From NCBI RefSeq assembly GCF_019635935.1, contig NZ_JAHBYN010000001.1, positions 1,671,501-1,735,500 of the forward strand: a stretch of 64,000 nucleotides of DNA, given 5' to 3'. Positions 1 to 64,000 of this stretch are shown here, piece after piece; the first letter of the stretch is position 1; every line of letters begins with the position of its first letter. A model generated the notes under the pieces. That model did no database searches. It saw only the letters and a program-made list of their open reading frames with translations, and was not told where the DNA came from. Origin of the DNA: Parvibaculum sp. Its GTDB lineage: Bacteria; Pseudomonadota; Alphaproteobacteria; Parvibaculales; Parvibaculaceae. A program made the translations under genes and the position numbers.

Positions 1-642
1 CCGCCGAGCAAACAGCAATCGCAAATCCTTGTGCCGATCGACACGCCCGGCGTCGAGATTCTCGGGCCGATGAAGGTCTTCGGCAAGGACCACGCGCCCC
101 ACGGCCACATGCATATCCGCTTCAACAATGTGCGCGTGCCGAAGGAAAATATCCTGTTGGGTGAAGGCCGCGGTTTCGAAATCAGCCAGGTGCGCCTCGG
201 CCCCGGCCGCATCCATCACTGCATGCGTTCGATCGGCAAGGCGGAAAAGGCGCTGGAACTGATGGTGAAGCGCTCGGCCACGCGCGAAGCCTTCGGCAAG
301 CCGATCGCCAAGCTCGGCGGCAACCTCGAGATCATTTCGCGCGCCCGCATCGAAATCAATGCGATGCGTCTCGCCGTGCTGCAGGCCGCAAGAGCGATGG
401 ACGTGCTGGGCAACAAGGAAGCCCGCGTCTATGTCAGCGCGGTCAAGGCGATGGTGCCGGAGAAGGTCTGCCTGATCATCGATCAGGCGATCCAGATGCA
501 CGGCGCCGCCGGCATCTCGCAATGGACGCCGCTCGCCGACATGTACACCGACATGCGCCATCTGCGCTTTGCCGACGGTCCCGACGAAGTGCATCACATG
601 GTCGTCGGCCGCGCCGAAGTGCAACGGCACGGTCTCTGGTAG
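1..642 (+). CDS. Acyl-CoA dehydrogenase, C-terminal part (5' end outside window)
   Basis: The frame is open from the first base, so this is the C-terminal half of a longer protein. It would oxidise an acyl-CoA to the enoyl-CoA with FAD and pass electrons to ETF. The end of the middle beta domain is followed by the helical C-terminal domain: GEGRGFEISQVRLGPGR, then a segment with RSATREAFGKPIAKL, IQMHGAAGIS and the closing FADGPDEVHH. The DGPDEVH ending is typical of the ACAD10/11-like (FadE-type) branch rather than of the short-chain enzymes. Substrate cannot be told from this fragment. A strong intrinsic terminator follows about 30 bases after the stop. Confidence 0.9.
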   Translation, partial: PPSKQQSQILVPIDTPGVEILGPMKVFGKDHAPHGHMHIRFNNVRVPKENILLGEGRGFEISQVRLGPGRIHHCMRSIGKAEKALELMVKRSATREAFGKPIAKLGGNLEIISRARIEINAMRLAVLQAARAMDVLGNKEARVYVSAVKAMVPEKVCLIIDQAIQMHGAAGISQWTPLADMYTDMRHLRFADGPDEVHHMVVGRAEVQRHGLW

Positions 643-670
643 AACCTGCATATATTCGGCACTTAAATGA

Positions 671-708
671 AAACCGCCGCGTGGAAACAATCCGCGCGGC
701 GGTTTTTT
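671..708 (+). terminator. Intrinsic terminator after the acyl-CoA dehydrogenase gene
   Basis: A perfect 10-bp stem AACCGCCGCG/CGCGGCGGTT (672-681 and 695-704) is followed directly by a run of T. The A-rich 5' flank suggests it also works for the convergent diiron-protein gene that ends at 735. Confidence 0.85.
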
Positions 709-734
709 ATCGATACCGGACCGGCGAGCGAAGC

Positions 735-1826
735 CTACTCGGCGGCCGTTGCCTGTCCGCCGGCACGCGCGGCGATGCGCTCGATATGCTTGCGGCGCGC
801 ATCGAATTCGCGGGCGATGTTGTCGTCGGCCTGCTGCATGGCATCGACGTCCTGATCGGCATAGGCGAGCACGCCCATTTCCTCATAGCCCTTGCGGATG
901 CGCGGACCCCAGAGGCCGACATCCTTGACGATCGGCACGATGCGCTGGAACAGCGAGTTGCGGAACGTCTGCATGAAGCCCGAGTGATACATGTGCTCGC
1001 CGCAGGCGACCGGATCGAGGCCGAGATTCTTCCAGACCTCGACCGCATCGAAACGGTCGCGCATCAGATAGCTGGCTTCGAGCAGGAACTCCTCGCGCTC
1101 GTCGCGCTCCTTCTCGGAGATTTTCGGATAGAAGTCGCGCAGCGCCAGACGGCCGAAGGCTACGTGGCGCGCTTCGTCCTGCATCACATAGGCGTTGACG
1201 GCGGCCGCCAGCGGGTTCTGTGCATTGTCGCGAATCTGCGCGAAGGAGGCGAGCGCCAGCCCCTCGATCACGACCTGCATGCCGAGATAGGTCATGTCCC
1301 AGCGGCTGTCGCGCAGGGTCTGTTCGATCAGGTCCTGCAGCGGCTTCGTCATCGGATAGACGATTGCAAACTTTTCCAGCAGGCGCTTGTAGCTCTCGAC
1401 ATGCCGCGCCTCGTCGATCACCTGCGTCGAGGCATAGAACTTCGAATCGATGTCCGGCACCTGCGTGACGATCTTGGCGGTGCAGATCAACGCGCCCTGT
1501 TCGCCCTGCATGAACTGCGACAATTGCCAGGCCTGAAAATGTTTGCGCACATTGGCTTTTTCCTTGCGCGACATCTTCTCGAACTGCGCCATGCCATTGA
1601 TCGGCAGCATCTCGTCGGGCAATTGTTCGGGATTGTCTTCGTCGAGCTCCTGGCTCCAGTCGATGCGCGTATTGGCATCCCACTGCATCTCGACGCCTTT
1701 GCGATAGAGGCCCATCATCGCCGCACGCTCGGGGTCGTACTCCCAATTGAACATCACGTCGAAACCCTGCGGCACGGCCCAATGGCTGTCTTCGAGCTCG
1801 ATCGCATATTGCTTGCTGAAACTCAT
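735..1826 (-). CDS. Ferritin-like (R2/AurF-type) diiron protein of unknown substrate
   Basis: A 363-residue, largely helical protein. It carries two copies of the E-x29-E-A-R-H diiron signature: E109 with E139/H142, and E188 with E218/H221. This is the complete ligand set of the ribonucleotide-reductase-R2-like and arylamine-oxygenase-like diiron families, so the site is probably functional. The usual role of such proteins is O2 activation for hydroxylation, desaturation or N-oxygenation; nothing here identifies the substrate. The ATG at 1826 has a good GGAGAG ribosome-binding site. A TTG 18 bases upstream is possible but lies inside that site. The gene is divergent from ccr and shares its 200-bp control region. 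Confidence 0.85.
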   Translation of the reverse strand: MSFSKQYAIELEDSHWAVPQGFDVMFNWEYDPERAAMMGLYRKGVEMQWDANTRIDWSQELDEDNPEQLPDEMLPINGMAQFEKMSRKEKANVRKHFQAWQLSQFMQGEQGALICTAKIVTQVPDIDSKFYASTQVIDEARHVESYKRLLEKFAIVYPMTKPLQDLIEQTLRDSRWDMTYLGMQVVIEGLALASFAQIRDNAQNPLAAAVNAYVMQDEARHVAFGRLALRDFYPKISEKERDEREEFLLEASYLMRDRFDAVEVWKNLGLDPVACGEHMYHSGFMQTFRNSLFQRIVPIVKDVGLWGPRIRKGYEEMGVLAYADQDVDAMQQADDNIAREFDARRKHIERIAARAGGQATAAE

Positions 1827-1854
1827 CCGGCTCTCTCCTCCCAAAAAGATCCTC

Positions 1855-1873
1855 TATGCGGAGCATAACTCCG
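1855..1873. promoter_or_regulatory. Overlapping inverted repeats upstream of the diiron gene
   Basis: Two small inverted repeats overlap here: TATGC-GGA-GCATA (1855-1867) and CGGAG-cataa-CTCCG (1859-1873). They lie 30 to 45 bases upstream of the diiron gene start, where an operator or 5'-UTR hairpin would sit. The function is inferred only from the symmetry and position. Confidence 0.35.
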
Positions 1874-1939
1874 TATTCCGGGTTCCGCCACGTCAAATAA
1901 GCCGCGGGATTCCAGCGTTTCCGCCATAAACCGCTGATA

Positions 1940-1962
1940 TTGCAGTGCAAAATTTCCTTGCA
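1940..1962. promoter_or_regulatory. TTGCA/TGCAA half-site cluster upstream of ccr
   Basis: The sequence reads TTGCA-g-TGCAA-aatttcc-TTGCA, so three half-sites form two possible palindromes. The first (1940-1950) fits TTGC-NNN-GCAA, the same form as two sites in the phaA-phaR gap at 49.6 kb. Two regulator families are candidates: PhaR, which binds TGC-rich palindromes, and RamB/PccR-type regulators of ccr and propionyl-CoA genes, which bind TTTGCAAA-like repeats. The cluster is 67-89 bases before the ccr start codon. Confidence 0.5.
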
Positions 1963-2028
1963 TCCGTGACGTCAAATGCCAATGATCCGCGCCATCGAGC
2001 GGTATCGAACGGCGGACGAGGTGGAGTT

Positions 2029-3294
2029 ATGACGCATACGGACAAAAAAGATCTCTACGAAATCGGAGAGATACCGCCGCTCGGTCATGTGCCGGAGAAG
2101 ATGTATGCCTGGACGATCCGCCGCGACCGCGAGGGTCCGCCGCAACAGGCAATGCAGGTGGAGGCGGTGCCCACCTGGGAAATCGACAGTAACGAGGTGC
2201 TCGTCCTCGTGATGGCGGCCGGCGTCAACTACAACGGCATCTGGGCCGGCCTCGGCACACCGGTTTCGGTTTTCGACGTTCACAAGCAGCCCTACCATAT
2301 CGCCGGCTCGGATGCGTCGGGCATCGTCTATGCGGTCGGCGCCAAGGTGAAGCGCTGGAAGGTCGGCGACGAAGTCGTCATCCACTGCAATCAGGACGAT
2401 GGCGACGACGAGGAATGCAATGGCGGCGATCCGATGTTCTCGCCGACGCAGCGCATCTGGGGCTACGAAACGCCGGACGGCTCCTTCGCGCAGTTCTGCC
2501 GCGTGCAATCGCAGCAGTTGATGCCGCGCCCGAAACACCTGACATGGGAGGAAAGCGCCTGCTACACGCTGACGCTGGCGACCGCCTATCGCATGTTGTT
2601 CGGCCACGCGCCGCATATTCTGGCGCCCGGACAGAACGTGCTGGTGTGGGGCGCGAGCGGCGGCCTCGGCTCCTTCGCCGTGCAGCTCTGCGCGACGGCG
2701 GGGGCGCACGCCATCGGCGTCATTTCCGACGACAGCAAACATGATTTCGTGATGTCGATGGGCGCGAAAGGCGTCATCAACCGCAAGCATTTCGATTGCT
2801 GGGGCCAGTTGCCGAAGGTCAACTCGGCCGAGTTCAACGACTTCATGAAAGAAGCGCGCAAATTCGGAAAGGCGATCTGGGACATCACCGGCAAGGGCAT
2901 CGACCCCGACATCGTGTTCGAGCATCCGGGCGAGGCGACGTTCCCCGTTTCCTGCATGGTGACGAAGCGCGGCGGCATGGTGGTTTTCTGCGCCGGCACC
3001 AGCGGATTCAACCTGACATTCGACGCGCGCTTCGTCTGGATGCGGCAGAAACGCATCCAGGGTTCGCATTTCGCGCATCTGAAACAGGCATCGGCGGCCA
3101 ACCAGCTCGTGATCGAGCGGCGCATCGACCCCGGCATGTCGGAAGTCTTTCCGTGGGCGGACATTCCACTGGCGCATGACAAGATGTGGAAGAACGAGCA
3201 CCTGCCGGGCAACATGGCGGTGCTGGTGTCGGCCGCGCGGCCGGGCCTGCGCACCTTCGAGGACACGATCGAGGCGGGTAAGAAGGCCGCCTGA
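2029..3294 (+). CDS. ccr: Crotonyl-CoA carboxylase/reductase
   Basis: This is the key enzyme of the ethylmalonyl-CoA pathway. It reductively carboxylates crotonyl-CoA with NADPH and CO2 to (2S)-ethylmalonyl-CoA, allowing growth on C1/C2 compounds without isocitrate lyase. The 421-residue length and zinc-less MDR fold match the family. The N-terminal domain has AGVNYNGIWAGLG, and the Rossmann part has VLVWGASGGLGSFAVQLC. N69 in NYNGIW and H347 in QGSHFAHLK fall where the CO2-binding Asn and His sit in characterised enzymes. The start at 2029 is preceded by GGTGGAG; an upstream in-frame ATG has no such site. The partner mcd lies 10 kb away. Confidence 0.95.
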   Translation: MTHTDKKDLYEIGEIPPLGHVPEKMYAWTIRRDREGPPQQAMQVEAVPTWEIDSNEVLVLVMAAGVNYNGIWAGLGTPVSVFDVHKQPYHIAGSDASGIVYAVGAKVKRWKVGDEVVIHCNQDDGDDEECNGGDPMFSPTQRIWGYETPDGSFAQFCRVQSQQLMPRPKHLTWEESACYTLTLATAYRMLFGHAPHILAPGQNVLVWGASGGLGSFAVQLCATAGAHAIGVISDDSKHDFVMSMGAKGVINRKHFDCWGQLPKVNSAEFNDFMKEARKFGKAIWDITGKGIDPDIVFEHPGEATFPVSCMVTKRGGMVVFCAGTSGFNLTFDARFVWMRQKRIQGSHFAHLKQASAANQLVIERRIDPGMSEVFPWADIPLAHDKMWKNEHLPGNMAVLVSAARPGLRTFEDTIEAGKKAA

Positions 3295-3361
3295 GGACCC
3301 CGAAAAGGGCCTTCTGTCATCGATCTGTCAAAAAACTGTCACGCGCGGTTTCGGGAGGCAC

Positions 3362-3487
3362 TTGTCCCCGGCTCGGCCCCGGGGATAAGTCGAACTTGTC
3401 CCCGGTTTGCGGCGCACAAACGGCGTTCCTTATCCCCGATTCCGTTTCGCGGCCGCGATAGGGTGGCTGAAAAAAAGTAATCCCCGG
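3362..3487. repeat. Five copies of a TTRTCCCCGG motif in a convergent gap
   Basis: Five near-identical 10-mers occur between ccr and the exporter gene. Direct copies are at 3362, 3396, 3430 (TTATCCCCGA) and 3478 (TAATCCCCGG), and an inverted copy (CCGGGGATAA) is at 3379. The first and second copies pair as an 11-bp stem with one wobble, a likely hairpin. Start-to-start spacings are 17, 17, 34 and 48 bases. Both flanking genes end here, so a terminator or RNA-end role is more natural than a promoter role. Confidence 0.55.
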
Positions 3488-3500
3488 TTTTCGGACCCCT

Positions 3501-4295
3501 TCACAAAAACACCAGCGCCCCCTGCCCCGCGACATAGAGCCCGATGGCGATGACCGTCGCGGCGAATATCCGTGTAAGGAGCGCCTTGCGGGCGGCGAGG
3601 CGGCGGGCGAGCGCCGCGCCGAGCACGGCGCCGGCGAGACCGCCGGCGAGCAGCAGCGCGGCCGCATGCCAGTCGACAAGTCCGGCCAGCGCATAGGAGG
3701 AAGCGGTGGCGAAGCCGAAGGCGGAAACCGAAACCAGCGACGAGCCGACCGCAAAGAGGATCGGCATGTTGGTGGCGCCGATGAGGCCGGGCACGATGAG
3801 AAAGCCGCCGCCGACGCCGAAAAACCCGGAGAGGAAACCGACGGCAAGCCCGTAGCCGATCAGCGACGGCAGCAGCTTGCGCGCCGAGGCGCGGTCGAGA
3901 TGGACCTCCGCATTGCCACCATCGCCGCGGCGCAGGAACATCGAGACGCCGACGGCGATCATCACGAGACCGAACAGCGCCAGCAACAGCTCGCCATCGA
4001 CCATCTTGCCGAGCCGCGCACCGCCGAAGGCGCCGACGACGCCCGCGGCGGCGAAGACAAGGGCGCAGGGCCACTTGACGGTCTTTGCGCGCGCATGAAG
4101 GAAGACGCCGGCCAGCGCATTGGCGCCGACCGCGATGGCGCCGGTGCCGATCGCAACATGGGGCGAGGCGACGCCGACGACATAGACGAGCAGAGGCACG
4201 GCGAGAATGGAGCCGCCGGCGCCGACCAGCCCGAGCGTCAGCCCGACAAGCGCGCCCGCGGCGAGCGCGACGAGATCGGCGGCGGCGAATTCCAT
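3501..4295 (-). CDS. TauE/SafE-family sulfite/sulfur-anion exporter
   Basis: A 264-residue inner-membrane protein with about eight hydrophobic segments and the two-fold Gly-rich layout of the TauE/SafE family. Examples are GALVGLTLGLVGAGGSILAVPLLVYVV near the N-terminus and GYGLAVGFLSGFFGVGGGFLIVPGL in the second half. Members export sulfite, sulfoacetate or related anions. The neighbours are a rhodanese, a BigR-like regulator and a persulfide dioxygenase. In that setting it most likely removes the sulfite that the dioxygenase forms. It is the last gene of the minus-strand run led by the regulator, 16 bases after the rhodanese gene. Confidence 0.88.
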   Translation of the reverse strand: MEFAAADLVALAAGALVGLTLGLVGAGGSILAVPLLVYVVGVASPHVAIGTGAIAVGANALAGVFLHARAKTVKWPCALVFAAAGVVGAFGGARLGKMVDGELLLALFGLVMIAVGVSMFLRRGDGGNAEVHLDRASARKLLPSLIGYGLAVGFLSGFFGVGGGFLIVPGLIGATNMPILFAVGSSLVSVSAFGFATASSYALAGLVDWHAAALLLAGGLAGAVLGAALARRLAARKALLTRIFAATVIAIGLYVAGQGALVFL

Positions 4296-4311
4296 TTCCG
4301 CACCCTTCCGT

Positions 4312-4833
4312 TTACGCCCGCAGCGCGCGGTTCCACGGCATCACGGCAAGCAGCCGCGCCATGCCGCAGAAGCCGGAAACGCCGGCGAACACCAGCCCCG
4401 CGCCGACAAAGGCGGAGAGCAGATAGAAGCCCGGATGGACGACAGCGCCGAGCGCCACGCCGAGCACGACGAGCGACCCCGCCGCGATCTGCACCTGGCG
4501 CATCAACTCGATGGGCTGCGAGGCGTCGGCGGCGACAGGGAGCCCGGCGGCCTTCCATGCTTCGATGCCGCCTTCGAGAATATAGGCCTCGCAGAGACCG
4601 GCGGCCTCGGCGAGCTTTGCCGCATTGGCCTTGGTGCGCATGCCGGACTTGCAGTGATAGACGAGGATGCCGCCTTGCGGGGCGGCGCCTGGCCCGAGCG
4701 CGGCGAGCGGCGCATTGCGCGCGCCGGGAATATGTTCGCGGGCGAATTCGTCGGCGTCGCGCACATCGACAATGGCGGCGCCGCGCGCGCCGAGCGCCTT
4801 GGCTTCTTCGGGGGTGATGGTCTTGAGGGTCAT
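4312..4833 (-). CDS. Rhodanese with C-terminal DUF2892 membrane domain (YgaP-like)
   Basis: 173 residues. Residues 1-110 form a rhodanese domain with VDVRDADEFAREHIPGARN and the active-site loop YHCKSGMRT (catalytic C61). The tail, from about 115, holds two hydrophobic segments of the DUF2892/YgaP type. Rhodaneses of this layout move sulfane sulfur between persulfides and thiosulfate or sulfite at the inner face of the membrane. The start at 4833 has an AAGGAGAAG ribosome-binding site. It sits between the ArsR-type regulator gene and the exporter gene and is very likely cotranscribed with both. Confidence 0.9.
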   Translation of the reverse strand: MTLKTITPEEAKALGARGAAIVDVRDADEFAREHIPGARNAPLAALGPGAAPQGGILVYHCKSGMRTKANAAKLAEAAGLCEAYILEGGIEAWKAAGLPVAADASQPIELMRQVQIAAGSLVVLGVALGAVVHPGFYLLSAFVGAGLVFAGVSGFCGMARLLAVMPWNRALRA

Positions 4834-4853
4834 CTTGTCTTCTCCTTTGGCGC

Positions 4854-5165
4854 TTAAGCGCAATAGATGTCTTTCAGGGTTTTGAGAATCCGGGCCGCGT
4901 CGGGATCGTCGATCCGGTAGTAGACGGTCTGGGCGTGCCGGCGCGTGGCGACGAGGCCGTCCTCGCGCAGCTTCGCCAGATGCTGCGAGAGCGCCGACAT
5001 GCCGAGATCGGCTTCGGCCGCGAGCTCGCCGACGCTCGCCTCGCCTTTCACCGCCAGCGCACACAGCACCAGCAGTCGCTTTTCATTGGCGAGCAGGCGC
5101 AGCATCCGCGCCGCCTCGCCGGCGCTTTCGGCGAGCTTCGAAATATCGCTTTTCATCATCCGCAT
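4854..5165 (-). CDS. bigR: BigR/SqrR-like ArsR-family persulfide-sensing repressor
   Basis: A 103-residue winged-helix protein with the ArsR core (MLRLLANEKRLLVLCAL, then MSALSQHLAKLREDGLVATRR, then TVYYRI). It has only two cysteines, C35 in LLVLCAL and C102 at the end in DIYCA, 67 residues apart. BigR and SqrR have the same pair at nearly the same spacing, and there a per- or polysulfide bridge between the two releases DNA. No metal-binding CxC motif of classical ArsR is present. GGAGG lies 8 bases before the ATG at 5165. It is predicted to repress both its own run and the divergent dioxygenase gene through the operator at 5191-5220. Confidence 0.88.
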   Translation of the reverse strand: MRMMKSDISKLAESAGEAARMLRLLANEKRLLVLCALAVKGEASVGELAAEADLGMSALSQHLAKLREDGLVATRRHAQTVYYRIDDPDAARILKTLKDIYCA

Positions 5166-5190
5166 CGTCCGGCCTCCGGCCCTGTGACGT

Positions 5191-5220
5191 TTTAGCTCTT
5201 GCTAAATTAGTGATTGCTAA
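5191..5220. promoter_or_regulatory. Twin inverted-repeat operator between bigR and the persulfide dioxygenase gene
   Basis: TTTAGC-tctt-GCTAAA (5191-5206) is a perfect palindrome and abuts TTAG-tgattg-CTAA (5207-5220). This AT-rich pair stands out in GC-rich surroundings. It lies 26 bases upstream of the regulator and 68 bases upstream of the divergent gene, as expected for an ArsR-family operator that controls both directions. BigR boxes described in other proteobacteria are likewise AT-rich and palindromic. Confidence 0.75.
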
Positions 5221-5287
5221 TATATATGTCAAGAGACGAACGGGTCCGAGGCGAAAGCCGGGCCGGAAACGAAGAAGGAGAACCCCC

Positions 5288-6178
5288 ATGAACAACGCAA
5301 AAAAGCCGGAAATACAGGGCTTTTTCGACGAGGCCACCAATACGGTGAGCTATCTGGTGGTCGATCCGGCGAGCCGCGCCGCCGCCTTTGTCGATCCGGT
5401 GCTCGATTTCGACCCGAAATCGGGCAAGGTTTCGACCGCGAGCGCCGACAGGCTGCTGGCCGCCGCCGAAAAGGCGAAGGCGCGGATCGAATGGATCCTC
5501 GAAACCCATGCCCATGCCGACCATCTGTCGGCCGCGCAATATCTGAAAGCGAAAACGGGCGCGAAAATCGGTATCGGCGCACAGATCAACGATGTGCAGA
5601 AAATCTTCACGCCGGTCTTCAACCAGAACGGCCCGACCGACGGCCGCGAATTCGACCACCTGTTCAAGGAGGGCGAGCGCTTTCACATCGGCGAGTTGAC
5701 GGTGGAGGTCATCGCGACGCCGGGGCATACGCCGGCCTGCATCAGCTACAAGGTGGACGACGCGGTTTTCGTCGGCGACACGCTCTTCATGCCCGACTAC
5801 GGCACGGCACGCGCCGACTTCCCCGGCGGCGACGCGCGCACGCTTTATCGCTCGATCCAGAAGCTGCTGGCACTGCCGCCCGAGACGCGGCTCTTCATGT
5901 GCCACGACTACAAGCCGGAGGGCCGCGACAACTATGTGTGGGAAACGACGGTGGGCGAACAGCGCGCCGCAAACATCCATGTCCATGAAGGCGTGGGCGA
6001 AGCGAGCTTCGTCGCCATGCGCGAAAAGCGCGACGCGACGCTGGCGGCCCCTGTGCTGCTCTTGCCCTCGATCCAGGTCAATATCCGCGCCGGCCACGTG
6101 CCGCCGGCCGAAGACAACGGCAAGCGCTACCTGAAAATCCCGCTGACGGTACCGGCGGAAGCAGAGGAGAGCCTTTAG
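5288..6178 (+). CDS. blh: Persulfide dioxygenase (ETHE1/Blh-like metallo-beta-lactamase fold)
   Basis: 296 residues of the ETHE1/Blh branch. It oxidises glutathione persulfide with O2 to sulfite and GSH in sulfide detoxification. The metal motif is H74-A-H76-A-D78-H79 (THAHADHLSAA), followed by GHTPACISY, the bridging Asp in VFVGDTLF and a later His in FMCHDYKPEGR. The second part, with TVGEQRAANIHV, matches Blh-type proteins. The ATG at 5288 follows GAAGAAGGAG. It is divergent from bigR and shares its operator; rhodanese and exporter lie on the other arm. Together they form a sulfide to persulfide to sulfite/thiosulfate to export route. Confidence 0.92.
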   Translation: MNNAKKPEIQGFFDEATNTVSYLVVDPASRAAAFVDPVLDFDPKSGKVSTASADRLLAAAEKAKARIEWILETHAHADHLSAAQYLKAKTGAKIGIGAQINDVQKIFTPVFNQNGPTDGREFDHLFKEGERFHIGELTVEVIATPGHTPACISYKVDDAVFVGDTLFMPDYGTARADFPGGDARTLYRSIQKLLALPPETRLFMCHDYKPEGRDNYVWETTVGEQRAANIHVHEGVGEASFVAMREKRDATLAAPVLLLPSIQVNIRAGHVPPAEDNGKRYLKIPLTVPAEAEESL

Positions 6179-6188
6179 GGCTCTCCTC
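6164..6188. terminator. Hairpin overlapping the blh stop codon
   Basis: A 10-bp perfect stem GAGGAGAGCC/GGCTCTCCTC with a 5-base loop includes the blh stop codon in the loop. Only a weak T/C-rich tract follows. It sits in the 37-bp gap between two convergent genes and probably serves both. Confidence 0.6.
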
Positions 6189-6215
6189 CACCTTTTCCCC
6201 CTCGGAAGTAGCCCC

Positions 6216-9200
6216 TCAGAAGCGAACGCTGAGCTGCGCGTTCAGACCGTGGTCCTTTGCATCGGAACCGTATTCGCCGGCATAGCCGAACGAGAGTACG
6301 GTGCGCGGACCGAGCGTCAGGCCGATACCGGCCTCAACCGCGAGCGCATTTTTCGAGATCGGCGCACCCTGAACGGTGAAGCTGGTGGCGGGCGCCGAGG
6401 CAAAGGCCGCACGCGACGACGGGTCGACATCGCCGAAAGCATGACGCCAGGCGAGCGAACCGGTGAGCGCGAAGGCATCGCTTTCGCGGCGGCCGCGCAG
6501 GCCGAGTGTTGAAATGCCGGTCGTGTTGCTGGAGCCGGCGACCGTGAGCGCCGCCGGACCGCCGGTCTCGGTGAAGCCATCGGTCTCGACATGAACAACC
6601 GCCAGTCCGGCAAAGGGCGTGAACACCACCGGGCCGCGCGCAAGGTCGGTGCCGATTTCGGCGGCGGCCTGCATGACATGGGCGTCGTAGTCCGCCTTCA
6701 GGCGGTTGGTGATGCCGCCGACAACGACGGTGCGATCGGTATCCGCCTGCTGATAGGCATAGGCAAGCGTGCCCCCGAGATCGACCGCGCCGAGCTTTGC
6801 GCCGGCATAGCCGGCGATGTGGAAGTTGTCGCTCGCGCCCGATGAGGCGAGCGTATCGACATCGAAGGTGGAGCGGCTGTAGCCGAGCGCAACGCCGATG
6901 CGGGCATTGTCGCCGACCGCCTTGTCGGCACCGCCGAGAAAGCCCGACGCCGTGCGGTCGAGCGCCGCCGTTTTGCTGTTGGCGTCGGTTTTGCCCCAGG
7001 CGCCGAAGACGTGGCCCCAAAGCGTCGTGTCGCCGCCGGGCCGGCCGTCGCCGGCCGCGGGCGCCTGAGCAAGCGCCGCCGACCCTGTGCCGCCGCCGAT
7101 GAGGCCCTGAAGCCGCGCGAACAGCAGATCGCGGATTTGCTGCGCGGTAAGGAGAAACGACGTCGAGGCGCCGGCATGTGCCTCACCCGACAGCGCATCG
7201 AAGGCGGCACGCGCCTCTTCCTCCGTCATCGACAATATTTCGTCGTAGAGCACATTGCCCGCGCCCAGCCCCTGCACAGCGCCAGCGACATTGAACTGGT
7301 TGGGCGTAAGCGCCGCCTCCTGGAAGTCCGCCGCAAGGTCAAGCGTCAGGAAGACCGTGTTGACGTCGTAGGTGAGCGTCGGCGACAGGAAGGCGAAGTT
7401 GGACGTCACGCCGTCGAAAGTGCCGACGACATCGTTGGCGGTGAGGATCGTATAGAGCGTGCTTGCCGCATAGTCGCCCGCTCCGGCGAAGACGCGCACC
7501 GTGCCGCCGTTGATCGTTGCCTCGTTGTCGACCTGAAGCAGATCGCTGTTGCCGTCCGCATCCACCTCGACATCGAAGAAGGTGCCGGCGGCGAAGGTGA
7601 CATTGTCGGCCTGCAGGGTGCCGATCGAATTGCCGGGCGCGACCGCGCCGCCGATCATCACATTGATCGAACCGGTGACGGTGCCGCTGCCGCCGAGTGT
7701 GCCGTCGCCGGACACCGAAACGTCGGGCAGGACGCCATTGACCAGCAATGCGCCCTCCTGAACCGAGGCGCCGCCGGTCAGCGTATTGATGCCCGAGAGG
7801 ATCAATATGCCGGTGCCGGTCTTGGTCAGCGAACCGCCGATGCCCGAAATGACGCCCGAAACCTCGGTCGATTGGTTGTTGCCGCCGACGACAAGTTCCT
7901 TGCCGAGCCCGAGCGTGAAATCGCCGGCGCCGGCGATCGAACCGACTTCGAGGCTCCCCGCCACAAGATTTTCAGTCGTGAAGATACCGCCGGCCTCGAC
8001 GATGAACTGCGCCGTGCCGCCCGTCGCCGCGTTGCGGAAATCGACCGTGCCGCCATTTGTCGTTGTGATGACGGCATCGCCCGCCGAAGACGTATCGCGG
8101 AAGAAGAGATCGCCTCCATTCTCGATTTCGGCGCTGCCGGCCGTGGAGCTTTGGGCAAATTCGGCCATGCTGTTGTTGACGATGACGGCGGTGCCGCCGC
8201 TGGCCGCGTCGCCGAAAGTCAGAACATCGTTGTTTTCGATGCTCGCCTCATCCGCCGAACTGTCGTCCCTGAAGTGGAGACCGCCATTGTTGATGAAGCT
8301 GGCGCTGCCCGCCGTCGATGAATTGTAGAAGCGCGTGCTGCCATCGACGGTGTTGGTGATTTCGGCGGTGCCGGCCGTCGAATTGTCCTCAAAGTCGATA
8401 TAGCCGCCGACCTGGACGATCGCCGAACCGGCGCTCGAAAAGCTGCGGAAATAGAGTTCGGCATAGTTGACGCCGTTGCCCTGGACGTCGATGTCGGCAT
8501 CGCCGGCCGAACCGTCATCGTCGAAGACGCCCGTCGCGCCGTGCTCGAAGATCAGCTCGGCGGTACCGGCAATCGCTCTGGAAATGAAGTTGAGGACGCC
8601 GCCATTGCGGGTCGTGATCGTGGCGTCGCCCGCGGTGCTGTCGCCCTCGAAATTGACTTCGCCCGAATTGTCGATCTCGGACGTGGCGGCCGTGGCATCG
8701 TTTGAGAAATTGAGCTCGCCATCAACGGCGATGTCGGAGGTGCCGGCGGTCGCATTGTCCCGGAAATACGTCGTGCTGCCGGCCTGAAGCGTCAGCGAAG
8801 CGTCGCCCGCGCTGGCGTCCTCGGCGAAGTTCAGCGTGACGGTATTGTCGATCGCAGCCGTGCCGCCGGTGCTGCTGCCGTTGAACACCATGTAGCCGTC
8901 ATTGGTGATGGTGGACGCGCCGGCGCTTGAGTCGCCGTAGAAAAGCAGCGAGCCGAGCGCGGTGTTGACGATGGTGGCATTGCCGGCGGTCGAGGTTTCG
9001 TCGAATTCGAGCACATTTTCGTTGCTGAACGAGCCGCCACCGGCCGAGCTGCTATCCTGGAAGATGACGAACCCCAGAATGTTGAATTGCGTGTCGGTGC
9101 CGGCGGTCGAGTCGTTGCGGAAGCCGATGCCGGTGCTCAGACCCGTCGCGATGTTGAAAGTCTGCGTCTGGACGCCATTGTTGACGATGCCGTCGCCGTC

Positions 9201-9527
9201 GAAAAAGAACCGGGCGCTCGCATTCAGATTGATGGTGAAGGCATCCGACGGGTTGCCGAAGGTGATGCTGTCGAGCGTATGAACGCCGTTGACGCCGATG
9301 GTGGTCTCGCTCGAATTTCCGAAGGTGACTGCGCCATCGGGAACGCTCGGACTGCTCGACCAGTTGGCGCCCGAATTCCAGCTTCCCGTCCCGGGATTGG
9401 CGAGCCATTGCCCGTCGACCGCGAGCGCCGGTCCCGACATCAGCGCCAGCACCGCTGTGGTTGCCATCAACATGCCGCGCCGGTTGCACCGCGACGCCGC
9501 CATTTGCCGTTCGACCGTCTTGCCCAT
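6216..9527 (-). CDS. Large autotransporter adhesin with tandem coil repeats
   Basis: 1103 residues. An extended N-region and signal peptide end near ALMSGPALA (about residue 36). Residues of roughly 110-490 hold 19 degenerate units of 19-21 residues (one about 24) of the form F-x-D/N-x-S-S/T-A-G-x-A-x-I-x-N-x-G-x-L. These should form successive beta-helix rungs. Next comes an autotransporter-associated strand repeat (SLTKTGTGILILSG...GALLVNG). A C-terminal barrel of about 280 residues (LWGHVFGAWG onward) ends in the expected aromatic residue, LSVRF. It would be surface-exposed, for adhesion or biofilm. No protease triad is visible. The ribosome-binding site of the first ATG is weak. A HTH-hydrolase gene lies upstream on the same strand. 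Confidence 0.9.
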   Translation of the reverse strand: MGKTVERQMAASRCNRRGMLMATTAVLALMSGPALAVDGQWLANPGTGSWNSGANWSSSPSVPDGAVTFGNSSETTIGVNGVHTLDSITFGNPSDAFTINLNASARFFFDGDGIVNNGVQTQTFNIATGLSTGIGFRNDSTAGTDTQFNILGFVIFQDSSSAGGGSFSNENVLEFDETSTAGNATIVNTALGSLLFYGDSSAGASTITNDGYMVFNGSSTGGTAAIDNTVTLNFAEDASAGDASLTLQAGSTTYFRDNATAGTSDIAVDGELNFSNDATAATSEIDNSGEVNFEGDSTAGDATITTRNGGVLNFISRAIAGTAELIFEHGATGVFDDDGSAGDADIDVQGNGVNYAELYFRSFSSAGSAIVQVGGYIDFEDNSTAGTAEITNTVDGSTRFYNSSTAGSASFINNGGLHFRDDSSADEASIENNDVLTFGDAASGGTAVIVNNSMAEFAQSSTAGSAEIENGGDLFFRDTSSAGDAVITTTNGGTVDFRNAATGGTAQFIVEAGGIFTTENLVAGSLEVGSIAGAGDFTLGLGKELVVGGNNQSTEVSGVISGIGGSLTKTGTGILILSGINTLTGGASVQEGALLVNGVLPDVSVSGDGTLGGSGTVTGSINVMIGGAVAPGNSIGTLQADNVTFAAGTFFDVEVDADGNSDLLQVDNEATINGGTVRVFAGAGDYAASTLYTILTANDVVGTFDGVTSNFAFLSPTLTYDVNTVFLTLDLAADFQEAALTPNQFNVAGAVQGLGAGNVLYDEILSMTEEEARAAFDALSGEAHAGASTSFLLTAQQIRDLLFARLQGLIGGGTGSAALAQAPAAGDGRPGGDTTLWGHVFGAWGKTDANSKTAALDRTASGFLGGADKAVGDNARIGVALGYSRSTFDVDTLASSGASDNFHIAGYAGAKLGAVDLGGTLAYAYQQADTDRTVVVGGITNRLKADYDAHVMQAAAEIGTDLARGPVVFTPFAGLAVVHVETDGFTETGGPAALTVAGSSNTTGISTLGLRGRRESDAFALTGSLAWRHAFGDVDPSSRAAFASAPATSFTVQGAPISKNALAVEAGIGLTLGPRTVLSFGYAGEYGSDAKDHGLNAQLSVRF
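6900..8400 (-). other. Junction of autotransporter passenger repeats and barrel domain
   Basis: Within the autotransporter gene, the repeat-coding DNA (upstream part, about 8.0-9.2 kb on this strand) gives way to the strand-repeat segment near 7.8 kb and to the barrel-coding part below about 7.05 kb. Boundaries are approximate and read from the translated sequence. Confidence 0.4.
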
Positions 9528-9618
9528 CTTTCACAACCCCCACCAGCCGCGCGGGCGCGACAGGCGCCCGCTCACGGAAATTTCGATGGGCGGATTAAGG
9601 ACCGGGAGCGGCAAGGCC

Positions 9619-9642
9619 CGCATACCCCGGATGGGGTATGCG
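9619..9642. promoter_or_regulatory. Perfect 10-bp-arm palindrome upstream of the autotransporter
   Basis: The sequence CGCATACCCC-ggat-GGGGTATGCG is a perfect inverted repeat with a 4-base spacer. It is 92-115 bases upstream of the autotransporter start and 27 bases beyond the end of the HTH-hydrolase gene on the same strand. No T run follows in either direction, so an operator is more likely than a terminator. The LuxR-type HTH of the neighbouring gene is an obvious candidate ligand. Confidence 0.5.
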
Positions 9643-9668
9643 CGGAACGGGACGGCAAAGGGATGGAA

Positions 9669-11405
9669 TCAGGGTGCCCGGAGCGCGGATTCCAGCCGGT
9701 CGAGCACGAGTTCGGGCCGGGCGAAGAAGATGAGCTGCCCGGCATCCGCGACCTCATGCAGCGCGACATTGGCGTAGCGGCCGGCGAAATCGCGCACCGA
9801 CCAGACCGGCACCGCCGGATCGTGCGGCCCGTGCAGCAGCGTCACCGGCTGGGTGACGGGCGCCACATACCGGCTCCAGTCCTGCATCAACAGCCGGGCG
9901 TCGATCTCGAAGGCCTTGTAGCCCTGCGCCACCATGAAGTCGTAACCGTCGCTCAAATGCGGCAGCACATCGCCGCGCTGTGCGACCGGCCAGTCGGCGA
10001 CGGCGCTTTCGTAAAGCGCCTTCATGAAGGCGTGATGGCCACCGCTGTCGATCAGCGCCACGGCCGCGCGCAGGATCAGCCGCGAGAAGCGCGGCGCATA
10101 TTTCGTCGTATAGGCGACAATGCGCTGGCGCGGCGCCAATGCCGATATCTGCGCGCCGGACGTGACCGGCACCGTGCCCGAAACGTTGAGAATATGCGGG
10201 ATGCGCGATCCCATGCGCGCCGCGATCGCATAGGCATAAAGCGCGCCGCTGAGATGGCCGAGCACCGGACAGCGCGCAATGCCGAGATGATCGAGCAGCG
10301 CCTCGGCATCGGCGGCGAAACGGTCCGGCGCGCCTTCCGCCTCGCCGTCATGATCCGACCCGCCAAAACCCGGACGCGCCGGGACGATGAGACTGATGTT
10401 GCGCGCAACAAGCGCCTCGCGGTTGAAGAGCGGCGCCGCATAGCCGTCGAGCATGCCGTGGACGAAGAGCACCGGCCGGCCCTGCGGTGCGCCGATCCGC
10501 GTGTAGACAAGCTTGCGCGGCCCGCGCCGCAATATGTCGAACAGCGCCGAAGCCCGCCGGCCGCGCGCCATGATGCGGCCCTCGCCGCCCATGTCGAACT
10601 GCGCCAGCGCCGCCGTCATGCGGATCAGCTCACCCTGCGAATGCGCTTCGGTCTTGCGCAGCACGGCCTTCATCTGTGTTCGAACCGTTTCGATGGAGCT
10701 CTTGCGCGCATCGGCGATGTCGCGCGCCGAGGCGCCCGCCATCAACGCGCGGGCGATGTCGCATTCGGCCTCGCTGAGCCCGAACGCCTGACGCAGCACG
10801 GCGCCGATGCGGTCATTCCAGGCAAGGTCGGCGACGCTGAGTAGACCGAGCGGCGCATCGCCCTCGCGCACCGGCGCGCATGTCAGCGCAACGATGAAGG
10901 CCGAACCGTCGCGCGCCGAAAAGGCACGCGCCACCGCCAGCAGCCGCCCCGGCGGCTCGGCGCCCATCCGCGACAGCGCCTCGCGGATCTGGCGCATGCC
11001 GTCGGCATCGACTGGCAATGCGTCGAGCGATTGTCCGGCGGAGGCGGCGAAGAGTTCGGCGGCGGCGGCGTTGGCCGCGGCGACGCGCCCGCTCGCGGCG
11101 AGCAGCATGGCGGGACGGGGATCGGCATCGACCAGTGCCTCGATCGGACGCCGGTCCTCGAGCGGCCGGCCGAGGCGTTCGAGAATGGTGAAGGCATTGA
11201 GAAAATGGCGTTCGATTTCGTCGCGGTCGGACGGCGCCCGTCCCTCGGTTTCCGGCCCGTCGAGTTCGCGGATGGCGTCGGCGATATGCCGCTCCCAGGC
11301 GGCCATCAACTCGTCGTAACGGCCGGGTTCGAGCACCGTCGCATAGACCTGATCGACCAGCCCCGCCGGCTCGCCGGCCGGCACGTCGCCCCCCGAAACC
11401 TTCAT
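9669..11405 (-). CDS. LuxR-type HTH fused to an alpha/beta-hydrolase domain with a lost catalytic His
   Basis: 578 residues. Residues about 85-195 look PAS-like (ALVDADPRPAMLLAASGRVAAANAAAAELF). Residues 208-262 are a LuxR-type HTH (FGLSEAECDIARALMAGASARDIA...SIETVRTQMKAVLRKT). From 300 onward lies an alpha/beta-hydrolase fold with VLFVHGMLDGY, a nucleophile elbow G-H-L-S386-G and an acid-like D529 in HGPHDP. Where active relatives have AGHLIFF, this protein reads AGQLIFF, so the catalytic His is Q557. The domain may bind a ligand rather than hydrolyse it, acting as a sensor for the HTH. The ATG at 11405 follows GGGGG; an upstream GTG is weaker. Confidence 0.85.
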   Translation of the reverse strand: MKVSGGDVPAGEPAGLVDQVYATVLEPGRYDELMAAWERHIADAIRELDGPETEGRAPSDRDEIERHFLNAFTILERLGRPLEDRRPIEALVDADPRPAMLLAASGRVAAANAAAAELFAASAGQSLDALPVDADGMRQIREALSRMGAEPPGRLLAVARAFSARDGSAFIVALTCAPVREGDAPLGLLSVADLAWNDRIGAVLRQAFGLSEAECDIARALMAGASARDIADARKSSIETVRTQMKAVLRKTEAHSQGELIRMTAALAQFDMGGEGRIMARGRRASALFDILRRGPRKLVYTRIGAPQGRPVLFVHGMLDGYAAPLFNREALVARNISLIVPARPGFGGSDHDGEAEGAPDRFAADAEALLDHLGIARCPVLGHLSGALYAYAIAARMGSRIPHILNVSGTVPVTSGAQISALAPRQRIVAYTTKYAPRFSRLILRAAVALIDSGGHHAFMKALYESAVADWPVAQRGDVLPHLSDGYDFMVAQGYKAFEIDARLLMQDWSRYVAPVTQPVTLLHGPHDPAVPVWSVRDFAGRYANVALHEVADAGQLIFFARPELVLDRLESALRAP

Positions 11406-11491
11406 CGCCGTACCCCCGACGCACGGCACTCCGGCCGGCCAGGCGGGATGCTACGCCATCCCCGGAAGACCGGCCATTGGCAAATTCACCC

Positions 11492-12940
11492 TCACTCCCG
11501 CCAGTAATCCTTCGAGAACATGACCAGCACCGTCAGCAGTTCGAGGCGGCCGAGCAGCATGGCGAGCGCCATGACGATCTTGGCGCCGTCGGGCAGCGGC
11601 GCGAAATTGCCGGCGGGGCCGACGATGGGGCCGAGGCCGGGGCCGACATTGGCGATCGAGGTGATGGCGGAAGAAAGCGCGGTGATGAAATCGAGCCCGA
11701 AGGCCGCAAGCGCCATTGCAACGACGACCATCGACGCCAGATAGACGAAGACGAACAAGGCGACCGAAAACACGATGTCGCGGCTGACCGTTCGGTTGCC
11801 GTAGCGCAATGTCTGCGCGACATGCGGATAAAGCGTCTGACGTATCTGCGTGCGCAGGAGCATAGCGAGCACCTGCAGGCGGAAGATCTTCATGCCGCCC
11901 GAGGTCGAGCCGGTGCAGCCGCCGATGAACATCAGGAAGAGGAAGGCCATGACCGCAAACGAACCCCAGGCCGTGTAGTCGGTGCTGGCAAAGCCCGTGG
12001 TGGTGACGATGGAGGTGACGTTGAAGGCCGTGTAGCGCAGCGCCGTGAAGAAGGAATAGTCGCCGCGCGCCGCCAGCCACAGCGCCATGACGATCGACAC
12101 GCTGGCGAGAATGACGAGGAACCCGCGCACCTGCGGATCGCCCCACAGCGTTTCGCCGGTGCCGCGCGCGGTATGGACATAAAGCACCAGCGGCACGGCG
12201 CCGGAAATCATGAAGACGATGGCGATCCACTCGATCACGGCGCTGTCGAAATGCGCAAACGAGGCGTCATGCGTCGAATAGCCGGCGGTGGCGACCGTCG
12301 TCATCGCGTGATTGAGCGCGTCGAACGGCAGCATGCCGGCCAACATATAGGCAAGTGCGCAGAGAAGCGTCAGCAGCAGATAGACCTCGCCGATGGCGAC
12401 CGCGATCTGTCCGGGGCGCGGCAGCACCTTGTCGGAACGGTCGGTGCTCTCGGTGCGGAAGAGCTGCATGCCGCCGACGCGGAGGAACGGCAGAATGGCG
12501 ACCGCGGTGACGATGATGCCGATGCCGCCGACCCATTGCAGCAGCGAGCGCCAGAGGAGAAGGCCGGGCGGCGTCATGTCGAGGCCGGTCATCACGGTCG
12601 CCCCGGTGGTCGTGAAGCCCGACATGGCTTCGAAAAAGGCGTCCGGGTAGGACATGCCGACGCGCGACAGCGCGAAGGGCAGCGCCGAGAAGGCGCCGAC
12701 CGAAAGCCAGGAGAGCACGGTGACGAGAAAGGTGGCGCGGTGGCCGAGATCGCGGTCTTCCGTCTGGTTGGCCAGCATCAGCGCGCCGCCGACAAAGCCG
12801 GTAATGACGGCGCTTCCCAGAAAGGCCTGCCAGTCGCCACTATTGGCGACAAGCTCCGCAAGGATCGGCACCAGCATCAGCACCGAAAGCGCCACCAGAA
12901 GCGCCCCGACCACAAGGCCGACAACCTTGGTGTTGTCCAT
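11492..12940 (-). CDS. trkH: Trk-system potassium uptake protein TrkH
   Basis: A 482-residue inner-membrane K+ transporter subunit. It has the four pore-loop repeats of the Trk/Ktr superfamily, each with its filter glycine: MSGFTTTGATV, TTVATAGYST, TSIVTTTGFAST and TSIANVGPGLGP. There are about ten hydrophobic segments. It normally works with the NAD-binding TrkA, which is not in the window. The ATG at 12940 is preceded by a GGGGG ribosome-binding site. It is divergent from mcd, with 162 bases between them, and has no functional link to its neighbours that I can see. Confidence 0.95.
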   Translation of the reverse strand: MDNTKVVGLVVGALLVALSVLMLVPILAELVANSGDWQAFLGSAVITGFVGGALMLANQTEDRDLGHRATFLVTVLSWLSVGAFSALPFALSRVGMSYPDAFFEAMSGFTTTGATVMTGLDMTPPGLLLWRSLLQWVGGIGIIVTAVAILPFLRVGGMQLFRTESTDRSDKVLPRPGQIAVAIGEVYLLLTLLCALAYMLAGMLPFDALNHAMTTVATAGYSTHDASFAHFDSAVIEWIAIVFMISGAVPLVLYVHTARGTGETLWGDPQVRGFLVILASVSIVMALWLAARGDYSFFTALRYTAFNVTSIVTTTGFASTDYTAWGSFAVMAFLFLMFIGGCTGSTSGGMKIFRLQVLAMLLRTQIRQTLYPHVAQTLRYGNRTVSRDIVFSVALFVFVYLASMVVVAMALAAFGLDFITALSSAITSIANVGPGLGPIVGPAGNFAPLPDGAKIVMALAMLLGRLELLTVLVMFSKDYWRE

Positions 12941-13102
12941 CGAACCCCCGTTTGCGGGCCGCCGGGGCCCTTCGCCGCATCCGCCCCGCCCGGCTGGCCG
13001 GACGGGGGTGTTCGAGATATATAGACATCGAGAGGGCGGCGCCATGCCGCCGAACCCGCCGCTTCCCGCCTTTTTACACAGTCATCGAGACGAGTTCACC
13101 CC

Positions 13103-14812
13103 ATGAGCCCTGCCGAAAGCGCCGCCGCCAAATCGCCCGCCCGACCCGGAGAGGCGCTGCAACGCGCCGACCTGCTGGCGCTGACGCCGCAAGCCGTCGA
13201 CGACGCCGACGCGCTGCTGGCGAAGGCGCGGGCGTCGGTCTTCGCGCTGGTGGCGAAGGACGGCAAGGTCTCGGCTGCAGCGATCGAGCGCGAGCAATTC
13301 GCGGTGCATGGCTTCGCCTGGATGGCAACCTATGTGGAAGCCTTGCGCCAGATGGCGGCCTATGCCGCGCGCATGAGCGGCGAGAAGCGCCTCGGCGAGT
13401 TCGAGGCGCTGCTGGTGCAGGCCGCCTTCGGCGAATATCTGAACCAGCTTGCGGGCGGCATTCCGATGAGCCAGGGCGAGACGGTGCGTCCCGCCGATCT
13501 CGGGCTGACGGAGGAAGATGTCGCTACATTTCGTGCCGCGCCGGCGGTGCGCCGGCTCGCAAGCGCCGGCTTCACGACGGCGGTGCGCGCGCGGCTGGCC
13601 GAGCTGATCGCCGCCAATGCCGGCGCCGCGACCTTTGGCGATACGGGGCTCGAAGAAACCTACGACGCGATCCGCGACCAGATGCGCCGCTTCGCCGATG
13701 CCGAAGTGATCCCGCACGCGCATGAGTGGCACCTGAAGGACGACTACATCCCGATGCCGGTGGTCAAGCAGATGGCCGAACTCGGCGTCTTCGGGCTGAC
13801 GATCCCGGAAGAATTCGGCGGCCTCGGCCTCGGCAAGGAATCGATGTGCGTCGTCTCCGAGGAATTGTCGCGCGGTTACATCGGCGTCGGCTCGCTCGGC
13901 ACGCGTTCGGAAATCGCCGCCGAACTCATTCTCGGCGGCGGCACGAAGGAACAGAAAGACAAATGGCTGCCGAAGATCGCGAGCGGCGAAGTGCTGCCGA
14001 CGGCGGTCTTCACCGAACCGAACACCGGCTCCGACCTCGCGAGCCTGCGCACCCGCGGGAAGCGCGAGGGCGACGTCTACAAGATCAACGGCAACAAGAC
14101 CTGGATCACCCATGCGGCGCGCGCGGACGTGATGACGCTGCTCTGCCGCACCAACGACGCGCCGGGCTACAAGGGCCTGTCGATGCTGCTGGCGGAAAAG
14201 CCGCGCGGCGACGACGCCGATCCCTTTCCGGCGAAGGGCATGTCGGGCGGCGAAATCGAGGTGCTCGGCTATCGCGGCATGAAGGAATTCGAGATCGGCT
14301 TCGACGATTTCGAAGTGAAGGCCGAAAACCTCTTGGGCGGCGAGGAAGGTCAGGGCTTCAAGCAATTGATGCAGACCTTCGAAAGCGCCCGCATCCAGAC
14401 CGCGGCGCGCGCCGTCGGCGTCGCGCAATCGGCGCTGGAACTCGGTTTGCGCTATGCGCAGGAGCGCATCCAGTTCGGCAAGCCGATCTACGATTTCCCG
14501 CGCGTCAACGGCAAGCTGGTGACGATGGCCGTCGAGATCATGGTGGCGCGCCAGCTCACTTATTTTGCGGCACGCGAGAAGGATGGCGGCAGACGTTGCG
14601 ACCTCGAAGCGGGCATGGCCAAGCTGCTGGCGGCGCGCATCGCCTGGGCGGCGGCCGACAACGCCCTGCAAATCCATGGCGGCAACGGTTTCGCGCTCGA
14701 ATATCCGGTGAGCCGTGTGCTCTGCGACGCACGCATTTTGAACATTTTCGAGGGCGCCGCCGAAATCCAGGCGCAAGTGATTGCCCGCCGCCTGCTCGAA
14801 GGCGGCAACTGA
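13103..14812 (+). CDS. mcd: (2S)-Methylsuccinyl-CoA dehydrogenase
   Basis: 569 residues. The acyl-CoA dehydrogenase core starts near residue 180 (YDAIRDQMRRFADAEVIPHAHEWHL) and is preceded by a long extra N-terminal helical domain (FALVAKDGKVSAAAIEREQF...AYAARMSGEKRLGEFEALL). That extension and length are characteristic of Mcd, which oxidises (2S)-methylsuccinyl-CoA to mesaconyl-CoA in the ethylmalonyl-CoA pathway. Core motifs include LPTAVFTEPNTGSDLASL, KTWITHAARAD, QFGKPIYDFPRVN and ALQIHGGNGFALEYPV. ccr in the same window supports the assignment. Its 3' end overlaps the first unit of a three-fold 31-bp repeat. Confidence 0.92.
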   Translation: MSPAESAAAKSPARPGEALQRADLLALTPQAVDDADALLAKARASVFALVAKDGKVSAAAIEREQFAVHGFAWMATYVEALRQMAAYAARMSGEKRLGEFEALLVQAAFGEYLNQLAGGIPMSQGETVRPADLGLTEEDVATFRAAPAVRRLASAGFTTAVRARLAELIAANAGAATFGDTGLEETYDAIRDQMRRFADAEVIPHAHEWHLKDDYIPMPVVKQMAELGVFGLTIPEEFGGLGLGKESMCVVSEELSRGYIGVGSLGTRSEIAAELILGGGTKEQKDKWLPKIASGEVLPTAVFTEPNTGSDLASLRTRGKREGDVYKINGNKTWITHAARADVMTLLCRTNDAPGYKGLSMLLAEKPRGDDADPFPAKGMSGGEIEVLGYRGMKEFEIGFDDFEVKAENLLGGEEGQGFKQLMQTFESARIQTAARAVGVAQSALELGLRYAQERIQFGKPIYDFPRVNGKLVTMAVEIMVARQLTYFAAREKDGGRRCDLEAGMAKLLAARIAWAAADNALQIHGGNGFALEYPVSRVLCDARILNIFEGAAEIQAQVIARRLLEGGN

Positions 14813-14871
14813 AAAATGCCGCCTGCTTGAAGGCGGCAACTGAGAAATTCCGCCTGCTCGAAGGCGGCAAC
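14787..14871 (+). repeat. Three tandem 31-bp hairpin units at the 3' end of mcd
   Basis: CGCCTGCT recurs at 14789, 14820 and 14851, giving an exact period of 31 bases. Each unit has a 6-7 bp stem (GCCGCCT/AGGCGGC in the first two) with a 6-base loop, followed by AACTGA or a variant. The first unit encodes the last Mcd residues (RLLEGGN, stop). The next two are non-coding copies that end just before the ribosome-binding site of the small membrane gene at 14885. Confidence 0.85.
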
Positions 14872-14884
14872 CAGGAACACAACC

Positions 14885-15079
14885 ATGTCTGAATTCGTCG
14901 TTACCTGGCTGGCGCCGATCGCGCTGATCGCGGTGCTGGCGGTCTTGCTGGCCGGCCTGTGGAACATGATGCGCGGCGGCTCGGCCAACCGCTCGCAACT
15001 GCTGATGCGCTGGCGCGTCGGCCTGCAGTTTCTGGCCGTTATCGTCATCATGCTGGGGCTTTATCTCGCCAACCGGTGA
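14885..15079 (+). CDS. Small twin-transmembrane protein, HIG1-like
   Basis: 64 residues with two membrane segments (about 6-26 and 45-62) around a short basic loop, GGSANRSQLLMRWRVGLQ. This loop and second helix resemble the HIG1 domain and the small twin-transmembrane proteins common next to cobalamin adenosyltransferase or etf genes in Hyphomicrobiales. HIG1 proteins are linked to respiratory-complex assembly or oxygen response; the function of this one is not known. CAGGA lies 9 bases before the ATG. It follows mcd and the 31-bp repeats. Confidence 0.8.
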   Translation: MSEFVVTWLAPIALIAVLAVLLAGLWNMMRGGSANRSQLLMRWRVGLQFLAVIVIMLGLYLANR

Positions 15080-15223
15080 GTACCCCTTGTTAACCAAAAA
15101 CCGACGCTTGCCTGCCACAATCGCGTATATTCGCGCCAGGAGACGCATTCAGATCGTCGCGAGCGCCGCGGACATCCTGTAGGATTGCTTGGCGACCGGG
15201 GGTCTTAGATCAGGGGTTTCATC

Positions 15224-15769
15224 GTGAAGCAAAAGACAAGTCTGCTTGCCGCCATGGCGGCAACCGCCTTTATCTGTGCCGGCGTTCCGGCATCGGCCGA
15301 AGGCTTCATCAGCGAAGTGCGCCTTGGCGTCATGGATCACGACTCGAGCATGTTCCACGACTCGCATGAGACGAGCGATCCCGACATCAACGCCGAAATC
15401 CGATTCGTGTCGCCGGATTTTCTCGCCTGGGCTTTTGCGCCGCGTCCGCTGATCGGCGGCACCGTCAACACCGGCAACGGCACCAGCTTCGGTTATGCCG
15501 GCCTCGGCTGGACCTTCGACCTCACCGACGCCTTCTTCATCGACCTGACATTCGGCGGCGCTGTGCATGACGGTTCGACCAAGGGCAGGACCGCGACCAG
15601 CAAAGACTATGGCTGCCGGGCGCAGTTCCACGAGAGCGGTTCGATCGGTTATCGCTTCGACAAGTCGAACGCGCTGATGCTCACAGTCGAGCACATGTCG
15701 AATGGCGGTCTGTGCAAACGCAATGAAGGCCTGACCAATACCGGCATCCGCTACGCCTACACCTTCTAG
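15224..15769 (+). CDS. pagL: PagL-like lipid A 3-O-deacylase (acyloxyacyl hydrolase family)
   Basis: 181 residues with a signal peptide ending near VPASA (about residue 25) and an outer-membrane beta-barrel that ends in the aromatic Phe of YAYTF. The catalytic motif H157-M-S159-N160 (TVEHMSNGG) matches the His-x-Ser-Asn of PagL. Such enzymes remove the 3-O-linked acyl chain of lipid A in the outer membrane. Two cysteines (C131, C164) flank the active site and could form a disulfide, which is not a general family trait. The start is GTG at 15224. It is a single gene followed by a clear terminator. Confidence 0.82.
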   Translation: MKQKTSLLAAMAATAFICAGVPASAEGFISEVRLGVMDHDSSMFHDSHETSDPDINAEIRFVSPDFLAWAFAPRPLIGGTVNTGNGTSFGYAGLGWTFDLTDAFFIDLTFGGAVHDGSTKGRTATSKDYGCRAQFHESGSIGYRFDKSNALMLTVEHMSNGGLCKRNEGLTNTGIRYAYTF

Positions 15770-15795
15770 GCAAACGCGTGGGGAAATGGTCATGA

Positions 15796-15821
15796 GGGCG
15801 CCTGCAAGGGGCGCCCTTTTT
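15796..15821 (+). terminator. Intrinsic terminator after the pagL-like gene
   Basis: A stem GGGCGCC/GGCGCCC (15796-15802 and 15810-15816) with a 7-base loop is followed directly by TTTTT. Confidence 0.85.
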
Positions 15822-15881
15822 GCCGTTTGGGCCTGACGGCGGCCCGGCGTATCATGCCGGTTTGCATCGTGGAGGCCGCCG

Positions 15882-16775
15882 ATGACCAATAAAGAAATTT
15901 CGCCGCACGAACACCCGAAGAAATCGGTAACGATCTCGGGACGTTCCATGGCTTATGTCGAAATGGGCGAAGGCGACCCGATCGTCTTTCTCCACGGCAA
16001 TCCGACATCGTCCTATTTGTGGCGCAATGTGATGCCGCATCTGCGGGATCAAGGCCGCTGCATCGCGCCCGACCTGATCGGCATGGGCGACAGCGACAAG
16101 CTCGAACCCTCGGGCCCGGAACGCTACACGTTTCGGGAGCACCGGCGCTTTCTGGACGCCTTCCTCGAAGCAGTCGGCGCAACGAAGAATGTCACGCTGG
16201 TCATACACGACTGGGGCTCGGCGCTGGGTTTCGACTGGGCGAACCGGCATCGCGGTCTCGTCGAAGGCATCGCCTATATGGAAGGCATCGTGCGGCCGCT
16301 CGAATGGAGCGAATGGAGCGAGGCGGCCAAGGGTATCTTCCAGGGCTTCCGCTCCGACGTCGGCGAGGAAATGATCCTGAACAAGAACCTCTTCATCGAG
16401 GCGGTGCTGCCGGGCTCGGTGATCCGCAAGATGACGGACGAAGAGATGAACGTCTATCGCCGCCCCTTCCGCGAAGCGGGCGAGGACCGCCGGCCGACAC
16501 TGACCTGGCCGCGCCAGATCCCGCTCGGCGGCGAGCCGGCCGATGTCGTCGAGATCGCCGCCGACTATGCGCATTGGATGTCCGAAAACGGCCTGCCGAA
16601 GCTCTTCGTCAATGCCGAACCGGGCGCCATCCTGATCGGCGCACAGCGCGAGTTCTGCCGGAGCTGGAAGAACCAGACCGAAGTGACTGTGAAGGGCAGC
16701 CACTTCATTCAGGAAGACAGCCCCCACGAAATCGGCGAGGCCATCGCCAAATGGCGCAAGGGCTGGAAAAAATAA
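15882..16775 (+). CDS. Haloalkane dehalogenase, subfamily II (DhaA/LinB-like)
   Basis: A 297-residue alpha/beta-hydrolase that cleaves carbon-halogen bonds of haloalkanes, giving alcohol and halide. The whole HLD-II pentad is visible: nucleophile D110 and halide-holding W111 in VIHDWGSALG, second halide ligand N40 in LHGNPTSSYLWR, acid E134 in YMEGI, and base H274 in KGSHFIQEDSP. Placing the acid after strand 6 (E134) rather than late in the chain defines subfamily II. It is not on a mobile element and sits among housekeeping genes. The natural substrate is unknown. A cytochrome b561 gene follows 77 bases later. Confidence 0.95.
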   Translation: MTNKEISPHEHPKKSVTISGRSMAYVEMGEGDPIVFLHGNPTSSYLWRNVMPHLRDQGRCIAPDLIGMGDSDKLEPSGPERYTFREHRRFLDAFLEAVGATKNVTLVIHDWGSALGFDWANRHRGLVEGIAYMEGIVRPLEWSEWSEAAKGIFQGFRSDVGEEMILNKNLFIEAVLPGSVIRKMTDEEMNVYRRPFREAGEDRRPTLTWPRQIPLGGEPADVVEIAADYAHWMSENGLPKLFVNAEPGAILIGAQREFCRSWKNQTEVTVKGSHFIQEDSPHEIGEAIAKWRKGWKK

Positions 16776-16852
16776 GGCGCGCGAAGAAGGGTTGATCCCC
16801 GGCGCCGCCCGGGCGAGGCTTGCGCGGGATTGCAAACAAGGGGGAGGCTCCG

Positions 16853-17362
16853 ATGTCGCAGACCGAAACTTTCAGCGGCGGTTCCAAGGCGTTTCACTGG
16901 GTCGCGGCGGTGCTTGTGCTGCTGATGCTCTATGGCGGCTTCAACCTGAGCCGCGAAACGGCGACATGGCATTTCGGCTTCGGGCTGATCGTGCTGACGG
17001 TGATGGTGTTCTGGCTCGGCTGGCGCATGAGCAAGCCGCGTCCCGCCCTGCCGCCGATGCCGCGCTGGCAGGAGATTTCGGCAAAGTCGGTTCATCACCT
17101 GTTGATGCTGTGCGTGACGCTGCAACCGATTTTCGGGCTGATGATGGTGACGACCTCGAAGCGCGAACCGGTCGCCTTCGGCGTCATTCCGCTGAAGATC
17201 GCGCAGAACGACACGATCAACGGCATCGGCAATTTCCTGCATGGCGTCAACGGCCGCTTGCTGCTGGCGCTGGTGCTGATCCACATTGCCGCCGCGCTCT
17301 ATCATCACTTCGTCCTGAAGGACAATGTGCTGAAACGGATGCTGCCCTTCGCAAAAGGCTGA
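16853..17362 (+). CDS. Cytochrome b561-type di-heme membrane protein
   Basis: 169 residues with four membrane helices. Conserved heme-ligand histidines sit in SGGSKAFHWVAA, ETATWHFGFGL, SVHHLLMLCV and LIHIAAALYHHFVLKD. Proteins of this family carry electrons across the inner membrane, often from quinol to periplasmic acceptors or to superoxide. The ATG at 16853 follows GGGGGAGG. The stop is directly followed by the adenosyltransferase start, so the two are probably cotranscribed. Confidence 0.88.
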   Translation: MSQTETFSGGSKAFHWVAAVLVLLMLYGGFNLSRETATWHFGFGLIVLTVMVFWLGWRMSKPRPALPPMPRWQEISAKSVHHLLMLCVTLQPIFGLMMVTTSKREPVAFGVIPLKIAQNDTINGIGNFLHGVNGRLLLALVLIHIAAALYHHFVLKDNVLKRMLPFAKG

Positions 17363-17363
17363 C

Positions 17364-17954
17364 ATGGTCACGCTGAACAAGATCTACACACGCACCGGCG
17401 ACAAGGGCACGACGGCGCTTGCGAGCGGCGAGCGCGTGCCGAAACACGCGCTGAGGATCGAGAGCTACGGCACCGTCGACGAAACCAATTCGGCGATCGG
17501 CGTGGCGCGGCTCCACACCGCCGGCATGGAAAAACTCGACGCCATGCTGGCCCGCATCCAGAACGACCTCTTCGATCTCGGCGCCGACCTCGCGACGCCC
17601 GACCGCGGCGAAAAGCTCGACTACGAACCCTTGCGCATCGTCGAGGGGCAGGTGACGCGGCTTGAGGCCGAGATTGACGAACTGAACGCCGGGCTCGAGC
17701 CCCTGCGCTCCTTCGTTCTGCCGGCGGGCGTTCCGGCCGCGGCCCATCTGCACCTTGCCCGCACCATCTGCCGCCGCGCCGAACGGCTGGTGGCGGCGCT
17801 CGCCGAAAAGCCCGAAGAACGGGTCGGCGCCCCGGCCCTGCACTATCTGAACCGGCTGTCGGATTTCCTTTTCGTGGCTGCCCGCTACGTCAACAAGGGC
17901 GTGGACGGCAAAGGCCCCGGCGACGTGCTCTGGACCCCCGGCGCAAGCCGCTGA
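17364..17954 (+). CDS. pduO: PduO-type ATP:cob(I)alamin adenosyltransferase
   Basis: 196 residues of the PduO/MMAB type. The N-terminal ATP-site motif is IYTRTGDKGTTAL, followed by RIESYGTVDETNSAIGVARL, then ARTICRRAERLVAAL and NRLSDFLFVAARYVN. It transfers the adenosyl group of ATP to reduced cobalamin to make coenzyme B12. In this organism the coenzyme serves ethylmalonyl-CoA and methylmalonyl-CoA mutases (not in the window) and the class II ribonucleotide reductase at 33.1 kb. It begins one base after the b561 stop, so translational coupling is likely. Confidence 0.95.
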   Translation: MVTLNKIYTRTGDKGTTALASGERVPKHALRIESYGTVDETNSAIGVARLHTAGMEKLDAMLARIQNDLFDLGADLATPDRGEKLDYEPLRIVEGQVTRLEAEIDELNAGLEPLRSFVLPAGVPAAAHLHLARTICRRAERLVAALAEKPEERVGAPALHYLNRLSDFLFVAARYVNKGVDGKGPGDVLWTPGASR

Positions 17955-17981
17955 GGGCCCGGAAAGCCGCCCCCGGTCGCG

Positions 17982-18010
17982 TTGACAGGAGGGGACGGGG
18001 CCACTAGGTT
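17982..18010 (+). promoter_or_regulatory. Candidate promoter of etfB-etfA
   Basis: TTGACA (17982-17987), a 17-base spacer and TAGGTT (18005-18010) fit a sigma-70 type promoter. It lies 189 bases upstream of etfB, which leaves a long untranslated leader in which I see no recognisable RNA motif. Confidence 0.5.
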
Positions 18011-18198
18011 GCCGCACCGCAGCAGCAGCTTTACGTCGCTTTTGCTGGCAGGCGGAATTTCCTCAAGGAAACAGCCATTTCGCGGACCGCCCGCCGCATC
18101 GAAAGACCCACACCAAGACCGGCGCCAGGGTTTCAAGGGGCCGGGGTCACACCCCCGGATTTCCACCGTCCCCGGCAACGCGCAGGGAGTTCGCCTCA

Positions 18199-18948
18199 AT
18201 GAAAGTCCTCGTCCCGATCAAGCGAGTGGTCGATTACAACGTCAAGATTCGCGTCAAGTCGGATCAGACCGGTGTCGATCTCGCCAATGTGAAGATGTCG
18301 ATGAACCCGTTCGACGAAATCGCCGTCGAAGAAGCGGTTCGCATGAAGGAAGCCGGCACGGCGACGGAAGTCGTCGCCGTTTCGATCGGCGTCCAGCAGA
18401 CGACCGAAACCATCCGCACCGCGCTCGCCATGGGCGCCGACCGGGGCATTCTGGTGAAGACCGACGAAACGGTCGAACCGCTCAACGTGGCGAAAATCCT
18501 GAAAGCCATCGCCGAAGAAGAAAAGCCCGACCTGATCGTTCTCGGCAAGCAGGCGATCGACGACGACTGCAACCAGACCGGCCAGATGCTGGCCGCCCTT
18601 CTGGGCTGGCCGCAGGGCACCTTCGCCTCGAAGGTCGAACTGGAAGGCGGCAAGCTGAAGCTGACGCGCGAAATCGACGGCGGCTTGCAGACGCTGATGC
18701 TGAACATGCCGGCCGTTGTAACCACCGACCTGCGCCTCAACGAACCGCGCTACGCCTCGCTCCCCAACATCATGAAAGCCAAGAAGAAGCCGATCGACGA
18801 GAAGTCGCCGGCCGATTACGGCGTCGATGTGAAGGCGCGCCTCGAAGTGCTGAAAGTGACCGAACCGCCGCAGCGCCAGGCCGGCATCAAGGTCGAATCG
18901 GTTGAACAGCTCGTATCGAAGCTCAAGGAAGCGGGAGTGATCGGATGA
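18199..18948 (+). CDS. etfB: Electron transfer flavoprotein subunit beta
   Basis: 249 residues, typical for EtfB (AMP-binding subunit). It begins [20 protein letters not shown] and has the signature region [31 protein letters not shown], then [32 protein letters not shown]. With EtfA it collects electrons from acyl-CoA dehydrogenases such as Mcd and the one at the window start, and passes them to ETF-quinone oxidoreductase. Its TGA overlaps the etfA ATG (ATGA), so the two are translated together. Confidence 0.97.
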
Positions 18949-19886
18949 CCACGCTTGTTATTGCAGACCACAACAACAAGGCGCTGAACGACGCCACCGC
19001 GAAAACCGTGACGGCCGCCGCCAAGCTCGGTGGCGACGTGCATGTGCTGGTGATCGGCCAGGATTGCGGCGCCGCCGGCGACGCGGCCGCCAAGCTCGAC
19101 GGCGTCAAGAAGGTGCTGGTTGCCGACGACGCGCTCTACGCGCATCCGATTGCCGAACCGCTGGCCGCGCTGGTGGTGAAACTCGCCGCCGATTACGACG
19201 CGATCGTGACCGCCGCCACCACCGTCGGCAAGAACTTCATGCCCCGCGTGGCCGCCCTGCTCGACGTGGCGCAGATTTCGGAAATCACCGCCGTCAACGG
19301 CGCCGACACGTTCGAGCGTCCGATCTATGCCGGCAACGCGATCCAGACGGTGAAGGCGACCGACGCGAAGAAGGTGATCACGGTACGCACGACGGCCTTC
19401 CCGGCCGCCGGACAGGGCGGCTCGGCCGCCGTCGAGAAGATCGGCGCCGGCGACAATCCGGGACTTTCGGAATTCGTCGAGGAGAAGCTGACGAAATCCG
19501 ACCGTCCGGAACTGACATCCGCCAAGATCATCATTTCGGGCGGCCGCGGCATGCAGAACGGCGAGAACTTCGCCATGCTCGAAACCATCGCCGACAAGCT
19601 CGGAGCCGCCGTCGGCGCCTCGCGCGCCGCCGTCGATGCGGGCTTCGTGCCCAACGACTACCAGGTCGGCCAGACCGGCAAGGTGGTCGCACCCGACCTC
19701 TATATCGCCGTCGGCATTTCGGGCGCGATCCAGCATCTCGCCGGCATGAAGGATTCCAAGGTCATCGTCGCCATCAACAAGGACGAAGAGGCCCCGATCT
19801 TCCAGGTCGCCGACTACGGCCTCGTGGCCGACCTCTTCAAAGCGGTGCCGGAACTCGAAGCGGAATTGACCAAGGCCGGTCTCTGA
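18945..19886 (+). CDS. etfA: Electron transfer flavoprotein subunit alpha
   Basis: 313 residues. The C-terminal FAD-binding domain has [68 protein letters not shown] and [10 protein letters not shown], the standard EtfA signatures. It forms the EtfAB heterodimer with the product of the overlapping upstream gene. A strong hairpin follows 35 bases after the stop, and hbd begins 157 bases further on. Confidence 0.97.
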
Positions 19887-19920
19887 ACCGCCCGCGGGCC
19901 CAGGGCCTCGCGACCACGAG

Positions 19921-19956
19921 AAACGGCGCCGCCCCGAAAACGGGCTGGCGCCGTTT
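19921..19956 (+). terminator. Hairpin terminator after etfA
   Basis: A perfect 10-bp stem AAACGGCGCC/GGCGCCGTTT encloses a second small GCCC/GGGC stem and is followed by a short T-rich tail (TTTCGTT). It separates etfBA from hbd. Confidence 0.7.
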
Positions 19957-20043
19957 CGTTATCTGACGCAATGCGTTCAAATCTTTGCTACCTTTGTTTC
20001 GCGGGCCATGCGTAACCGGGCCCGCCAGCCGGGATGAAACGTG

Positions 20044-20919
20044 ATGAAAATTCGCAAAGTGGGCGTGATCGGCGCCGGCCAGATGGGCAATGGCATCGCG
20101 CATGTCTGCGCGCTGGCGGGCTATGACGTGGCGCTGTTCGACATTTCGAAGGAGCGCGTCGAGGCCGGCCTCGCCACCATCGACGGCAACATGACCCGGC
20201 AGGTCGCCAGCGGCCGCATCACCGAAGCCGATCGCGACACCGCGATCGCGCGCATCGTCGCGGCGGCGTCGATGGAAAGTTTCGACGACACCGACATCGT
20301 GATCGAATCGGCGACCGAAATCGAGGAAGTGAAGCGCAAGATTTTCGCCGAGCTGTGCCCGCATCTGCGCGAGGACGCACTGATCGCGACCAATACCTCC
20401 TCGATCTCGATTACCCGGCTGGCCGCCTCGACCGACCGCCCGGAACGCTTCATGGGCATGCATTTCATGAACCCCGTGCCGGTGATGGAGCTCGTCGAGC
20501 TGGTGCGCGGCATCGCCACCGACGATCCGACCTTCGAGACGGTGCGCGGTTTTGCCGAAACGCTCGGCAAGAAGATCGCCAATGCCGAGGACTACCCGGC
20601 CTTCATCGTCAACCGCATCCTGCTGCCGATGATCAACGAAGCGGTCTACACGCTTTACGAAGGCGTCGGCTCGGTGGAAAGCATCGACAAGGCAATGCGG
20701 CTCGGCGCCAATCACCCGATGGGGCCGCTGCAGCTTGCCGATTTCATCGGCCTCGACACCTGCCTCTCGATCATGCAGGTGCTCTATGACGGGCTGGCGG
20801 ATTCGAAGTACCGGCCCTGCCCGCTTCTGGTCAAATATGTCGAGGCCGGCTGGCTCGGCCGCAAAACCCAGCGCGGCTTCTACGATTATCGCGGCGAAAA
20901 GCCGGTCCCGACGCGCTAG
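20044..20919 (+). CDS. hbd: 3-Hydroxybutyryl-CoA dehydrogenase
   Basis: A 291-residue two-domain enzyme that interconverts (S)-3-hydroxybutyryl-CoA and acetoacetyl-CoA with NAD(P)H. The Rossmann motif GVIGAGQMGNGIAHVCALAGYDV opens the protein. The active site has Ser in TNTSSISITRLA and H140 in MGMHFMNPVPVMELVEL. The C-terminal helical domain has AFIVNRILLPMINEAVYTLYEGV. A GTG one codon upstream is possible; the ATG at 20044 is preferred. Together with phaA and etfBA it fits butyrate/crotonyl-CoA chemistry feeding Ccr. Confidence 0.95.
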   Translation: MKIRKVGVIGAGQMGNGIAHVCALAGYDVALFDISKERVEAGLATIDGNMTRQVASGRITEADRDTAIARIVAAASMESFDDTDIVIESATEIEEVKRKIFAELCPHLREDALIATNTSSISITRLAASTDRPERFMGMHFMNPVPVMELVELVRGIATDDPTFETVRGFAETLGKKIANAEDYPAFIVNRILLPMINEAVYTLYEGVGSVESIDKAMRLGANHPMGPLQLADFIGLDTCLSIMQVLYDGLADSKYRPCPLLVKYVEAGWLGRKTQRGFYDYRGEKPVPTR

Positions 20920-20987
20920 ATCCGCACCGACAATTCGTTAACCGTCTCATGCGAAACTTGCCGCAATAAGGGCAAGGAGCCGGAAGC

Positions 20988-21536
20988 ATGGCTGAACAAG
21001 CGGCGGGAAGTTTCGGAGCGGGCGAGCGGGCGCGCAAGATCACGCATGAACCTCAATTCATCGACGCGCCGGAGCATCCGCTCGTCATCGAGTTCTTCGA
21101 CTATATCGAGAGAAAGCGCGGCACCCGCGAAATGCCGGACCGCGCCGACATTTCGCCCGCCGAGCTGACGCGCTTCCTGCCCAACATGATCATCGCCGAG
21201 GCGATGAACGGCGGCGAGGATTTCCGTACACGGCTTTTCGGCACCGCGCTTGTCGAATTGCTCGGCGAGGAACGAACCGGCAAGCTGCTGTCGGAATTCG
21301 CCGAGGAAAACACCATTCCGACCAACCCGGAGGAAGTCCAGACGCGCTGGCTCCATGTCACGCGCAAGGCTTTCTTCGGCCGCAAGCCGATCTTCCTGCG
21401 CGTTCCCTTCGCCGCCTCGAACCGGCTCTATCTGGTCGGCCACGCGATCTCGGTGCCGATCACCGCCGGCGGCACCGAACCCGCCCAGACGATCGGCGCG
21501 ATGTTCGTGAGCCGCGCCGAAACCCAGCCGGACTGA
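20988..21536 (+). CDS. PAS-domain protein (PAS_5 family)
   Basis: 182 residues, soluble, with no output domain. From about residue 25 to 165 it matches the alphaproteobacterial stand-alone PAS_5 family: HPLVIEFFDYIERKRGTREMPDRADISPAELTRFLPNMIIAEAM, DFRTRLFGTALVELLGEERTGKLLSEF, and a final beta-rich part ending in GAMFVSRAE. Members are thought to be small sensory or signalling proteins; the ligand is unknown. AAGGAGCC precedes the ATG. It is convergent with the TlpA gene. Confidence 0.8.
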   Translation: MAEQAAGSFGAGERARKITHEPQFIDAPEHPLVIEFFDYIERKRGTREMPDRADISPAELTRFLPNMIIAEAMNGGEDFRTRLFGTALVELLGEERTGKLLSEFAEENTIPTNPEEVQTRWLHVTRKAFFGRKPIFLRVPFAASNRLYLVGHAISVPITAGGTEPAQTIGAMFVSRAETQPD

Positions 21537-21573
21537 GCGAACGGCGCGCCGTCGATTCCGTGCAACCGTTCGA

Positions 21574-22191
21574 TCAGGGCGCGGAGGGATTGAGCGCCGC
21601 CTCGATCAGCCGCTTCGCGTCGTCGCCGTCCCATTCGGCCGGGCCGACCAGACGGCCGATCTCGCGACCGTCGGGCGCTATCAGCAGCGTCGTCGGCAGG
21701 CCGAAAGCCTTGAGCGTGACATTCGCCCGCGCCGTCGGATCGATATAGAAGGCCAGATTGTCGAGGCCGTGCTCGGCGAAGAACGCCCGCGCAAGCGGAT
21801 GGCCCTTGCTGTCGACGCTGAGCGCCACAACCTCGAATTGCGCGCTCCCCAAAGCCGCCTGCAGCCGGTCGAGCGCCGGCATCTCCTCCCGGCAGGGCCC
21901 GCACCAGGTCGCCCAGAGGTTGAGCAGGACGAGCCGGCCCTTGAAATCGTCGAAAGTGAGTGCCTCGCCCTCGCCCCCCTCGAAAATGACCGCCGGCACC
22001 GGCGCCGGCTCGGCCGCGGCCCTGAAATTGGCCATGTCGCCGACCGCCAGCGCCTGAAGGGCCGGCGGCGCGGCGGGCGCCCCAGGATCGTCCGGGTTGC
22101 CGCCCCCCTGCACGATCAAGTATACCGCCCCGACGATCAAAAGGGCGGCGCCGGCCAGAATGGCGATAGACTTCGGTCCGACCTGAGCCAT
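21574..22191 (-). CDS. tlpA: TlpA-family membrane-anchored thiol:disulfide oxidoreductase
   Basis: 205 residues. An N-terminal membrane anchor (about 8-28, [20 protein letters not shown]) holds a periplasmic thioredoxin fold with the active site W-C97-G-P-C100 in [20 protein letters not shown]. The cis-Pro loop is FGLPTTLLI. TlpA-type proteins keep periplasmic thiols reduced, for example in cytochrome oxidase assembly. The chosen start at 22191 (MAQVGPKS) gives a standard signal anchor; a longer form would overlap argH. Divergent placement next to argH is common in related genomes. Confidence 0.9.
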
Positions 22192-22244
22192 GGAACAGTC
22201 CGCTTCCACCCCGGTTCGGGCCCGCGGCCGCCCGGAGAAAGACA

Positions 22245-23627
22245 ATGAGCAACAAGATGTGGGGCGGCCGCTTCGGCACCGGCCCCGACCGGATCATGGA
22301 GGAAATCAACGCCTCCATCGGCTTCGACAAGCGCTTCTTCGCCCAGGATATCCGGGGCTCGAAGGCGCATGCGGCCATGTTGACCGAAACCGGAATTATC
22401 TCAAGCGAAGATGCCGATAAAATCGTCGCAGGTCTCGACGCGGTGCTGGCCGAGATCGAGGCGGGAAACTTCTCGTTCAAGCGCGAGCTTGAAGACATCC
22501 ACATGAATGTCGAGGCGCGGCTGGCCGAGCTGATCGGCGCTGTGGCCGGGCGGCTCCATACCGCGCGCTCGCGCAACGACCAGGTGGCGACCGACTTCAA
22601 GCTCTATATCCGCGACACGATCGACCATCTCGACAGACAGCTCCGGGACCTGCAGCTTGCGCTGGTGGCAAAGGCCGAGACGCATGCGGCAACCATTATG
22701 CCGGGCTTCACGCATTTGCAGACCGCGCAGCCCGTGACCTTCGGCCATCACTGCCTCGCCTATGTCGAAATGGCGGCGCGCGACCGGGGCAGGCTCGCAG
22801 ATGCGCGGCGGCGTCTCAATGAATCGCCGCTGGGCGCCGCCGCACTCGCCGGCACGTCGTTTCCGATCGACCGCGAAAAGACCGCGGCCGCGCTCGGCTT
22901 CGATGCGCCGACGCGCAATTCGCTCGACAGCGTGTCGGACCGCGACTTCGTGCTCGAAACATTGTCGGCGGCGGCAATCTGCGCCACGCATCTCTCGCGG
23001 CTGGCCGAGGAAATCGTCATCTGGTCGACGCCGGGCTTCGACTTCGTGCACCTGCCCGACAGCTTTACGACCGGCTCCTCGATCATGCCGCAAAAGCGCA
23101 ATCCCGACGCCGCCGAACTGGTGCGTGCCAAGACCGGCCGCGTCGTCGGTGCGCTGACGGCGCTGCTCATCGTGATGAAGGGCCTGCCGCTCGCCTATTC
23201 GAAGGACATGCAGGAAGACAAGGAGGCGGCCTTCGACGCGCTCGACGCGCTGTCGCTGTCGCTGGCCGCCATGACCGGCATGGTCGAGACGCTCGCCGTC
23301 AACGACAAGGCGATGCGCGAGGCGGCGGCGCGCGGCTTTTCGACCGCAACCGACCTTGCCGACTGGCTGGTGCGGACGCTTGGCTTGCCCTTCCGGGAAG
23401 CGCATCATGCGACCGGCGCGCTGGTGGCGAAGGCCGAAAAGAAGGGCGTCGACCTCGACAAGCTGACGCTTGAGGAAATGCGCGAAGTGGAGCCCGGCAT
23501 CACCGATGAGGTATATTCGGTGCTCGGCGTCGACAATTCGGTGGCGAGCCGTGTGAGCTTCGGCGGCACGGCGCCCGCCAATGTGCGCGCCGCCGCCAAG
23601 TGGTGGCGCGGCGAACTCGGCCAATGA
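22245..23627 (+). CDS. argH: Argininosuccinate lyase
   Basis: 460 residues. The last step of arginine synthesis: it splits argininosuccinate into arginine and fumarate. The fumarase-superfamily signature [16 protein letters not shown], the N-terminal [28 protein letters not shown], and [17 protein letters not shown] and [17 protein letters not shown] are all typical. A 23-base gap separates it from lptM, so argH-lptM-lysA likely form one transcript. Confidence 0.98.
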
Positions 23628-23650
23628 GACGGACGGAAGGAAAACGGGAT

Positions 23651-23875
23651 ATGACGATGCGACATCTGCAGATGGCCGTTCTGGGCCTCGTCCTCGCTGC
23701 CGTCGTCACCGGTTGCGGCCGGAAGGGATCGCTCGAACTGCCGCCCGGCGCGACGCCCCCGCCGGCCGCTGCCGAGACGAGCAAGGGTTTCGACGACGAG
23801 GAATTGCCGATCGACCTGCGCGCGACGGATGACGGCATGGGCGCGACGCGCACGACCCGCGGCGCCCAAGACTGA
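23651..23875 (+). CDS. lptM: Small lipoprotein LptM (YifL-like)
   Basis: 74 residues. A short signal peptide ends in the lipobox VVTGC, and the mature protein begins CGRKGSLELPPG, the LptM/YifL hallmark, followed by a low-complexity Pro/Ala tail. LptM helps mature the LPS translocon LptD/LptE in the outer membrane of enterics; in alphaproteobacteria this is inferred by homology. The position between argH and lysA is the conserved one. Confidence 0.85.
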   Translation: MTMRHLQMAVLGLVLAAVVTGCGRKGSLELPPGATPPPAAAETSKGFDDEELPIDLRATDDGMGATRTTRGAQD

Positions 23876-23885
23876 TCGCCGCGCC

Positions 23886-25154
23886 ATGCATCATTTCGAC
23901 TACCGCAACGGCATCATGCATGCCGAGGACGTTGCGATCCCCGACATCGCGGCGGCGGTCGGCACGCCCTTCTATTGCTATTCGAGCGCGACCCTCGAAC
24001 GCCACTACCGCGTCTTTGCCGCCGCCTTCAAGGGTCAGCCGGCGCGCGTCTGTTATTCGGTCAAGGCCAATTCCAATCTCGCCGTGATCGCGACGCTGGC
24101 CCGGCAGGGCGCGGGCGCCGACGTGGTGTCGGAGGGCGAGCTGCGCCGCGCGCTGGCTGCCGGCGTGACACCGGACAAGATCGTCTTCTCGGGCGTCGGC
24201 AAGACCGAAGGCGAAATGGCGTTTGCGCTCGAGGCGGGCATCGACCGCTTCAATGTCGAATCCGAACCCGAGCTGGAGATGCTGGCGTCGCTGGCGCAAG
24301 CGCGCGGCCTGGTCGCGCGCGTCGCGCTGCGCGTCAATCCCGATATCGACGCGAAGACGCATGAGAAGATCGCGACCGGCAAGGCCGAAAACAAGTTCGG
24401 CATTTCCTGGAAGCGCGCGCCCGCCGTCTATGCACGCGCCCGCGCGCTGAAGGGCATCGACGCCAGCGGCATCGACGTTCATATCGGCAGCCAGTTGACG
24501 ACGCTCGAACCCTTCGCCGCCGCCTTCGAACGCGTGGCCGGCATGGTGGAAGCGCTGAGGGCCGAAGGTCACGATATACGTCACATCGACCTTGGCGGGG
24601 GCCTGGGCGTTCCCTATCGCGGCGACAATGACGTGCCGCCGCATCCGGATGAATACGCGGCGATGGTGAAGCACACTGTCGGACATCTCGGCTGCGAGTT
24701 GACCTTCGAGCCGGGCCGCCTGATCGCCGGCAATGCCGGCATTCTGGTGACGCGCGTGATCTATGAAAAGCTCGGCGACGACCGCGCCTTCCTTATTCTC
24801 GACGCGGCGATGAACGATCTGATCCGGCCGACGCTTTACGACGCCTTTCACGATATTCGCCCGGTGGCCGAGCCTGCCGACGGCGCGGAACGCATCGTCT
24901 ACGATGTCGTCGGTCCGGTATGCGAAACCGGCGATTTCTTCGCCAAGGGCCGCGATCTTCCGCGCCTGAAGGCGGGCGACCTCGTCGCCATCATGTCGGC
25001 CGGCGCCTATGGCGCGGTGCAGGCCTCGACCTACAACACGCGGCCGCTGATCCCCGAAGTGATGGTGCGTGGCGGCGACTTCGCCGAGGTCCGCGCACGC
25101 CCCAGTTATGACGCAATCCTGAAACAGGATATGATCCCGGCCTGGCTGGACTGA
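23886..25154 (+). CDS. lysA: Diaminopimelate decarboxylase
   Basis: 422 residues. PLP-dependent decarboxylation of meso-diaminopimelate to lysine. The PLP lysine is K60 in CYSVKANSNLAV. Further motifs are DVVSEGELRRAL, GIDVHIGSQLT, DLGGGLGVPY, EPGRLIAGNAG, GPVCETGDFFAKGR and AGAYGAVQASTYN. The start at 23886 (MHHFDYRNG) matches the family N-terminus and begins 10 bases after lptM. An in-frame upstream start would overlap lptM. Confidence 0.97.
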   Translation: MHHFDYRNGIMHAEDVAIPDIAAAVGTPFYCYSSATLERHYRVFAAAFKGQPARVCYSVKANSNLAVIATLARQGAGADVVSEGELRRALAAGVTPDKIVFSGVGKTEGEMAFALEAGIDRFNVESEPELEMLASLAQARGLVARVALRVNPDIDAKTHEKIATGKAENKFGISWKRAPAVYARARALKGIDASGIDVHIGSQLTTLEPFAAAFERVAGMVEALRAEGHDIRHIDLGGGLGVPYRGDNDVPPHPDEYAAMVKHTVGHLGCELTFEPGRLIAGNAGILVTRVIYEKLGDDRAFLILDAAMNDLIRPTLYDAFHDIRPVAEPADGAERIVYDVVGPVCETGDFFAKGRDLPRLKAGDLVAIMSAGAYGAVQASTYNTRPLIPEVMVRGGDFAEVRARPSYDAILKQDMIPAWLD

Positions 25155-25190
25155 CCGCGCCGCCGGCCGACGACAAGAGGGCGGAGAGCT

Positions 25191-27737
25191 TTGACCGGCC
25201 CCGGACAAGACGAACGGAACCCCGAGGAAACGCAAGCCACGCGGCTGCCCCCGCGCATCGAACGGCGTGTGCGGATCGCGCGCGCGCTGTTGACATGGCA
25301 GGCTTTCTGGCCGGCGCTCTGGCCGGCGGGCGCCGTCGCCGGGTTGTTTCTGGTGCTGGCCCTGTTCGGCGTTTTCGGTTATCTGCCGCTGCCGCTGCAT
25401 TGGGCGGCGCTTGCGGGCTTCGGCACGCTGATCGTCTGGGCGCTGTGGCGCGGCTTTCGCGGCTTCAAATGGCCGACGCGCGCCGACGCCTTTCGTCATC
25501 TCGAAAGATCTTCCGGCCTGACCCATTCGCCGCTTGCGGCTTATGAGGATGTTGCCGCCGAAGCAACCGGCGACCCGGCGCTGTGGTCCGCACACCGCAA
25601 ATGGGTGAGCGAAAGGCTGCGCCGGCTTCGCCTCAGCCTGCCGCAGCCAAACCTCGCCGCGCATGACCCGCGCGCGCTGCGGGCCGGCGTGTTGCTGCTG
25701 CTCGTGGTCGCGGTCGCGGGCACCGGCCCCGGCCGCACCGACCGCATCGCCGCCGCATTGCTGCCGGGCGCCGGCGCCGGCGCGCAGGCCACCATCGAAG
25801 CCTGGATCACGCCGCCTTCCTATACCGGCAAGCCGCCGCTCTATCTCGACCGCCGCGGCGACGAGGCACCGGCCGCGCAGACCGCGATCGTGGCGCCGCA
25901 GGGAAGTGTCCTGGCGCTGCGCGTTCACGGGCTGCGCAACGCGCCGGTTCTCGAAAGCCACGGCGGCGAAACGCGCGAACGCCCGCAGGCGTTGAAAACC
26001 GTCAGCGACGGAAATCACTCCATCGACGCGGAACTGGCCGAAACGACCGATCTCGCGCTGACCGAAGGCGGCCGCTTGATTCGCGGCTGGCGCATCGAGG
26101 TGACGCCCGACGAAGCGCCGACGATCGAACTGCGCGAGCCGCTGGCGCAATCGGCATCCGGCGCCCTGCGCTTTGCCTACAAGGCGTCGGACGATTACGG
26201 CGTTGCCGTCGCGGAAGCACATATCGAACTCGATCGCAGCACCGGTCCCGAGATGGAAGAAGCGCGGCCCGCCGCCGAACCGCGCGTGACCGCGCCGCAT
26301 GTGCAGCTGACGCTGCCGACGCTGCGGCCGCGCGAAGCCGAGAGCGAAACCTATGCCGATCTGACGCCGCACCCCTGGGCCGGGCTTCCGGTAACGATCA
26401 CGCTGGTGGCGCGCGACGACGCAAACCAGGAAGGAAGGAGCGAGCCTGTCGAGACGATATTGCCGGCGCGCGAATTCACCGATCCGTTGGCGCGCGCCAT
26501 CGTCGAGCAGCGCCGCCGCCTCGCGCTCGACCCGCGTTCGGGCGCCAGCGTCGCGCGCTTCATCGACAATTTCACGCAGGACGCCGACCGCTATATCGAC
26601 GACAAGGTCGTTTATCTGTCGCTGCGCGCCGCCTATTGGCGGTTGACCGAAGCGCGGCGCGACGCCGACCTGACCGGCATTTTCGATCTTCTGTGGTCGG
26701 TGGCGCTGCATATCGAGGATGGCGACCTGTCGCTGGCCGAACGCGATCTGCGCAATGCCCAGAAGGCGTTGGCCGATGCATTGAGCCAGGGCGCCGGCGA
26801 AAACGAAATCGCGCGGCTGATGTCGGAACTGAAAGACGCCTTCAACCGCTACATGGATGCGCTGACGGCAAGCCAGGGGCAGATGCCCGACATGTCGCAG
26901 ATGAGCGACGCGATGTCGGACGCACAGATGGTCGAGCGCCAGCAGCTCGAAGACATGCTGAATGCGATCGGCGAACTTGCCCAGAGCGGCGCGCGCGACC
27001 AGGCGCAGGCGATGCTGCAGCAGCTCCAGGCGATTCTCGAAAACCTGCAACTGCCCGGACAGGCCGGCCCGATGGCGCCCGGCGAACAGGCAATGGCGCA
27101 GGCGATCGACCGGATGGGCGAAATGATCGCGAAGCAGCGCGAGCTGATGGACCGGACGTTCGGCGAAAGCGAACGCAGCGACGGCCAGGACGGCATGACG
27201 GGGCAAGGCCCCGGCGCCAGCGCACCGGGCCAGACGCCGCATGACGGCGCCGCCGGATCGACGCCGTCGCTCGACGCACTGGCCGAAGCGCAACGCGCAT
27301 TACGCGACGAACTCGGCGAGATCCTCCGGGGTCTCGACGAGGGCGGCGCCGAGGTGCCGGGTGCACTCGGTCATGCCGAAAGATCGATGCGCGACGCCGA
27401 GGAAAGACTGGGCGACGGACGTCCCGACCGCGCCGCCGGTTCGCAAGGCCAGGCCATCGACGAAATGCGCGCCGGCGCGCAGGCGCTCGCCGACAAGCTG
27501 ATGCAGGGCATGGCAGGACGCCAGGAGGGACAAGGACGCGGTCAGGCACGCACCGACCCGTTCGGCCGGCCGATGCGGCAATCGGGCCCGGACATGGGCG
27601 CCGACGTCGCCGTGCCGGACAAGATCGACATGCAGCGCGCGCGGGAAATTCTCGAAGAGTTGCGCCGTCGCGCCGCCGATCTCGGACGGCCGCGGATCGA
27701 ACTCGACTATCTCGATCGCCTGCTGCAGCGTTTCTAG
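25191..27737 (+). CDS. TIGR02302/DUF4175 family membrane protein
   Basis: 848 residues with a TTG start behind GCGGAGAG. Hydrophobic segments lie near residues 35-85 and about 160. A large predicted periplasmic region with Ig-like strands follows (IEAWITPPSYTGKPPLYLDR, IELREPLAQSASGALRFAYKASDDYGVA). The C-terminal third is helical and very rich in Gln, Met and Gly (DMSQMSDAMSDAQMVERQQLEDML, then a Gly-Gln linker). This layout matches the alphaproteobacterial TIGR02302 family, whose function is not known. It lies after lysA, and a long palindrome follows its stop. Confidence 0.85.
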   Translation: MTGPGQDERNPEETQATRLPPRIERRVRIARALLTWQAFWPALWPAGAVAGLFLVLALFGVFGYLPLPLHWAALAGFGTLIVWALWRGFRGFKWPTRADAFRHLERSSGLTHSPLAAYEDVAAEATGDPALWSAHRKWVSERLRRLRLSLPQPNLAAHDPRALRAGVLLLLVVAVAGTGPGRTDRIAAALLPGAGAGAQATIEAWITPPSYTGKPPLYLDRRGDEAPAAQTAIVAPQGSVLALRVHGLRNAPVLESHGGETRERPQALKTVSDGNHSIDAELAETTDLALTEGGRLIRGWRIEVTPDEAPTIELREPLAQSASGALRFAYKASDDYGVAVAEAHIELDRSTGPEMEEARPAAEPRVTAPHVQLTLPTLRPREAESETYADLTPHPWAGLPVTITLVARDDANQEGRSEPVETILPAREFTDPLARAIVEQRRRLALDPRSGASVARFIDNFTQDADRYIDDKVVYLSLRAAYWRLTEARRDADLTGIFDLLWSVALHIEDGDLSLAERDLRNAQKALADALSQGAGENEIARLMSELKDAFNRYMDALTASQGQMPDMSQMSDAMSDAQMVERQQLEDMLNAIGELAQSGARDQAQAMLQQLQAILENLQLPGQAGPMAPGEQAMAQAIDRMGEMIAKQRELMDRTFGESERSDGQDGMTGQGPGASAPGQTPHDGAAGSTPSLDALAEAQRALRDELGEILRGLDEGGAEVPGALGHAERSMRDAEERLGDGRPDRAAGSQGQAIDEMRAGAQALADKLMQGMAGRQEGQGRGQARTDPFGRPMRQSGPDMGADVAVPDKIDMQRAREILEELRRRAADLGRPRIELDYLDRLLQRF

Positions 27738-27838
27738 AGTCTTTCAGTGTTTCGTGGAAACACCGAAAGACTCCAGGTTGTTGTTTGGTCGCACTTCTTT
27801 TCGGAAAACCGGATTCCACTTTTCCGAGAAGCGCTCTA
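27737..27838. repeat. Hyphomicrobiales-type intergenic palindromic repeat
   Basis: The first part is a near-perfect 17-bp stem, GAGTCTTTC-a-GTGTTTC / GAAACAC-c-GAAAGACTC, with a 3-base loop (27737-27773). The second is TCGGAAAA/TTTTCCGA with an 11-base loop (27801-27827), ending GCGCTCTAG. The segment CGGAAAACCGGATTCCACTT resembles an interspersed repeat I recall from many Hyphomicrobiales genomes. It fills the whole gap between two convergent genes and overlaps the stop codon of the response-regulator gene. Confidence 0.75.
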
Positions 27839-28216
27839 GCGGCCACCGTCGAGCACCGAGGCGACGCGCATCACCAGCTCATCGAGCGTGAACGGCTTCA
27901 GCAGAATGTCGTGGATGATCGCTTCGAGACCATGTGCGCGCTCGCGCTGGTCAGAATAGCCGGTCATCAGCATGATGCGCAGCGCCGGTGCGTCGCGCGC
28001 GGTGGCAAGCGCCAGCGACACGCCGTCCATGACGGGCATCAGAATATCGGTCAGCAAGAGATCGTGAGGCCGTCCGGCGCCGCGCGCCTGCGACAACGCT
28101 TCGAGCGCGGCGCTGCCGTCGCCCGCGATATCGACATCGTGACCGGCGCCCTTGAGCGCGCGCATCACGAAAGTTCTGACATCGGGTTCGTCTTCGACGA
28201 CAAGAATGCGGGCCAT
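27836..28216 (-). CDS. cpdR: Single-domain response regulator, CpdR-like
   Basis: A 126-residue receiver domain with no output domain. The acidic pocket is E8/D9, the phospho-acceptor D57 is in LLLTDILMPVMDG, T85 is in IMLMTGYSD and K107 is in ILLKPFTLDEL. Length, sequence and position next to hpt match CpdR, which in Caulobacter controls ClpXP-dependent proteolysis through the cell cycle. It ends in VLDGGR, without the C-terminal Ala-Ala known from Caulobacter CpdR, so its own degradation may differ. The hpt gene ends two bases upstream. Confidence 0.78.
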   Translation of the reverse strand: MARILVVEDEPDVRTFVMRALKGAGHDVDIAGDGSAALEALSQARGAGRPHDLLLTDILMPVMDGVSLALATARDAPALRIMLMTGYSDQRERAHGLEAIIHDILLKPFTLDELVMRVASVLDGGR

Positions 28217-28218
28217 CC

Positions 28219-28764
28219 TCAGCGCTCCACAAAGCCGACAAACGGCAACTGGCGATACGCGTGAGCCATGTCCATGCCGTAGCCGACGACGAAACGATCG
28301 GGACAATCGAAGCCGACGAAATCGGCGGTGAAGTCGACGGCAAGCTTGCCGGGCTTGCGCAGCAGCACGCAGCTCCTGACCGAGCGGGCGCCCCGCGCCG
28401 CCATCAGGTCGGTGGCAAAGGCAAGCGTGCGTCCCGATTCCAGAATGTCGTCAACGATCAGCACATCGCGTCCCGCGATCTCAGCCTCGGTGTCGCGCAC
28501 GATCCGAACCTCGCCGAGCGACAACGTGCCCGCGCCATAGCTCGACAGGCCGATGAAATCCATGTCGGGTTCGGCGCCCGCGTCATGCAGCGCCCGCAGG
28601 AGATCGGCGGCAAAAATGAAACTGCCCTTGAGGATCGGAACGACGAGAGGTTCGCGGCCCATCGCGGCGGCGATCTCGCCCGCCAGCGCATGAACGCGCT
28701 TGCCGATTTCTTCCGCCGGGTAAAGAACGGAGATACGGGCGCCCGGCGGCGCGATGCGGCTCAA
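28219..28764 (-). CDS. hpt: Hypoxanthine phosphoribosyltransferase
   Basis: 181 residues. Purine salvage: hypoxanthine or guanine plus PRPP gives IMP or GMP. The PRPP loop is VLIVDDILESGRTLAF. Other motifs are PLVVPILKGSFIFAADLLRAL, DFIGLSSYGAGTLSLGEVRI, KPGKLAVDFTADFVGFDCPDRFVVGYGMD and FVGF near the end. No ATG fits well. A TTG at 28764, five bases after the zinc-ribbon gene stop and preceded by GGCGGAA, gives the family's usual length. An ATG at 28793 would overlap the upstream gene. Confidence 0.93.
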   Translation of the reverse strand: MSRIAPPGARISVLYPAEEIGKRVHALAGEIAAAMGREPLVVPILKGSFIFAADLLRALHDAGAEPDMDFIGLSSYGAGTLSLGEVRIVRDTEAEIAGRDVLIVDDILESGRTLAFATDLMAARGARSVRSCVLLRKPGKLAVDFTADFVGFDCPDRFVVGYGMDMAHAYRQLPFVGFVER

Positions 28765-28768
28765 GGTG

Positions 28769-29656
28769 CTATTCCGCCGCAGGCGCGCCGCCATTGGGCG
28801 CAGCATCGTCCTGTTCGCGGACGAAACGAACCTCGATGTCGCGCGCCTCGACGGGCGGGCTCGAGAGACGGGTGATGAAATTCGTCGCTTCGTCCGGTGG
28901 CAGCTCGTTTTGGCCGAGCGCCAGCGTCCAATGATAAAGTTCGCGTTGCGCGCCATCGCGCAGACCGACGCGCAAGCGTGGCAGCGCCACCGTCTTGCCG
29001 CTGACATTGACGATTTCGCCGGAGACGGCCAGCACCGGGAGCCCCTCCTCTTCCTGCCGCTCATAAGCGACATTGCGGAATTCGAGGCCGCGCAAATTGA
29101 CCGGCGCACCGACGGCCGCATAGACCTTTGTGGTGGCGGGCCAGAACGAGGCGATGTCGGCGCGCCATTGATAGCCGCCCGCAAGCGTGGCGCCCGCGAA
29201 CAGCACCAGCACGACCCAGCCGGCGGCATTGAGCACCTTGCCGCGCCGCATGGAGGCCGCGCGCCGGACCTGGGCGCGGAACCGGTTGCCGATATCGGCC
29301 GTGGCGCTGACGGGCGCAACCGCGGGCGCATCGCCAAAAACCACATCGTCGTCGCTGTCGGGCGCGGGCGGCTCGCCCGCCGCCTTGCCCGACACGGGGG
29401 CGTCTGCGACAGGCGCGGCCTTCTCGCCGAAAATCTTCTTGCGCGACGCAGCCGCCGCAAAGACCGGCGCGGGCTCAGCGGCCGGAACGGGCTCGACCGC
29501 GGCGGGCGGGCTATCATCGAGATCGGCGGGCGGCGCCTGATGCCAGCTCTGGCCGCATTTGGCGCAACGCACTTTCCGTCCCGACGGTGCGAAGGACGAA
29601 GCCTCCACCGGGTATCGCGTCGAGCAGGACGGGCAGGTAATGATCATCCGGGACAT
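28769..29656 (-). CDS. MJ0042-type zinc-ribbon membrane protein (DUF3426-like)
   Basis: About 295 residues. The N-terminal zinc ribbon has two CxxC pairs, CPSCSTRYP and VRCAKCGQSW. Next comes a long Ala/Pro-rich acidic linker, one membrane helix (VLNAAGWVVLVLFAGATLAGGYQW) and a C-terminal beta domain (VNLRGLEFRNVAYERQEEEGLPVLAVSGEIVNVSG) like DUF3426. This family sits next to hpt and ftsEX in many alphaproteobacteria; its function is unknown. The start could be 29656 (MSRMIITC) or 29647; neither has a strong ribosome-binding site. Confidence 0.82.
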   Translation of the reverse strand: MSRMIITCPSCSTRYPVEASSFAPSGRKVRCAKCGQSWHQAPPADLDDSPPAAVEPVPAAEPAPVFAAAASRKKIFGEKAAPVADAPVSGKAAGEPPAPDSDDDVVFGDAPAVAPVSATADIGNRFRAQVRRAASMRRGKVLNAAGWVVLVLFAGATLAGGYQWRADIASFWPATTKVYAAVGAPVNLRGLEFRNVAYERQEEEGLPVLAVSGEIVNVSGKTVALPRLRVGLRDGAQRELYHWTLALGQNELPPDEATNFITRLSSPPVEARDIEVRFVREQDDAAPNGGAPAAE

Positions 29657-29862
29657 TCGATTTGGCATTGAAGAAAACAGGCCGCGATCGGAGCGTAGCG
29701 CGCCCGGCCACGATCCGCATTTCCACAAGCCTATTGAAAGCCGCACCATGGTTAAAGGCGCGTTAAGAAGATGCGGTCAAAAGCTCGAAAGGCGAGGCAG
29801 GACGCCGTTTTTCGCGTCGCCGGTCTGCTTGGGCGCCGCGGTTCCATGATACCGTCGCTGCC

Positions 29863-30522
29863 ATGATTCGCTTCGAAAATGTGGGCATGCGCTACGGCAT
29901 GGGGCCGGAAGTGTTGCGCGACGTGAGTTTTCACCTCGCGCCGGCCTCCTTCCATTTCCTGACCGGGCCGTCGGGCGCCGGCAAGACCTCGCTGCTGAAG
30001 CTGATGTTTCTGGCGACGCGGCCCTCGCGCGGCCTGATCACGATGTTCGGCAAGGACATTGCGACGCTGCCACGCGCCGAGCTGCCGCCGCTGCGCCGCC
30101 GCATCGGCGTCGTCTTTCAGGAATTCCGGCTGCTCGATCACCTGACGACCTATGAGAACGTGGCGCTGCCGCTGAAAATCCAGGGCCGGGGCGAGGAAAG
30201 CTACAGGGCCGATGTCGAGGAACTCCTCGCATGGGTCGGACTCGGCGACCGCATGAGCGCCCGGCCGCCGACGCTTTCGGGCGGCGAGAAGCAGCGCGCC
30301 GCCATCGCGCGGGCCGTCGTCGCGCAACCCGACCTGTTGCTGGCCGACGAACCGACCGGCAATGTCGACCCCGAAATGGGTCAGCGCCTGTTGCGCCTCT
30401 TCGTCGAACTCAACCGCCTCGGCACGTCGGTATTGATCGCAACCCATGATCGCGCGCTGGTCGAAACGGCGGGCGCGCCGGAACTGGTGCTGCACAAGGG
30501 AGGGCTGACGATCCGTGGCTGA
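29863..30522 (+). CDS. ftsE: Cell division ATP-binding protein FtsE
   Basis: A 219-residue ABC ATPase. Walker A is GPSGAGKTS, the Q-loop region is [18 protein letters not shown], the signature is [15 protein letters not shown], Walker B is [12 protein letters not shown], and the switch His is in ATHD. With FtsX it controls septal peptidoglycan hydrolases at the divisome. The ftsX start overlaps its end by eight bases. It is divergent from the zinc-ribbon gene. Confidence 0.96.
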
Positions 30523-31474
30523 TACCCCCCGCCGCCCAGACCCGGCGCCGACCTTTCACAGCGAGCCGCGTGGTTTCGGCGCCGCCCTTGCCGGCCTGCT
30601 GGTCGAGACCCGAAGCGTGATGCCGGCCGCCGGCGCGACCGGGCTTTCGCTGGTGCTGGTCATCGCGGCCATGTGCTTCCTCGCCAGCCTCGCGCTCGGC
30701 GCCGCGCTCTCGGTCGAACGTGTGGCCAGCGACTGGACGAGCGATCTCGCCGGCGCGCTCACCGTGCAGATCAAGCCCTCGCCCGACACGCCGCCGGAGG
30801 AACAGATCGACGCCGTGATGGCCGTGCTCGACGGAACGCCGGGCGTTCTTTCGGCAACCGCGCTTTCCCGCGCCGACACCGAGGCAATGCTCGAACCCTG
30901 GCTCGGCGCAGGCAATGTGACCGGCGACCTGCCGCTGCCGCGCCTCGTCGACATTCGCATCGATGCCGCGGCACCGCCCGATCTCGCCGCGCTCGCCGAC
31001 GTCATCGCCGCCGCCGCGCCGGGCGCAACGCTCGACACACACCGGCAATGGCGCACCGAGCTGCGCCGCGCGGCGCGGGCCGCCATTTTTCTCGCTTACG
31101 GCATTCTCGCCGCCGTCGCCGCGACCACAATCGCCATCGTGACGTTTGCGACGCGCGCCGGGCTGTCGGCGAACCGCGAGGTCGTGGAAGTCCTGCACCT
31201 GATCGGCGCGCGCGACAGATTTATCGCCGCAGAAGTGCAGCGGCACTTCCTGCATCTCGGCTTTCGCGGCGGGTTGATCGGGCTGGCGCTTTCGGTCGCG
31301 ACTTTCCTGGTCCTCAACCTGACGGGCAGCGGCGACGGGTTGTTCATGGTCCCGATATCGGGGCTTCAGCCCGAGCACTATCCGGTGCTGGCCGCCGTTC
31401 CTTTCGCAGCTGCGGCCGTTGCCGTCGCGACGGCGCGGATAACGGTCATGCGCAGCCTCGAACGGATGCTCTGA
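30515..31474 (+). CDS. ftsX: Cell division protein FtsX (permease-like)
   Basis: A 319-residue inner-membrane partner of FtsE. One helix lies near residues 45-65 (LSLVLVIAAMCFLASLALGAAL). A periplasmic domain contains TVQIKPSPDTPPEEQIDAVMAVLDGTPGV, and three C-terminal helices follow (AAIFLAYGILAAVAATTIAIVTF; GGLIGLALSVATFLVLNL; VLAAVPFAAAAVAVATARI). NREVVEVLHLIGARDRFIAAEVQRHFLHLGF is the typical FtsX cytosolic loop. GTG start at 30515 within the end of ftsE. Confidence 0.95.
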   Translation: MADTPRRPDPAPTFHSEPRGFGAALAGLLVETRSVMPAAGATGLSLVLVIAAMCFLASLALGAALSVERVASDWTSDLAGALTVQIKPSPDTPPEEQIDAVMAVLDGTPGVLSATALSRADTEAMLEPWLGAGNVTGDLPLPRLVDIRIDAAAPPDLAALADVIAAAAPGATLDTHRQWRTELRRAARAAIFLAYGILAAVAATTIAIVTFATRAGLSANREVVEVLHLIGARDRFIAAEVQRHFLHLGFRGGLIGLALSVATFLVLNLTGSGDGLFMVPISGLQPEHYPVLAAVPFAAAAVAVATARITVMRSLERML

Positions 31475-31618
31475 ACGGACATTTGAGGGCGCTCCCGTGT
31501 TCGCCTTGCCATACCTTGGCCCCAAGCGGGTATGCTAGGCTGCCATTTTCGACATGGCGCCGGCGGCAACGGCCGGCACGCAAAACCAGACAGCGCAACC
31601 GATGAGACGGGTACGGGC

Positions 31619-32242
31619 ATGAAGGCCGGCGACGCGCCACGAGATGACAGGAACCGGGGCATTGTCCGCATCGGGGCGGGTCTTGCGGCGCTGCTCGCGG
31701 TTGCCTATGCGGGCGGCTTCTTTCTCTTCACCGCCGAACTCGATCGTACACCGCCCGCCGATGTGCCCGTGGCGGACGGCATTGTCGCGCTGACCGGAGG
31801 ACCCGACCGCATTACCGTCGCCTACCGGTTGCTCGACGAGGGCAAGGGCATGCGGCTGCTGATCACCGGTGTGCATCCCGACGTGACGCCCATATCGCTG
31901 AAGAACATCGTACCGGGCGACGCTGAAAAATTCGACTGCTGCGTCGATCTCGGGCGCATGGCCGAGAACACCATCGGCAACGCCGCCGAGACCGCCGACT
32001 GGGTCCGGCGAAACGATTACCGCTCGGTGATCCTCGTCACCAGCACCTACCACCTGCCCCGCGCGCGGCTGGAACTGCGCCGCGCCATGCCGGCGGTCGA
32101 AATCGTCGCTTATCCGGTTTTCCAGGACACGTTGCATCTCGACGGCTGGTGGGCCTATCCGGGCACCACACGGCTGCTGGTCTCCGAATACACCAAGTTT
32201 CTGCTCGCGCTGGCCTATCGCCAGTCTTCCATGCCGTCCTGA
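31619..32242 (+). CDS. YdcF/ElyC-like DUF218 membrane protein
   Basis: 207 residues with an N-terminal membrane helix (IVRIGAGLAALLAVAYAGGFFLF) and a DUF218 fold: DGIVALTGGPDRITVAYRLLDEGKGMRLLITG, then ENTIGNAAETADWVRRN and ILVTSTYHLPRARLELRRAMP. DUF218 proteins such as ElyC affect envelope polymer or lipid-carrier metabolism. The position between ftsX and an acyltransferase is conserved in relatives. The start at 31619 places the membrane helix near the N-terminus; the ribosome-binding site is weak. Confidence 0.85.
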   Translation: MKAGDAPRDDRNRGIVRIGAGLAALLAVAYAGGFFLFTAELDRTPPADVPVADGIVALTGGPDRITVAYRLLDEGKGMRLLITGVHPDVTPISLKNIVPGDAEKFDCCVDLGRMAENTIGNAAETADWVRRNDYRSVILVTSTYHLPRARLELRRAMPAVEIVAYPVFQDTLHLDGWWAYPGTTRLLVSEYTKFLLALAYRQSSMPS

Positions 32243-32270
32243 ACGGCCTTCCGCATAGAGGATCCCGACC

Positions 32271-33020
32271 TTGCTCTGGCTCCGGTCTGCCGCCTTCAAT
32301 CTTACCTTCTACGCGATGTCGGTTGTCGCCGTGATCGCCGCCACGCCCGCCCTCTTCTTGCCGCGCCGTTTCACCCATGGCGCGATCCGCTGGTGGTCGC
32401 ACACGACGCTTTGGCTGCTGCGCGTCCTCGCCGGCACGAACTACGAGGTGCGGGGCAAACTGCCGGAGGGCGCGGTGCTGGTCGCCTCCAAGCATCAGTC
32501 GATGTGGGACACCATCGCCATGACGGCGATCCTCGACCGCCCCGCAATGGTGCTGAAGCGCGAACTCCTGTGGATTCCCTTTTACGGCTGGTACGCTCAG
32601 AAGGCACGCATGATCGCCATCGACCGCGGGGCCGCATCGCAAGCGATCCGCCGCCTGATCGCGCAGGGCAAGGCGGCACTCGCCGAAAAGCGCCCGATCG
32701 TGATTTTCCCCGAAGGCACACGCAGCGCGCCGGGCAGCAAGCTCGACTACAAGCCGGGCGTCGCCGCGCTCTACCGGCAGCTCGACATTGACTGCGTGCC
32801 GGCCGCTGTCAATTCCGGCCTCTTCTGGGGCCGGCGCGGCTTCCTGCGCCACCCCGGCACCATCATTGTCGAGTTTCTGGAGCCGATCCCGGCCGGCCTC
32901 GACCGCAAGAGCTTCATGGAGACGCTGGAGACCCGCGTCGAAGCGGCGGCGGCACGTCTTCTCGCTGAATCCGGACGCGCCGGAGCCCTTGTGGAAAAAC
33001 ATCCCGTCACTACAGGCTGA
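32271..33020 (+). CDS. plsC: 1-Acyl-sn-glycerol-3-phosphate acyltransferase
   Basis: 249 residues, TTG start behind AGAGGAT. It makes phosphatidic acid from lysophosphatidic acid at the inner membrane. The HxxxxD catalytic motif is H75-QSMW-D80, followed by KRELLWIPFYGWY, MIAIDRG and FPEGTRSAPGSKLDYKPG, the acyl-acceptor site. An N-terminal hydrophobic segment is present. It is probably cotranscribed with the YdcF-like gene 28 bases upstream. Confidence 0.93.
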   Translation: MLWLRSAAFNLTFYAMSVVAVIAATPALFLPRRFTHGAIRWWSHTTLWLLRVLAGTNYEVRGKLPEGAVLVASKHQSMWDTIAMTAILDRPAMVLKRELLWIPFYGWYAQKARMIAIDRGAASQAIRRLIAQGKAALAEKRPIVIFPEGTRSAPGSKLDYKPGVAALYRQLDIDCVPAAVNSGLFWGRRGFLRHPGTIIVEFLEPIPAGLDRKSFMETLETRVEAAAARLLAESGRAGALVEKHPVTTG

Positions 33021-33075
33021 AACCGGGGAAAACGCCGATTTATTATGTTTTTCAATATCCTGGTTTAGGCTGACT

Positions 33076-33084
33076 TGTGGATAA
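33076..33084 (-). promoter_or_regulatory. Consensus DnaA box upstream of nrdJ
   Basis: TGTGGATAA is the exact complement of the TTATCCACA DnaA box. It lies in an AT-rich stretch 57-65 bases before the ribonucleotide reductase start. A single nine-base match can arise by chance; position and AT content raise its interest. Confidence 0.45.
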
Positions 33085-33140
33085 ATTACGTACAAACCAA
33101 GAACATTGATTTGCGCCCGAGCCGCGCCTAGGCTGCCCCC

Positions 33141-35474
33141 ATGAAGAGCATCGCCGAACAGATCTGGGAGATGAAATACCGCCTGCACAAGGCGGACGGG
33201 ACGCCTGCCGACCTGACGTTGGCGGACAGCTGGGCGCGCGTCGCCACCGCGCTGGCCGAGGTCGAGGCGCCGGAAATGCGCGAGGCCTGGGCCGCGCGCT
33301 TCCGCGAGGCGATGGCCGGGTTTCGCTTCCTGCCGGCCGGCCGCATCCTCGCCGGCGCCGGGACGGGGCGCGACGTGACGCTCTTCAACTGCTTCGTGAT
33401 GGGCGAAATCCCCGACACGATGGAAGGCATTTTCGAGAACCTGAAGGAAGCCGCGCTGACCATGCAGCAGGGCGGCGGCATCGGCTACGACTTCTCGACG
33501 CTGCGCCCGAAAGGCGCGCCGGTGCTCGGCGTCGGCGCGGACGCGTCCGGCCCCCTGTCCTTCATGGATGTGTGGGATGCGATGTGCCGCACCATCATGT
33601 CGGCGGGCGCGCGGCGCGGCGCGATGATGGCGACGATGGCTTGCGACCATCCGGACATCGAGGCCTTCATCGACGCCAAGCGCGAGCCCGGACGCCTGAC
33701 CATGTTCAATCTTTCGGTGCTGGTCAGCGATGCCTTCATGGCGGCCGTGAAGGCGGATGCCGACTGGAATCTCGCCTTCGGCGGCACGGTCTACAAGACG
33801 CTGAAGGCGCGCGCGCTGTGGGACAAGATCACCGCCGCGACCTTTGCCTGGGCCGAACCCGGCGTCATTTTCATCGACCGCATCAATGCGCGCAACAATC
33901 TCTACTACGCCGAGACGATCCACGCGACCAACCCATGCGGCGAGCAGCCGCTGCCGCCCTACGGCGCCTGCCTGCTCGGTTCGATCAATCTCGCCGCGCT
34001 GGTGAAGGCGCCCTTTACCGACAAGGCGCGCATCGACGAGGTGGAGCTTGCCGATCTGGTGCATGTGGCCGTGCGCGCGATGGACAATGTGGTCGACGTG
34101 TCGCGATTCCCGCTGCCCGGGCAGCGCCACGAGGCGCAGGCCAAACGCCGCATCGGCCTTGGCGTGACGGGGCTCGCCGACGCCCTCATCATGTGCCGCG
34201 CGCGCTACGGCTCGGAGGCATCGCTGAAGCTGATCCGGACCTGGATGAAAGCGCTGTCGCGCGCCGCCTATCTCGCTTCGGTCGACATCGCGAAGGAAAA
34301 AGGCCCCTTCCCGCTTTTCGTCGCCGACGCCTATCTCGCCGGCGAGACCGTTTCAACGCTCGACAAGGATGTGCGCGACGCCATCGCAAAACACGGCATC
34401 CGCAACGCGCTCGTTACCTCGATCGCGCCGACCGGCACGATTTCGCTTTTCGCCGGCAACGTCTCGTCGGGCATCGAGCCGGTCTTCGCTTACAGCTACA
34501 CGCGAAAAGTGCTGCTGCCCGACGGCACACGGCGCGAGGAACGCGTCGAGGACTATGCGGTCGAAAAATTCCACGAGATTTTCGGCGCCGAGACGGCGCT
34601 GCCGGATTATTTCGTCAACGCGCAGGAACTGGCACCCGCCGACCACATCGCCGTGCAGGCTGCTGTGCAGGACTTTATCGACAGCTCGATCTCGAAGACG
34701 ATCAATGTGCCCGCCGATATTTCCTTCGATGCGTTCAAGGATATCTACACGACCGCCTATGAGATGGGCCTGAAAGGCTGCACGACCTATCGCCCGAGCG
34801 ATGTGCGCGGCTCGGTTCTGGCGCTCGACGAAGCGCCGAAGCCCGAGACAACGGAAGCCGCGCAACCGGCGCTGCCGCTTGCCGCGCCCGCCGCGCATGA
34901 AATCTACGAGAAGGACGGCGTCGTCTATATGTCGAAGCCGCTGGAGCGCGAAACGGTACTGCCGGGCTTCACCTACAAGCTGCAATGGCCCGAAAGCGAC
35001 CACGCGATCTACATTACGATCAACGACATATTGCAGGATGGCAGGCGGCGTCCTTTCGAGATTTTCATCAACTCGAAGAACATGGAGCACTACGCCTGGA
35101 CGGTGGCGCTGACGCGCATGATCTCGGCCGTCTTCCGCCGCGGCGGCGACGTGACCTTCGTGGTCGAGGAATTGAAAGCCGTGTTCGATCCGCGCGGCGG
35201 CTCATGGATGAAGGGCCGCTATGTGCCGAGCTTGCTTGCCGCCATCGGCGAGGTGATCGAGCAGCACATGATCGACACCGGCTTCATTGCGGCGAAGGAC
35301 GGCCGGCCGGTAACGGAAGCCCTGCGCGCGGTGGCCGGCGAGCGCCCGCCGAGCGAAGGCGGCGACCCGACGGTGACACGGCTCAAGGGCTGCCCGCGCT
35401 GCGGCGAGCGCGGCATGGTGCGGCAGGAAGGCTGCGAAACCTGCACCGCCTGCGGCTTCTCGAAATGCAGTTGA
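33141..35474 (+). CDS. nrdJ: Adenosylcobalamin-dependent (class II) ribonucleoside-diphosphate reductase
   Basis: 777 residues. Uses coenzyme B12, not a diiron or glycyl radical, to reduce ribonucleotides, so it needs no separate radical subunit. Motifs include redox C84 in TLFNCFVMG, finger-loop C266 in ATNPCGEQPLPPYGACLLGSINL, LFAGNVSSGIEPVFAYSYTRK, and SISKTINVPADISFDAFKDIY with LKGCTTYR. The C-terminus is a zinc ribbon, GCPRCGERG...CETCTACGFSKCS. Cobalamin dependence connects it with the adenosyltransferase at 17.4 kb. A DnaA box lies upstream. No nrdR or nrdAB gene is in the window. Confidence 0.95.
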   Translation: MKSIAEQIWEMKYRLHKADGTPADLTLADSWARVATALAEVEAPEMREAWAARFREAMAGFRFLPAGRILAGAGTGRDVTLFNCFVMGEIPDTMEGIFENLKEAALTMQQGGGIGYDFSTLRPKGAPVLGVGADASGPLSFMDVWDAMCRTIMSAGARRGAMMATMACDHPDIEAFIDAKREPGRLTMFNLSVLVSDAFMAAVKADADWNLAFGGTVYKTLKARALWDKITAATFAWAEPGVIFIDRINARNNLYYAETIHATNPCGEQPLPPYGACLLGSINLAALVKAPFTDKARIDEVELADLVHVAVRAMDNVVDVSRFPLPGQRHEAQAKRRIGLGVTGLADALIMCRARYGSEASLKLIRTWMKALSRAAYLASVDIAKEKGPFPLFVADAYLAGETVSTLDKDVRDAIAKHGIRNALVTSIAPTGTISLFAGNVSSGIEPVFAYSYTRKVLLPDGTRREERVEDYAVEKFHEIFGAETALPDYFVNAQELAPADHIAVQAAVQDFIDSSISKTINVPADISFDAFKDIYTTAYEMGLKGCTTYRPSDVRGSVLALDEAPKPETTEAAQPALPLAAPAAHEIYEKDGVVYMSKPLERETVLPGFTYKLQWPESDHAIYITINDILQDGRRRPFEIFINSKNMEHYAWTVALTRMISAVFRRGGDVTFVVEELKAVFDPRGGSWMKGRYVPSLLAAIGEVIEQHMIDTGFIAAKDGRPVTEALRAVAGERPPSEGGDPTVTRLKGCPRCGERGMVRQEGCETCTACGFSKCS

Positions 35475-35487
35475 GACGCGTGTGACG

Positions 35488-35925
35488 ATGCGCGGTTTCA
35501 TCCATCACATCGACCTGACGGTGAAGGACCCCTGGGCATCCGCCTGGTTCTACGACGCGGTGCTCGGCTACATGGGCTATCGCCGCCTGCGCGAAGATGA
35601 GCGCGGCTTCGACTGGGAGCATACGGAGGCGCCCGACCGGCTGCCGAGTATCGGCATCTTCAAGGCCGAAGGGCCGAACGCCGCCCGCATCCATGACCGC
35701 TATTCGCCGGGCCTGCACCACGTCGCCTGGATCGCCGAAAGCCGCGACGATGTCGACCGGCTGCATGCGTTGCTGATCGAAATCGGCGCGACCGTTCTCG
35801 ATCCGCCCGCCGACTACCCCGAATATGGCGACGGCTACTACGCCGTGATGTTCGCCGATCCCGACGGGTTGAAACTCGAACTCGTCTACGAGCCGCGCGA
35901 CAAGCCCGGCCTTTCGCATATCTGA
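35488..35925 (+). CDS. VOC (glyoxalase/dioxygenase fold) family protein
   Basis: 145 residues, one VOC module: FIHHIDLTVKDPWASAWFYDAVLGYMGY, then SPGLHHVAWIAESRDDVDRLHALL and a closing VMFADPDGLKLELVYEP. Metal-ligand candidates are the His in HHIDL, the His in HHVAW and the Glu in KLELVY. The specific reaction cannot be told. A GTG at 35482 is an alternative start and has the better-spaced GAG. Its stop overlaps the next gene's ATG by one base, suggesting coupling with the DNA-repair-like gene. Confidence 0.85.
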   Translation: MRGFIHHIDLTVKDPWASAWFYDAVLGYMGYRRLREDERGFDWEHTEAPDRLPSIGIFKAEGPNAARIHDRYSPGLHHVAWIAESRDDVDRLHALLIEIGATVLDPPADYPEYGDGYYAVMFADPDGLKLELVYEPRDKPGLSHI

Positions 35926-37136
35926 TGCCGGCACCGCTCCTCATTTCCAACGCCGATGCGCGGCGGCTCTTTCTCGAACGCCACGCGCTGAGCATGGCGG
36001 CATCTCCCGATTTCTGCGCCGACCGCACGCTCGCGCTGGTGAAGCATCTGGGCTTTGTGCAGCTCGATTCGATCAATACGGTCGAGCGCGCCCATCATCT
36101 GATCCTCTTTTCGCGCGCGCCCGGATACAGCCGCGACCACCTCGCCGACCTTCATCACGAACGCCGCGATCTTTTCGAGCACTGGACGCATGACGCCTCG
36201 CTGATCCCGATGGAATTCTACCCGCATTGGCGGCATCGCTTCGCCGCCGCGAAGGCGAAGCTCGCGGACAATCCGCGCTGGCAGGAGCGCATCGGCGCCG
36301 ACGGCGCGAATGTCATCCGCAAGGTGCGCACCCGCATCCGCCGCGACGGGCCCGCAATGGCGCGCGACTTCGAGGACAAGGGCAAGGGATCATGGTGGGG
36401 CTGGGGCCCATCAAAGACCGCGCTCGAAACGCTGTGGCGTACCGGCGAGCTTGCCATCGCGCGGCGCGAAGGCTTCGAGAAAGTCTACGACCTCGCCGAA
36501 CGCGTGATCCCCGACGACATTCGCCGCGAGCGGCCGAGCCTCACGGCCTCGACCGATTTTCTCTGCCGTGAGGCATTGGCACGGCTCGGGTTCGCGACGC
36601 CGCAGGAGATTGCCGCCTTCTGGCGCCTGATGCCGATCGAGCGCGTCAGGGCATGGGCCGCACAGGCGCTGAAACGGGGCGCTGTCATCGAAGTCGCAAT
36701 CGAGGATGTGGAAGGCGCGACCCGCAAGGCCCTCGCCCTGCCCGACATCGAGGCGCATATCGCCGAGGCGCCGGAACCGCCCGCAACACTGCGCTTCCTC
36801 TCGCCCTTCGATCCGGCGATCCGCGACCGCGCGCGCGCAGCGCGGCTCTTCGGCTTCGATTACCGCATCGAGGTCTTCGTGCCCGAAAAGAAACGCCGCT
36901 ACGGCTACTACGTTCTGCCGTTGCTCGAGGGCGACCGCTTCATCGGCCGCGCCGACGTGAAGGCGCATCGCGCCGAGGGAAGACTGGAAGTAAAGGGTTT
37001 CTGGAGCGAGCCCGGCATCAAGCTGACGAAGGCCCGCGAAGCCGGCATCCGCCGCGCCCTGACGGGGCTCGCACGCTTCACCGGGACGCCGGAGATCGAT
37101 GCAGACGCTGCTCTACGGCGCGCCAGAGCCGGCTGA
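35925..37136 (+). CDS. YcaQ/AlkX-like winged-helix DNA glycosylase
   Basis: 403 residues of the HTH_42 (AlkZ/AlkX) family, which unhooks DNA interstrand crosslinks and alkylated bases. The catalytic-site motif reads Q46-L-D48 in FVQLDSINTVERAHHLILFSR; the Q-x-D form is the one I associate with YcaQ/AlkX rather than the Q-x-Q of AlkZ. Other family blocks are LFEHWTHDASLIPME, WGWGPSKTALETLWRTGEL, FLSPFDPAIRDRARAARLFGFDYRIEVFVP and YGYYVLPLLEGDRFIGRADVKAHR. Its last 59 bases overlap the 3' end of the convergent chaC-like gene. Confidence 0.9.
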   Translation: MPAPLLISNADARRLFLERHALSMAASPDFCADRTLALVKHLGFVQLDSINTVERAHHLILFSRAPGYSRDHLADLHHERRDLFEHWTHDASLIPMEFYPHWRHRFAAAKAKLADNPRWQERIGADGANVIRKVRTRIRRDGPAMARDFEDKGKGSWWGWGPSKTALETLWRTGELAIARREGFEKVYDLAERVIPDDIRRERPSLTASTDFLCREALARLGFATPQEIAAFWRLMPIERVRAWAAQALKRGAVIEVAIEDVEGATRKALALPDIEAHIAEAPEPPATLRFLSPFDPAIRDRARAARLFGFDYRIEVFVPEKKRRYGYYVLPLLEGDRFIGRADVKAHRAEGRLEVKGFWSEPGIKLTKAREAGIRRALTGLARFTGTPEIDADAALRRARAG

Positions 37137-37623
37137 GCTGCGCGTCGGGCACGCCGGCCTCATCGAGATGGCGCACCGTGCTTTCCAGATAATCGGGATT
37201 CTTGCCCGAGCGCCCCTCGCCCTCGGCGATCAGCCGCACCTGCGCCTCGAACGGCAAGCGCCCGGCATATTGCGCATGGGCGCGGTCGACGACGAAGCAA
37301 AGGGCAGCGACCTTCCCGCCGCCGGCAAGCTCGACCGTTTTCACCACATCCTTGTAGACCAGCGTCACCTGTTCGCGCGCCTGCAAGTAACGGCGCGTCT
37401 CCTCGGCCCGTGCGGCAGCGACGCGGAAGGCAACGCCCCGGCAGGCGCCGCCGGCGTCGAGCCCGAAGACGAGGCCGGGCTTCTCGGGCGTCCCGCGATG
37501 AACATGGCTGTAGACGCAGAAAGCCCGGTGATAACCGTGCAACAATGCCGGGTGTTTCTCTTCATGCTCGAAGCCCGGCCGCCACATCAGCGACCCGTAT
37601 CCAAAGACCCACAAATCCTGCAT
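37078..37623 (-). CDS. ChaC-like glutathione-specific gamma-glutamylcyclotransferase
   Basis: 181 residues. The ChaC signature VFGYGSLMWRPGFEHEEKHPALLHGYHRAFCVYS opens the protein. Later motifs are EKPGLVFGLDAGGACRGVAFRV and NPDYLESTVRHLDEAG. The enzymes degrade glutathione to 5-oxoproline and Cys-Gly. The ATG at 37623 (MQDLWVFG) fits the family. The 3' end lies on the opposite strand of the AlkX-like gene end. The DUF2125 gene is divergent, 41 bases away. Confidence 0.9.
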   Translation of the reverse strand: MQDLWVFGYGSLMWRPGFEHEEKHPALLHGYHRAFCVYSHVHRGTPEKPGLVFGLDAGGACRGVAFRVAAARAEETRRYLQAREQVTLVYKDVVKTVELAGGGKVAALCFVVDRAHAQYAGRLPFEAQVRLIAEGEGRSGKNPDYLESTVRHLDEAGVPDAQLSRLWRAVEQRLHRSPASR

Positions 37624-37664
37624 GCTGGCGGCACTCCATCGCGCGGCCACACTCTAGAAGCAAG

Positions 37665-38756
37665 ATGACAGAACCGACAACCGACATGGGCCCGTCCCGG
37701 CCCCGCCGCTGGCACATTTTCGCGCCGACAATCGCCATCGTGATCGCGGTCGCAATCTATGCTGTCTACTGGACCGCCGTCTCGCGCGAGATACGGGCGG
37801 CGCTCGAGGGCTTCGCGTCGACCCCCGAACGCGGCCTTGTTGTCGGCTGGCATGAGTTGTCGATGGGCGGCTTCCCCTACCGCATCGAGGCACGCTTTGC
37901 AGCGCCCGAAGCCGGCGCGCCGGCGGCACCGGAGGCATGGGCCTGGAAGGGCGAGGCCGCCGAAATCGCGCTGATGCCGCATAATCTTCGCCACATCATC
38001 GTCAATCTCCGCGGCGCGCAGGAACTGCGCTATCGCGACCTGTCGACGGCACGGCCAATCGAAAACGTGTTGAGCTGGACGATGAAAGGCGCCTGGGCGA
38101 GCTATGTCGACATAGACAACGCCGCTTTCGGCCGCCTTGCCGTCGACATCGAGAATGTCGAGGCACAACATGTCCGGGGCGTCGTCGCGGCGGTCGATCG
38201 CGTCGATGCGGCCCGTTTGCAACTTCACACACGCCCGGCCGCCGACACGGCGAGCGACGCCACCGGCTACGACATCGCACTCCGGGGCGACGAGATCGCG
38301 CTCGGTCTGGGGCAGCACATACCGGTCCTCGGGCATCGGATTGAAAAAATCATGGCGCAGGCGCGCGCCCGCAATCTGCCCCACATTGAGCGTGTCAGCG
38401 CCGTCGAGCTGCTCGAACGCTGGCGCAACGCGGACGGCGCATTGTCGATTTCGGACCTCGTTGTGAAATGGGGCCCGCTCGACATGACGGCCTTCGGCGA
38501 ACTGACGCTCGATGCCGCAAACCGCCCCGAGGGGCGCTTCGATGCCGAGATCGCCGATTTCGAGGGCCTTATCGACGCGATGGTGCGCGACGGGCTGGTG
38601 CGCGAGCGCGACGCGCGCATTGCGCTGGCCGGGCTGGTGCTCGTTTCACAGTTTCAGGGAAGCGAACCGGGACGTGTTCGTGTGCCGATCAGCATGACCG
38701 GCGGCAAGCTCTATCTCGGCCCACTCGCGGTCGCGCAATTGTCGCCGCTCTACTGA
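37665..38756 (+). CDS. DUF2125 family protein
   Basis: 363 residues. An N-terminal membrane anchor (IFAPTIAIVIAVAIYAVYW) is followed by a long, beta-rich, predicted periplasmic domain: VVGWHELSMGGFPYRIEARF, then AWKGEAAEIALMPHNLRHIIVNL and [23 protein letters not shown]. This matches DUF2125, an alphaproteobacterial family of unknown function whose fold recalls AsmA/lipid-transfer-like repeats (weak inference). The ATG at 37665 follows GAAGCAAG. Its last 7 bases overlap the convergent tyrA gene. Confidence 0.82.
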   Translation: MTEPTTDMGPSRPRRWHIFAPTIAIVIAVAIYAVYWTAVSREIRAALEGFASTPERGLVVGWHELSMGGFPYRIEARFAAPEAGAPAAPEAWAWKGEAAEIALMPHNLRHIIVNLRGAQELRYRDLSTARPIENVLSWTMKGAWASYVDIDNAAFGRLAVDIENVEAQHVRGVVAAVDRVDAARLQLHTRPAADTASDATGYDIALRGDEIALGLGQHIPVLGHRIEKIMAQARARNLPHIERVSAVELLERWRNADGALSISDLVVKWGPLDMTAFGELTLDAANRPEGRFDAEIADFEGLIDAMVRDGLVRERDARIALAGLVLVSQFQGSEPGRVRVPISMTGGKLYLGPLAVAQLSPLY

Positions 38757-39700
38757 CCGCCCTTGCCGTCCGGCTTGGCATGGGTCGGATTGCGGCCGAA
38801 ATTCGGCATCGGCGAATCCTGCCCCGCATCGATGATCGAGCGGCGAATGGCGCGGGTGCGCGTGAAGAGATCGAACAGCACATCGCCGTCGCCCCAGCGG
38901 ATCGCCCGTTGCAACGCCGTCAGATCCTCGGAGAAACGCGCCAGCATCTCGAGGATCGGTTCCTTGTTGTTGAGGCAGACGTCGCGCCACATCGTCGGAT
39001 CGGACGCGGCCAGACGCGTGAAGTCGCGAAAACCCGAAGCGGAATACTTGATGACTTCCGATTGCGTCACCGTTTCGAGATCGCTCGCGGTGCCGACGAT
39101 GTTGTAGGCGATGATATGCGGCAGGTGGCTGACGATCGCCAGCACGAGATCGTGATGCCGAGGCTCCATGATGTCGACATTCGATCCGCAAGCGGTCCAG
39201 AACGCGGTCAGCTTTTCGACAGCTTGCGGGTCCGTGCCCGGCACCGGCGTCAGAATGCACCAGCGGCCGTCGAAAAGTTCGGCAAAGCCCGCATCGGGCC
39301 CTGACTCTTCCGTTCCCGCAATCGGATGACCGGGAATGAAATGCACGCCGTCTGGAATATGCGGTCCGACATCACGCAGGACCGCAACCTTGACCGATCC
39401 GACATCGGTGACGATGGCGCCTTTCTTGAGCACGTGTTCGATGCCGCCGGCAATTTCAGCCAGCGCCCCGACCGGCGTACAGATGATAACGAGATCGGCA
39501 TCCGCGGCGGCGGCCGCCGCCGTCTCATGCGCGCTGTCGATGAAACCGATTTCGAGCGCCCGCGCGCGCGTCGCGGCCGAACGCGCATAGCCGGAAACAT
39601 GACCGGCAAGACCCCGCCGCTTCATGGCATGACCGAGCGAACCGCCGATGAGCCCGAGCCCGATCAGCGCCACGCGGTTGAAATGGGGTTCGGCACTCAT
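38750..39700 (-). CDS. tyrA: Prephenate/arogenate dehydrogenase
   Basis: 316 residues. Oxidative decarboxylation in tyrosine synthesis. The NAD-binding motif is [22 protein letters not shown]. The catalytic region has [18 protein letters not shown], with the essential His in GHPIAGTE. The helical C-terminal domain includes [22 protein letters not shown] and [22 protein letters not shown]. It lacks a fused chorismate mutase; a separate one is encoded two genes upstream. Its ATG overlaps the hisC stop (ATGA), so the two are coupled. Confidence 0.95.
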
Positions 39701-40803
39701 GCCGCACCTCCCTTGCGGCGTATGAAATCACCAAGCGCGGCGACAACCAGCCGGTTTGCCTCTTCGGTGCCGACGGAAAGGCGCAGATGGTTGGGCAGGC
39801 CGTAAGCCGCCATCTGGCGCAGGATGAGACCGCGCTGCATCAAAAAAGTATCGGCATCGACGGCGCGGCGGCCCGGCTCATCCGGGAATCCGATCAACAG
39901 AAAATTCGCGACGCTCGGCGCGACGTCGAGGCCGAGCTTGCCGATCTCCTCCGTCAGCCAGGCGAGCCATGTGTCGTTATGGGCGCGCGCCATATCGACA
40001 TGGCCCGTGTCGCGCATCGCGGCGATGCCGGCTTTCATGGCCGGAACCGATACATTGAACGGTCCGCGGATACGATTGATCACATCGGCGACATGCGCCG
40101 GCGCATACATCCAGCCGAGCCGGAGCGCGGCGAGGCCGTATATCTTCGAGAAGGTGCGCGTCATCACGACGTTTTCCGACGTCGCGACAAGCTCGATCCC
40201 CGCCTCGTAGTCGTTGCGGCTCACATATTCGCTATAGGCCGCGTCGACGACGAAGAGAATGTCGGGCCGCAATCCGGCATGGAGACGGCGCATCTCGTCG
40301 GCGGGCAGGTAGCTGCCTGTCGGATTATTCGGATTGGCCAGAAAGATCATCTTCGTCTTCGGCGTAACCGCCGCAAGAATTGCATCGACATCGGTGCGAA
40401 GGGCTTTTTCCTTCACCTGTATGCAGGTCGCCCCGGCCGCCTTTGTGATGATCGGGTAGACGAGAAAACCGTGTTCGCTCGCAATCGCCTCATCGCCCTC
40501 GCCGAGATAGGCCTGCGCCAGCAAATGCAGCAACTCATCGGAACCGGCACCGCATACGATCCGCTCTGCATTGAGCCCGTAACGTGCGGCAATCACGGCG
40601 CGCAATTCGTCGGCGCCGCCATCGGGATAAAGCGCCATGCTCTCGGCGGCGGACAGAAAGGCTTCGCGCGCGCGCGGGCTCGCGCCCAGCGGCGTTTCGT
40701 TTGCCGACAGCTTGAAGACCTTTGCGGCGCCGGTCGCGCCGGCGCGGCCGCCGACATAAGGTTCGATTTCGAGAATGCCCTTCTGGGGCGTCGGGCGTGT
40801 CAT
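39697..40803 (-). CDS. hisC: Histidinol-phosphate aminotransferase / aromatic aminotransferase
   Basis: A 368-residue fold-type I PLP enzyme. PLP lysine in [17 protein letters not shown]; other motifs [38 protein letters not shown] and [11 protein letters not shown]. HisC-like enzymes act on histidinol phosphate and often also on prephenate or aromatic keto acids. Its place between chorismate mutase and tyrA suggests an aromatic-pathway role. A GAGG site is placed well for the ATG at 40803. Confidence 0.93.
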
Positions 40804-40810
40804 GGTCGCC

Positions 40811-41710
40811 TCACTCGCCATCCGTTTCGCGGCGCAACGGATTGGCGTAGCCGCCGATGATGCGCGCTTCGGCAACCCCGCCCTCGGACAGCGCGGCGAG
40901 CCGCGGATCGTCTTCGCCGACAAATCCGCTGACCGCGAGAAGATTGGCATAAGCCTTCGCGCCATCGGCGACCCGCGCCTGGCCGATGCGTACGCCATCG
41001 AGGCCGGCGGCCTTTGCCAGCGCCACGGCGCGCGCCTCGCTGACGCTCTCGCTCGTCAACAAAGTCAGCAGGCTTGTGTCGTCGCCCGTCGCCTCGAAAT
41101 CCGCTTGCGCCACCACATAGGCGCGCAATTCGTCTTCGTCGCGCACCACCTCGATGAAAGGCAGGCGGGCAACGACGCGCAGGCCGAGCTGGCCGTTGAC
41201 CGCCAGCGCCGTCCACCAGTCGCCGCCCGGATAGCCGCCGGGTTCGGGCAGAATGCCGACCGCCGAACGGTCGTTTCCGAGCCGCCGCAACATGTCGCGC
41301 GCGGTCTCGTGCAATTCCATCGGCGTCGACGATCCGTAATAGCTTCGCGCGAGATCCCAGTTGCCGAGCGCATCACCGCCCTCGCCGCCGAAAACCTCGA
41401 CCCGGAACGGACCTTGAATGCGCGTCATGGCGGCGATGATCTCGCGCCAAAGCCGGAAGACGACGCGAAGCGGCAAATCGCCCCTATGCCTCGCCGCCAG
41501 CCGGCGCAGAACCTCCGCCTCGCGGCCGGGCCGGAACGCGATGAAACTGCCCGCACCGGCCGCGCTCGCCTCGCGCGCCTTGGCTTTCGCGACCTCGACG
41601 ACCAGTTCCGTCCGCTTCATCAGCAGGTCGTGAACGGCGTCATCGATTGCGTCGATCTCCTTGCGGACATCGGCAAGCGCTTTCTCAGGGCTGGTCGTCT
41701 CGGTCGTCAT
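40811..41710 (-). CDS. Chorismate mutase (AroQ-type) with C-terminal extension
   Basis: 299 residues. Residues about 10-95 are an AroQ helical chorismate mutase ([35 protein letters not shown]...[16 protein letters not shown]) that makes prephenate. The remaining 200 residues ([31 protein letters not shown]...[19 protein letters not shown]) look like the prephenate-dehydratase-like segment found in alphaproteobacterial relatives. I cannot confirm that it is catalytic. It is the first gene of an operon with hisC and tyrA, seven bases before hisC, and is divergent from metX. Confidence 0.85.
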
Positions 41711-41788
41711 GCGCGTCTCTCGGCGGGGAGGCCCCCTCGCGGCGGGCCCCTCTCCCCGGTCCGCAAGAGCGGTATTCATACGAGCCAA

Positions 41789-41848
41789 ACCCCCTAAAAT
41801 CAAAGAAAACATTGACATTTTGGGGGGTGCATCTCTAGCTATGCACCC
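41789..41848 (+). promoter_or_regulatory. metX leader/operator with two mutually exclusive hairpins and a promoter-like site
   Basis: Stem A pairs ACCCCCTAAAAT (41789-41800) with ATTTTGGGGGGT (41817-41828), 12 bp with one G-U pair. Stem B pairs GGGTGCAT (41825-41832) with ATGCACCC (41841-41848), perfect, with an 8-base loop. They share 41825-41828 and cannot form together. TTGACA (41812-41817) with CTAGCT or TAGCTA 17-18 bases on is promoter-like and would put stem B over the -10 region. Either an attenuator/riboswitch-like RNA or a DNA operator for metX would fit. Confidence 0.55.
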
Positions 41849-41907
41849 TCGCCTGAAGGGGTCCAAGGAGGCTTCCGGCAGGCAAAAAGGACCGGCGCAG
41901 GGGCGCG

Positions 41908-43092
41908 ATGAACACGATTGACAGGGCTGGGGACGAGGAGCGTCCGGACGACGGCGGCAGGGTCGGGGCGCAGAGCGCCACCGCGACTTTCGGCGCCGGC
42001 GAGCCGCTCGCGCTCGATTCCGGCATCAGCCTGAGCCCGTTCACCGTCGCCTACGAGACCTATGGCACCCTCAATGCCGACAAGTCGAATGTGATCCTGA
42101 TCTGCCACGCCCTGACGCTCGACCAATACGCGGCGAGTGCCCATCCGGTCACCGGCAAGGCGGGCTGGTGGCCCTTCATGGTCGGTCCGGGACGGCCCAT
42201 CGACACCGACCGCTTTTTCGTGATTTGCCCCAACGTCGTCGGCGGTTGCATGGGCACCACCGGCCCGCGCGACATCGACCCCGCGACGGGCCGGCCCTAC
42301 GGCCTCGAATTTCCGGTCATTACGATCGGCGACATGGTGCGCGCCCAGGCGATGCTGCTCGACCGGCTCGGCATCGGCGACATCTTCTGCGTTGTCGGCG
42401 GCTCGATGGGCGGAATGCAGGTGCTGCAATGGGCGGCCGCCTATCCCGACCGCGTTTTTTCAGCCATCCCGATTGCGACGGCAGCGCGCCACTCGGCGCA
42501 GAACATCGCCTTCCATGAGGTCGGTCGCCAGGCGATCATGGCCGACCCGGAGTGGAAGCAGGGCGCCTATCTGATCGAAGGCACGACCCCCGCCAAGGGG
42601 CTCGCGGTCGCGCGCATGGCTGCGCACATCACCTATCTCTCGGAAACGGCGCTGCACCGCAAATTCGGCCGCAACCTGCAAGACCGCGACACCGTGACCT
42701 ACGGTTTCGACGCGGACTTCCAGATCGAATCCTATCTGCGCCATCAGGGTTCGACCTTCGTCGACCGCTTCGACGCCAACTCCTATCTCTATCTGACGCG
42801 CGCGATGGACTATTTCGACCTAGCCGACGATTTCGGCGGCGTGCTGGCAAATGCCTTCCGCAACACCAAGGCACGTTTCTGCGTCGTCTCCTTCACCAGC
42901 GACTGGTTGTTCCCGACATCGGACAGCCGCCAGATCGTGCATGCACTGAACGCGGTCGCGGCAAATGTGAGCTTTGTCGAAATCAGGACCGACAAGGGCC
43001 ACGACGCCTTCCTGCTGGACGAGCCGGAAATGTTCGCGACATTGCGCGGCTTCGTCGACAGCGCCGCCCGGACAAGGGGGCTCGGCGCATGA
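41908..43092 (+). CDS. metX: Homoserine O-acetyltransferase
   Basis: 394 residues. Activates homoserine with acetyl-CoA for methionine synthesis. The alpha/beta-hydrolase triad is visible: S166 in [16 protein letters not shown]332 in FTSDWLFPT and H365 in [23 protein letters not shown]-type loop [17 protein letters not shown] and [12 protein letters not shown] are family markers. Some MetX proteins use succinyl-CoA instead, which cannot be excluded by eye. The stop overlaps the metW start. Upstream lies a complex leader. Confidence 0.95.
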
Positions 43093-43727
43093 GCCACGGC
43101 AACGGCTATTCGACGGGCCGCGTTGACCTCGACCTGATTGCCCAGATGATCGCACCCGGCAGCCGCGTACTCGATGTCGGCTGTGGCGACGGAGAATTGC
43201 TGGAATTGCTGACGCGCAAGAAGAACGTCGACGGACGCGGCGTCGAGCTGAGTCAGGAAGGTGTCAACGCCTGCGTGGCGCGCGGACTATCGGTCGTTCA
43301 GGGCGATGCCGACACCGACCTTGCGGATTATCCGGACGATGCGTTCGACTATGTGATTCTCAGCCAGACGATCCAGGCCACACGCAATCCGCGGGAAGTG
43401 CTGCGCGCGATGAAGCGCATCGGCCGCCATGTCGTCGTCTCGTTCCCGAATTTCGGACATTGGCGGGTCAGGCTGCAGCTCCTTTTCAGCGGCCGCATGC
43501 CCGAAACGCCGTCGCTCGGACATTCATGGTACGACACGCCCAACATTCACCTGTGCACGCTGCTCGATTTCACGTCGCTTTGCGACGAGCTGGGCCTTGC
43601 GATCGAGGACGCGGTGATCGTGACCGGCGACACGGCGCGGCGCGTGTCGCGGCCGGGGGCCATTGCCAACCTGCTGGCGGGAGACGCCGTCTTCCTGCTG
43701 TCGCGCCACGACGCACGCGCGCTCTAG
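43089..43727 (+). CDS. metW: Methionine biosynthesis protein MetW
   Basis: A 212-residue class I methyltransferase fold. SAM motif [17 protein letters not shown], then [48 protein letters not shown] and [46 protein letters not shown], all typical of MetW. MetW is thought to be required for, or to activate, MetX. Overlap ATGA with metX indicates coupling. The last four bases overlap the convergent methyltransferase gene. Confidence 0.95.
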
Positions 43728-44479
43728 CTCTCGTCGAAGCTGCGTACGGATCGCGCCGGCGCCGGAAGCGGCGCAAGCGCCCGAACGCGCTGCGCGACCT
43801 TTTGCGAGACGGGCAAGGGCGTGGCTGCATAAATCTGCTTGGTCGCCTCGACCAGAATGACGCCCGAAAAGCGCGGCCAGAGCATGTGACCGACCCGCTC
43901 CCAGGCGCCCGCCGACCGCAGCAGCGGACGCCAGTCGAAAGGCGGCGCAAAAAGCGCAACCTCCCATGTCGACGGGCTGAACATGGATTCACGCAGCAAC
44001 TGCGTCAGCTGACCGCGCGAAAAAGGCTGTCCATGACCGAACGGCGTCGCCTCGCGCCGCGCCCAGAGGCCCCGCCTGTTGGGCACGACAATCAACAGGC
44101 GTCCGCCCGGCGCCAACACGCGCCAGATTTGCCGCAGCATGACGCGCAGCGCCTCGCTGGCCTCAAGTCCGTGCACAACCAGAACACGATCCATGCTCTC
44201 GTCCTCAAGCGGCAATTCGCGCTCGTCGACAAGACCGCTCAGGCATTTTCCCTCCGACGGCCAGTGCAGCACGCCCTGCCGCGCAGGCATAAGACCGATG
44301 ACACGCTGCGCCTTGGCCGCGAACGGACCGAGATAAGGCGTCGCAAAGCCAAGGCCGAGCACATTGAGCCCGGTCACATCCGGCCACACCGCCTGAATGC
44401 GGCGGCCGATATGCTGGCGTGCAACGCGGCCGAGGCGGCGTCCGTAAAAATCCCGGAGATCGATGACATCCATGGGCAT
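43724..44479 (-). CDS. SAM-dependent methyltransferase of unknown substrate
   Basis: 251 residues. The class I fold is recognisable: motif I LNVLGLGFATPYLGPF, then LVDERELPLEDESMDRVLVVHGLEASEALRVMLRQIWRVLAPGGRLLIVVPNRRGLWAR. Substrate unknown. This alphaproteobacterial family is often placed beside gloB, as here, where gloB is divergent. An ATG at 44473 is an alternative start. CTAG at its end is shared with metW. Confidence 0.85.
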   Translation of the reverse strand: MPMDVIDLRDFYGRRLGRVARQHIGRRIQAVWPDVTGLNVLGLGFATPYLGPFAAKAQRVIGLMPARQGVLHWPSEGKCLSGLVDERELPLEDESMDRVLVVHGLEASEALRVMLRQIWRVLAPGGRLLIVVPNRRGLWARREATPFGHGQPFSRGQLTQLLRESMFSPSTWEVALFAPPFDWRPLLRSAGAWERVGHMLWPRFSGVILVEATKQIYAATPLPVSQKVAQRVRALAPLPAPARSVRSFDES

Positions 44480-44627
44480 GGGCGCAAGTCTAGCAGATTT
44501 CGTGCATTTCCGGCGAAGGGTTCACCCCGGGCCCCGATCGCACTAGGTTAGATGTAACGACGCAACCCGGCACCAAGGCGGAACGCGCGCTTCGACGCCG
44601 CCCGACGAACCAATGCGAGGAAGCAAT

Positions 44628-45398
44628 ATGACCGGCCTCCAGATCCATCAGATCCCTTGTCTGAGCGACAATTACGGATATCTGGTGCATGAACCGTCCT
44701 CCGGCGCCACCGCGTCGATCGACACGCCCGAAGTCGAGCCGATCCTGAAGGCACTCGCCGACAGGGGCTGGAAGCTGACGCACATCCTGAATACCCATCA
44801 TCATTTCGACCACGCCGGCGGGAATGCCGCGTTGAAGGAGAAAACCGGCTGCATGGTGATCGGTCCGCGGGGCGAGAAGGACCTGATCCCCGGCATCGAT
44901 CGCGCCGTCGGCGAAGGCGACATCGTCGAACTCGGCGCGGCGAAGGCCCGCGTCATCGACGTTCCGGGCCACACGCGTGGCCATATCGCCTACAGCTTTG
45001 CCGACGACAAGGTGGCTTTTGTCGGCGACACATTGTTTGCGCTTGGTTGCGGACGCCTGTTCGAGGGAACGCCGCAACAGATGTGGACCTCGCTCAACAA
45101 GCTGATGGCGCTGCCTGACGACACGACGGTCTATTGCGCGCATGAATACACACAGTCGAACGCGCGCTTCGCGCTCAGCGTCGAGCCGCAGAATGCCGCG
45201 CTTGTCGCCCGTGCGCGGGAAATCGACGAAAAACGTGCCCGCGGCGAATGGACGGTCCCAACGACCATCGGTCTCGAAAAGGCGACCAACCCCTTCCTGC
45301 GCGCGGCGAGCCCCGATCTGCGCCTGACCGTCGGCATGCAGAGCGCTTCGGATGTCGAGGTCTTTGCCGAGACACGCAAGCGCAAGGACAATTTCTGA
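44628..45398 (+). CDS. gloB: Hydroxyacylglutathione hydrolase (glyoxalase II)
   Basis: 256 residues. Hydrolyses S-lactoylglutathione to lactate and glutathione in methylglyoxal detoxification. The metal site is T-H57-H-H59-F-D61-H62 in LNTHHHFDHAGG, followed by DVPGHTRGHIAY, FVGDTLFALGCGRLFEG and CAHEYTQSNARFA, then the glutathione-binding C-terminal domain with PTTIGLEKATNPFLRA. AGGAAGC precedes the ATG at 44628. The cupin gene starts one base after its stop. Confidence 0.95.
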   Translation: MTGLQIHQIPCLSDNYGYLVHEPSSGATASIDTPEVEPILKALADRGWKLTHILNTHHHFDHAGGNAALKEKTGCMVIGPRGEKDLIPGIDRAVGEGDIVELGAAKARVIDVPGHTRGHIAYSFADDKVAFVGDTLFALGCGRLFEGTPQQMWTSLNKLMALPDDTTVYCAHEYTQSNARFALSVEPQNAALVARAREIDEKRARGEWTVPTTIGLEKATNPFLRAASPDLRLTVGMQSASDVEVFAETRKRKDNF

Positions 45399-45399
45399 A

Positions 45400-45840
45400 A
45401 TGTCTTCGGCCGATGCGAAGATGACGGCCGACGAGATCATCTCGCTGCTCTGCCTCGAACCGCACCCCGAAGGCGGATATTTCGTCGAGACTTTTCGCGA
45501 TGCCGCCGGCAGCGGTCGCGCCCGTTCGACGGCCATCTACTATCTGTTGAAGGCCGGCGAACGCTCGCATTGGCATCGCGTCGATGCCGCCGAAATCTGG
45601 CACTGGCATGCGGGCGGGCCCTTGTCGCTCTCGATCAGCGCCGACGGCAAGATGCACGAAACATGGATACTCGGCCCCGATCTCGCGGGCGGTCAGCGGC
45701 CTCAACTGGTGGTTCCGAAAGGTCACTGGCAGGCGGCGGAGCCGCAAGGCGATTTCACCCTTGTCGGCTGCACCGTCGCGCCCGGCTTCGAGTTCTCGGG
45801 CTTTGAAATGGCGCCGCCAGGCTGGAGCCCGCGCCGTTAA
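45400..45840 (+). CDS. Cupin-fold DUF985 protein
   Basis: 146 residues, cupin_5/DUF985. Motifs: LCLEPHPEGGYFVETFRD, STAIYYLLKAGERSHWHRVDAAEIWHWHAGGPL, and QLVVPKGHWQAAEPQGDFTLVGCTVAPGFEFSGFEMA. The His/Glu cluster (SHWHR...EIWHWH) is the usual cupin metal site. The reaction is unknown. It follows gloB within one base and is probably cotranscribed. Confidence 0.88.
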   Translation: MSSADAKMTADEIISLLCLEPHPEGGYFVETFRDAAGSGRARSTAIYYLLKAGERSHWHRVDAAEIWHWHAGGPLSLSISADGKMHETWILGPDLAGGQRPQLVVPKGHWQAAEPQGDFTLVGCTVAPGFEFSGFEMAPPGWSPRR

Positions 45841-45939
45841 CGCTGATCTCTTTTGCCCGGCCTGTGGCCCGTTTGCGCTGGCCGGCAGCGCGGCCTGCGC
45901 TAGAATTTGCCGGGGGCATGCGAAGGCAGGGGCATCGGC

Positions 45940-46848
45940 GTGGGACGCATTTCGACACTGGCGGGAATTGTGGTTGTGGCGCTGTTCGCCGCCACCGCTG
46001 CATATGCAAACGAAAATACCTGCCCGGGCGATCCCGGCTATGCCGCGGAGACCCGCGTCGTAACGGTGCCGACGACCGGCGGGCCCGCCTATGGCAACAT
46101 GCAATATCCGCAGACCGTGCCGCTGGGCCCGAAGGAAGTGGTCCTGACCTTCGACGATGGACCGGACCCCGAAAGCACCCTGCGCATTCTCGATACGCTG
46201 GATCGTCACTGCGTCAAGGCGACCTTCTTCATGGTCGGTTACTACGCCGCGAGGCATCCCGAAATCGTGCGCGAGGTCGCCGCGCGCGGTCACATCATCG
46301 GCACGCATACATGGCTTCACCCCAATAGTCTGCGCAGCTACTCGCTTGCCCAGGCGCAACGCGAAATCCGCCGCGGCTTCGAAGCCGTTGAAGCCGCGCT
46401 CGCGAGTGCACCCGCGGAAGACCGTCAGCGCCTCGCGCCCTTTTTCCGCTTTCCGGGCCTCAACGACAGCGCCGCGCTCATTCGCTGGCTCGGCGAACGG
46501 CATGTGGCGACATTTTCCTGCGAGTTCGGCGCCGATGACTGGAAGCCGATCGGCTCGGCCGAAGTCCGCCGCCGCGCCATCCGCAACATCGCCTCGGTCG
46601 GGCGCGGCATCCTGATCCTGCACGACACCAAGCCGCGCACCGCCGACATGCTGTCATCCTTCATCGTGACGATGCGCGAGCAGGGCTACAGCTTCGTCCA
46701 GCTCGCGCCGGAGCCGGAAAGCCGCATCCGCGCCGCCGCCGTTTCGGATGCACTGATCGGCGCCGTGGAACCGCTGGCGGTTGCCGATATTCGGCCAGCA
46801 ACCGCTGTCGCGGAACCTTCGCTTGAGCCCGATGCGGCACTTCACTAG
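45940..46848 (+). CDS. Secreted polysaccharide deacetylase (NodB domain)
   Basis: 302 residues. A signal peptide (GIVVVALFAATAAYA) is followed by a NodB fold: EVVLTFDDGPDPESTLRILDTLDRH with the catalytic and metal Asp pair in FDDGPD, metal-binding His pair in GTHTWLHPN, FFRFPGLNDSAALI and GILILHDTKPRTADM. Such enzymes remove N-acetyl groups from chitin-like polysaccharides or peptidoglycan in the periplasm. The GTG at 45940 has AGGGG well placed; an upstream TTG would give an unusual N-terminus. Confidence 0.9.
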   Translation: MGRISTLAGIVVVALFAATAAYANENTCPGDPGYAAETRVVTVPTTGGPAYGNMQYPQTVPLGPKEVVLTFDDGPDPESTLRILDTLDRHCVKATFFMVGYYAARHPEIVREVAARGHIIGTHTWLHPNSLRSYSLAQAQREIRRGFEAVEAALASAPAEDRQRLAPFFRFPGLNDSAALIRWLGERHVATFSCEFGADDWKPIGSAEVRRRAIRNIASVGRGILILHDTKPRTADMLSSFIVTMREQGYSFVQLAPEPESRIRAAAVSDALIGAVEPLAVADIRPATAVAEPSLEPDAALH

Positions 46849-46860
46849 GATTTCGAGGTG

Positions 46861-47493
46861 ATGAAAAGAAATACATCGCAATCGATAACGCGCCGCACGG
46901 CGTTGACGCTGACGGCCGGTGCCGGTGCGCTGCTCGCCGCGCCGTCGATCCTGCGCGCCGATGCGCCGCACAAGCGGGTGCTCAACCTGCAGAGCCTCAA
47001 TTCCGGCGAGAAACTCAACATCGTCTATTGGGCGGATGGCGACTACCTGCCGGACGCAATCATGCGCGTCGACTGGTTCATGCGCGACCTGCGCGAGAAC
47101 AAGGCGGCACCGACCGATCCGCGCCTGCTCGATCTTCTCCACGACATCGACGCCAACACGCGCTCGAAAAACCCGATCTACACCATGTCGGGCTACCGCA
47201 CCGAACGCACCAACGCCTGGCTCGATGCGCGCGGCAACGGCGTCGACCCCGGCAGCTTCCATATGCGCGGCATGGCGATCGACATCACGCAGGATTTTCA
47301 CGACCCGGAGGAAGTCTACCGCGTGGCGAAAAAGCTCGGTCGCGGCGGCGCCGGCTTCTATCCAACAAAAACGCCTTACGCGCATGTCGATGTCGGGCCC
47401 GTCGACGCTTGGGTCTATCCGGCGCCGGGCCGGCCGGGCCGCGACGAGGAATATGACCGGTTGCGGGCCGAGGCCGAAACGCAGACAGGCTGA
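46861..47493 (+). CDS. DUF882 / YcbK-like peptidase M15 family protein
   Basis: 210 residues. A twin-arginine-like signal (ITRRTALTLTAGAGALLAAPSILRADA) precedes the DUF882 domain. Zinc-site motifs of M15-type peptidases are present: YTMSGYRTERTNAWL, SFHMRGMAIDIT with His and Asp ligands, and YAHVDVGPVDAW with the third His. Likely a periplasmic peptidoglycan-modifying endopeptidase. GTG just before the ATG is an alternative start. A bidirectional terminator follows. Confidence 0.88.
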   Translation: MKRNTSQSITRRTALTLTAGAGALLAAPSILRADAPHKRVLNLQSLNSGEKLNIVYWADGDYLPDAIMRVDWFMRDLRENKAAPTDPRLLDLLHDIDANTRSKNPIYTMSGYRTERTNAWLDARGNGVDPGSFHMRGMAIDITQDFHDPEEVYRVAKKLGRGGAGFYPTKTPYAHVDVGPVDAWVYPAPGRPGRDEEYDRLRAEAETQTG

Positions 47494-47498
47494 AAACG

Positions 47499-47529
47499 AA
47501 AATGCCCCGGAAATCGTCCGGGGCATTTT
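47499..47529. terminator. Bidirectional terminator between the DUF882 gene and phaB
   Basis: A perfect 12-bp stem AAAATGCCCCGG/CCGGGGCATTTT with a 7-base loop. T runs lie on the 3' side in both directions, and it sits between the convergent gene ends at 47493 and 47551. Confidence 0.88.
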
Positions 47530-47550
47530 CACCGGCACGTCAGACCCGAT

Positions 47551-48276
47551 CTATCCCGCAATAAATTGCGCGCCATTGGCCGTGATCGTCGCGCCGGTGA
47601 CGAAGCTCGCTTTTTCGTCGGCGAGGAACGTCACGCAATGGGCGATTTCCTCCGCCTTACCGAGACGGCCGACCGGGATCGTGGCAATGATGCCGTCGAG
47701 CACTTTTTCGGGCACGGCGGCCACCATGTCGGTGTCGATATAGCCGGGCGCGATGCAATTGACCGTGATGCCCTTCCGCGCCACTTCCTGCGCCAGCGCC
47801 TTGGTGAAGCCGATGACGCCAGCCTTGGCGGCCGAATAGTTCGTCTGGCCCATCTGGCCTTTCTGGCCGTTGATCGACGAGATATTGACGATGCGGCCGA
47901 AACCGCGATCCCGCATACCGGCGATCAGCGGCTGGCACATGTTGAACATCGAATCGAGATCGACGCTGATGACTTCGCGCCATTGCGCCGGCGTCATCTT
48001 GTGCAACATGCCGTCGCGCGTGATGCCGGCATTGTTGACCAGCACATCGACCGGCCCGAGCGCCGCCTCGACCTCGGCAATGCCTTTCACGCAAGCCTCG
48101 TAGTCGCCGACATTCCATTTGAACGCCTTGATGCCGGTTTCCTTCGTGAAGGCGGCGGCCGCTTCGTCGTTTCCGGCATAATTGGCCGCGACCTCATAGC
48201 CGGCCGCCTTCAGCGCCAGCGAAATGGCATGACCGATGCCCCGCGTACCGCCCGTGACCAGCGCAACTTTTGTCAT
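47551..48276 (-). CDS. phaB: Acetoacetyl-CoA reductase
   Basis: A 241-residue SDR. Reduces acetoacetyl-CoA to (R)-3-hydroxybutyryl-CoA for polyhydroxybutyrate. NADPH motif VTGGTRGIGHAISLAL, then NNAGITRDGML and the catalytic S134, Y147 and K151 within IVNISSINGQKGQMGQTNYSAAKAG, which is the PhaB hallmark. It follows phaA by 55 bases on the same strand. The synthase phaC is not in the window. Confidence 0.96.
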   Translation of the reverse strand: MTKVALVTGGTRGIGHAISLALKAAGYEVAANYAGNDEAAAAFTKETGIKAFKWNVGDYEACVKGIAEVEAALGPVDVLVNNAGITRDGMLHKMTPAQWREVISVDLDSMFNMCQPLIAGMRDRGFGRIVNISSINGQKGQMGQTNYSAAKAGVIGFTKALAQEVARKGITVNCIAPGYIDTDMVAAVPEKVLDGIIATIPVGRLGKAEEIAHCVTFLADEKASFVTGATITANGAQFIAG

Positions 48277-48331
48277 CGTTTCAGATCCTTGTCGTCATAA
48301 CAGATCGAATTCCGGCCCGGGCGCCCGGGCG

Positions 48332-49522
48332 TTAGTCGCGCGCAATACACATGGCAATGCCCATGCCGCCGCCGATGCAGAGCGTCGCAAGACCCTTCTT
48401 GGCGTCCCGCTTTTCCATCTCATGCAGCAGCGTCACCAGCACACGCGCGCCCGATGCACCGATCGGATGGCCGATGGCGATGGCGCCGCCATTGACGTTG
48501 ACCTTGGAAACATCCCAACCGAGGTCCTTGTTGACAGCCAGCGCCTGCGCGGCAAACGCCTCATTGGCCTCCACGAGATCGAGATCGTCGGGCGACCAGC
48601 CGGCCTGCTTCAGCGCCGCACGCGAGGCCGGGATCGGGCCCGTGCCCATCACCGCCGGATCGACGCCGGCATGCGCCCAGGAGACGATCCGCCCCATCAC
48701 TTTGCGGCCTTCCTTCTTCGCGCGCTCGGCGCTCATCAGCACCACCGCCGCCGCGCCGTCATTGATGCCGGAGGCGTTCGCCGCCGTCACCGACCCGCCC
48801 TCTTTCTGGAATGCCGGCTTCAGCCCCTTGATACCCTCGAGCGTGACGCCGGACTTGATGTATTCATCGGTGTCGACAATCGTGTCGCCCTTGCGTGTCT
48901 TGATCGTGACAGGCGCGATCTCGTCCTTGAACTTTCCGGCCTTCTGCGCGGCTTCGGCCTTGTTCTGCGAGGCGACCGCAAAGGCATCCTGTTCCTCGCG
49001 CGTGATCTGCCAGCGCGCGGCGACATTCTCGGCCGTCTGCCCCATGTGGTAGCCGTTGAACGCATCCCACAGCCCGTCCTTGATCATCGTATCGGCAAAA
49101 TCGAGCGCGCCCATCTTCTGCCCGGCCCGCAAATAGGCCGAGTGATGCGCCTGGCTCATGCTCTCCTGCCCGCCGGCGACCACGATCTCGCTGTCGCCAT
49201 TGACGATCGCCTGAAAGCCGAGCGCGACGGCACGCAGGCCCGAACCGCAGAGCTGGTTGACGCTCCAGGCCGGCACTTCGACCGGCAGCCCGGCATTGAT
49301 CGCGGCCTGACGGGCGGGGTTCTGCCCCTGACCGGCCTGCAGGATCTGGCCCAGAATGACTTCGGAAATCTGTGCCTTGTCGACGCCGGCGCGCTCGATC
49401 GCCGCGGCGACGGCGATGCGGCCAAGCTCATGGGCCGGCAAGCCGGACAAAGAGCCGTTAAACGCGCCGACGGGCGTACGCGCCGCGCCGACAATCACCA
49501 CCTCGGTACCGGATTTGCTCAT
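48332..49522 (-). CDS. phaA: Acetyl-CoA acetyltransferase (beta-ketothiolase)
   Basis: 396 residues. Condenses two acetyl-CoA into acetoacetyl-CoA. Catalytic C92 in [13 protein letters not shown]352 in [15 protein letters not shown], and C382 in [12 protein letters not shown]. It is the first committed step for PHB and also feeds crotonyl-CoA for Ccr. Two adjacent ATG codons exist; the second (49522) is better spaced from GGGAG. It is divergent from phaR with a 250-base shared control region. Confidence 0.97.
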
Positions 49523-49631
49523 CATTGGCTCCCTGAACCCCTGCCGGAAAAACGACCGGGAAAAATAATAGGCCTCCGATCCGCCGCCGCCACAGGGCAG
49601 CTTGCCTGCCGCGGCCGGATCGCCGATTTCT

Positions 49632-49663
49632 TTGCATCGCAATGCGGGGCTTGCGCAGCGCAA
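49632..49663. promoter_or_regulatory. phaR: Two TTGC...GCAA palindromes between phaA and phaR
   Basis: TTGC-atc-GCAA (49632-49642) and TTGCGC-a-GCGCAA (49651-49663) lie about 110-150 bases upstream of both divergent genes. PhaR proteins are known to bind TGC-rich palindromes and to autoregulate, so this is the expected operator. The first site has the same form as the one upstream of ccr at 1940. Confidence 0.65.
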
Positions 49664-49782
49664 CAATACCGCGTCACAATGCCGAATGACAGGGGGTCAG
49701 GGGCCCCGGCGGCGCCCAACGGCGGCCGTCCGGGATAAAAACAGCCCCGGCGCAACAACACCTAAGCGAGAGAGTGGAAACC

Positions 49783-50400
49783 GTGGCCAAAAAGACATCA
49801 TCCACGGACGATGACGTCATCGTCATCAAGAAATACGCAAACCGGCGCCTCTACAACACCGCGACATCGAGCTATGTGACGCTCGAGCATCTTTGCGAAA
49901 TGGTGAAGCAGAGCAAGGAGTTCGTGGTTCGCGACGCCAAGACCGGCGAAGACATCACCCGCTCGGTGCTGACCCAGATCATTTTCGAGGAGGAAGGCAA
50001 GGGCCAGAACCTTCTGCCGATCAATTTTTTGCGTCAGTTGATCCGCTTCTACGGCGACAGCCTGCAGAGCTTCATTCCCTCCTACCTTGAAATGAGCATG
50101 AACAGCTTTTCAAAGGAGCAGGAGAAGCTGCGCAACCGTGTCGTCGGCGTTCTGGGCGGCCGCGAGCGGCTCGGCCAGTTCGAGGACCAGATTCGCCAGA
50201 ACCTCGAAGTCTTCGACAATGCAATGCGCATGTTCTCGCCCTTCGGACGCGGCGGCTCAAATGCCGAACGCGAGGCGAAGGAGCCGTCCAAGTCGGAAAA
50301 GCCGGGAGAAAAAGCTGGCGCGCGCGAAGGCGAACTCGACGAACTGAAACGTCAAATCGCGCTCATGCAGGCGCAGCTCGAAGCCTTGTCGAAGAAATAA
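49783..50400 (+). CDS. phaR: Polyhydroxyalkanoate synthesis repressor PhaR
   Basis: About 205 residues. The PHB/PHA accumulation regulator DNA-binding domain is clear (VIVIKKYANRRLYNTATSSYVTLEHLCEMVKQSKEFVVRDAKTGEDITRSVLTQII), followed by the PHB_acc domain (LLPINFLRQLIRFYGDSLQSFIPSYLEMSM) and a charged coiled-coil tail. PhaR senses PHB granules and represses phasin, pha and its own genes. GTG at 49783 (MAKKTSS) or at 49774 may be used. Its last 38 bases overlap the convergent EAL gene. Confidence 0.94.
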   Translation: MAKKTSSTDDDVIVIKKYANRRLYNTATSSYVTLEHLCEMVKQSKEFVVRDAKTGEDITRSVLTQIIFEEEGKGQNLLPINFLRQLIRFYGDSLQSFIPSYLEMSMNSFSKEQEKLRNRVVGVLGGRERLGQFEDQIRQNLEVFDNAMRMFSPFGRGGSNAEREAKEPSKSEKPGEKAGAREGELDELKRQIALMQAQLEALSKK

Positions 50401-52129
50401 CGCCCGAGCCCCGCGCGGCCGGCAGAGCCAACGCCGGCTCACCCAGATAGAAGCCCTGCAAATATTCGACGCCGAGATTGCGCAGCATCTCGACCTCCTC
50501 TGCATTGCTGACCCATTCGGCGACCGTCGGCAGGTTGAAGTTGTGCGCCAGGTCGACCAGCGTGCGCACGAAGAACTGGTTGTCGCGATTGTTCACCAGG
50601 TCGATCACATAGGAGCCGTCGATCTTGACCAGATCGACATCCAGCGTCTTGAGATTGCGGAACGAAGTGTAACCGGCGCCGAAATCGTCGATGGCGATCT
50701 GGCAGCCGAGATCGCGGAACCCGCCAACGAATTCGGTCAGTTCCCCGATCTCGTGGATCGCCACCGTCTCGGTAATCTCGATGACCAGACGCTCGGCAAA
50801 TCCGGGGGCCGCATGAAGATGCGCAGCAAGCGTATCGCGCCACAACCTGTCGCCAATGGTCCGGCCCGAAATATTGAGCGACAGCTTGACGTCGCCGCGC
50901 TCGCGCAACGTATCGACCGCCAGTTCCATCACCCGATAGTCGAGCAACCCGATCAGCCCGAGCTTCTCCGCCACCGGAACGAAATGCCCCGCCGGAACGA
51001 TGGTGCCGTCGGGCCGCTCCATCCGCACAAGACATTCATGCAACGCAGGCTCGCCGGTGCGGGCATCGACGATCGGCTGATAGGCGATGCGGATGCGCCG
51101 GTCGTTGAGCGCGGTGATGAGTTCGTCGGCAACGTTGATGTTGCGCAGCCGGGTTTTTTCGCGCTCGCGTGACGGCGCGTAAATGACGTGCGAATTGCGC
51201 AGCTTCTGCTTGGCCGACACAAGCGCCTCTTCGGCGCGCGCCAGCGCCTGGTCGACACTGGACGCGTGCCCCGGAAGCGCGATCGAACCGGCTGACACGG
51301 TGACGGCGACCGGCCCGCGCGCCGTGACGACCACACGGTCGCGCACCTCGGCGAGAAGCCTTTCGCAAACGTCGCTGAGGCGTTCTTCACTGCAATTGTT
51401 GAGGACAAGGCCGAACTTGTTGCCGGCATAGCGCCCGAGCGAGTCGCCGCGCCGGGCAAGGCCGGTCAACCGCTCGCCGATGCAGACGATCACCTCGTCG
51501 GCGACGTCGAAGCCGAATGCGTCGTTGATGAGCGCCAGATTGTCGACCGCGAGCAGAAGGAAGGCAGAATTCTGGCGGCCGCGCTGCGCCGCGATCAGCG
51601 CCTCGCCAAGCGCCTCTTTCAACCGCACACGATTGAGCAGACCTGTCAGCTCATCATAGGTCGAAAGACGCACCAGCAGCGCTTCGCGGTTGTGGCGCTC
51701 GTCGATCGCCCGCATGACGCCAATGGCATGCGCCGGCGTTCCATCTTCGCCGGCAAACCAGCGGCCGCGATCTTCGATCCAGCGCATCCCGCCGAAATCG
51801 TCGCGAATCTGATATTCGAGTTCGTAGGGAACGCCCTGGCCGGCATCGCCTTCGCGCGAAAGGCAGATGCGCTCGTAGCGGCTCGGGCCTTCAAGCGCGA
51901 TCCGCGACGTGAAGTCGCGATGCGTCGCAATCGCCGATATATCGGAAATTCCGAAAAGCACACCGACGCCCGGACCCCAATCGATCCGGTCATCGTCGAT
52001 CGACCAGCGATAGGCGGCATCGCCCACCGCCGTCACGGCACCTCTCAGCAGATCGTCCGTTTGCGCTTCATAGCCGTTGAAGCCCGACGTCCCACCGACT
52101 CTGCGCGCATCCTGCGTCTTCGAGTCCAC
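50363..52129 (-). CDS. PAS-degenerate GGDEF-EAL protein (probable c-di-GMP phosphodiesterase)
   Basis: 588 residues, GTG start behind GGAG. A PAS-like region (about 40-145), a GGDEF domain (155-320) and an EAL domain (330-575). The GGDEF motif reads A235-G-N-K-F, so no cyclase activity is expected. The EAL domain reads E365-C-L but keeps N419, E451, D481/D482 in IDDFGAGYTS, K502, E538 and Q558, so c-di-GMP hydrolysis is plausible. No membrane segment is seen, so it is probably cytosolic. It overlaps the end of phaR tail to tail. Confidence 0.9.
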   Translation of the reverse strand: MDSKTQDARRVGGTSGFNGYEAQTDDLLRGAVTAVGDAAYRWSIDDDRIDWGPGVGVLFGISDISAIATHRDFTSRIALEGPSRYERICLSREGDAGQGVPYELEYQIRDDFGGMRWIEDRGRWFAGEDGTPAHAIGVMRAIDERHNREALLVRLSTYDELTGLLNRVRLKEALGEALIAAQRGRQNSAFLLLAVDNLALINDAFGFDVADEVIVCIGERLTGLARRGDSLGRYAGNKFGLVLNNCSEERLSDVCERLLAEVRDRVVVTARGPVAVTVSAGSIALPGHASSVDQALARAEEALVSAKQKLRNSHVIYAPSREREKTRLRNINVADELITALNDRRIRIAYQPIVDARTGEPALHECLVRMERPDGTIVPAGHFVPVAEKLGLIGLLDYRVMELAVDTLRERGDVKLSLNISGRTIGDRLWRDTLAAHLHAAPGFAERLVIEITETVAIHEIGELTEFVGGFRDLGCQIAIDDFGAGYTSFRNLKTLDVDLVKIDGSYVIDLVNNRDNQFFVRTLVDLAHNFNLPTVAEWVSNAEEVEMLRNLGVEYLQGFYLGEPALALPAARGSGVISSTRLRAAPA

Positions 52130-52434
52130 AACACCACTCCCGCCGCACCCAATTGCCCGGACATCCCGGGCATCGTCGCCGTTTCCCGATAGCGCCCTTC
52201 TGGACGTCCGGAACAGCCGATAATCGCGCAGCGGCGGTTAAGATTTCGAGAAGCGTTTTAACAACTAAAGCTTTAATTATATTGGTTAATTCGACGATTT
52301 TGTATCGTTTCGGTGCGCCCGCGCCTCCCGCCGGCGCGAATCTCGTGGCAGACTTCTTGCTGCATCGTTGATGAGCTGCAAACCGCAAAAGTGCAGCCAG
52401 CAACAAGACAGCCTGTGGGAAAGCAAGACGGCGG
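52130..52434. other. Intergenic region without a gene
   Basis: A 305-base divergent gap. 52230-52310 is AT-rich and likely holds promoters. TTAA occurs several times, but never with the 7-base spacing of a CtrA site. Near the right end, GCTGCA and TGCAGC (52375-52380, 52392-52397) form an inverted repeat within a TGC-rich stretch. I see no RNA gene or reading frame that convinces me here. Confidence 0.6.
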
Positions 52435-52779
52435 ATGACGAAGATCGAGCGCATGGCGAATTCGCAGACGACGCTGCCTGCGCCGCGAAGGCAGGTGGAT
52501 ACGGCAGCGCGTTCTCGAACTGTCGAACCGGTGCGTTCACCGGACGCCCGCGCGCCGCGCCAGTCTCATGCCGCGCTCGGCCGGCTGCCGCTCGGCACGA
52601 CACGGCCCGTTGCGGGTTTTCTCGCGCAATATGTCGACCAGCACTGGCACTGGCCTTACTCGCCGTCCCGCAAACAGGAAAAGCGCCAACGCGCCGCGAC
52701 GGCCTATATCGACGCCGACACGCTGCCCGACCTCCTGGTCGAGGCCCTGCGCCTGCCGAGGCTTGAACGCAAACTCTGA
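52435..52779 (+). CDS. Small hypothetical protein
   Basis: 114 residues, basic, no membrane segment. The N-terminal half is low-complexity and Arg/Pro/Ala-rich. The C-terminal half is better formed: RPVAGFLAQYVDQHWHWP, then RKQEKRQRAATAYIDADTLPDLLVEALRLP. Short Hyphomicrobiales proteins with an AxFLAQ-type stretch exist, but I cannot name a function. Starts at 52435 or 52453 are possible. It ends 3 bases from the convergent HTH gene. Confidence 0.55.
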   Translation: MTKIERMANSQTTLPAPRRQVDTAARSRTVEPVRSPDARAPRQSHAALGRLPLGTTRPVAGFLAQYVDQHWHWPYSPSRKQEKRQRAATAYIDADTLPDLLVEALRLPRLERKL

Positions 52780-52782
52780 GCT

Positions 52783-53133
52783 TCAGTTTCCCCGCGTTGC
52801 CAGAACGAGCGATTGCAGATCGGCAATCGCGCGTTCGATGCGCGTCAGCCGCGCATCGATGTCGGCCAGCCGGCTGGCGAGCGCCGCATCGCCGGCCGGC
52901 GGTTGAGAAGGCGACGGCGTTGCGACGCCGGCCCTGTTGACGATTTCGGCGGCCGGCGCGCTGAGCAAGCGCGCCAGCATCGCCACCTGATTGGGTGTGA
53001 CCTCGCGCTGATCCTTCCAGATTTCATCGACTTCCGGTCGCGAAAGCCCGAGCGCTGCGGCCACGTCGTCGCGCGTCAGGCCGGTTGCCTGCAATCGGTC
53101 GTCGAACCATTGCTGATCGAAGAAAAGCGCCAT
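52783..53133 (-). CDS. Small XRE-like helix-turn-helix protein
   Basis: 116 residues. An N-terminal HTH (DRLQATGLTRDDVAAALGLSRPEVDEIWKDQREVTPNQVAMLARLLSAPAAEIVNRAG) resembles the XRE/Cro type. A Pro-rich linker follows, then a heptad-like C-terminal helix (LASRLADIDARLTRIERAIADLQSLVL) that could oligomerise. Target genes are unknown. It lies 15 bases upstream-to-downstream from the crotonase gene in the same direction and may belong to that transcript. Confidence 0.78.
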   Translation of the reverse strand: MALFFDQQWFDDRLQATGLTRDDVAAALGLSRPEVDEIWKDQREVTPNQVAMLARLLSAPAAEIVNRAGVATPSPSQPPAGDAALASRLADIDARLTRIERAIADLQSLVLATRGN

Positions 53134-53148
53134 CGCCGGTATTCCGCC

Positions 53149-53970
53149 TCAGCGTCCCTTGAATTCGGGCGCGCGTTTTTCGAGAAAACTGCGCACGCCC
53201 TCGCGATGATCTTCCGTTTCGAACAATCGCCCAAGCGTTGCGCTGACCCAGCTGCCGATCTCGCGTAGATCGCCATAGGAGGTGCGGCGCAGACCGTCTT
53301 TCATATAGCGAAGCGCAAGCGGCGCGTTGACCGCGATGCGACCCGCAAGCGCCAGCGCACTCTCCATCAGCTTCTCATGCGGCACCACCTCGCTGACAAG
53401 CCCGATGCGCAGCGCCTCGCTTGCGTCGATGACGTCACCGGTGAAGAGGAGCTCGGCTGCCTTGGCCGGACCGACAATCGCCGGCAGCCGCCACAAGCCG
53501 CCGACATCGGAGATCAGCCCGCGCTTGATGAATATCTCGCCGAACCTTGCCTGTTCCGATGCGATGCGGATGTCGGCGAATAGCGTCAGCTCCATACCCC
53601 AGCCGACGGCCGCACCATTGACGGCGGCAATCACCGGACGGTCGCATTCAAGCGCCGCAACGGCGGCCGGCGTCGGCTCGGGCCGAACGGCCGTCAGCCG
53701 CGCGACGCTCTTGTCGCGCTGCTCGCCCGTCATCATCTCCTTGACGTCCTCGCCGGAACAGAAGGCCGGATCGGCGCCCGTGACGACGACGCAGCGCACA
53801 TCCGGATCGGCCGAGGCCGCCCGAAAGGCCGCCTCCACCTCGTCATAGGCGCGCCGATTGAGCGCATTGCGCCGTTCCGGGCGGTTGATCGTGACGATCG
53901 CAACATGATCGCGAACTTCGTAGAGAACGCAGGTGAAATCCGCCGGTAAAATCCGTTCCGCCTTCGCCAT
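53149..53970 (-). CDS. Enoyl-CoA hydratase/isomerase (crotonase) family protein
   Basis: 273 residues. Family motifs: VAIVTINRPERRNALNRRAYDEV, GADPAFCSGEDVKEM with the oxyanion-hole stretch, and AVNGAAVGWGMELTLFADIRIASEQARFGEIF. The first hydratase Glu is kept in GMEL. The second hydratase Glu position is not Glu, and an Asp follows in GLISDVGG, the arrangement seen in isomerase-type crotonases such as PaaG. An isomerase or thioesterase-like role is thus as likely as hydration. GGAGG precedes the ATG at 53970. Confidence 0.88.
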   Translation of the reverse strand: MAKAERILPADFTCVLYEVRDHVAIVTINRPERRNALNRRAYDEVEAAFRAASADPDVRCVVVTGADPAFCSGEDVKEMMTGEQRDKSVARLTAVRPEPTPAAVAALECDRPVIAAVNGAAVGWGMELTLFADIRIASEQARFGEIFIKRGLISDVGGLWRLPAIVGPAKAAELLFTGDVIDASEALRIGLVSEVVPHEKLMESALALAGRIAVNAPLALRYMKDGLRRTSYGDLREIGSWVSATLGRLFETEDHREGVRSFLEKRAPEFKGR

Positions 53971-54004
53971 CCTGTCCTCCCGTGCCTCGTTATATGCGCG
54001 GCAA

Positions 54005-54808
54005 TTACTTGAAATCGCCCAGCGCATCCGCGCCGGCATCGCCGAGCTTCGAGCCGCCATCGCAATCGACGATAGTGCCGGTGATATATTTCGCGTTGTC
54101 GGTCGAAAGGAAAAGCGCCGTGTCGGCGATATCGGTCTTGGTGCCGTAGTCGCGCAACGCAATGCGCGACTTGATCAGCTTTTCGGCCTCCACCGACGGC
54201 GCCAGCCGCGCCATGCCTTCCGTATCGGCGATCGGCCCCGGCGAAATCGCGTTGACGCGCACGCCGGCCGGACCCCATTCCATCGCAAGGCATTTGGTCA
54301 GCATGTTGATTCCGGCCTTGGCCGCGCAGACATGAGCCTGGAAGAGCGACGGATTGACCGCCTGCGGCGCCGTGATCGAAATCAGCGAGGCGCCCGGACG
54401 ATTGAGATACTGGAAGGACGCGCGCAGCACGTTGAAGGTGCCGATGAGGTCGATATCGACGACGGTCTTGAAGCCGTTGGAGGACATGCCCAGCGCCGGC
54501 GCGACGAAGTTTCCGGCGGCGCCCGAAATCACGATGTCGAACTTGCCGAAACGGTCATGGGCCTGTTTCATCGCCATATCGACCGAATTGAAATCGCGCA
54601 CATCGGCCGCCATGCCGATCGCCTCGAAACCTTCATCCTTGATCGTCTGCGCGGCGGTCGTGATTTTTTCGTGGCTGCGGCTGATCAACGCGATTTTGGC
54701 GCCCGCCCGCGCAAAATGCTGCGCGATGCCGAGATTGATGCCGCTGGACGCACCGGCAACGAATGCGGTTTTGCCCGCCAGCACTTTTTTCTTGAACGCG
54801 TCCTGCAT
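54005..54808 (-). CDS. SDR similar to 2,4-dienoyl-CoA reductase
   Basis: 267 residues. Nucleotide motif VAGASSGINLGIAQHF, then ISGAAGNFVAPALGMSSNGFKTVVDIDLIGTFNVLRA. The catalytic Tyr of ordinary SDRs is absent: the stretch reads AHVCAAKAGINMLTKCLAMEWGP, keeping Lys, as in peroxisomal-type 2,4-dienoyl-CoA reductases. Such enzymes help beta-oxidation of polyunsaturated acyl-CoA. It lies 34 bases upstream of the crotonase gene and shares its transcript, which supports this reading. Confidence 0.85.
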   Translation of the reverse strand: MQDAFKKKVLAGKTAFVAGASSGINLGIAQHFARAGAKIALISRSHEKITTAAQTIKDEGFEAIGMAADVRDFNSVDMAMKQAHDRFGKFDIVISGAAGNFVAPALGMSSNGFKTVVDIDLIGTFNVLRASFQYLNRPGASLISITAPQAVNPSLFQAHVCAAKAGINMLTKCLAMEWGPAGVRVNAISPGPIADTEGMARLAPSVEAEKLIKSRIALRDYGTKTDIADTALFLSTDNAKYITGTIVDCDGGSKLGDAGADALGDFK

Positions 54809-55003
54809 GGAAATCTCCGTAATTCAACGCTTTGCCTGCGCGCGATTGCCGATCGCGCGCCCGCATCAAGCCCTTATTTGACCGCCCCCGCAAGCCCGCG
54901 CGGCATTTGTGGCCGCCTCGCCGACACACTAGACTGACGCACCGGCAAGGCCTTCCGCAACGGAAGACTGGGACCGGCGGCATATCGGAAAGATTGCGGC
55001 ATC

Positions 55004-56080
55004 ATGGCTTTCGTGAAGGGCTTCGGAATACTGGCAGCCGCCGTGCTACTCATCATGTCGATGAGTTATTGGGCGGCAGGCAAGGCCCGCCCCGCGCTCG
55101 ACGCGGCGGCGCGCGCCGCACTGACGGCCGAAGGCGCGGCATACGATTTCATCGAACTGCCCGGCGGCACCGTCCATTACCGCCTCGAAGGCCGCGTGGA
55201 TGCGCCGCTCGTCGTTCTGGTTCACGGCTTCTCGACGCCGTCATTTGTCTGGAACGACTATATCGCCCCGTTGACCGACGCCGGCTACCGCGTCCTTGCC
55301 TATGACAATTTCGGGCGCGGCCTGTCCGACCGTCCCGCCGCGGTTTACGACGCCGATTTCTTCGACCGGCAGCTCGACGAACTACTGGACGCACTTGGCG
55401 TCAACCGGCGGATTGACCTCGTCGGCTATTCGATGGGCGGCGCCATTGCGACGATCTTCGCCGCGCGCCACCCCGAGCGTGTCCGTTCGCTGACGCTGAT
55501 TGCACCCGCAGGCCTCGGCGTCGAAGGCAGCGGCAATGTGAACCTGGTGTTGCGTCCACTGATCGGCGACTGGATCATGCGGCTTTTCGATGCGCGGATT
55601 GCCTATAACGCCGCTGCCGTGGAAGCGAAAAGCGCCCCCAATCCCGGTGCGTTTCTGGCCAATTTCAACCGCCAGCTCGAATATCGCGGCTATGGCGACG
55701 CGCTGCTCTCGACGCTGCGCCACTATCCGCTCGGCGCCGCGCATGAGGCATTCGCGGCCGCCGGCCGCTCGCCGCGCCCGGTTCTCGTCATCTGGGGCGA
55801 GGCGGATGACACCGTGCCTTTTTCTCATGCAACGCAACTGATCGAACTGATGCCGCAGGCGCAGCTTCGCTCCTATCCCGGCATGGGGCACAACATTACC
55901 TTCGCCCAGGCGCCGCTGGTGAGCCGCCTGCTGACCGATTTTCTGGCTGTGCAGGGTACGCGCGTTACATCGGGCGGCGCCGCCGGCAAGCCGCGCGGAC
56001 CGCTTGCCCGCATGGAGGCGCGTCAATGCGCAAGTTGCGGCCCCGGCGACGAGGGCCCGTCCGAACCGACACTGCCCTGA
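55004..56080 (+). CDS. Membrane-anchored alpha/beta hydrolase with Cys-containing tail
   Basis: 358 residues. An N-terminal hydrophobic helix (ILAAAVLLIMSMSYWAAG) is followed by a complete alpha/beta hydrolase: LVHGFSTPSFVW, nucleophile S143 in GYSMGGAIA, D268 in WGEADDTVPF and H296 in PGMGHNITF. The last 40 residues, beyond the fold, are Gly/Pro/Arg-rich and include CASCGPGDEG. The substrate is unknown; the family includes lipases, esterases and epoxide or dehalogenase-like enzymes. pabB follows 30 bases on. Confidence 0.87.
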   Translation: MAFVKGFGILAAAVLLIMSMSYWAAGKARPALDAAARAALTAEGAAYDFIELPGGTVHYRLEGRVDAPLVVLVHGFSTPSFVWNDYIAPLTDAGYRVLAYDNFGRGLSDRPAAVYDADFFDRQLDELLDALGVNRRIDLVGYSMGGAIATIFAARHPERVRSLTLIAPAGLGVEGSGNVNLVLRPLIGDWIMRLFDARIAYNAAAVEAKSAPNPGAFLANFNRQLEYRGYGDALLSTLRHYPLGAAHEAFAAAGRSPRPVLVIWGEADDTVPFSHATQLIELMPQAQLRSYPGMGHNITFAQAPLVSRLLTDFLAVQGTRVTSGGAAGKPRGPLARMEARQCASCGPGDEGPSEPTLP

Positions 56081-56110
56081 CAAGGGCCATCTGATGAAAG
56101 CGAAGTCGAC

Positions 56111-57508
56111 GTGACCGAACCGCTCGTTCAGGAACTGGCGTGGCATGCGCCGCACGAGGCATTCCACGCCTTTGCGGACGAACCCTTCGCGCTTTTTCTC
56201 GACAGCGCGACGGCGAGGCCGGATCGTGACCCGGCGTTGCATGGCCGCTGGAGCTTCATCGCCACCGATCCTCTCGACAGGCTCAGCTTGCGCATCGCGG
56301 ACGATCCCGCGCCATTCGCGACCTTGAAGGCCAAACTGGCGGCATGGCCCGCCGTCGCCCCGTCGCCCGGCCTACCGCCCTTTATCGGCGGCGCGGCCGG
56401 ATTTTTTGCCTATGGGCTCGGCCGAACGCTGGAACGCCTGCCTGCCGAAGCGCCGCCTTTCGCCACCGACGACCAGAACCTTCCCGACATGGCGCTCGGT
56501 TTCTACGATGCGGTACTGGCCTTCGACATGGTCGAACGCCGCGCCCTGCTCATCGCGACACACACCTCCGAACGTGCCGCCCGCTTGCGTGCGCGATATG
56601 AAGCGGCGACGCGGTTGCCGCAAACGCCGCATATTGCGTCCGCGGCAATTACATCGAACTTCACACGCGCTGCCTATGAAGCGGCCGTCGCGCGTGTGAT
56701 CGAATACATTCATGCCGGGGATATCTTCCAGGCCAATCTCGCGCAGCGCTTCGAGGCACAGCTTGCAGACGGCGACACGCCCTACGCACTCTACCTGCGG
56801 CTGCGCGACGCAAGCCCCGCGCCCTTCGGCGCCTTTTTCAATTTCGGCGCGGGTGCGATCCTCTCTTCTTCGCCCGAACGCTTCCTCGCCTGCCGCGACG
56901 GCGCGGTCGAAACGCGGCCGATCAAGGGCACAAGACCGCGCGGGTCGTCCCCGGAAGAAGATCGCCGTCTCGCCGCCGAACTGATGGCATCCGAAAAAGA
57001 CCGCGCCGAAAACGTGATGATCGTCGATCTATTGCGCAACGACATTTCGCGCGTCTGCGCCGACGGATCGGTGACGGTCGAAAAGCTCTGCGCGCTTGAG
57101 AGCTTCGCCAATGTCCACCATCTGGTGTCGACGGTTCGCGGAGAATTGCGGCCGGGCGCAACCCCCGCCGAACTGCTGGCCGCCTGCTTCCCCGGCGGTT
57201 CGATCACCGGCGCACCGAAGCTGCGCGCGATGGAAATCATCGCCGAACTGGAGCCTGCGGCGCGCGGGCCCTATTGCGGCGCCATCGGCTATCTCGGCGC
57301 CGACGGTGCGATGGACACGTCGATTGCCATTCGCACCATGGTCGTCAAGGGCCGTCGCGTGACGTTTCAGGCCGGTGGCGGCATCGTCGCGGATTCCGAT
57401 CCGGCCGCCGAATACGACGAGACGCTCGCCAAGGCGCGCGACATGCGGCATGTACTTGAAGGCGCTGCGGACGTCGCGACATCTGCCGCGGCCGGAGCAC
57501 GCGCATGA
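56111..57508 (+). CDS. pabB: Aminodeoxychorismate synthase component I
   Basis: 465 residues, GTG start. Converts chorismate and ammonia to 4-amino-4-deoxychorismate for folate. The PIKGTRPRG motif is the PabB signature separating it from TrpE. Other motifs: GDIFQANLAQRFEA, SSSPERFLACRDG, EKDRAENVMIVDLLRNDISRV, FPGGSITGAPKLRAMEII and FQAGGGIVADSDPAAEYDETLAKA. Its stop overlaps the pabA ATG, making a translationally coupled pabBAC run. Confidence 0.95.
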   Translation: MTEPLVQELAWHAPHEAFHAFADEPFALFLDSATARPDRDPALHGRWSFIATDPLDRLSLRIADDPAPFATLKAKLAAWPAVAPSPGLPPFIGGAAGFFAYGLGRTLERLPAEAPPFATDDQNLPDMALGFYDAVLAFDMVERRALLIATHTSERAARLRARYEAATRLPQTPHIASAAITSNFTRAAYEAAVARVIEYIHAGDIFQANLAQRFEAQLADGDTPYALYLRLRDASPAPFGAFFNFGAGAILSSSPERFLACRDGAVETRPIKGTRPRGSSPEEDRRLAAELMASEKDRAENVMIVDLLRNDISRVCADGSVTVEKLCALESFANVHHLVSTVRGELRPGATPAELLAACFPGGSITGAPKLRAMEIIAELEPAARGPYCGAIGYLGADGAMDTSIAIRTMVVKGRRVTFQAGGGIVADSDPAAEYDETLAKARDMRHVLEGAADVATSAAAGARA

Positions 57509-58101
57509 TCCTCGTCATCGACAATTTCGACAGCTTCGTTCACAACCTCGCCCGCTATATCGGCGAACTTGGCCATGAACGCCGCACCATCCGCACCGAT
57601 GCGATCACGGTCGCCGATGCCCTCGCGCTGGAGCCGCAAGCGATCGTCCTCTCGCCGGGGCCTTGCGGGCCCGACAAGGCCGGGATTTCGGTGCCGCTGG
57701 TCAAGGCCGCGGCCGAGCGCGGTATTCCACTGCTCGGCGTCTGCCTCGGTCATCAGGCGGTCGCGGCGGCATTCGGCGGCAACATCGTGCGTGCCGCAAA
57801 GCCGGTGCATGGCAAGCCTTCCCGCATTTCCCATGACGGCACCGGCCTGTTTGAAGGTTTGCCGTCGCCCTTCACAGCCGCGCGCTATCACTCGCTGATC
57901 GCCGAACTGCCGCAAGGCGGACCCCTGCACGCCACTGCCTTCGCCGATGACGGCACGCTGATGGCGCTGGCGCATGAAACGCTGCCGGTTTTCGGCGTGC
58001 AGTTTCACCCCGAGTCGGTATTGACCGAATACGGCCATGCGCTGCTGGCGAATTTCCTCGCACTGGCGGACGCAAAACCTCGCGAGAAGATGCGCGCATG
58101 A
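57505..58101 (+). CDS. pabA: Aminodeoxychorismate/anthranilate synthase glutaminase component
   Basis: A 198-residue class I glutamine amidotransferase. Nucleophile C80 in LLGVCLGHQAVAAAFGG, catalytic His-Glu in VQFHPESVLTEYG, and IDNFDSFVHNLARYIGELG at the N-terminus. It supplies ammonia to PabB; the protein may also serve TrpE, as in many bacteria. Four-base overlaps with both pabB and pabC. Confidence 0.95.
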   Translation: MILVIDNFDSFVHNLARYIGELGHERRTIRTDAITVADALALEPQAIVLSPGPCGPDKAGISVPLVKAAAERGIPLLGVCLGHQAVAAAFGGNIVRAAKPVHGKPSRISHDGTGLFEGLPSPFTAARYHSLIAELPQGGPLHATAFADDGTLMALAHETLPVFGVQFHPESVLTEYGHALLANFLALADAKPREKMRA

Positions 58102-58949
58102 TCCTGTGGCTCAACGGCGAACTTGTCCCCGCATCGCAAGCACGGATCGACCCTGCCGATCGCGGCTTTTTGCTGGGCGACGGGCTTTTCGAAACCATGA
58201 TGGCGCGGCACGGACGGGTGGCCTTTCTTGACGCGCATCTGTTGAGGCTCGCGCGCGGTGCCGAGGCAATCGGTCTCGCGCTGCCGCTCGATCCGGCACG
58301 GATCGCCACCGCCTGCGTGAAGCTCCTCGAAGCGAACGGACTGGCCGATGCGCCGCGCGCAGCCTTGCGCCTGACGCTGACGCGCGGACCCGGCCCGCGC
58401 GGCCTCGCATTGCCGCCCGAACCCGCGCCGACACTGATGATCGCGGCGGCATCGGCGGCCCCGCCACCCGCAGGTCTCACGGCGATCGTGGCGACGCCAC
58501 GCCGCAACAATCGCTCGCCCTCGGCACAATTGAAGGCGATTGCCTATCTCGACAATGTTCTGGCCAAAGAGGAAGCGCGCGCGCGCGGCGCCGAGGAAGC
58601 GCTGATGCTCGACAATGACGGGCATCTGGCCTGTGCAAGCGCCGCCAACATCTTCATCTGGGAGAACGGCCGGTTGCTGACGCCGTCTGCCGATTGCGGC
58701 ATCCTGCCGGGCATTGTCCGCGCCGCGATCCTCGAACTGGCGCCGGGTCTGGGTGTCGAGACGCTCGAGGATCGGATCGCGGCGTCGCGCTTGTCCCGCA
58801 TCGAAGGCGCGTTCCTGACCAACAGTCTGATCGGCGTCGTGCCGCTGACGCGCATCGGCGAACGCGCGCTGCCGGCGGCGCATCCACTGACCGCCCGGCT
58901 CGCGGCCGCTTACGAATTGTTGCTGGATTCCGCCGACCGGAACGGCTGA
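58098..58949 (+). CDS. pabC: 4-Amino-4-deoxychorismate lyase (class IV PLP enzyme)
   Basis: 283 residues of the D-amino-acid/branched-chain aminotransferase fold (class IV). The PLP lysine is K146 in SAQLKAIAYLDNVLAKEEA. GDGLFETMMARHGRVAFLDAHLLRL and EALMLDNDGHLACASAANIFIW are typical. In a pabBAC operon it most likely forms 4-aminobenzoate and pyruvate. A D-amino-acid aminotransferase role is possible by family alone but unlikely here. Confidence 0.92.
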   Translation: MILWLNGELVPASQARIDPADRGFLLGDGLFETMMARHGRVAFLDAHLLRLARGAEAIGLALPLDPARIATACVKLLEANGLADAPRAALRLTLTRGPGPRGLALPPEPAPTLMIAAASAAPPPAGLTAIVATPRRNNRSPSAQLKAIAYLDNVLAKEEARARGAEEALMLDNDGHLACASAANIFIWENGRLLTPSADCGILPGIVRAAILELAPGLGVETLEDRIAASRLSRIEGAFLTNSLIGVVPLTRIGERALPAAHPLTARLAAAYELLLDSADRNG

Positions 58950-59099
58950 CCTGCCGTTAACCACGCATAATCGAAGCAATTTCTGACTTCTGGACTTTTT
59001 CCCGGAATGGCACGATGCTTTGCCGAGTAGCGGCCCACCGGGGGGCGGGTCCGGAAGACGCGGCCGGGCATGGCCGTAAAAACTCGGGGAGTTACGGCC

Positions 59100-59531
59100 A
59101 TGGCGCGGATATTTGGAACCTTCGCATTGCTCATTCGCGAGGGTTCGTCGCTGATTTTTGCAGCCTTGATCTGGTTTGTCTTCTGGGGCGGATATGCGCC
59201 GGCGCTCGAAACGCCCGAACAGACTTTCAATCTGGCGGTCCTCGCCGGACTGATTGCGATTGGCTACCTTTCGTTGCAGGCACTGGCGGTCGTCAATCAG
59301 CCGGTCGGACAGGAAACCCGTTTTCTGGTCGACATCATGTTGTCACTGGTTCCGCTGGCGCTGGTCGCTTATGCCGCAGTCCAGCATATCAACGGAGCCA
59401 GCGAACTTCCCTATCATCTGGCCGGCATTCTCTGGCTCTTCGGTGCCGTTGCGGTTTCCGATGTGGTGATCAACACCTGGATGGGCCTGAAGCTCAACAA
59501 GCTCGCCAGCGACATGGTGATCATGAAATAG
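59100..59531 (+). CDS. Small four-helix membrane protein of unknown function
   Basis: 143 residues with about four membrane segments (SSLIFAALIWFVFWGGYAP; LAVLAGLIAIGYLSLQALAVV; FLVDIMLSLVPLALVAYAAV; LAGILWLFGAVAVSDVVINTW). The ATG at 59100 follows GGGGAG; an ATG 30 bases upstream has no such site. I do not recognise a named family. It is 14 bases before the DUF2817 gene. Confidence 0.75.
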   Translation: MARIFGTFALLIREGSSLIFAALIWFVFWGGYAPALETPEQTFNLAVLAGLIAIGYLSLQALAVVNQPVGQETRFLVDIMLSLVPLALVAYAAVQHINGASELPYHLAGILWLFGAVAVSDVVINTWMGLKLNKLASDMVIMK

Positions 59532-59545
59532 GCCGCGAGGCACCG

Positions 59546-60628
59546 ATGCCGGCGGCGGAACATTTCTCGCAGAGCTACGCCGAAGCGCGCCGCCGATTTC
59601 TCGAGGCGGCGCGCGCGGCGGGCGCGACGCTGAGCGCCCGCGAGCATCCGCTGAAAGGACCATCGGGCGAAACGCTGGCGACCGACATCGCCCGCCTCGG
59701 ACCGGCCGGCGCGACCCGCATCCTCGGCATCGGCTCGGGTACGCATGGCGTCGAGGGTTATTGCGGCTCGGGCGTCCAGACGGCACTCCTGAGCGAAGGC
59801 TTCGCGCGCGAACGGCCCGACGACACCGCGGTCGTTTTCATTCATGCGATCAATCCCTACGGCTTTGCCTTCGACCGCCGCGTCAACGAGGACAATGTCG
59901 ATCTCAACCGCAATTTCCTCGATCACACAAAGCCGCATCCCGAAAACCCCGGCTATGAAGAGCTCTTCGACGCCATCAACCCGCCCGACATCTCGGCCAG
60001 GGCACTGGCCGAAAGCCGGGAAAAGCTGAAAGCCTATGCGGACAAGCACGGGGCTGGCGCCATGCAGCATGCGCTGAGCGCCGGCCAGTACACGCATCCG
60101 AACGGGGTGCAATTTGGCGGATTGGAGCCTGTGTGGTCGAACCGCACACTGCGCGCGATCATCCGCGACGAGATGGGCCGGGCCGACCGCGTTATCTTCG
60201 TCGACATCCATTCCGGCCTCGGCGCGCGGGGCGCCGGCGAGATGATCTGCACGGATTCCGAGGCAAGCGGCAGCTTCAAGCGGATGCGCGAATGGTGGGG
60301 CGGGATCGTCCGCTCGACGGTCGATGGCGATTCCATTTCATCGAACGTGCCGGGCTCGATCCCGGTCTGTTTCGCCGAGGAGCTGAAAGGCCGCGAAGTG
60401 ACCGCCGGCGGCCTCGAATTCGGCACCGTGCCGATCCGCGAAGTGACGGTGGCGCTGCAGGCCGACAACTGGCTGCATCAGAACGGTGGCCACAAAAATC
60501 CGAAGGCGCGCGAAGTCGGCAAGCTGATCCGCGATGCGTTTTACGTCGATGCCGACGACTGGAAGAACATGGTGACGGCGCAGACGCGCGATGTCTGTGC
60601 GGCGGCGCTGCGCGGCCTCAAGGACTGA
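59546..60628 (+). CDS. DUF2817 / M14-like metallopeptidase
   Basis: 360 residues. The M14-type zinc motif reads G-T-H-G-V-E in IGSGTHGVEGYCGSG. Then FIHAINPYGFAFDRRVNEDNVDLNRNFLDH, FVDIHSGLGARGAGEMI with the third ligand His, and GLEFGTVPIREVTVALQADNWLHQN. This matches DUF2817, a carboxypeptidase-like or deacylase-like family with unknown substrates. No signal peptide, so probably cytosolic. A hairpin follows the stop. Confidence 0.88.
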   Translation: MPAAEHFSQSYAEARRRFLEAARAAGATLSAREHPLKGPSGETLATDIARLGPAGATRILGIGSGTHGVEGYCGSGVQTALLSEGFARERPDDTAVVFIHAINPYGFAFDRRVNEDNVDLNRNFLDHTKPHPENPGYEELFDAINPPDISARALAESREKLKAYADKHGAGAMQHALSAGQYTHPNGVQFGGLEPVWSNRTLRAIIRDEMGRADRVIFVDIHSGLGARGAGEMICTDSEASGSFKRMREWWGGIVRSTVDGDSISSNVPGSIPVCFAEELKGREVTAGGLEFGTVPIREVTVALQADNWLHQNGGHKNPKAREVGKLIRDAFYVDADDWKNMVTAQTRDVCAAALRGLKD

Positions 60629-60643
60629 TCCCCGCAAACGAAA

Positions 60644-60664
60644 ACGCCGCCCGAAAGGCGGCGT
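60644..60664. terminator. Hairpin between the DUF2817 gene and rpmF
   Basis: An 8-bp stem ACGCCGCC/GGCGGCGT with a 5-base loop lies between two convergent genes. AAAA on the left favours termination of the rpmF transcript, whose RNA would end in U; the right side lacks a T run. Confidence 0.65.
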
Positions 60665-60690
60665 CTCGAATTCGATGTGCCGTGAAAGGC

Positions 60691-60873
60691 TTAGTCGGCC
60701 TTCGGCTTCAGGATCTGCTTGCCGCGATACATGCCGGACTTCAGGTCGACATGATGGGGACGGTGCAGCTCGCCCGAATCCGGGTTCTCGACATAGGCCG
60801 GCTGCTTCAGCGCATCGGCCGAACGGCGCATGCCGCGCTTCGACGGGGTGGTTTTCCTCTTGGGGACGGCCAT
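60691..60873 (-). CDS. rpmF: 50S ribosomal protein L32
   Basis: 60 residues beginning [22 protein letters not shown], the L32 signature, and ending [10 protein letters not shown]. It lacks the CxxC zinc motif of some L32 proteins, as usual in alphaproteobacteria. An upstream in-frame ATG three codons earlier is less likely. Confidence 0.97.
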
Positions 60874-61054
60874 GGGCTTCACGCTCCGGTTGGGACCTCA
60901 ACGGGCCCTCGCCTTACGAAAAAGGCTTTGAAAACAAAAGATTGGCCGCTCCCGGCTTGGACACGGGGTCCGTGGGGCACGGCCTTTGGCGGGCCTTATA
61001 CAGTGAAACCGGCGCGAAAGTCCATAAGGAGCCGGGATTCCCGATCGGCCAGCC

Positions 61055-61669
61055 TCAATTGAGCAGGATAACCGCGCATTCATCGGCCGGAACGGCGGCC
61101 CGGGCGCAAGCCGCGCGCGCGGAGGCCTCGCTGTCGAAGGCGCCCATACGGACCCGGTGGACCTGTTCGCCGCCGACCGTGGCGCTGTCGATCGAAACGC
61201 GCTCCTCGCCCCTGAGGTCGGGCTCACGGCCCAGAATGTCGAAATAGCGGCGGCTGGCGCGGTCGATGGCGGTGTAGGTGCCAAGCTGCACGTAATAGCG
61301 CTGGCCGCCCGAAGGCCGCAGTGTGGCCGGCGCCGCGAGCGAGGCCGTGGTGACGGCGCTGCTGCTGCCCGGACGGGCGAGCGGACGCGGCGCCGAGGCG
61401 CGAAGCGAGCCGGTGATCAGATCGGCATGGGGATCGTTCCAGGCGGTCTGCACGACCTGCGGGCGCGGCAGCGGCGGCCGCGCGGCGGGTTGCGCCGCAT
61501 GCACCGGAATCTCGATGGTTTTCTCGACCAGCCGCGTCATGCCGCTCCGGTCGTATTGCGAGGCCTGGTGCGGTTCGGCAATGCCCCGCTCGGTCTGAAT
61601 CACAAACAGGGCAATCAGAATTGCCCCGAGCAGCAGCCAGAAACGGTCGCGTTGAACCCTGTCGAACAT
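61055..61669 (-). CDS. SPOR-domain membrane protein
   Basis: 204 residues. A single N-terminal membrane helix (FWLLLGAILIALFVIQ) leads into a Pro/Ala-rich periplasmic linker and a C-terminal SPOR-like domain (QRYYVQLGTYTAIDRASRRYFDIL...VHRVRMGAFDSEASARAACARA). SPOR domains bind denuded glycan strands at the septum. The domain ends DECAVILLN. It is an independent gene between rpmF and ald. Confidence 0.83.
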   Translation of the reverse strand: MFDRVQRDRFWLLLGAILIALFVIQTERGIAEPHQASQYDRSGMTRLVEKTIEIPVHAAQPAARPPLPRPQVVQTAWNDPHADLITGSLRASAPRPLARPGSSSAVTTASLAAPATLRPSGGQRYYVQLGTYTAIDRASRRYFDILGREPDLRGEERVSIDSATVGGEQVHRVRMGAFDSEASARAACARAAVPADECAVILLN

Positions 61670-61822
61670 GGACGTCTTCCCCCTCGATCACCGAAGCGCG
61701 CAGCCGCACCGGCACGTGAGGAGACTCGCCCGGTCGTGGTTAATTGCAGTTTAAAATCCGCCCCGGATTGGCACATTTATCCCCGGCCGCGGAAATATCC
61801 CTGCAATTTCAAAGGCTTGAAA

Positions 61823-62941
61823 TCAGGCCGCCAACACGCTTCCGGCCTCGTGATAGGGCTCGCCCAGCGCGTCGGAGACCGCGCGGTAGGTCAGTTGCCC
61901 GCGATGGACATTGAGGCCGGCCATCAGATGCGGATTGTCGGCAAGCGCTTTTCGGTAGCCCTTGTCCGCCAGCGCCAGCGTGAAGGGCAGCGTCGCGTTG
62001 TTGAGCGCGAAGGTCGAGGTGCGCGCCACGGCGCCCGGCATGTTGGCGACGCAATAGTGAACGACATCGTGCGCCACATAGGTCGGATCGGCATGGGTCG
62101 TTGCATGCGAGGTCGCGAAACAACCGCCCTGGTCGATCGCAATATCGACCAGCACCGAACCCTTCTGCATATGCTTGACCATGTCTTCGGTCACGAGCTT
62201 CGGCGCGGCGGCGCCCGGCACCAGCACCGCGCCGATCACAAGATCCGCGCCCAGAACATGTTGCTCGATTGCGTCGACCGTCGAATAGATCGTGTTGAGG
62301 CTCGGACCGAACTGCATGTCGAGCTCGTAGAGGCGGTGCAGGTTGATGTCGATGACGGTGACATGCGCTTCAAGCCCCATCGCCATGCGCGCCGCATTGG
62401 TGCCGGCGACGCCGCCGCCGAGAATGACGACCTTGGCGGCCGGCACGCCCGGCACGCCGCCGAGCAGCATGCCGCGCCCGCCCTGCGCGATTTCGAGGCA
62501 ATGCGCGCCGGCCTGGATCGACATGCGGCCCGCAACCTCCGACATCGGCGCGAGCAGCGGCAGACCGCCGCGCGCATCCGTCACCGTCTCGTAGGCGATG
62601 GCGACGCAACCGGATTCCATCAATCCGCGCGCCTGCTCGGGATCGGGTGCGAGATGCAGATAGGTGAAGAGAATCTGGCCCTCGCGCAGCATCTTCCATT
62701 CCACCGGCTGCGGCTCCTTGACCTTCACGATCATGTCGGCGGCGGCAAAAATCTCCGGCGCCGTCGCAACGATCTTCGCGCCCGCCGCCTCGTATTGCAG
62801 ATCGGAAAGGCCGATGCCGTCGCCCGCGCCCTGCTGCACCAGAACCTCGTGGCCGTGATGAACCGCCTCGCGCACGGCGGACGGCGTCATGCCGACGCGG
62901 TATTCGTGGACCTTGATTTCCTTGGGAACGCCGATGCGCAT
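61823..62941 (-). CDS. ald: Alanine dehydrogenase
   Basis: 372 residues. Reversible NAD-dependent deamination of alanine to pyruvate. Known active-site residues fall at the family positions: R15 in VHEYRVGMTP, K75 in VKVKEPQP and H96 in TYLHLAPD. The NAD-binding segment is VVILGGGVAGTNAARMAMGL. The start at 62941 (MRIGVPKEIK) is the family one. No other gene shares its transcript. Confidence 0.97.
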   Translation of the reverse strand: MRIGVPKEIKVHEYRVGMTPSAVREAVHHGHEVLVQQGAGDGIGLSDLQYEAAGAKIVATAPEIFAAADMIVKVKEPQPVEWKMLREGQILFTYLHLAPDPEQARGLMESGCVAIAYETVTDARGGLPLLAPMSEVAGRMSIQAGAHCLEIAQGGRGMLLGGVPGVPAAKVVILGGGVAGTNAARMAMGLEAHVTVIDINLHRLYELDMQFGPSLNTIYSTVDAIEQHVLGADLVIGAVLVPGAAAPKLVTEDMVKHMQKGSVLVDIAIDQGGCFATSHATTHADPTYVAHDVVHYCVANMPGAVARTSTFALNNATLPFTLALADKGYRKALADNPHLMAGLNVHRGQLTYRAVSDALGEPYHEAGSVLAA

Positions 62942-63212
62942 GATGGCCTCTTGGGGGCGGGAGGGGGCTTGCAAAAATTGTAGCCTCGCGCGGGGCCAAC
63001 TCCAAGCTGAGGCGGGGGGCCAATCGGGGACGGGTGTCGAGGATCGTAAACACCGGCCGCGCGGGACGCGCGGCCCCCGAAATGCGCCCAAGGCCTTGGT
63101 CTCATTGATAATTGCGCTTCTCCGGCGGCGGGAACAAATCCGCCGGCCCGCGTGCCGACACCGGATTTTAAACACCCGGATACCCCGGCGCCCATGCTAG
63201 AAACGCGGGGCC

Positions 63213-63833
63213 ATGACACACCGCTTCGACGACGCGTTGAGATCGCGGCTGACCGCAAGGCTCGCCGCCTTCCCGCGCGAGACGCGAGACGACGCGGGCC
63301 TGAAGCGCGCCGCGGTCGCCATCGCCATTGCACCGCATAAGGATGAAGCCGCCTTCCTGCTGACGCGGCGCGTCGCCCGCCTCAACGCGCATGGCGGCCA
63401 GTGGGCGCTGCCGGGCGGGCGGATGGACGCCGGCGAAACGCCGGTGGAAGCGGCGCTGCGCGAGCTCGAGGAAGAAGTGGCGCTGAAGCTCAGGCCCTCG
63501 GAAGTCATTGGAATACTCGACGACTACCCGACGCGTTCGGGCTATCTGATCACGCCGGTCGTGACCTGGGTCGAAGACACAAGCGCCATGACGCCGAACC
63601 CGGCCGAGGTTGCTTCGATCCATTCGTTTGCGCTTGCCGAGCTGACGCGCGAGGGCTCGCCGGAATTCCTGTCGATCCCCGAAAGCGACCAGCCGGTGAT
63701 CCGCCTTCACATCGGTGACGATCACATTCACGCGCCGACGGCGGCGCTGCTCTGGCAGTTCGGCGAGGTGGCGCTCCGTGGACGGACGACCCGCGTCGCC
63801 CATCTCGAACAGCCGGTCTGGGCCTGGCGCTAG
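63213..63833 (+). CDS. NUDIX hydrolase (CoA pyrophosphatase-like)
   Basis: 206 residues. The Nudix box is GGRMDAGETPVEAALRELEEEVAL, a close fit to G-x5-E-x7-R-E-x2-E-E, with Val where the last Gly often is. The preceding LLTRRVARLNAHGGQWALPGG and the length suit the NudL/CoA diphosphatase group. It is divergent from ald and convergent with the DUF2061 gene, which ends four bases beyond it. Confidence 0.88.
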   Translation: MTHRFDDALRSRLTARLAAFPRETRDDAGLKRAAVAIAIAPHKDEAAFLLTRRVARLNAHGGQWALPGGRMDAGETPVEAALRELEEEVALKLRPSEVIGILDDYPTRSGYLITPVVTWVEDTSAMTPNPAEVASIHSFALAELTREGSPEFLSIPESDQPVIRLHIGDDHIHAPTAALLWQFGEVALRGRTTRVAHLEQPVWAWR

Positions 63834-63836
63834 TCC

Positions 63837-64000
63837 TTACGCCATCTGCCGCGGCGCGCGAAGACCGAAGCGGCTGAGTGCGTGCGCCGGATAGCGCGCC
63901 CATGCCTTTTCATGGAAATAGAAAACCACCGTGTTGACCGCGGGCTCGATCAGCGCCACGCCGGCCGCGATCGTCACTTCGCCGGTCAGCGCATAGACGA
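63837..64000 (-). CDS. DUF2061 membrane protein, C-terminal end (5' end outside window)
   Basis: The minus strand is open from the window edge to a TAA at 63837-63839. It encodes VYALTGEVTIAAGVALIEP followed by AVNTVVFYFHEKAWARYPAHAL and an Arg-rich end. The pattern TGxxxxAxxxxxIEPxxNTxxFYFHExxW is that of DUF2061 inner-membrane proteins, whose role is unknown. The start lies outside the window. Confidence 0.8.
   Translation of the reverse strand, partial: VYALTGEVTIAAGVALIEPAVNTVVFYFHEKAWARYPAHALSRFGLRAPRQMA

Follow-up and report, generated by a model that had tools for sequence, protein, structure and literature searches.

The protein analysed here, a 578-residue regulator from Parvibaculum sp., joins a LuxR-type helix-turn-helix (HTH) to an alpha/beta-hydrolase domain from which the catalytic triad has been lost, and it appears to belong to a large and conserved clade of pseudo-hydrolase regulators. 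On balance, we favor the reading that it is a one-component regulator whose former hydrolase domain would serve as a non-catalytic sensor and which would switch the autotransporter encoded next to it. The regulator gene (P0001) occupies positions 9669..11405 on the minus strand of the window, that is, the whole 64,000-nucleotide stretch that we analyzed, as one open frame encoding a PAS-like N-terminus, a LuxR-type HTH and the pseudo-hydrolase domain. Its start codon is the ATG at 11405, where the orthologues keep ATG or GTG, and an in-frame GTG lies upstream of it at 11429.

The GerE/LuxR HTH (approximately residues 210–263; 10617..10778, minus strand) matched Pfam with an E-value of 5.3e-7 (29.6 bits against a cut-off of 23.5), and the hydrolase domain (approximately residues 312–569; 9699..10472, minus strand), matched both Abhydrolase_6 (E 1.4e-10; 42.6 bits against 26.3) and Abhydrolase_1 (E 1.5e-8; 35.0 bits against 25.8). 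The initial annotation of this DNA, which had described an HTH regulator fused to an alpha/beta-hydrolase, was therefore correct on this point, with all three matches over their cut-offs in a single frame. The N-terminal region that resembles a PAS or MmyB-type ligand-binding domain (approximately residues 90–185; 10851..11138, minus strand) matched weakly, as PAS_9 (E=0.0056) and MLTR_LBD (E=0.0051), both under the Pfam gathering score, and no autoinducer-binding domain was found in the N-terminus among Pfam matches up to E=0.01. A structure prediction of the hydrolase domain from five near-identical sequences reached a mean pLDDT of 35. We also considered a phage-defence protein and rejected it, as PADLOC gave only a weak match at the level of the HTH.

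Active serine alpha/beta hydrolases carry a Ser-Asp-His triad, which is absent from the regulator. The nucleophile elbow reads G383-H384-L385-S386-G387, such that the middle residue of the G-x-Nuc-x-G motif is Leu385 (codon 10251..10253, minus strand). In ungapped HMMER alignments this residue falls on the Ser of 9wlv and on the Asp of the epoxide hydrolase 9c2g, and a profile alignment to 9wlv likewise places it at the nucleophile. As a control, we aligned 27 free-standing hydrolases from the same genome, and all 27 have Ser or Asp at column 385. The ungapped alignments and this control rule out Ser386, which the initial annotation had taken to be a nucleophile in place. Its other two assignments hold: Asp529 (codon 9819..9821, minus strand) retains the catalytic acid position within HGPHDPAVP, and the catalytic His column is occupied by Gln557 (codon 9735..9737, minus strand; AGQLIFF), giving AGQ for the usual AGH. 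The proposed loss of the catalytic His is thus real and yet understated, since the Ser has gone as well; the layout is L-D-Q in place of S-D-H, with two of the three catalytic residues missing. H550, the alternative base proposed earlier, was dismissed as a candidate because one of the five orthologues has Arg at this position. We consider it very probable, judging from these residues, that the regulator is no serine hydrolase, and we strongly infer that its hydrolase domain would act without hydrolysis.

The regulator is present in 5 of 27 Parvibaculum genomes, the orthologues in the other four being 91–97% identical to it, and close matches in the named genome collection came only from three Parvibaculum metagenome-assembled genomes (MAGs) and one MAG named Alphaproteobacteria bacterium. 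All five Parvibaculum orthologues have an open frame and keep L-D-Q. Pairwise NG86 averages over these orthologues gave dN/dS values of 0.02 for the HTH, ~0.15 for the PAS-like region and 0.12 for the hydrolase domain, within which the cap, at 0.04, is the most constrained part. Every domain is hence under purifying selection, and values of about 0.12, 0.04 and 0.02 indicate a gene that is maintained, not decaying.

Searches over about 1,700 genome slots, in which some genomes occurred more than once, yielded 151 non-redundant HTH-hydrolase fusions. A tree computed without the triad columns, in which long branches meet in places, split them into the deep clade A (112 rows; SH-aLRT 99) and its sister, clade B (39 rows). 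The regulator lies within clade A and has the features that define it, namely HTH and hydrolase in one chain without S-D-H. Whereas none of the 112 clade A proteins sampled has S-D-H, 19 of the 39 clade B proteins do, and the remainder of clade B have lost the triad in part and sporadically; because the latest searches used a profile derived from clade A, and the large searches scored few candidates per genome, these proportions are not population estimates. At the catalytic His column of clade A, Gln is the commonest residue (68 of 112, against 7 His and 37 others), and the conservation of Gln at position 557 thus extends from all five orthologues to the majority of the clade. The nucleophile column is varied (G, Q, L, M, A, D, S, T and others). 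A Gln at the His column goes together with a non-Ser nucleophile position, as Ser is found there in only 1 of the 68 Gln members. Parsimony on the tree counted 10 changes between Ser and not Ser and 9 between His and not His; triad residues have therefore changed many times, in a direction that the counts do not give.

Conservation peculiar to clade A is seen in or near the cap and the old active site, at P413, R428, G456, F460, D509 and W510. R428 is conserved in 91% of clade A versus 41% of clade B, W510 in 88% versus 41%, and D509 in 84% versus 23%. This pattern would fit the retention of a pocket or an interface. The HTH residues L210, E214, T240 and K251 are conserved throughout the family.

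Clade B fusions share the architecture of the regulator and are homologous to it over the full length, including a paralogue in the same genome (G000:C1:1286406-1288205); they differ in that 19 of 39, this paralogue among them, keep the triad. Several Parvibaculum genomes carry tandem pairs of clade B genes in which an S-D-H regulator has a neighbor with A-D-H, that is, an Ala at the nucleophile position, so that an apparent enzyme adjoins a pseudo-enzyme (5155-6915 and 6990-8825 of locus L161 in G013; similar pairs in G015, G020 and G024). Within clade A, a branch comprising L037, L055, L209, L213 and relatives (family f139) has a Gln nucleophile and a Cys acid (Q-C-A or Q-C-S), a loss that is different from the other triad losses and as conserved as they are. 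Another small clade A branch, formed by L008 and L306, the latter from the Ruegeria sp. TM1040 megaplasmid, has D-D-H, with an Asp nucleophile as in dehalogenases and epoxide hydrolases, and may represent an active regulator-enzyme fusion. More generally, relatives encoded on alphaproteobacterial plasmids (Ruegeria TM1040, Paracoccus, Aliiroseovarius, Agrobacterium) are homologous over the full or nearly the full length; NCBI names them 'alpha/beta fold hydrolase' or 'LuxR C-terminal-related transcriptional regulator', with the loss of the triad unremarked, and among the five examined none has S-D-H and one has D-D-H. The suggestion that such a protein might be undescribed stands insofar as we found no paper on the HTH-hydrolase fusion in the open-access literature, which is weak evidence of novelty; the family itself is not unique to this locus.

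In all five genomes the regulator gene is adjoined, as the initial annotation had noted for this locus, by a gene for a 1103-residue autotransporter (6216..9527, minus strand), whose repetitive passenger gave no peptidase match. The two genes lie on the same strand, 141 nt apart, and form a cassette. In the studied genome TrkH is followed by the regulator, the autotransporter and an ETHE1-like gene, in this order. G032 and G033 have the first three of these genes, and G018, whose locus is divided between contigs, has the last three. In G034 the pair is found at another site, with autotransporters on both flanks of the regulator. Since the pair stays together across the five genomes, including the different site in G034, we conclude that regulator and autotransporter are co-inherited. 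The position after TrkH looks like an insertion hot spot, since its content differs between Parvibaculum species: in place of the cassette, a small toxin-antitoxin-like gene pair separates TrkH from ETHE1 in the regulator-less G013 (L119 6513-7737), and the regulator-less G023 has a single SnoaL-like gene after TrkH (L120 5370-6351). A 688-residue protein encoded at 13082-15148, without a Pfam or NCBIfam match, adjoins TrkH in nearly all Parvibaculum genomes examined.

Between the regulator stop codon and the autotransporter start lies the palindrome that had been noticed earlier; we confirmed it as a 24-bp element with perfect arms, CGCATACCCC-ATCC-GGGGTATGCG, at 9619..9642. It occurs once per genome and is identical at 24 of 24 positions in all five regulator-bearing genomes, and the 22 Parvibaculum genomes without the regulator lack it, save for a site with two mismatches in G020. 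Intergenic columns outside it are 63% invariant; assuming independence of columns, an invariant run of 24 anywhere in the gap would arise by chance with a probability of ~0.001. Neither a second copy elsewhere in the genome, for instance near the regulator's own start, nor a sigma-70-like promoter near the palindrome was found, which speaks against our preferred model. As a single-copy element it was discarded as a genome-wide regulon site. The autotransporter's presumed 5′ leader contains a second stem-loop (9551..9571, minus strand), in which three G-U changes and one two-sided change among the five species leave every pair intact.

These features make the palindrome a candidate operator or a candidate RNA hairpin. 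We tentatively take the former option, in which it would be the operator of the regulator and the autotransporter its target, without being confident of it; our confidence in DNA binding at this site and in control of the autotransporter is lower than in the absence of catalysis or in ligand binding. The latter option, that the palindrome folds in the autotransporter mRNA for processing, termination or leader control and that the two genes merely share an operon and ancestry, seems to us somewhat less likely. It gains from the arrangement of both genes on one strand with a short gap, from a leader that folds better than shuffled sequences (z = -2.1) and from the neighboring stem that keeps its pairing despite changes. 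On the other hand, the palindrome has no U-tract (T-run), which eliminates an intrinsic terminator, and its 4-nt loop is as unchanged as its arms, which a plain hairpin would not predict. Moreover, LuxR-type HTH dimers usually bind inverted repeats.

Elsewhere in clade A, most loci have housekeeping neighbors, and we dropped a link to surface genes as a family-wide rule. Adhesin, pilus or von Willebrand factor A (VWA) neighbors do recur in several distant lineages. VWA or OmpA-PAN proteins adjoin clade A genes in G280 and G701 and lie two genes off in G059 and G1068; large RTX or two-partner-secretion proteins adjoin them in G966, G981 and G1009, and an RTX protein in G1074. A CS1-type usher stands beside clade A genes in G155 and G1121, which belong to two families, and each of these loci holds two regulator paralogues; these paralogous pseudo-hydrolase regulators adjoin the usher of a CS1-type chaperone-usher pilus (L273 4962-11240 in G1121; L021 7919-11620 in G155), and G1121 also has a row of small secreted pilin-like genes. 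Of the plasmid records, those of Ruegeria TM1040, Pseudosulfitobacter and Agrobacterium RAC06 have VWA proteins encoded in the vicinity of the gene; the Aliiroseovarius record has a Hint-domain protein there, but that of Paracoccus has no neighbor of either kind. Surface classes account for 12 of 371 neighbors within two genes versus 0 of 540 at greater distances (Fisher p 2e-5). This comparison is limited by the choice of the classes, made once the neighbors had been seen, by the non-independence of related loci and by the truncation of distant genes where a stretch ends. The earlier idea of a ligand-sensing switch for surface adhesion thus fits the cassette and palindrome of Parvibaculum and the recurrent surface neighbors, but it does not extend to the family as a whole.

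Our working model is as follows. A small ligand, perhaps an ester, a lactone or a similar hydrophobic molecule, would occupy the pocket of the former active site, beneath the cap and close to Leu385, Asp529 and Gln557, where it would be bound and not hydrolysed. The cap would then move, such that the attached LuxR-type HTH dimer binds DNA differently, and the likely target in Parvibaculum would be the conserved palindrome that lies a short way upstream of the autotransporter inherited with the regulator; the ligand would in this way turn a surface adhesin on or off. That the hydrolase domain senses a small molecule is, in our judgment, reasonably probable, and by analogy with receptors of the GID1 type we place moderate confidence in ligand binding.

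Other readings of the domain fare less well. It could have become a dimerisation or protein-interaction module, with the signal entering through the PAS-like N-terminus: neuroligins and NDRG proteins have alpha/beta-hydrolase folds and act through protein contacts, the residues at 385 and 557 differ widely across the clade, and there is the weak PAS-like match to receive a signal. We regard this as unlikely, because the conservation specific to the clade is concentrated in the cap and the surroundings of the former active site, and because the cap is the tightest part of the hydrolase domain when the PAS-like region is looser. Still less likely is an enzyme of unusual chemistry that works without the Ser-His pair, in which case the regulator would also turn over its ligand. 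Some enzymes of this fold do operate without a Ser nucleophile, and the D-D-H branch (L008 and the Ruegeria TM1040 plasmid protein) has an intact Asp-nucleophile layout; the regulator and its four orthologues, however, have neither nucleophile nor His, and the variable H550 would be a poor stand-in. Finally, the triad may have been lost by chance or in a degenerating gene that no longer needs the domain. The patchy occurrence among Parvibaculum genomes is what such a gene would show, but the selection on all domains contradicts it, as do the frames, open in every orthologue, and a loss that is clade-wide with a common replacement residue; we give it hardly any credence. A non-catalytic, ligand-binding sensor therefore remains our preferred reading of the domain.

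The hydrolase-derived hormone receptors of plants make one ask how an enzyme can turn into a receptor. In the fusions described here a single architecture, even within one genome, comes with the triad intact, partly lost or fully lost, and the read-out from protein to promoter is short, so that the transition from enzyme to receptor becomes testable in bacteria. The family suggests that old enzymes have repeatedly been converted to signal receptors. Their ligands are possibly new bacterial signals, and many of the proteins that carry the annotation 'alpha/beta hydrolase' are probably regulators unable to hydrolyse. More broadly, and with some reserve, we put forward that clade A may be a large undescribed class of bacterial one-component receptors, widespread in Alphaproteobacteria and descended from alpha/beta hydrolases, in which the triad was lost and the active site turned into a ligand pocket, often with Gln for His; it could be a directly DNA-binding bacterial counterpart of the plant receptors, controlling surface adhesins or pili in several lineages.

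How does the regulator compare with known systems? With the GerE/LuxR-type one-component regulators (PF00196) it shares the HTH, matched over the Pfam cut-off, but this HTH lies mid-chain instead of at the C-terminus, and the putative sensor is a C-terminal pseudo-hydrolase. It is not a LuxR regulator of the acyl-homoserine lactone type, as the autoinducer-binding domain was not found. The receptors D14/DAD2 and KAI2, together with bacterial RsbQ, are likewise hydrolase-fold signal receptors but have no HTH fusion, and D14/DAD2 keep the triad intact and hydrolyse the ligand (PMC3531792). A close parallel is GID1, the plant gibberellin receptor from the hormone-sensitive-lipase branch of alpha/beta hydrolases, in which the hydrolase fold has become a non-catalytic receptor and the catalytic His has been lost (PMC3531792). 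A likeness to such plant receptors had been proposed at the outset, and the comparison is a fair one: the domain is best read as non-catalytic and receptor-like, and the His is lost in both proteins. It ends at the nucleophile: GID1 keeps Ser and Asp, which contact gibberellin, whereas the regulator has lost the Ser and so falls outside a GID1-type definition. GID1 also has no DNA-binding domain, while the regulator would bind DNA itself, and the two are likely of independent origin.
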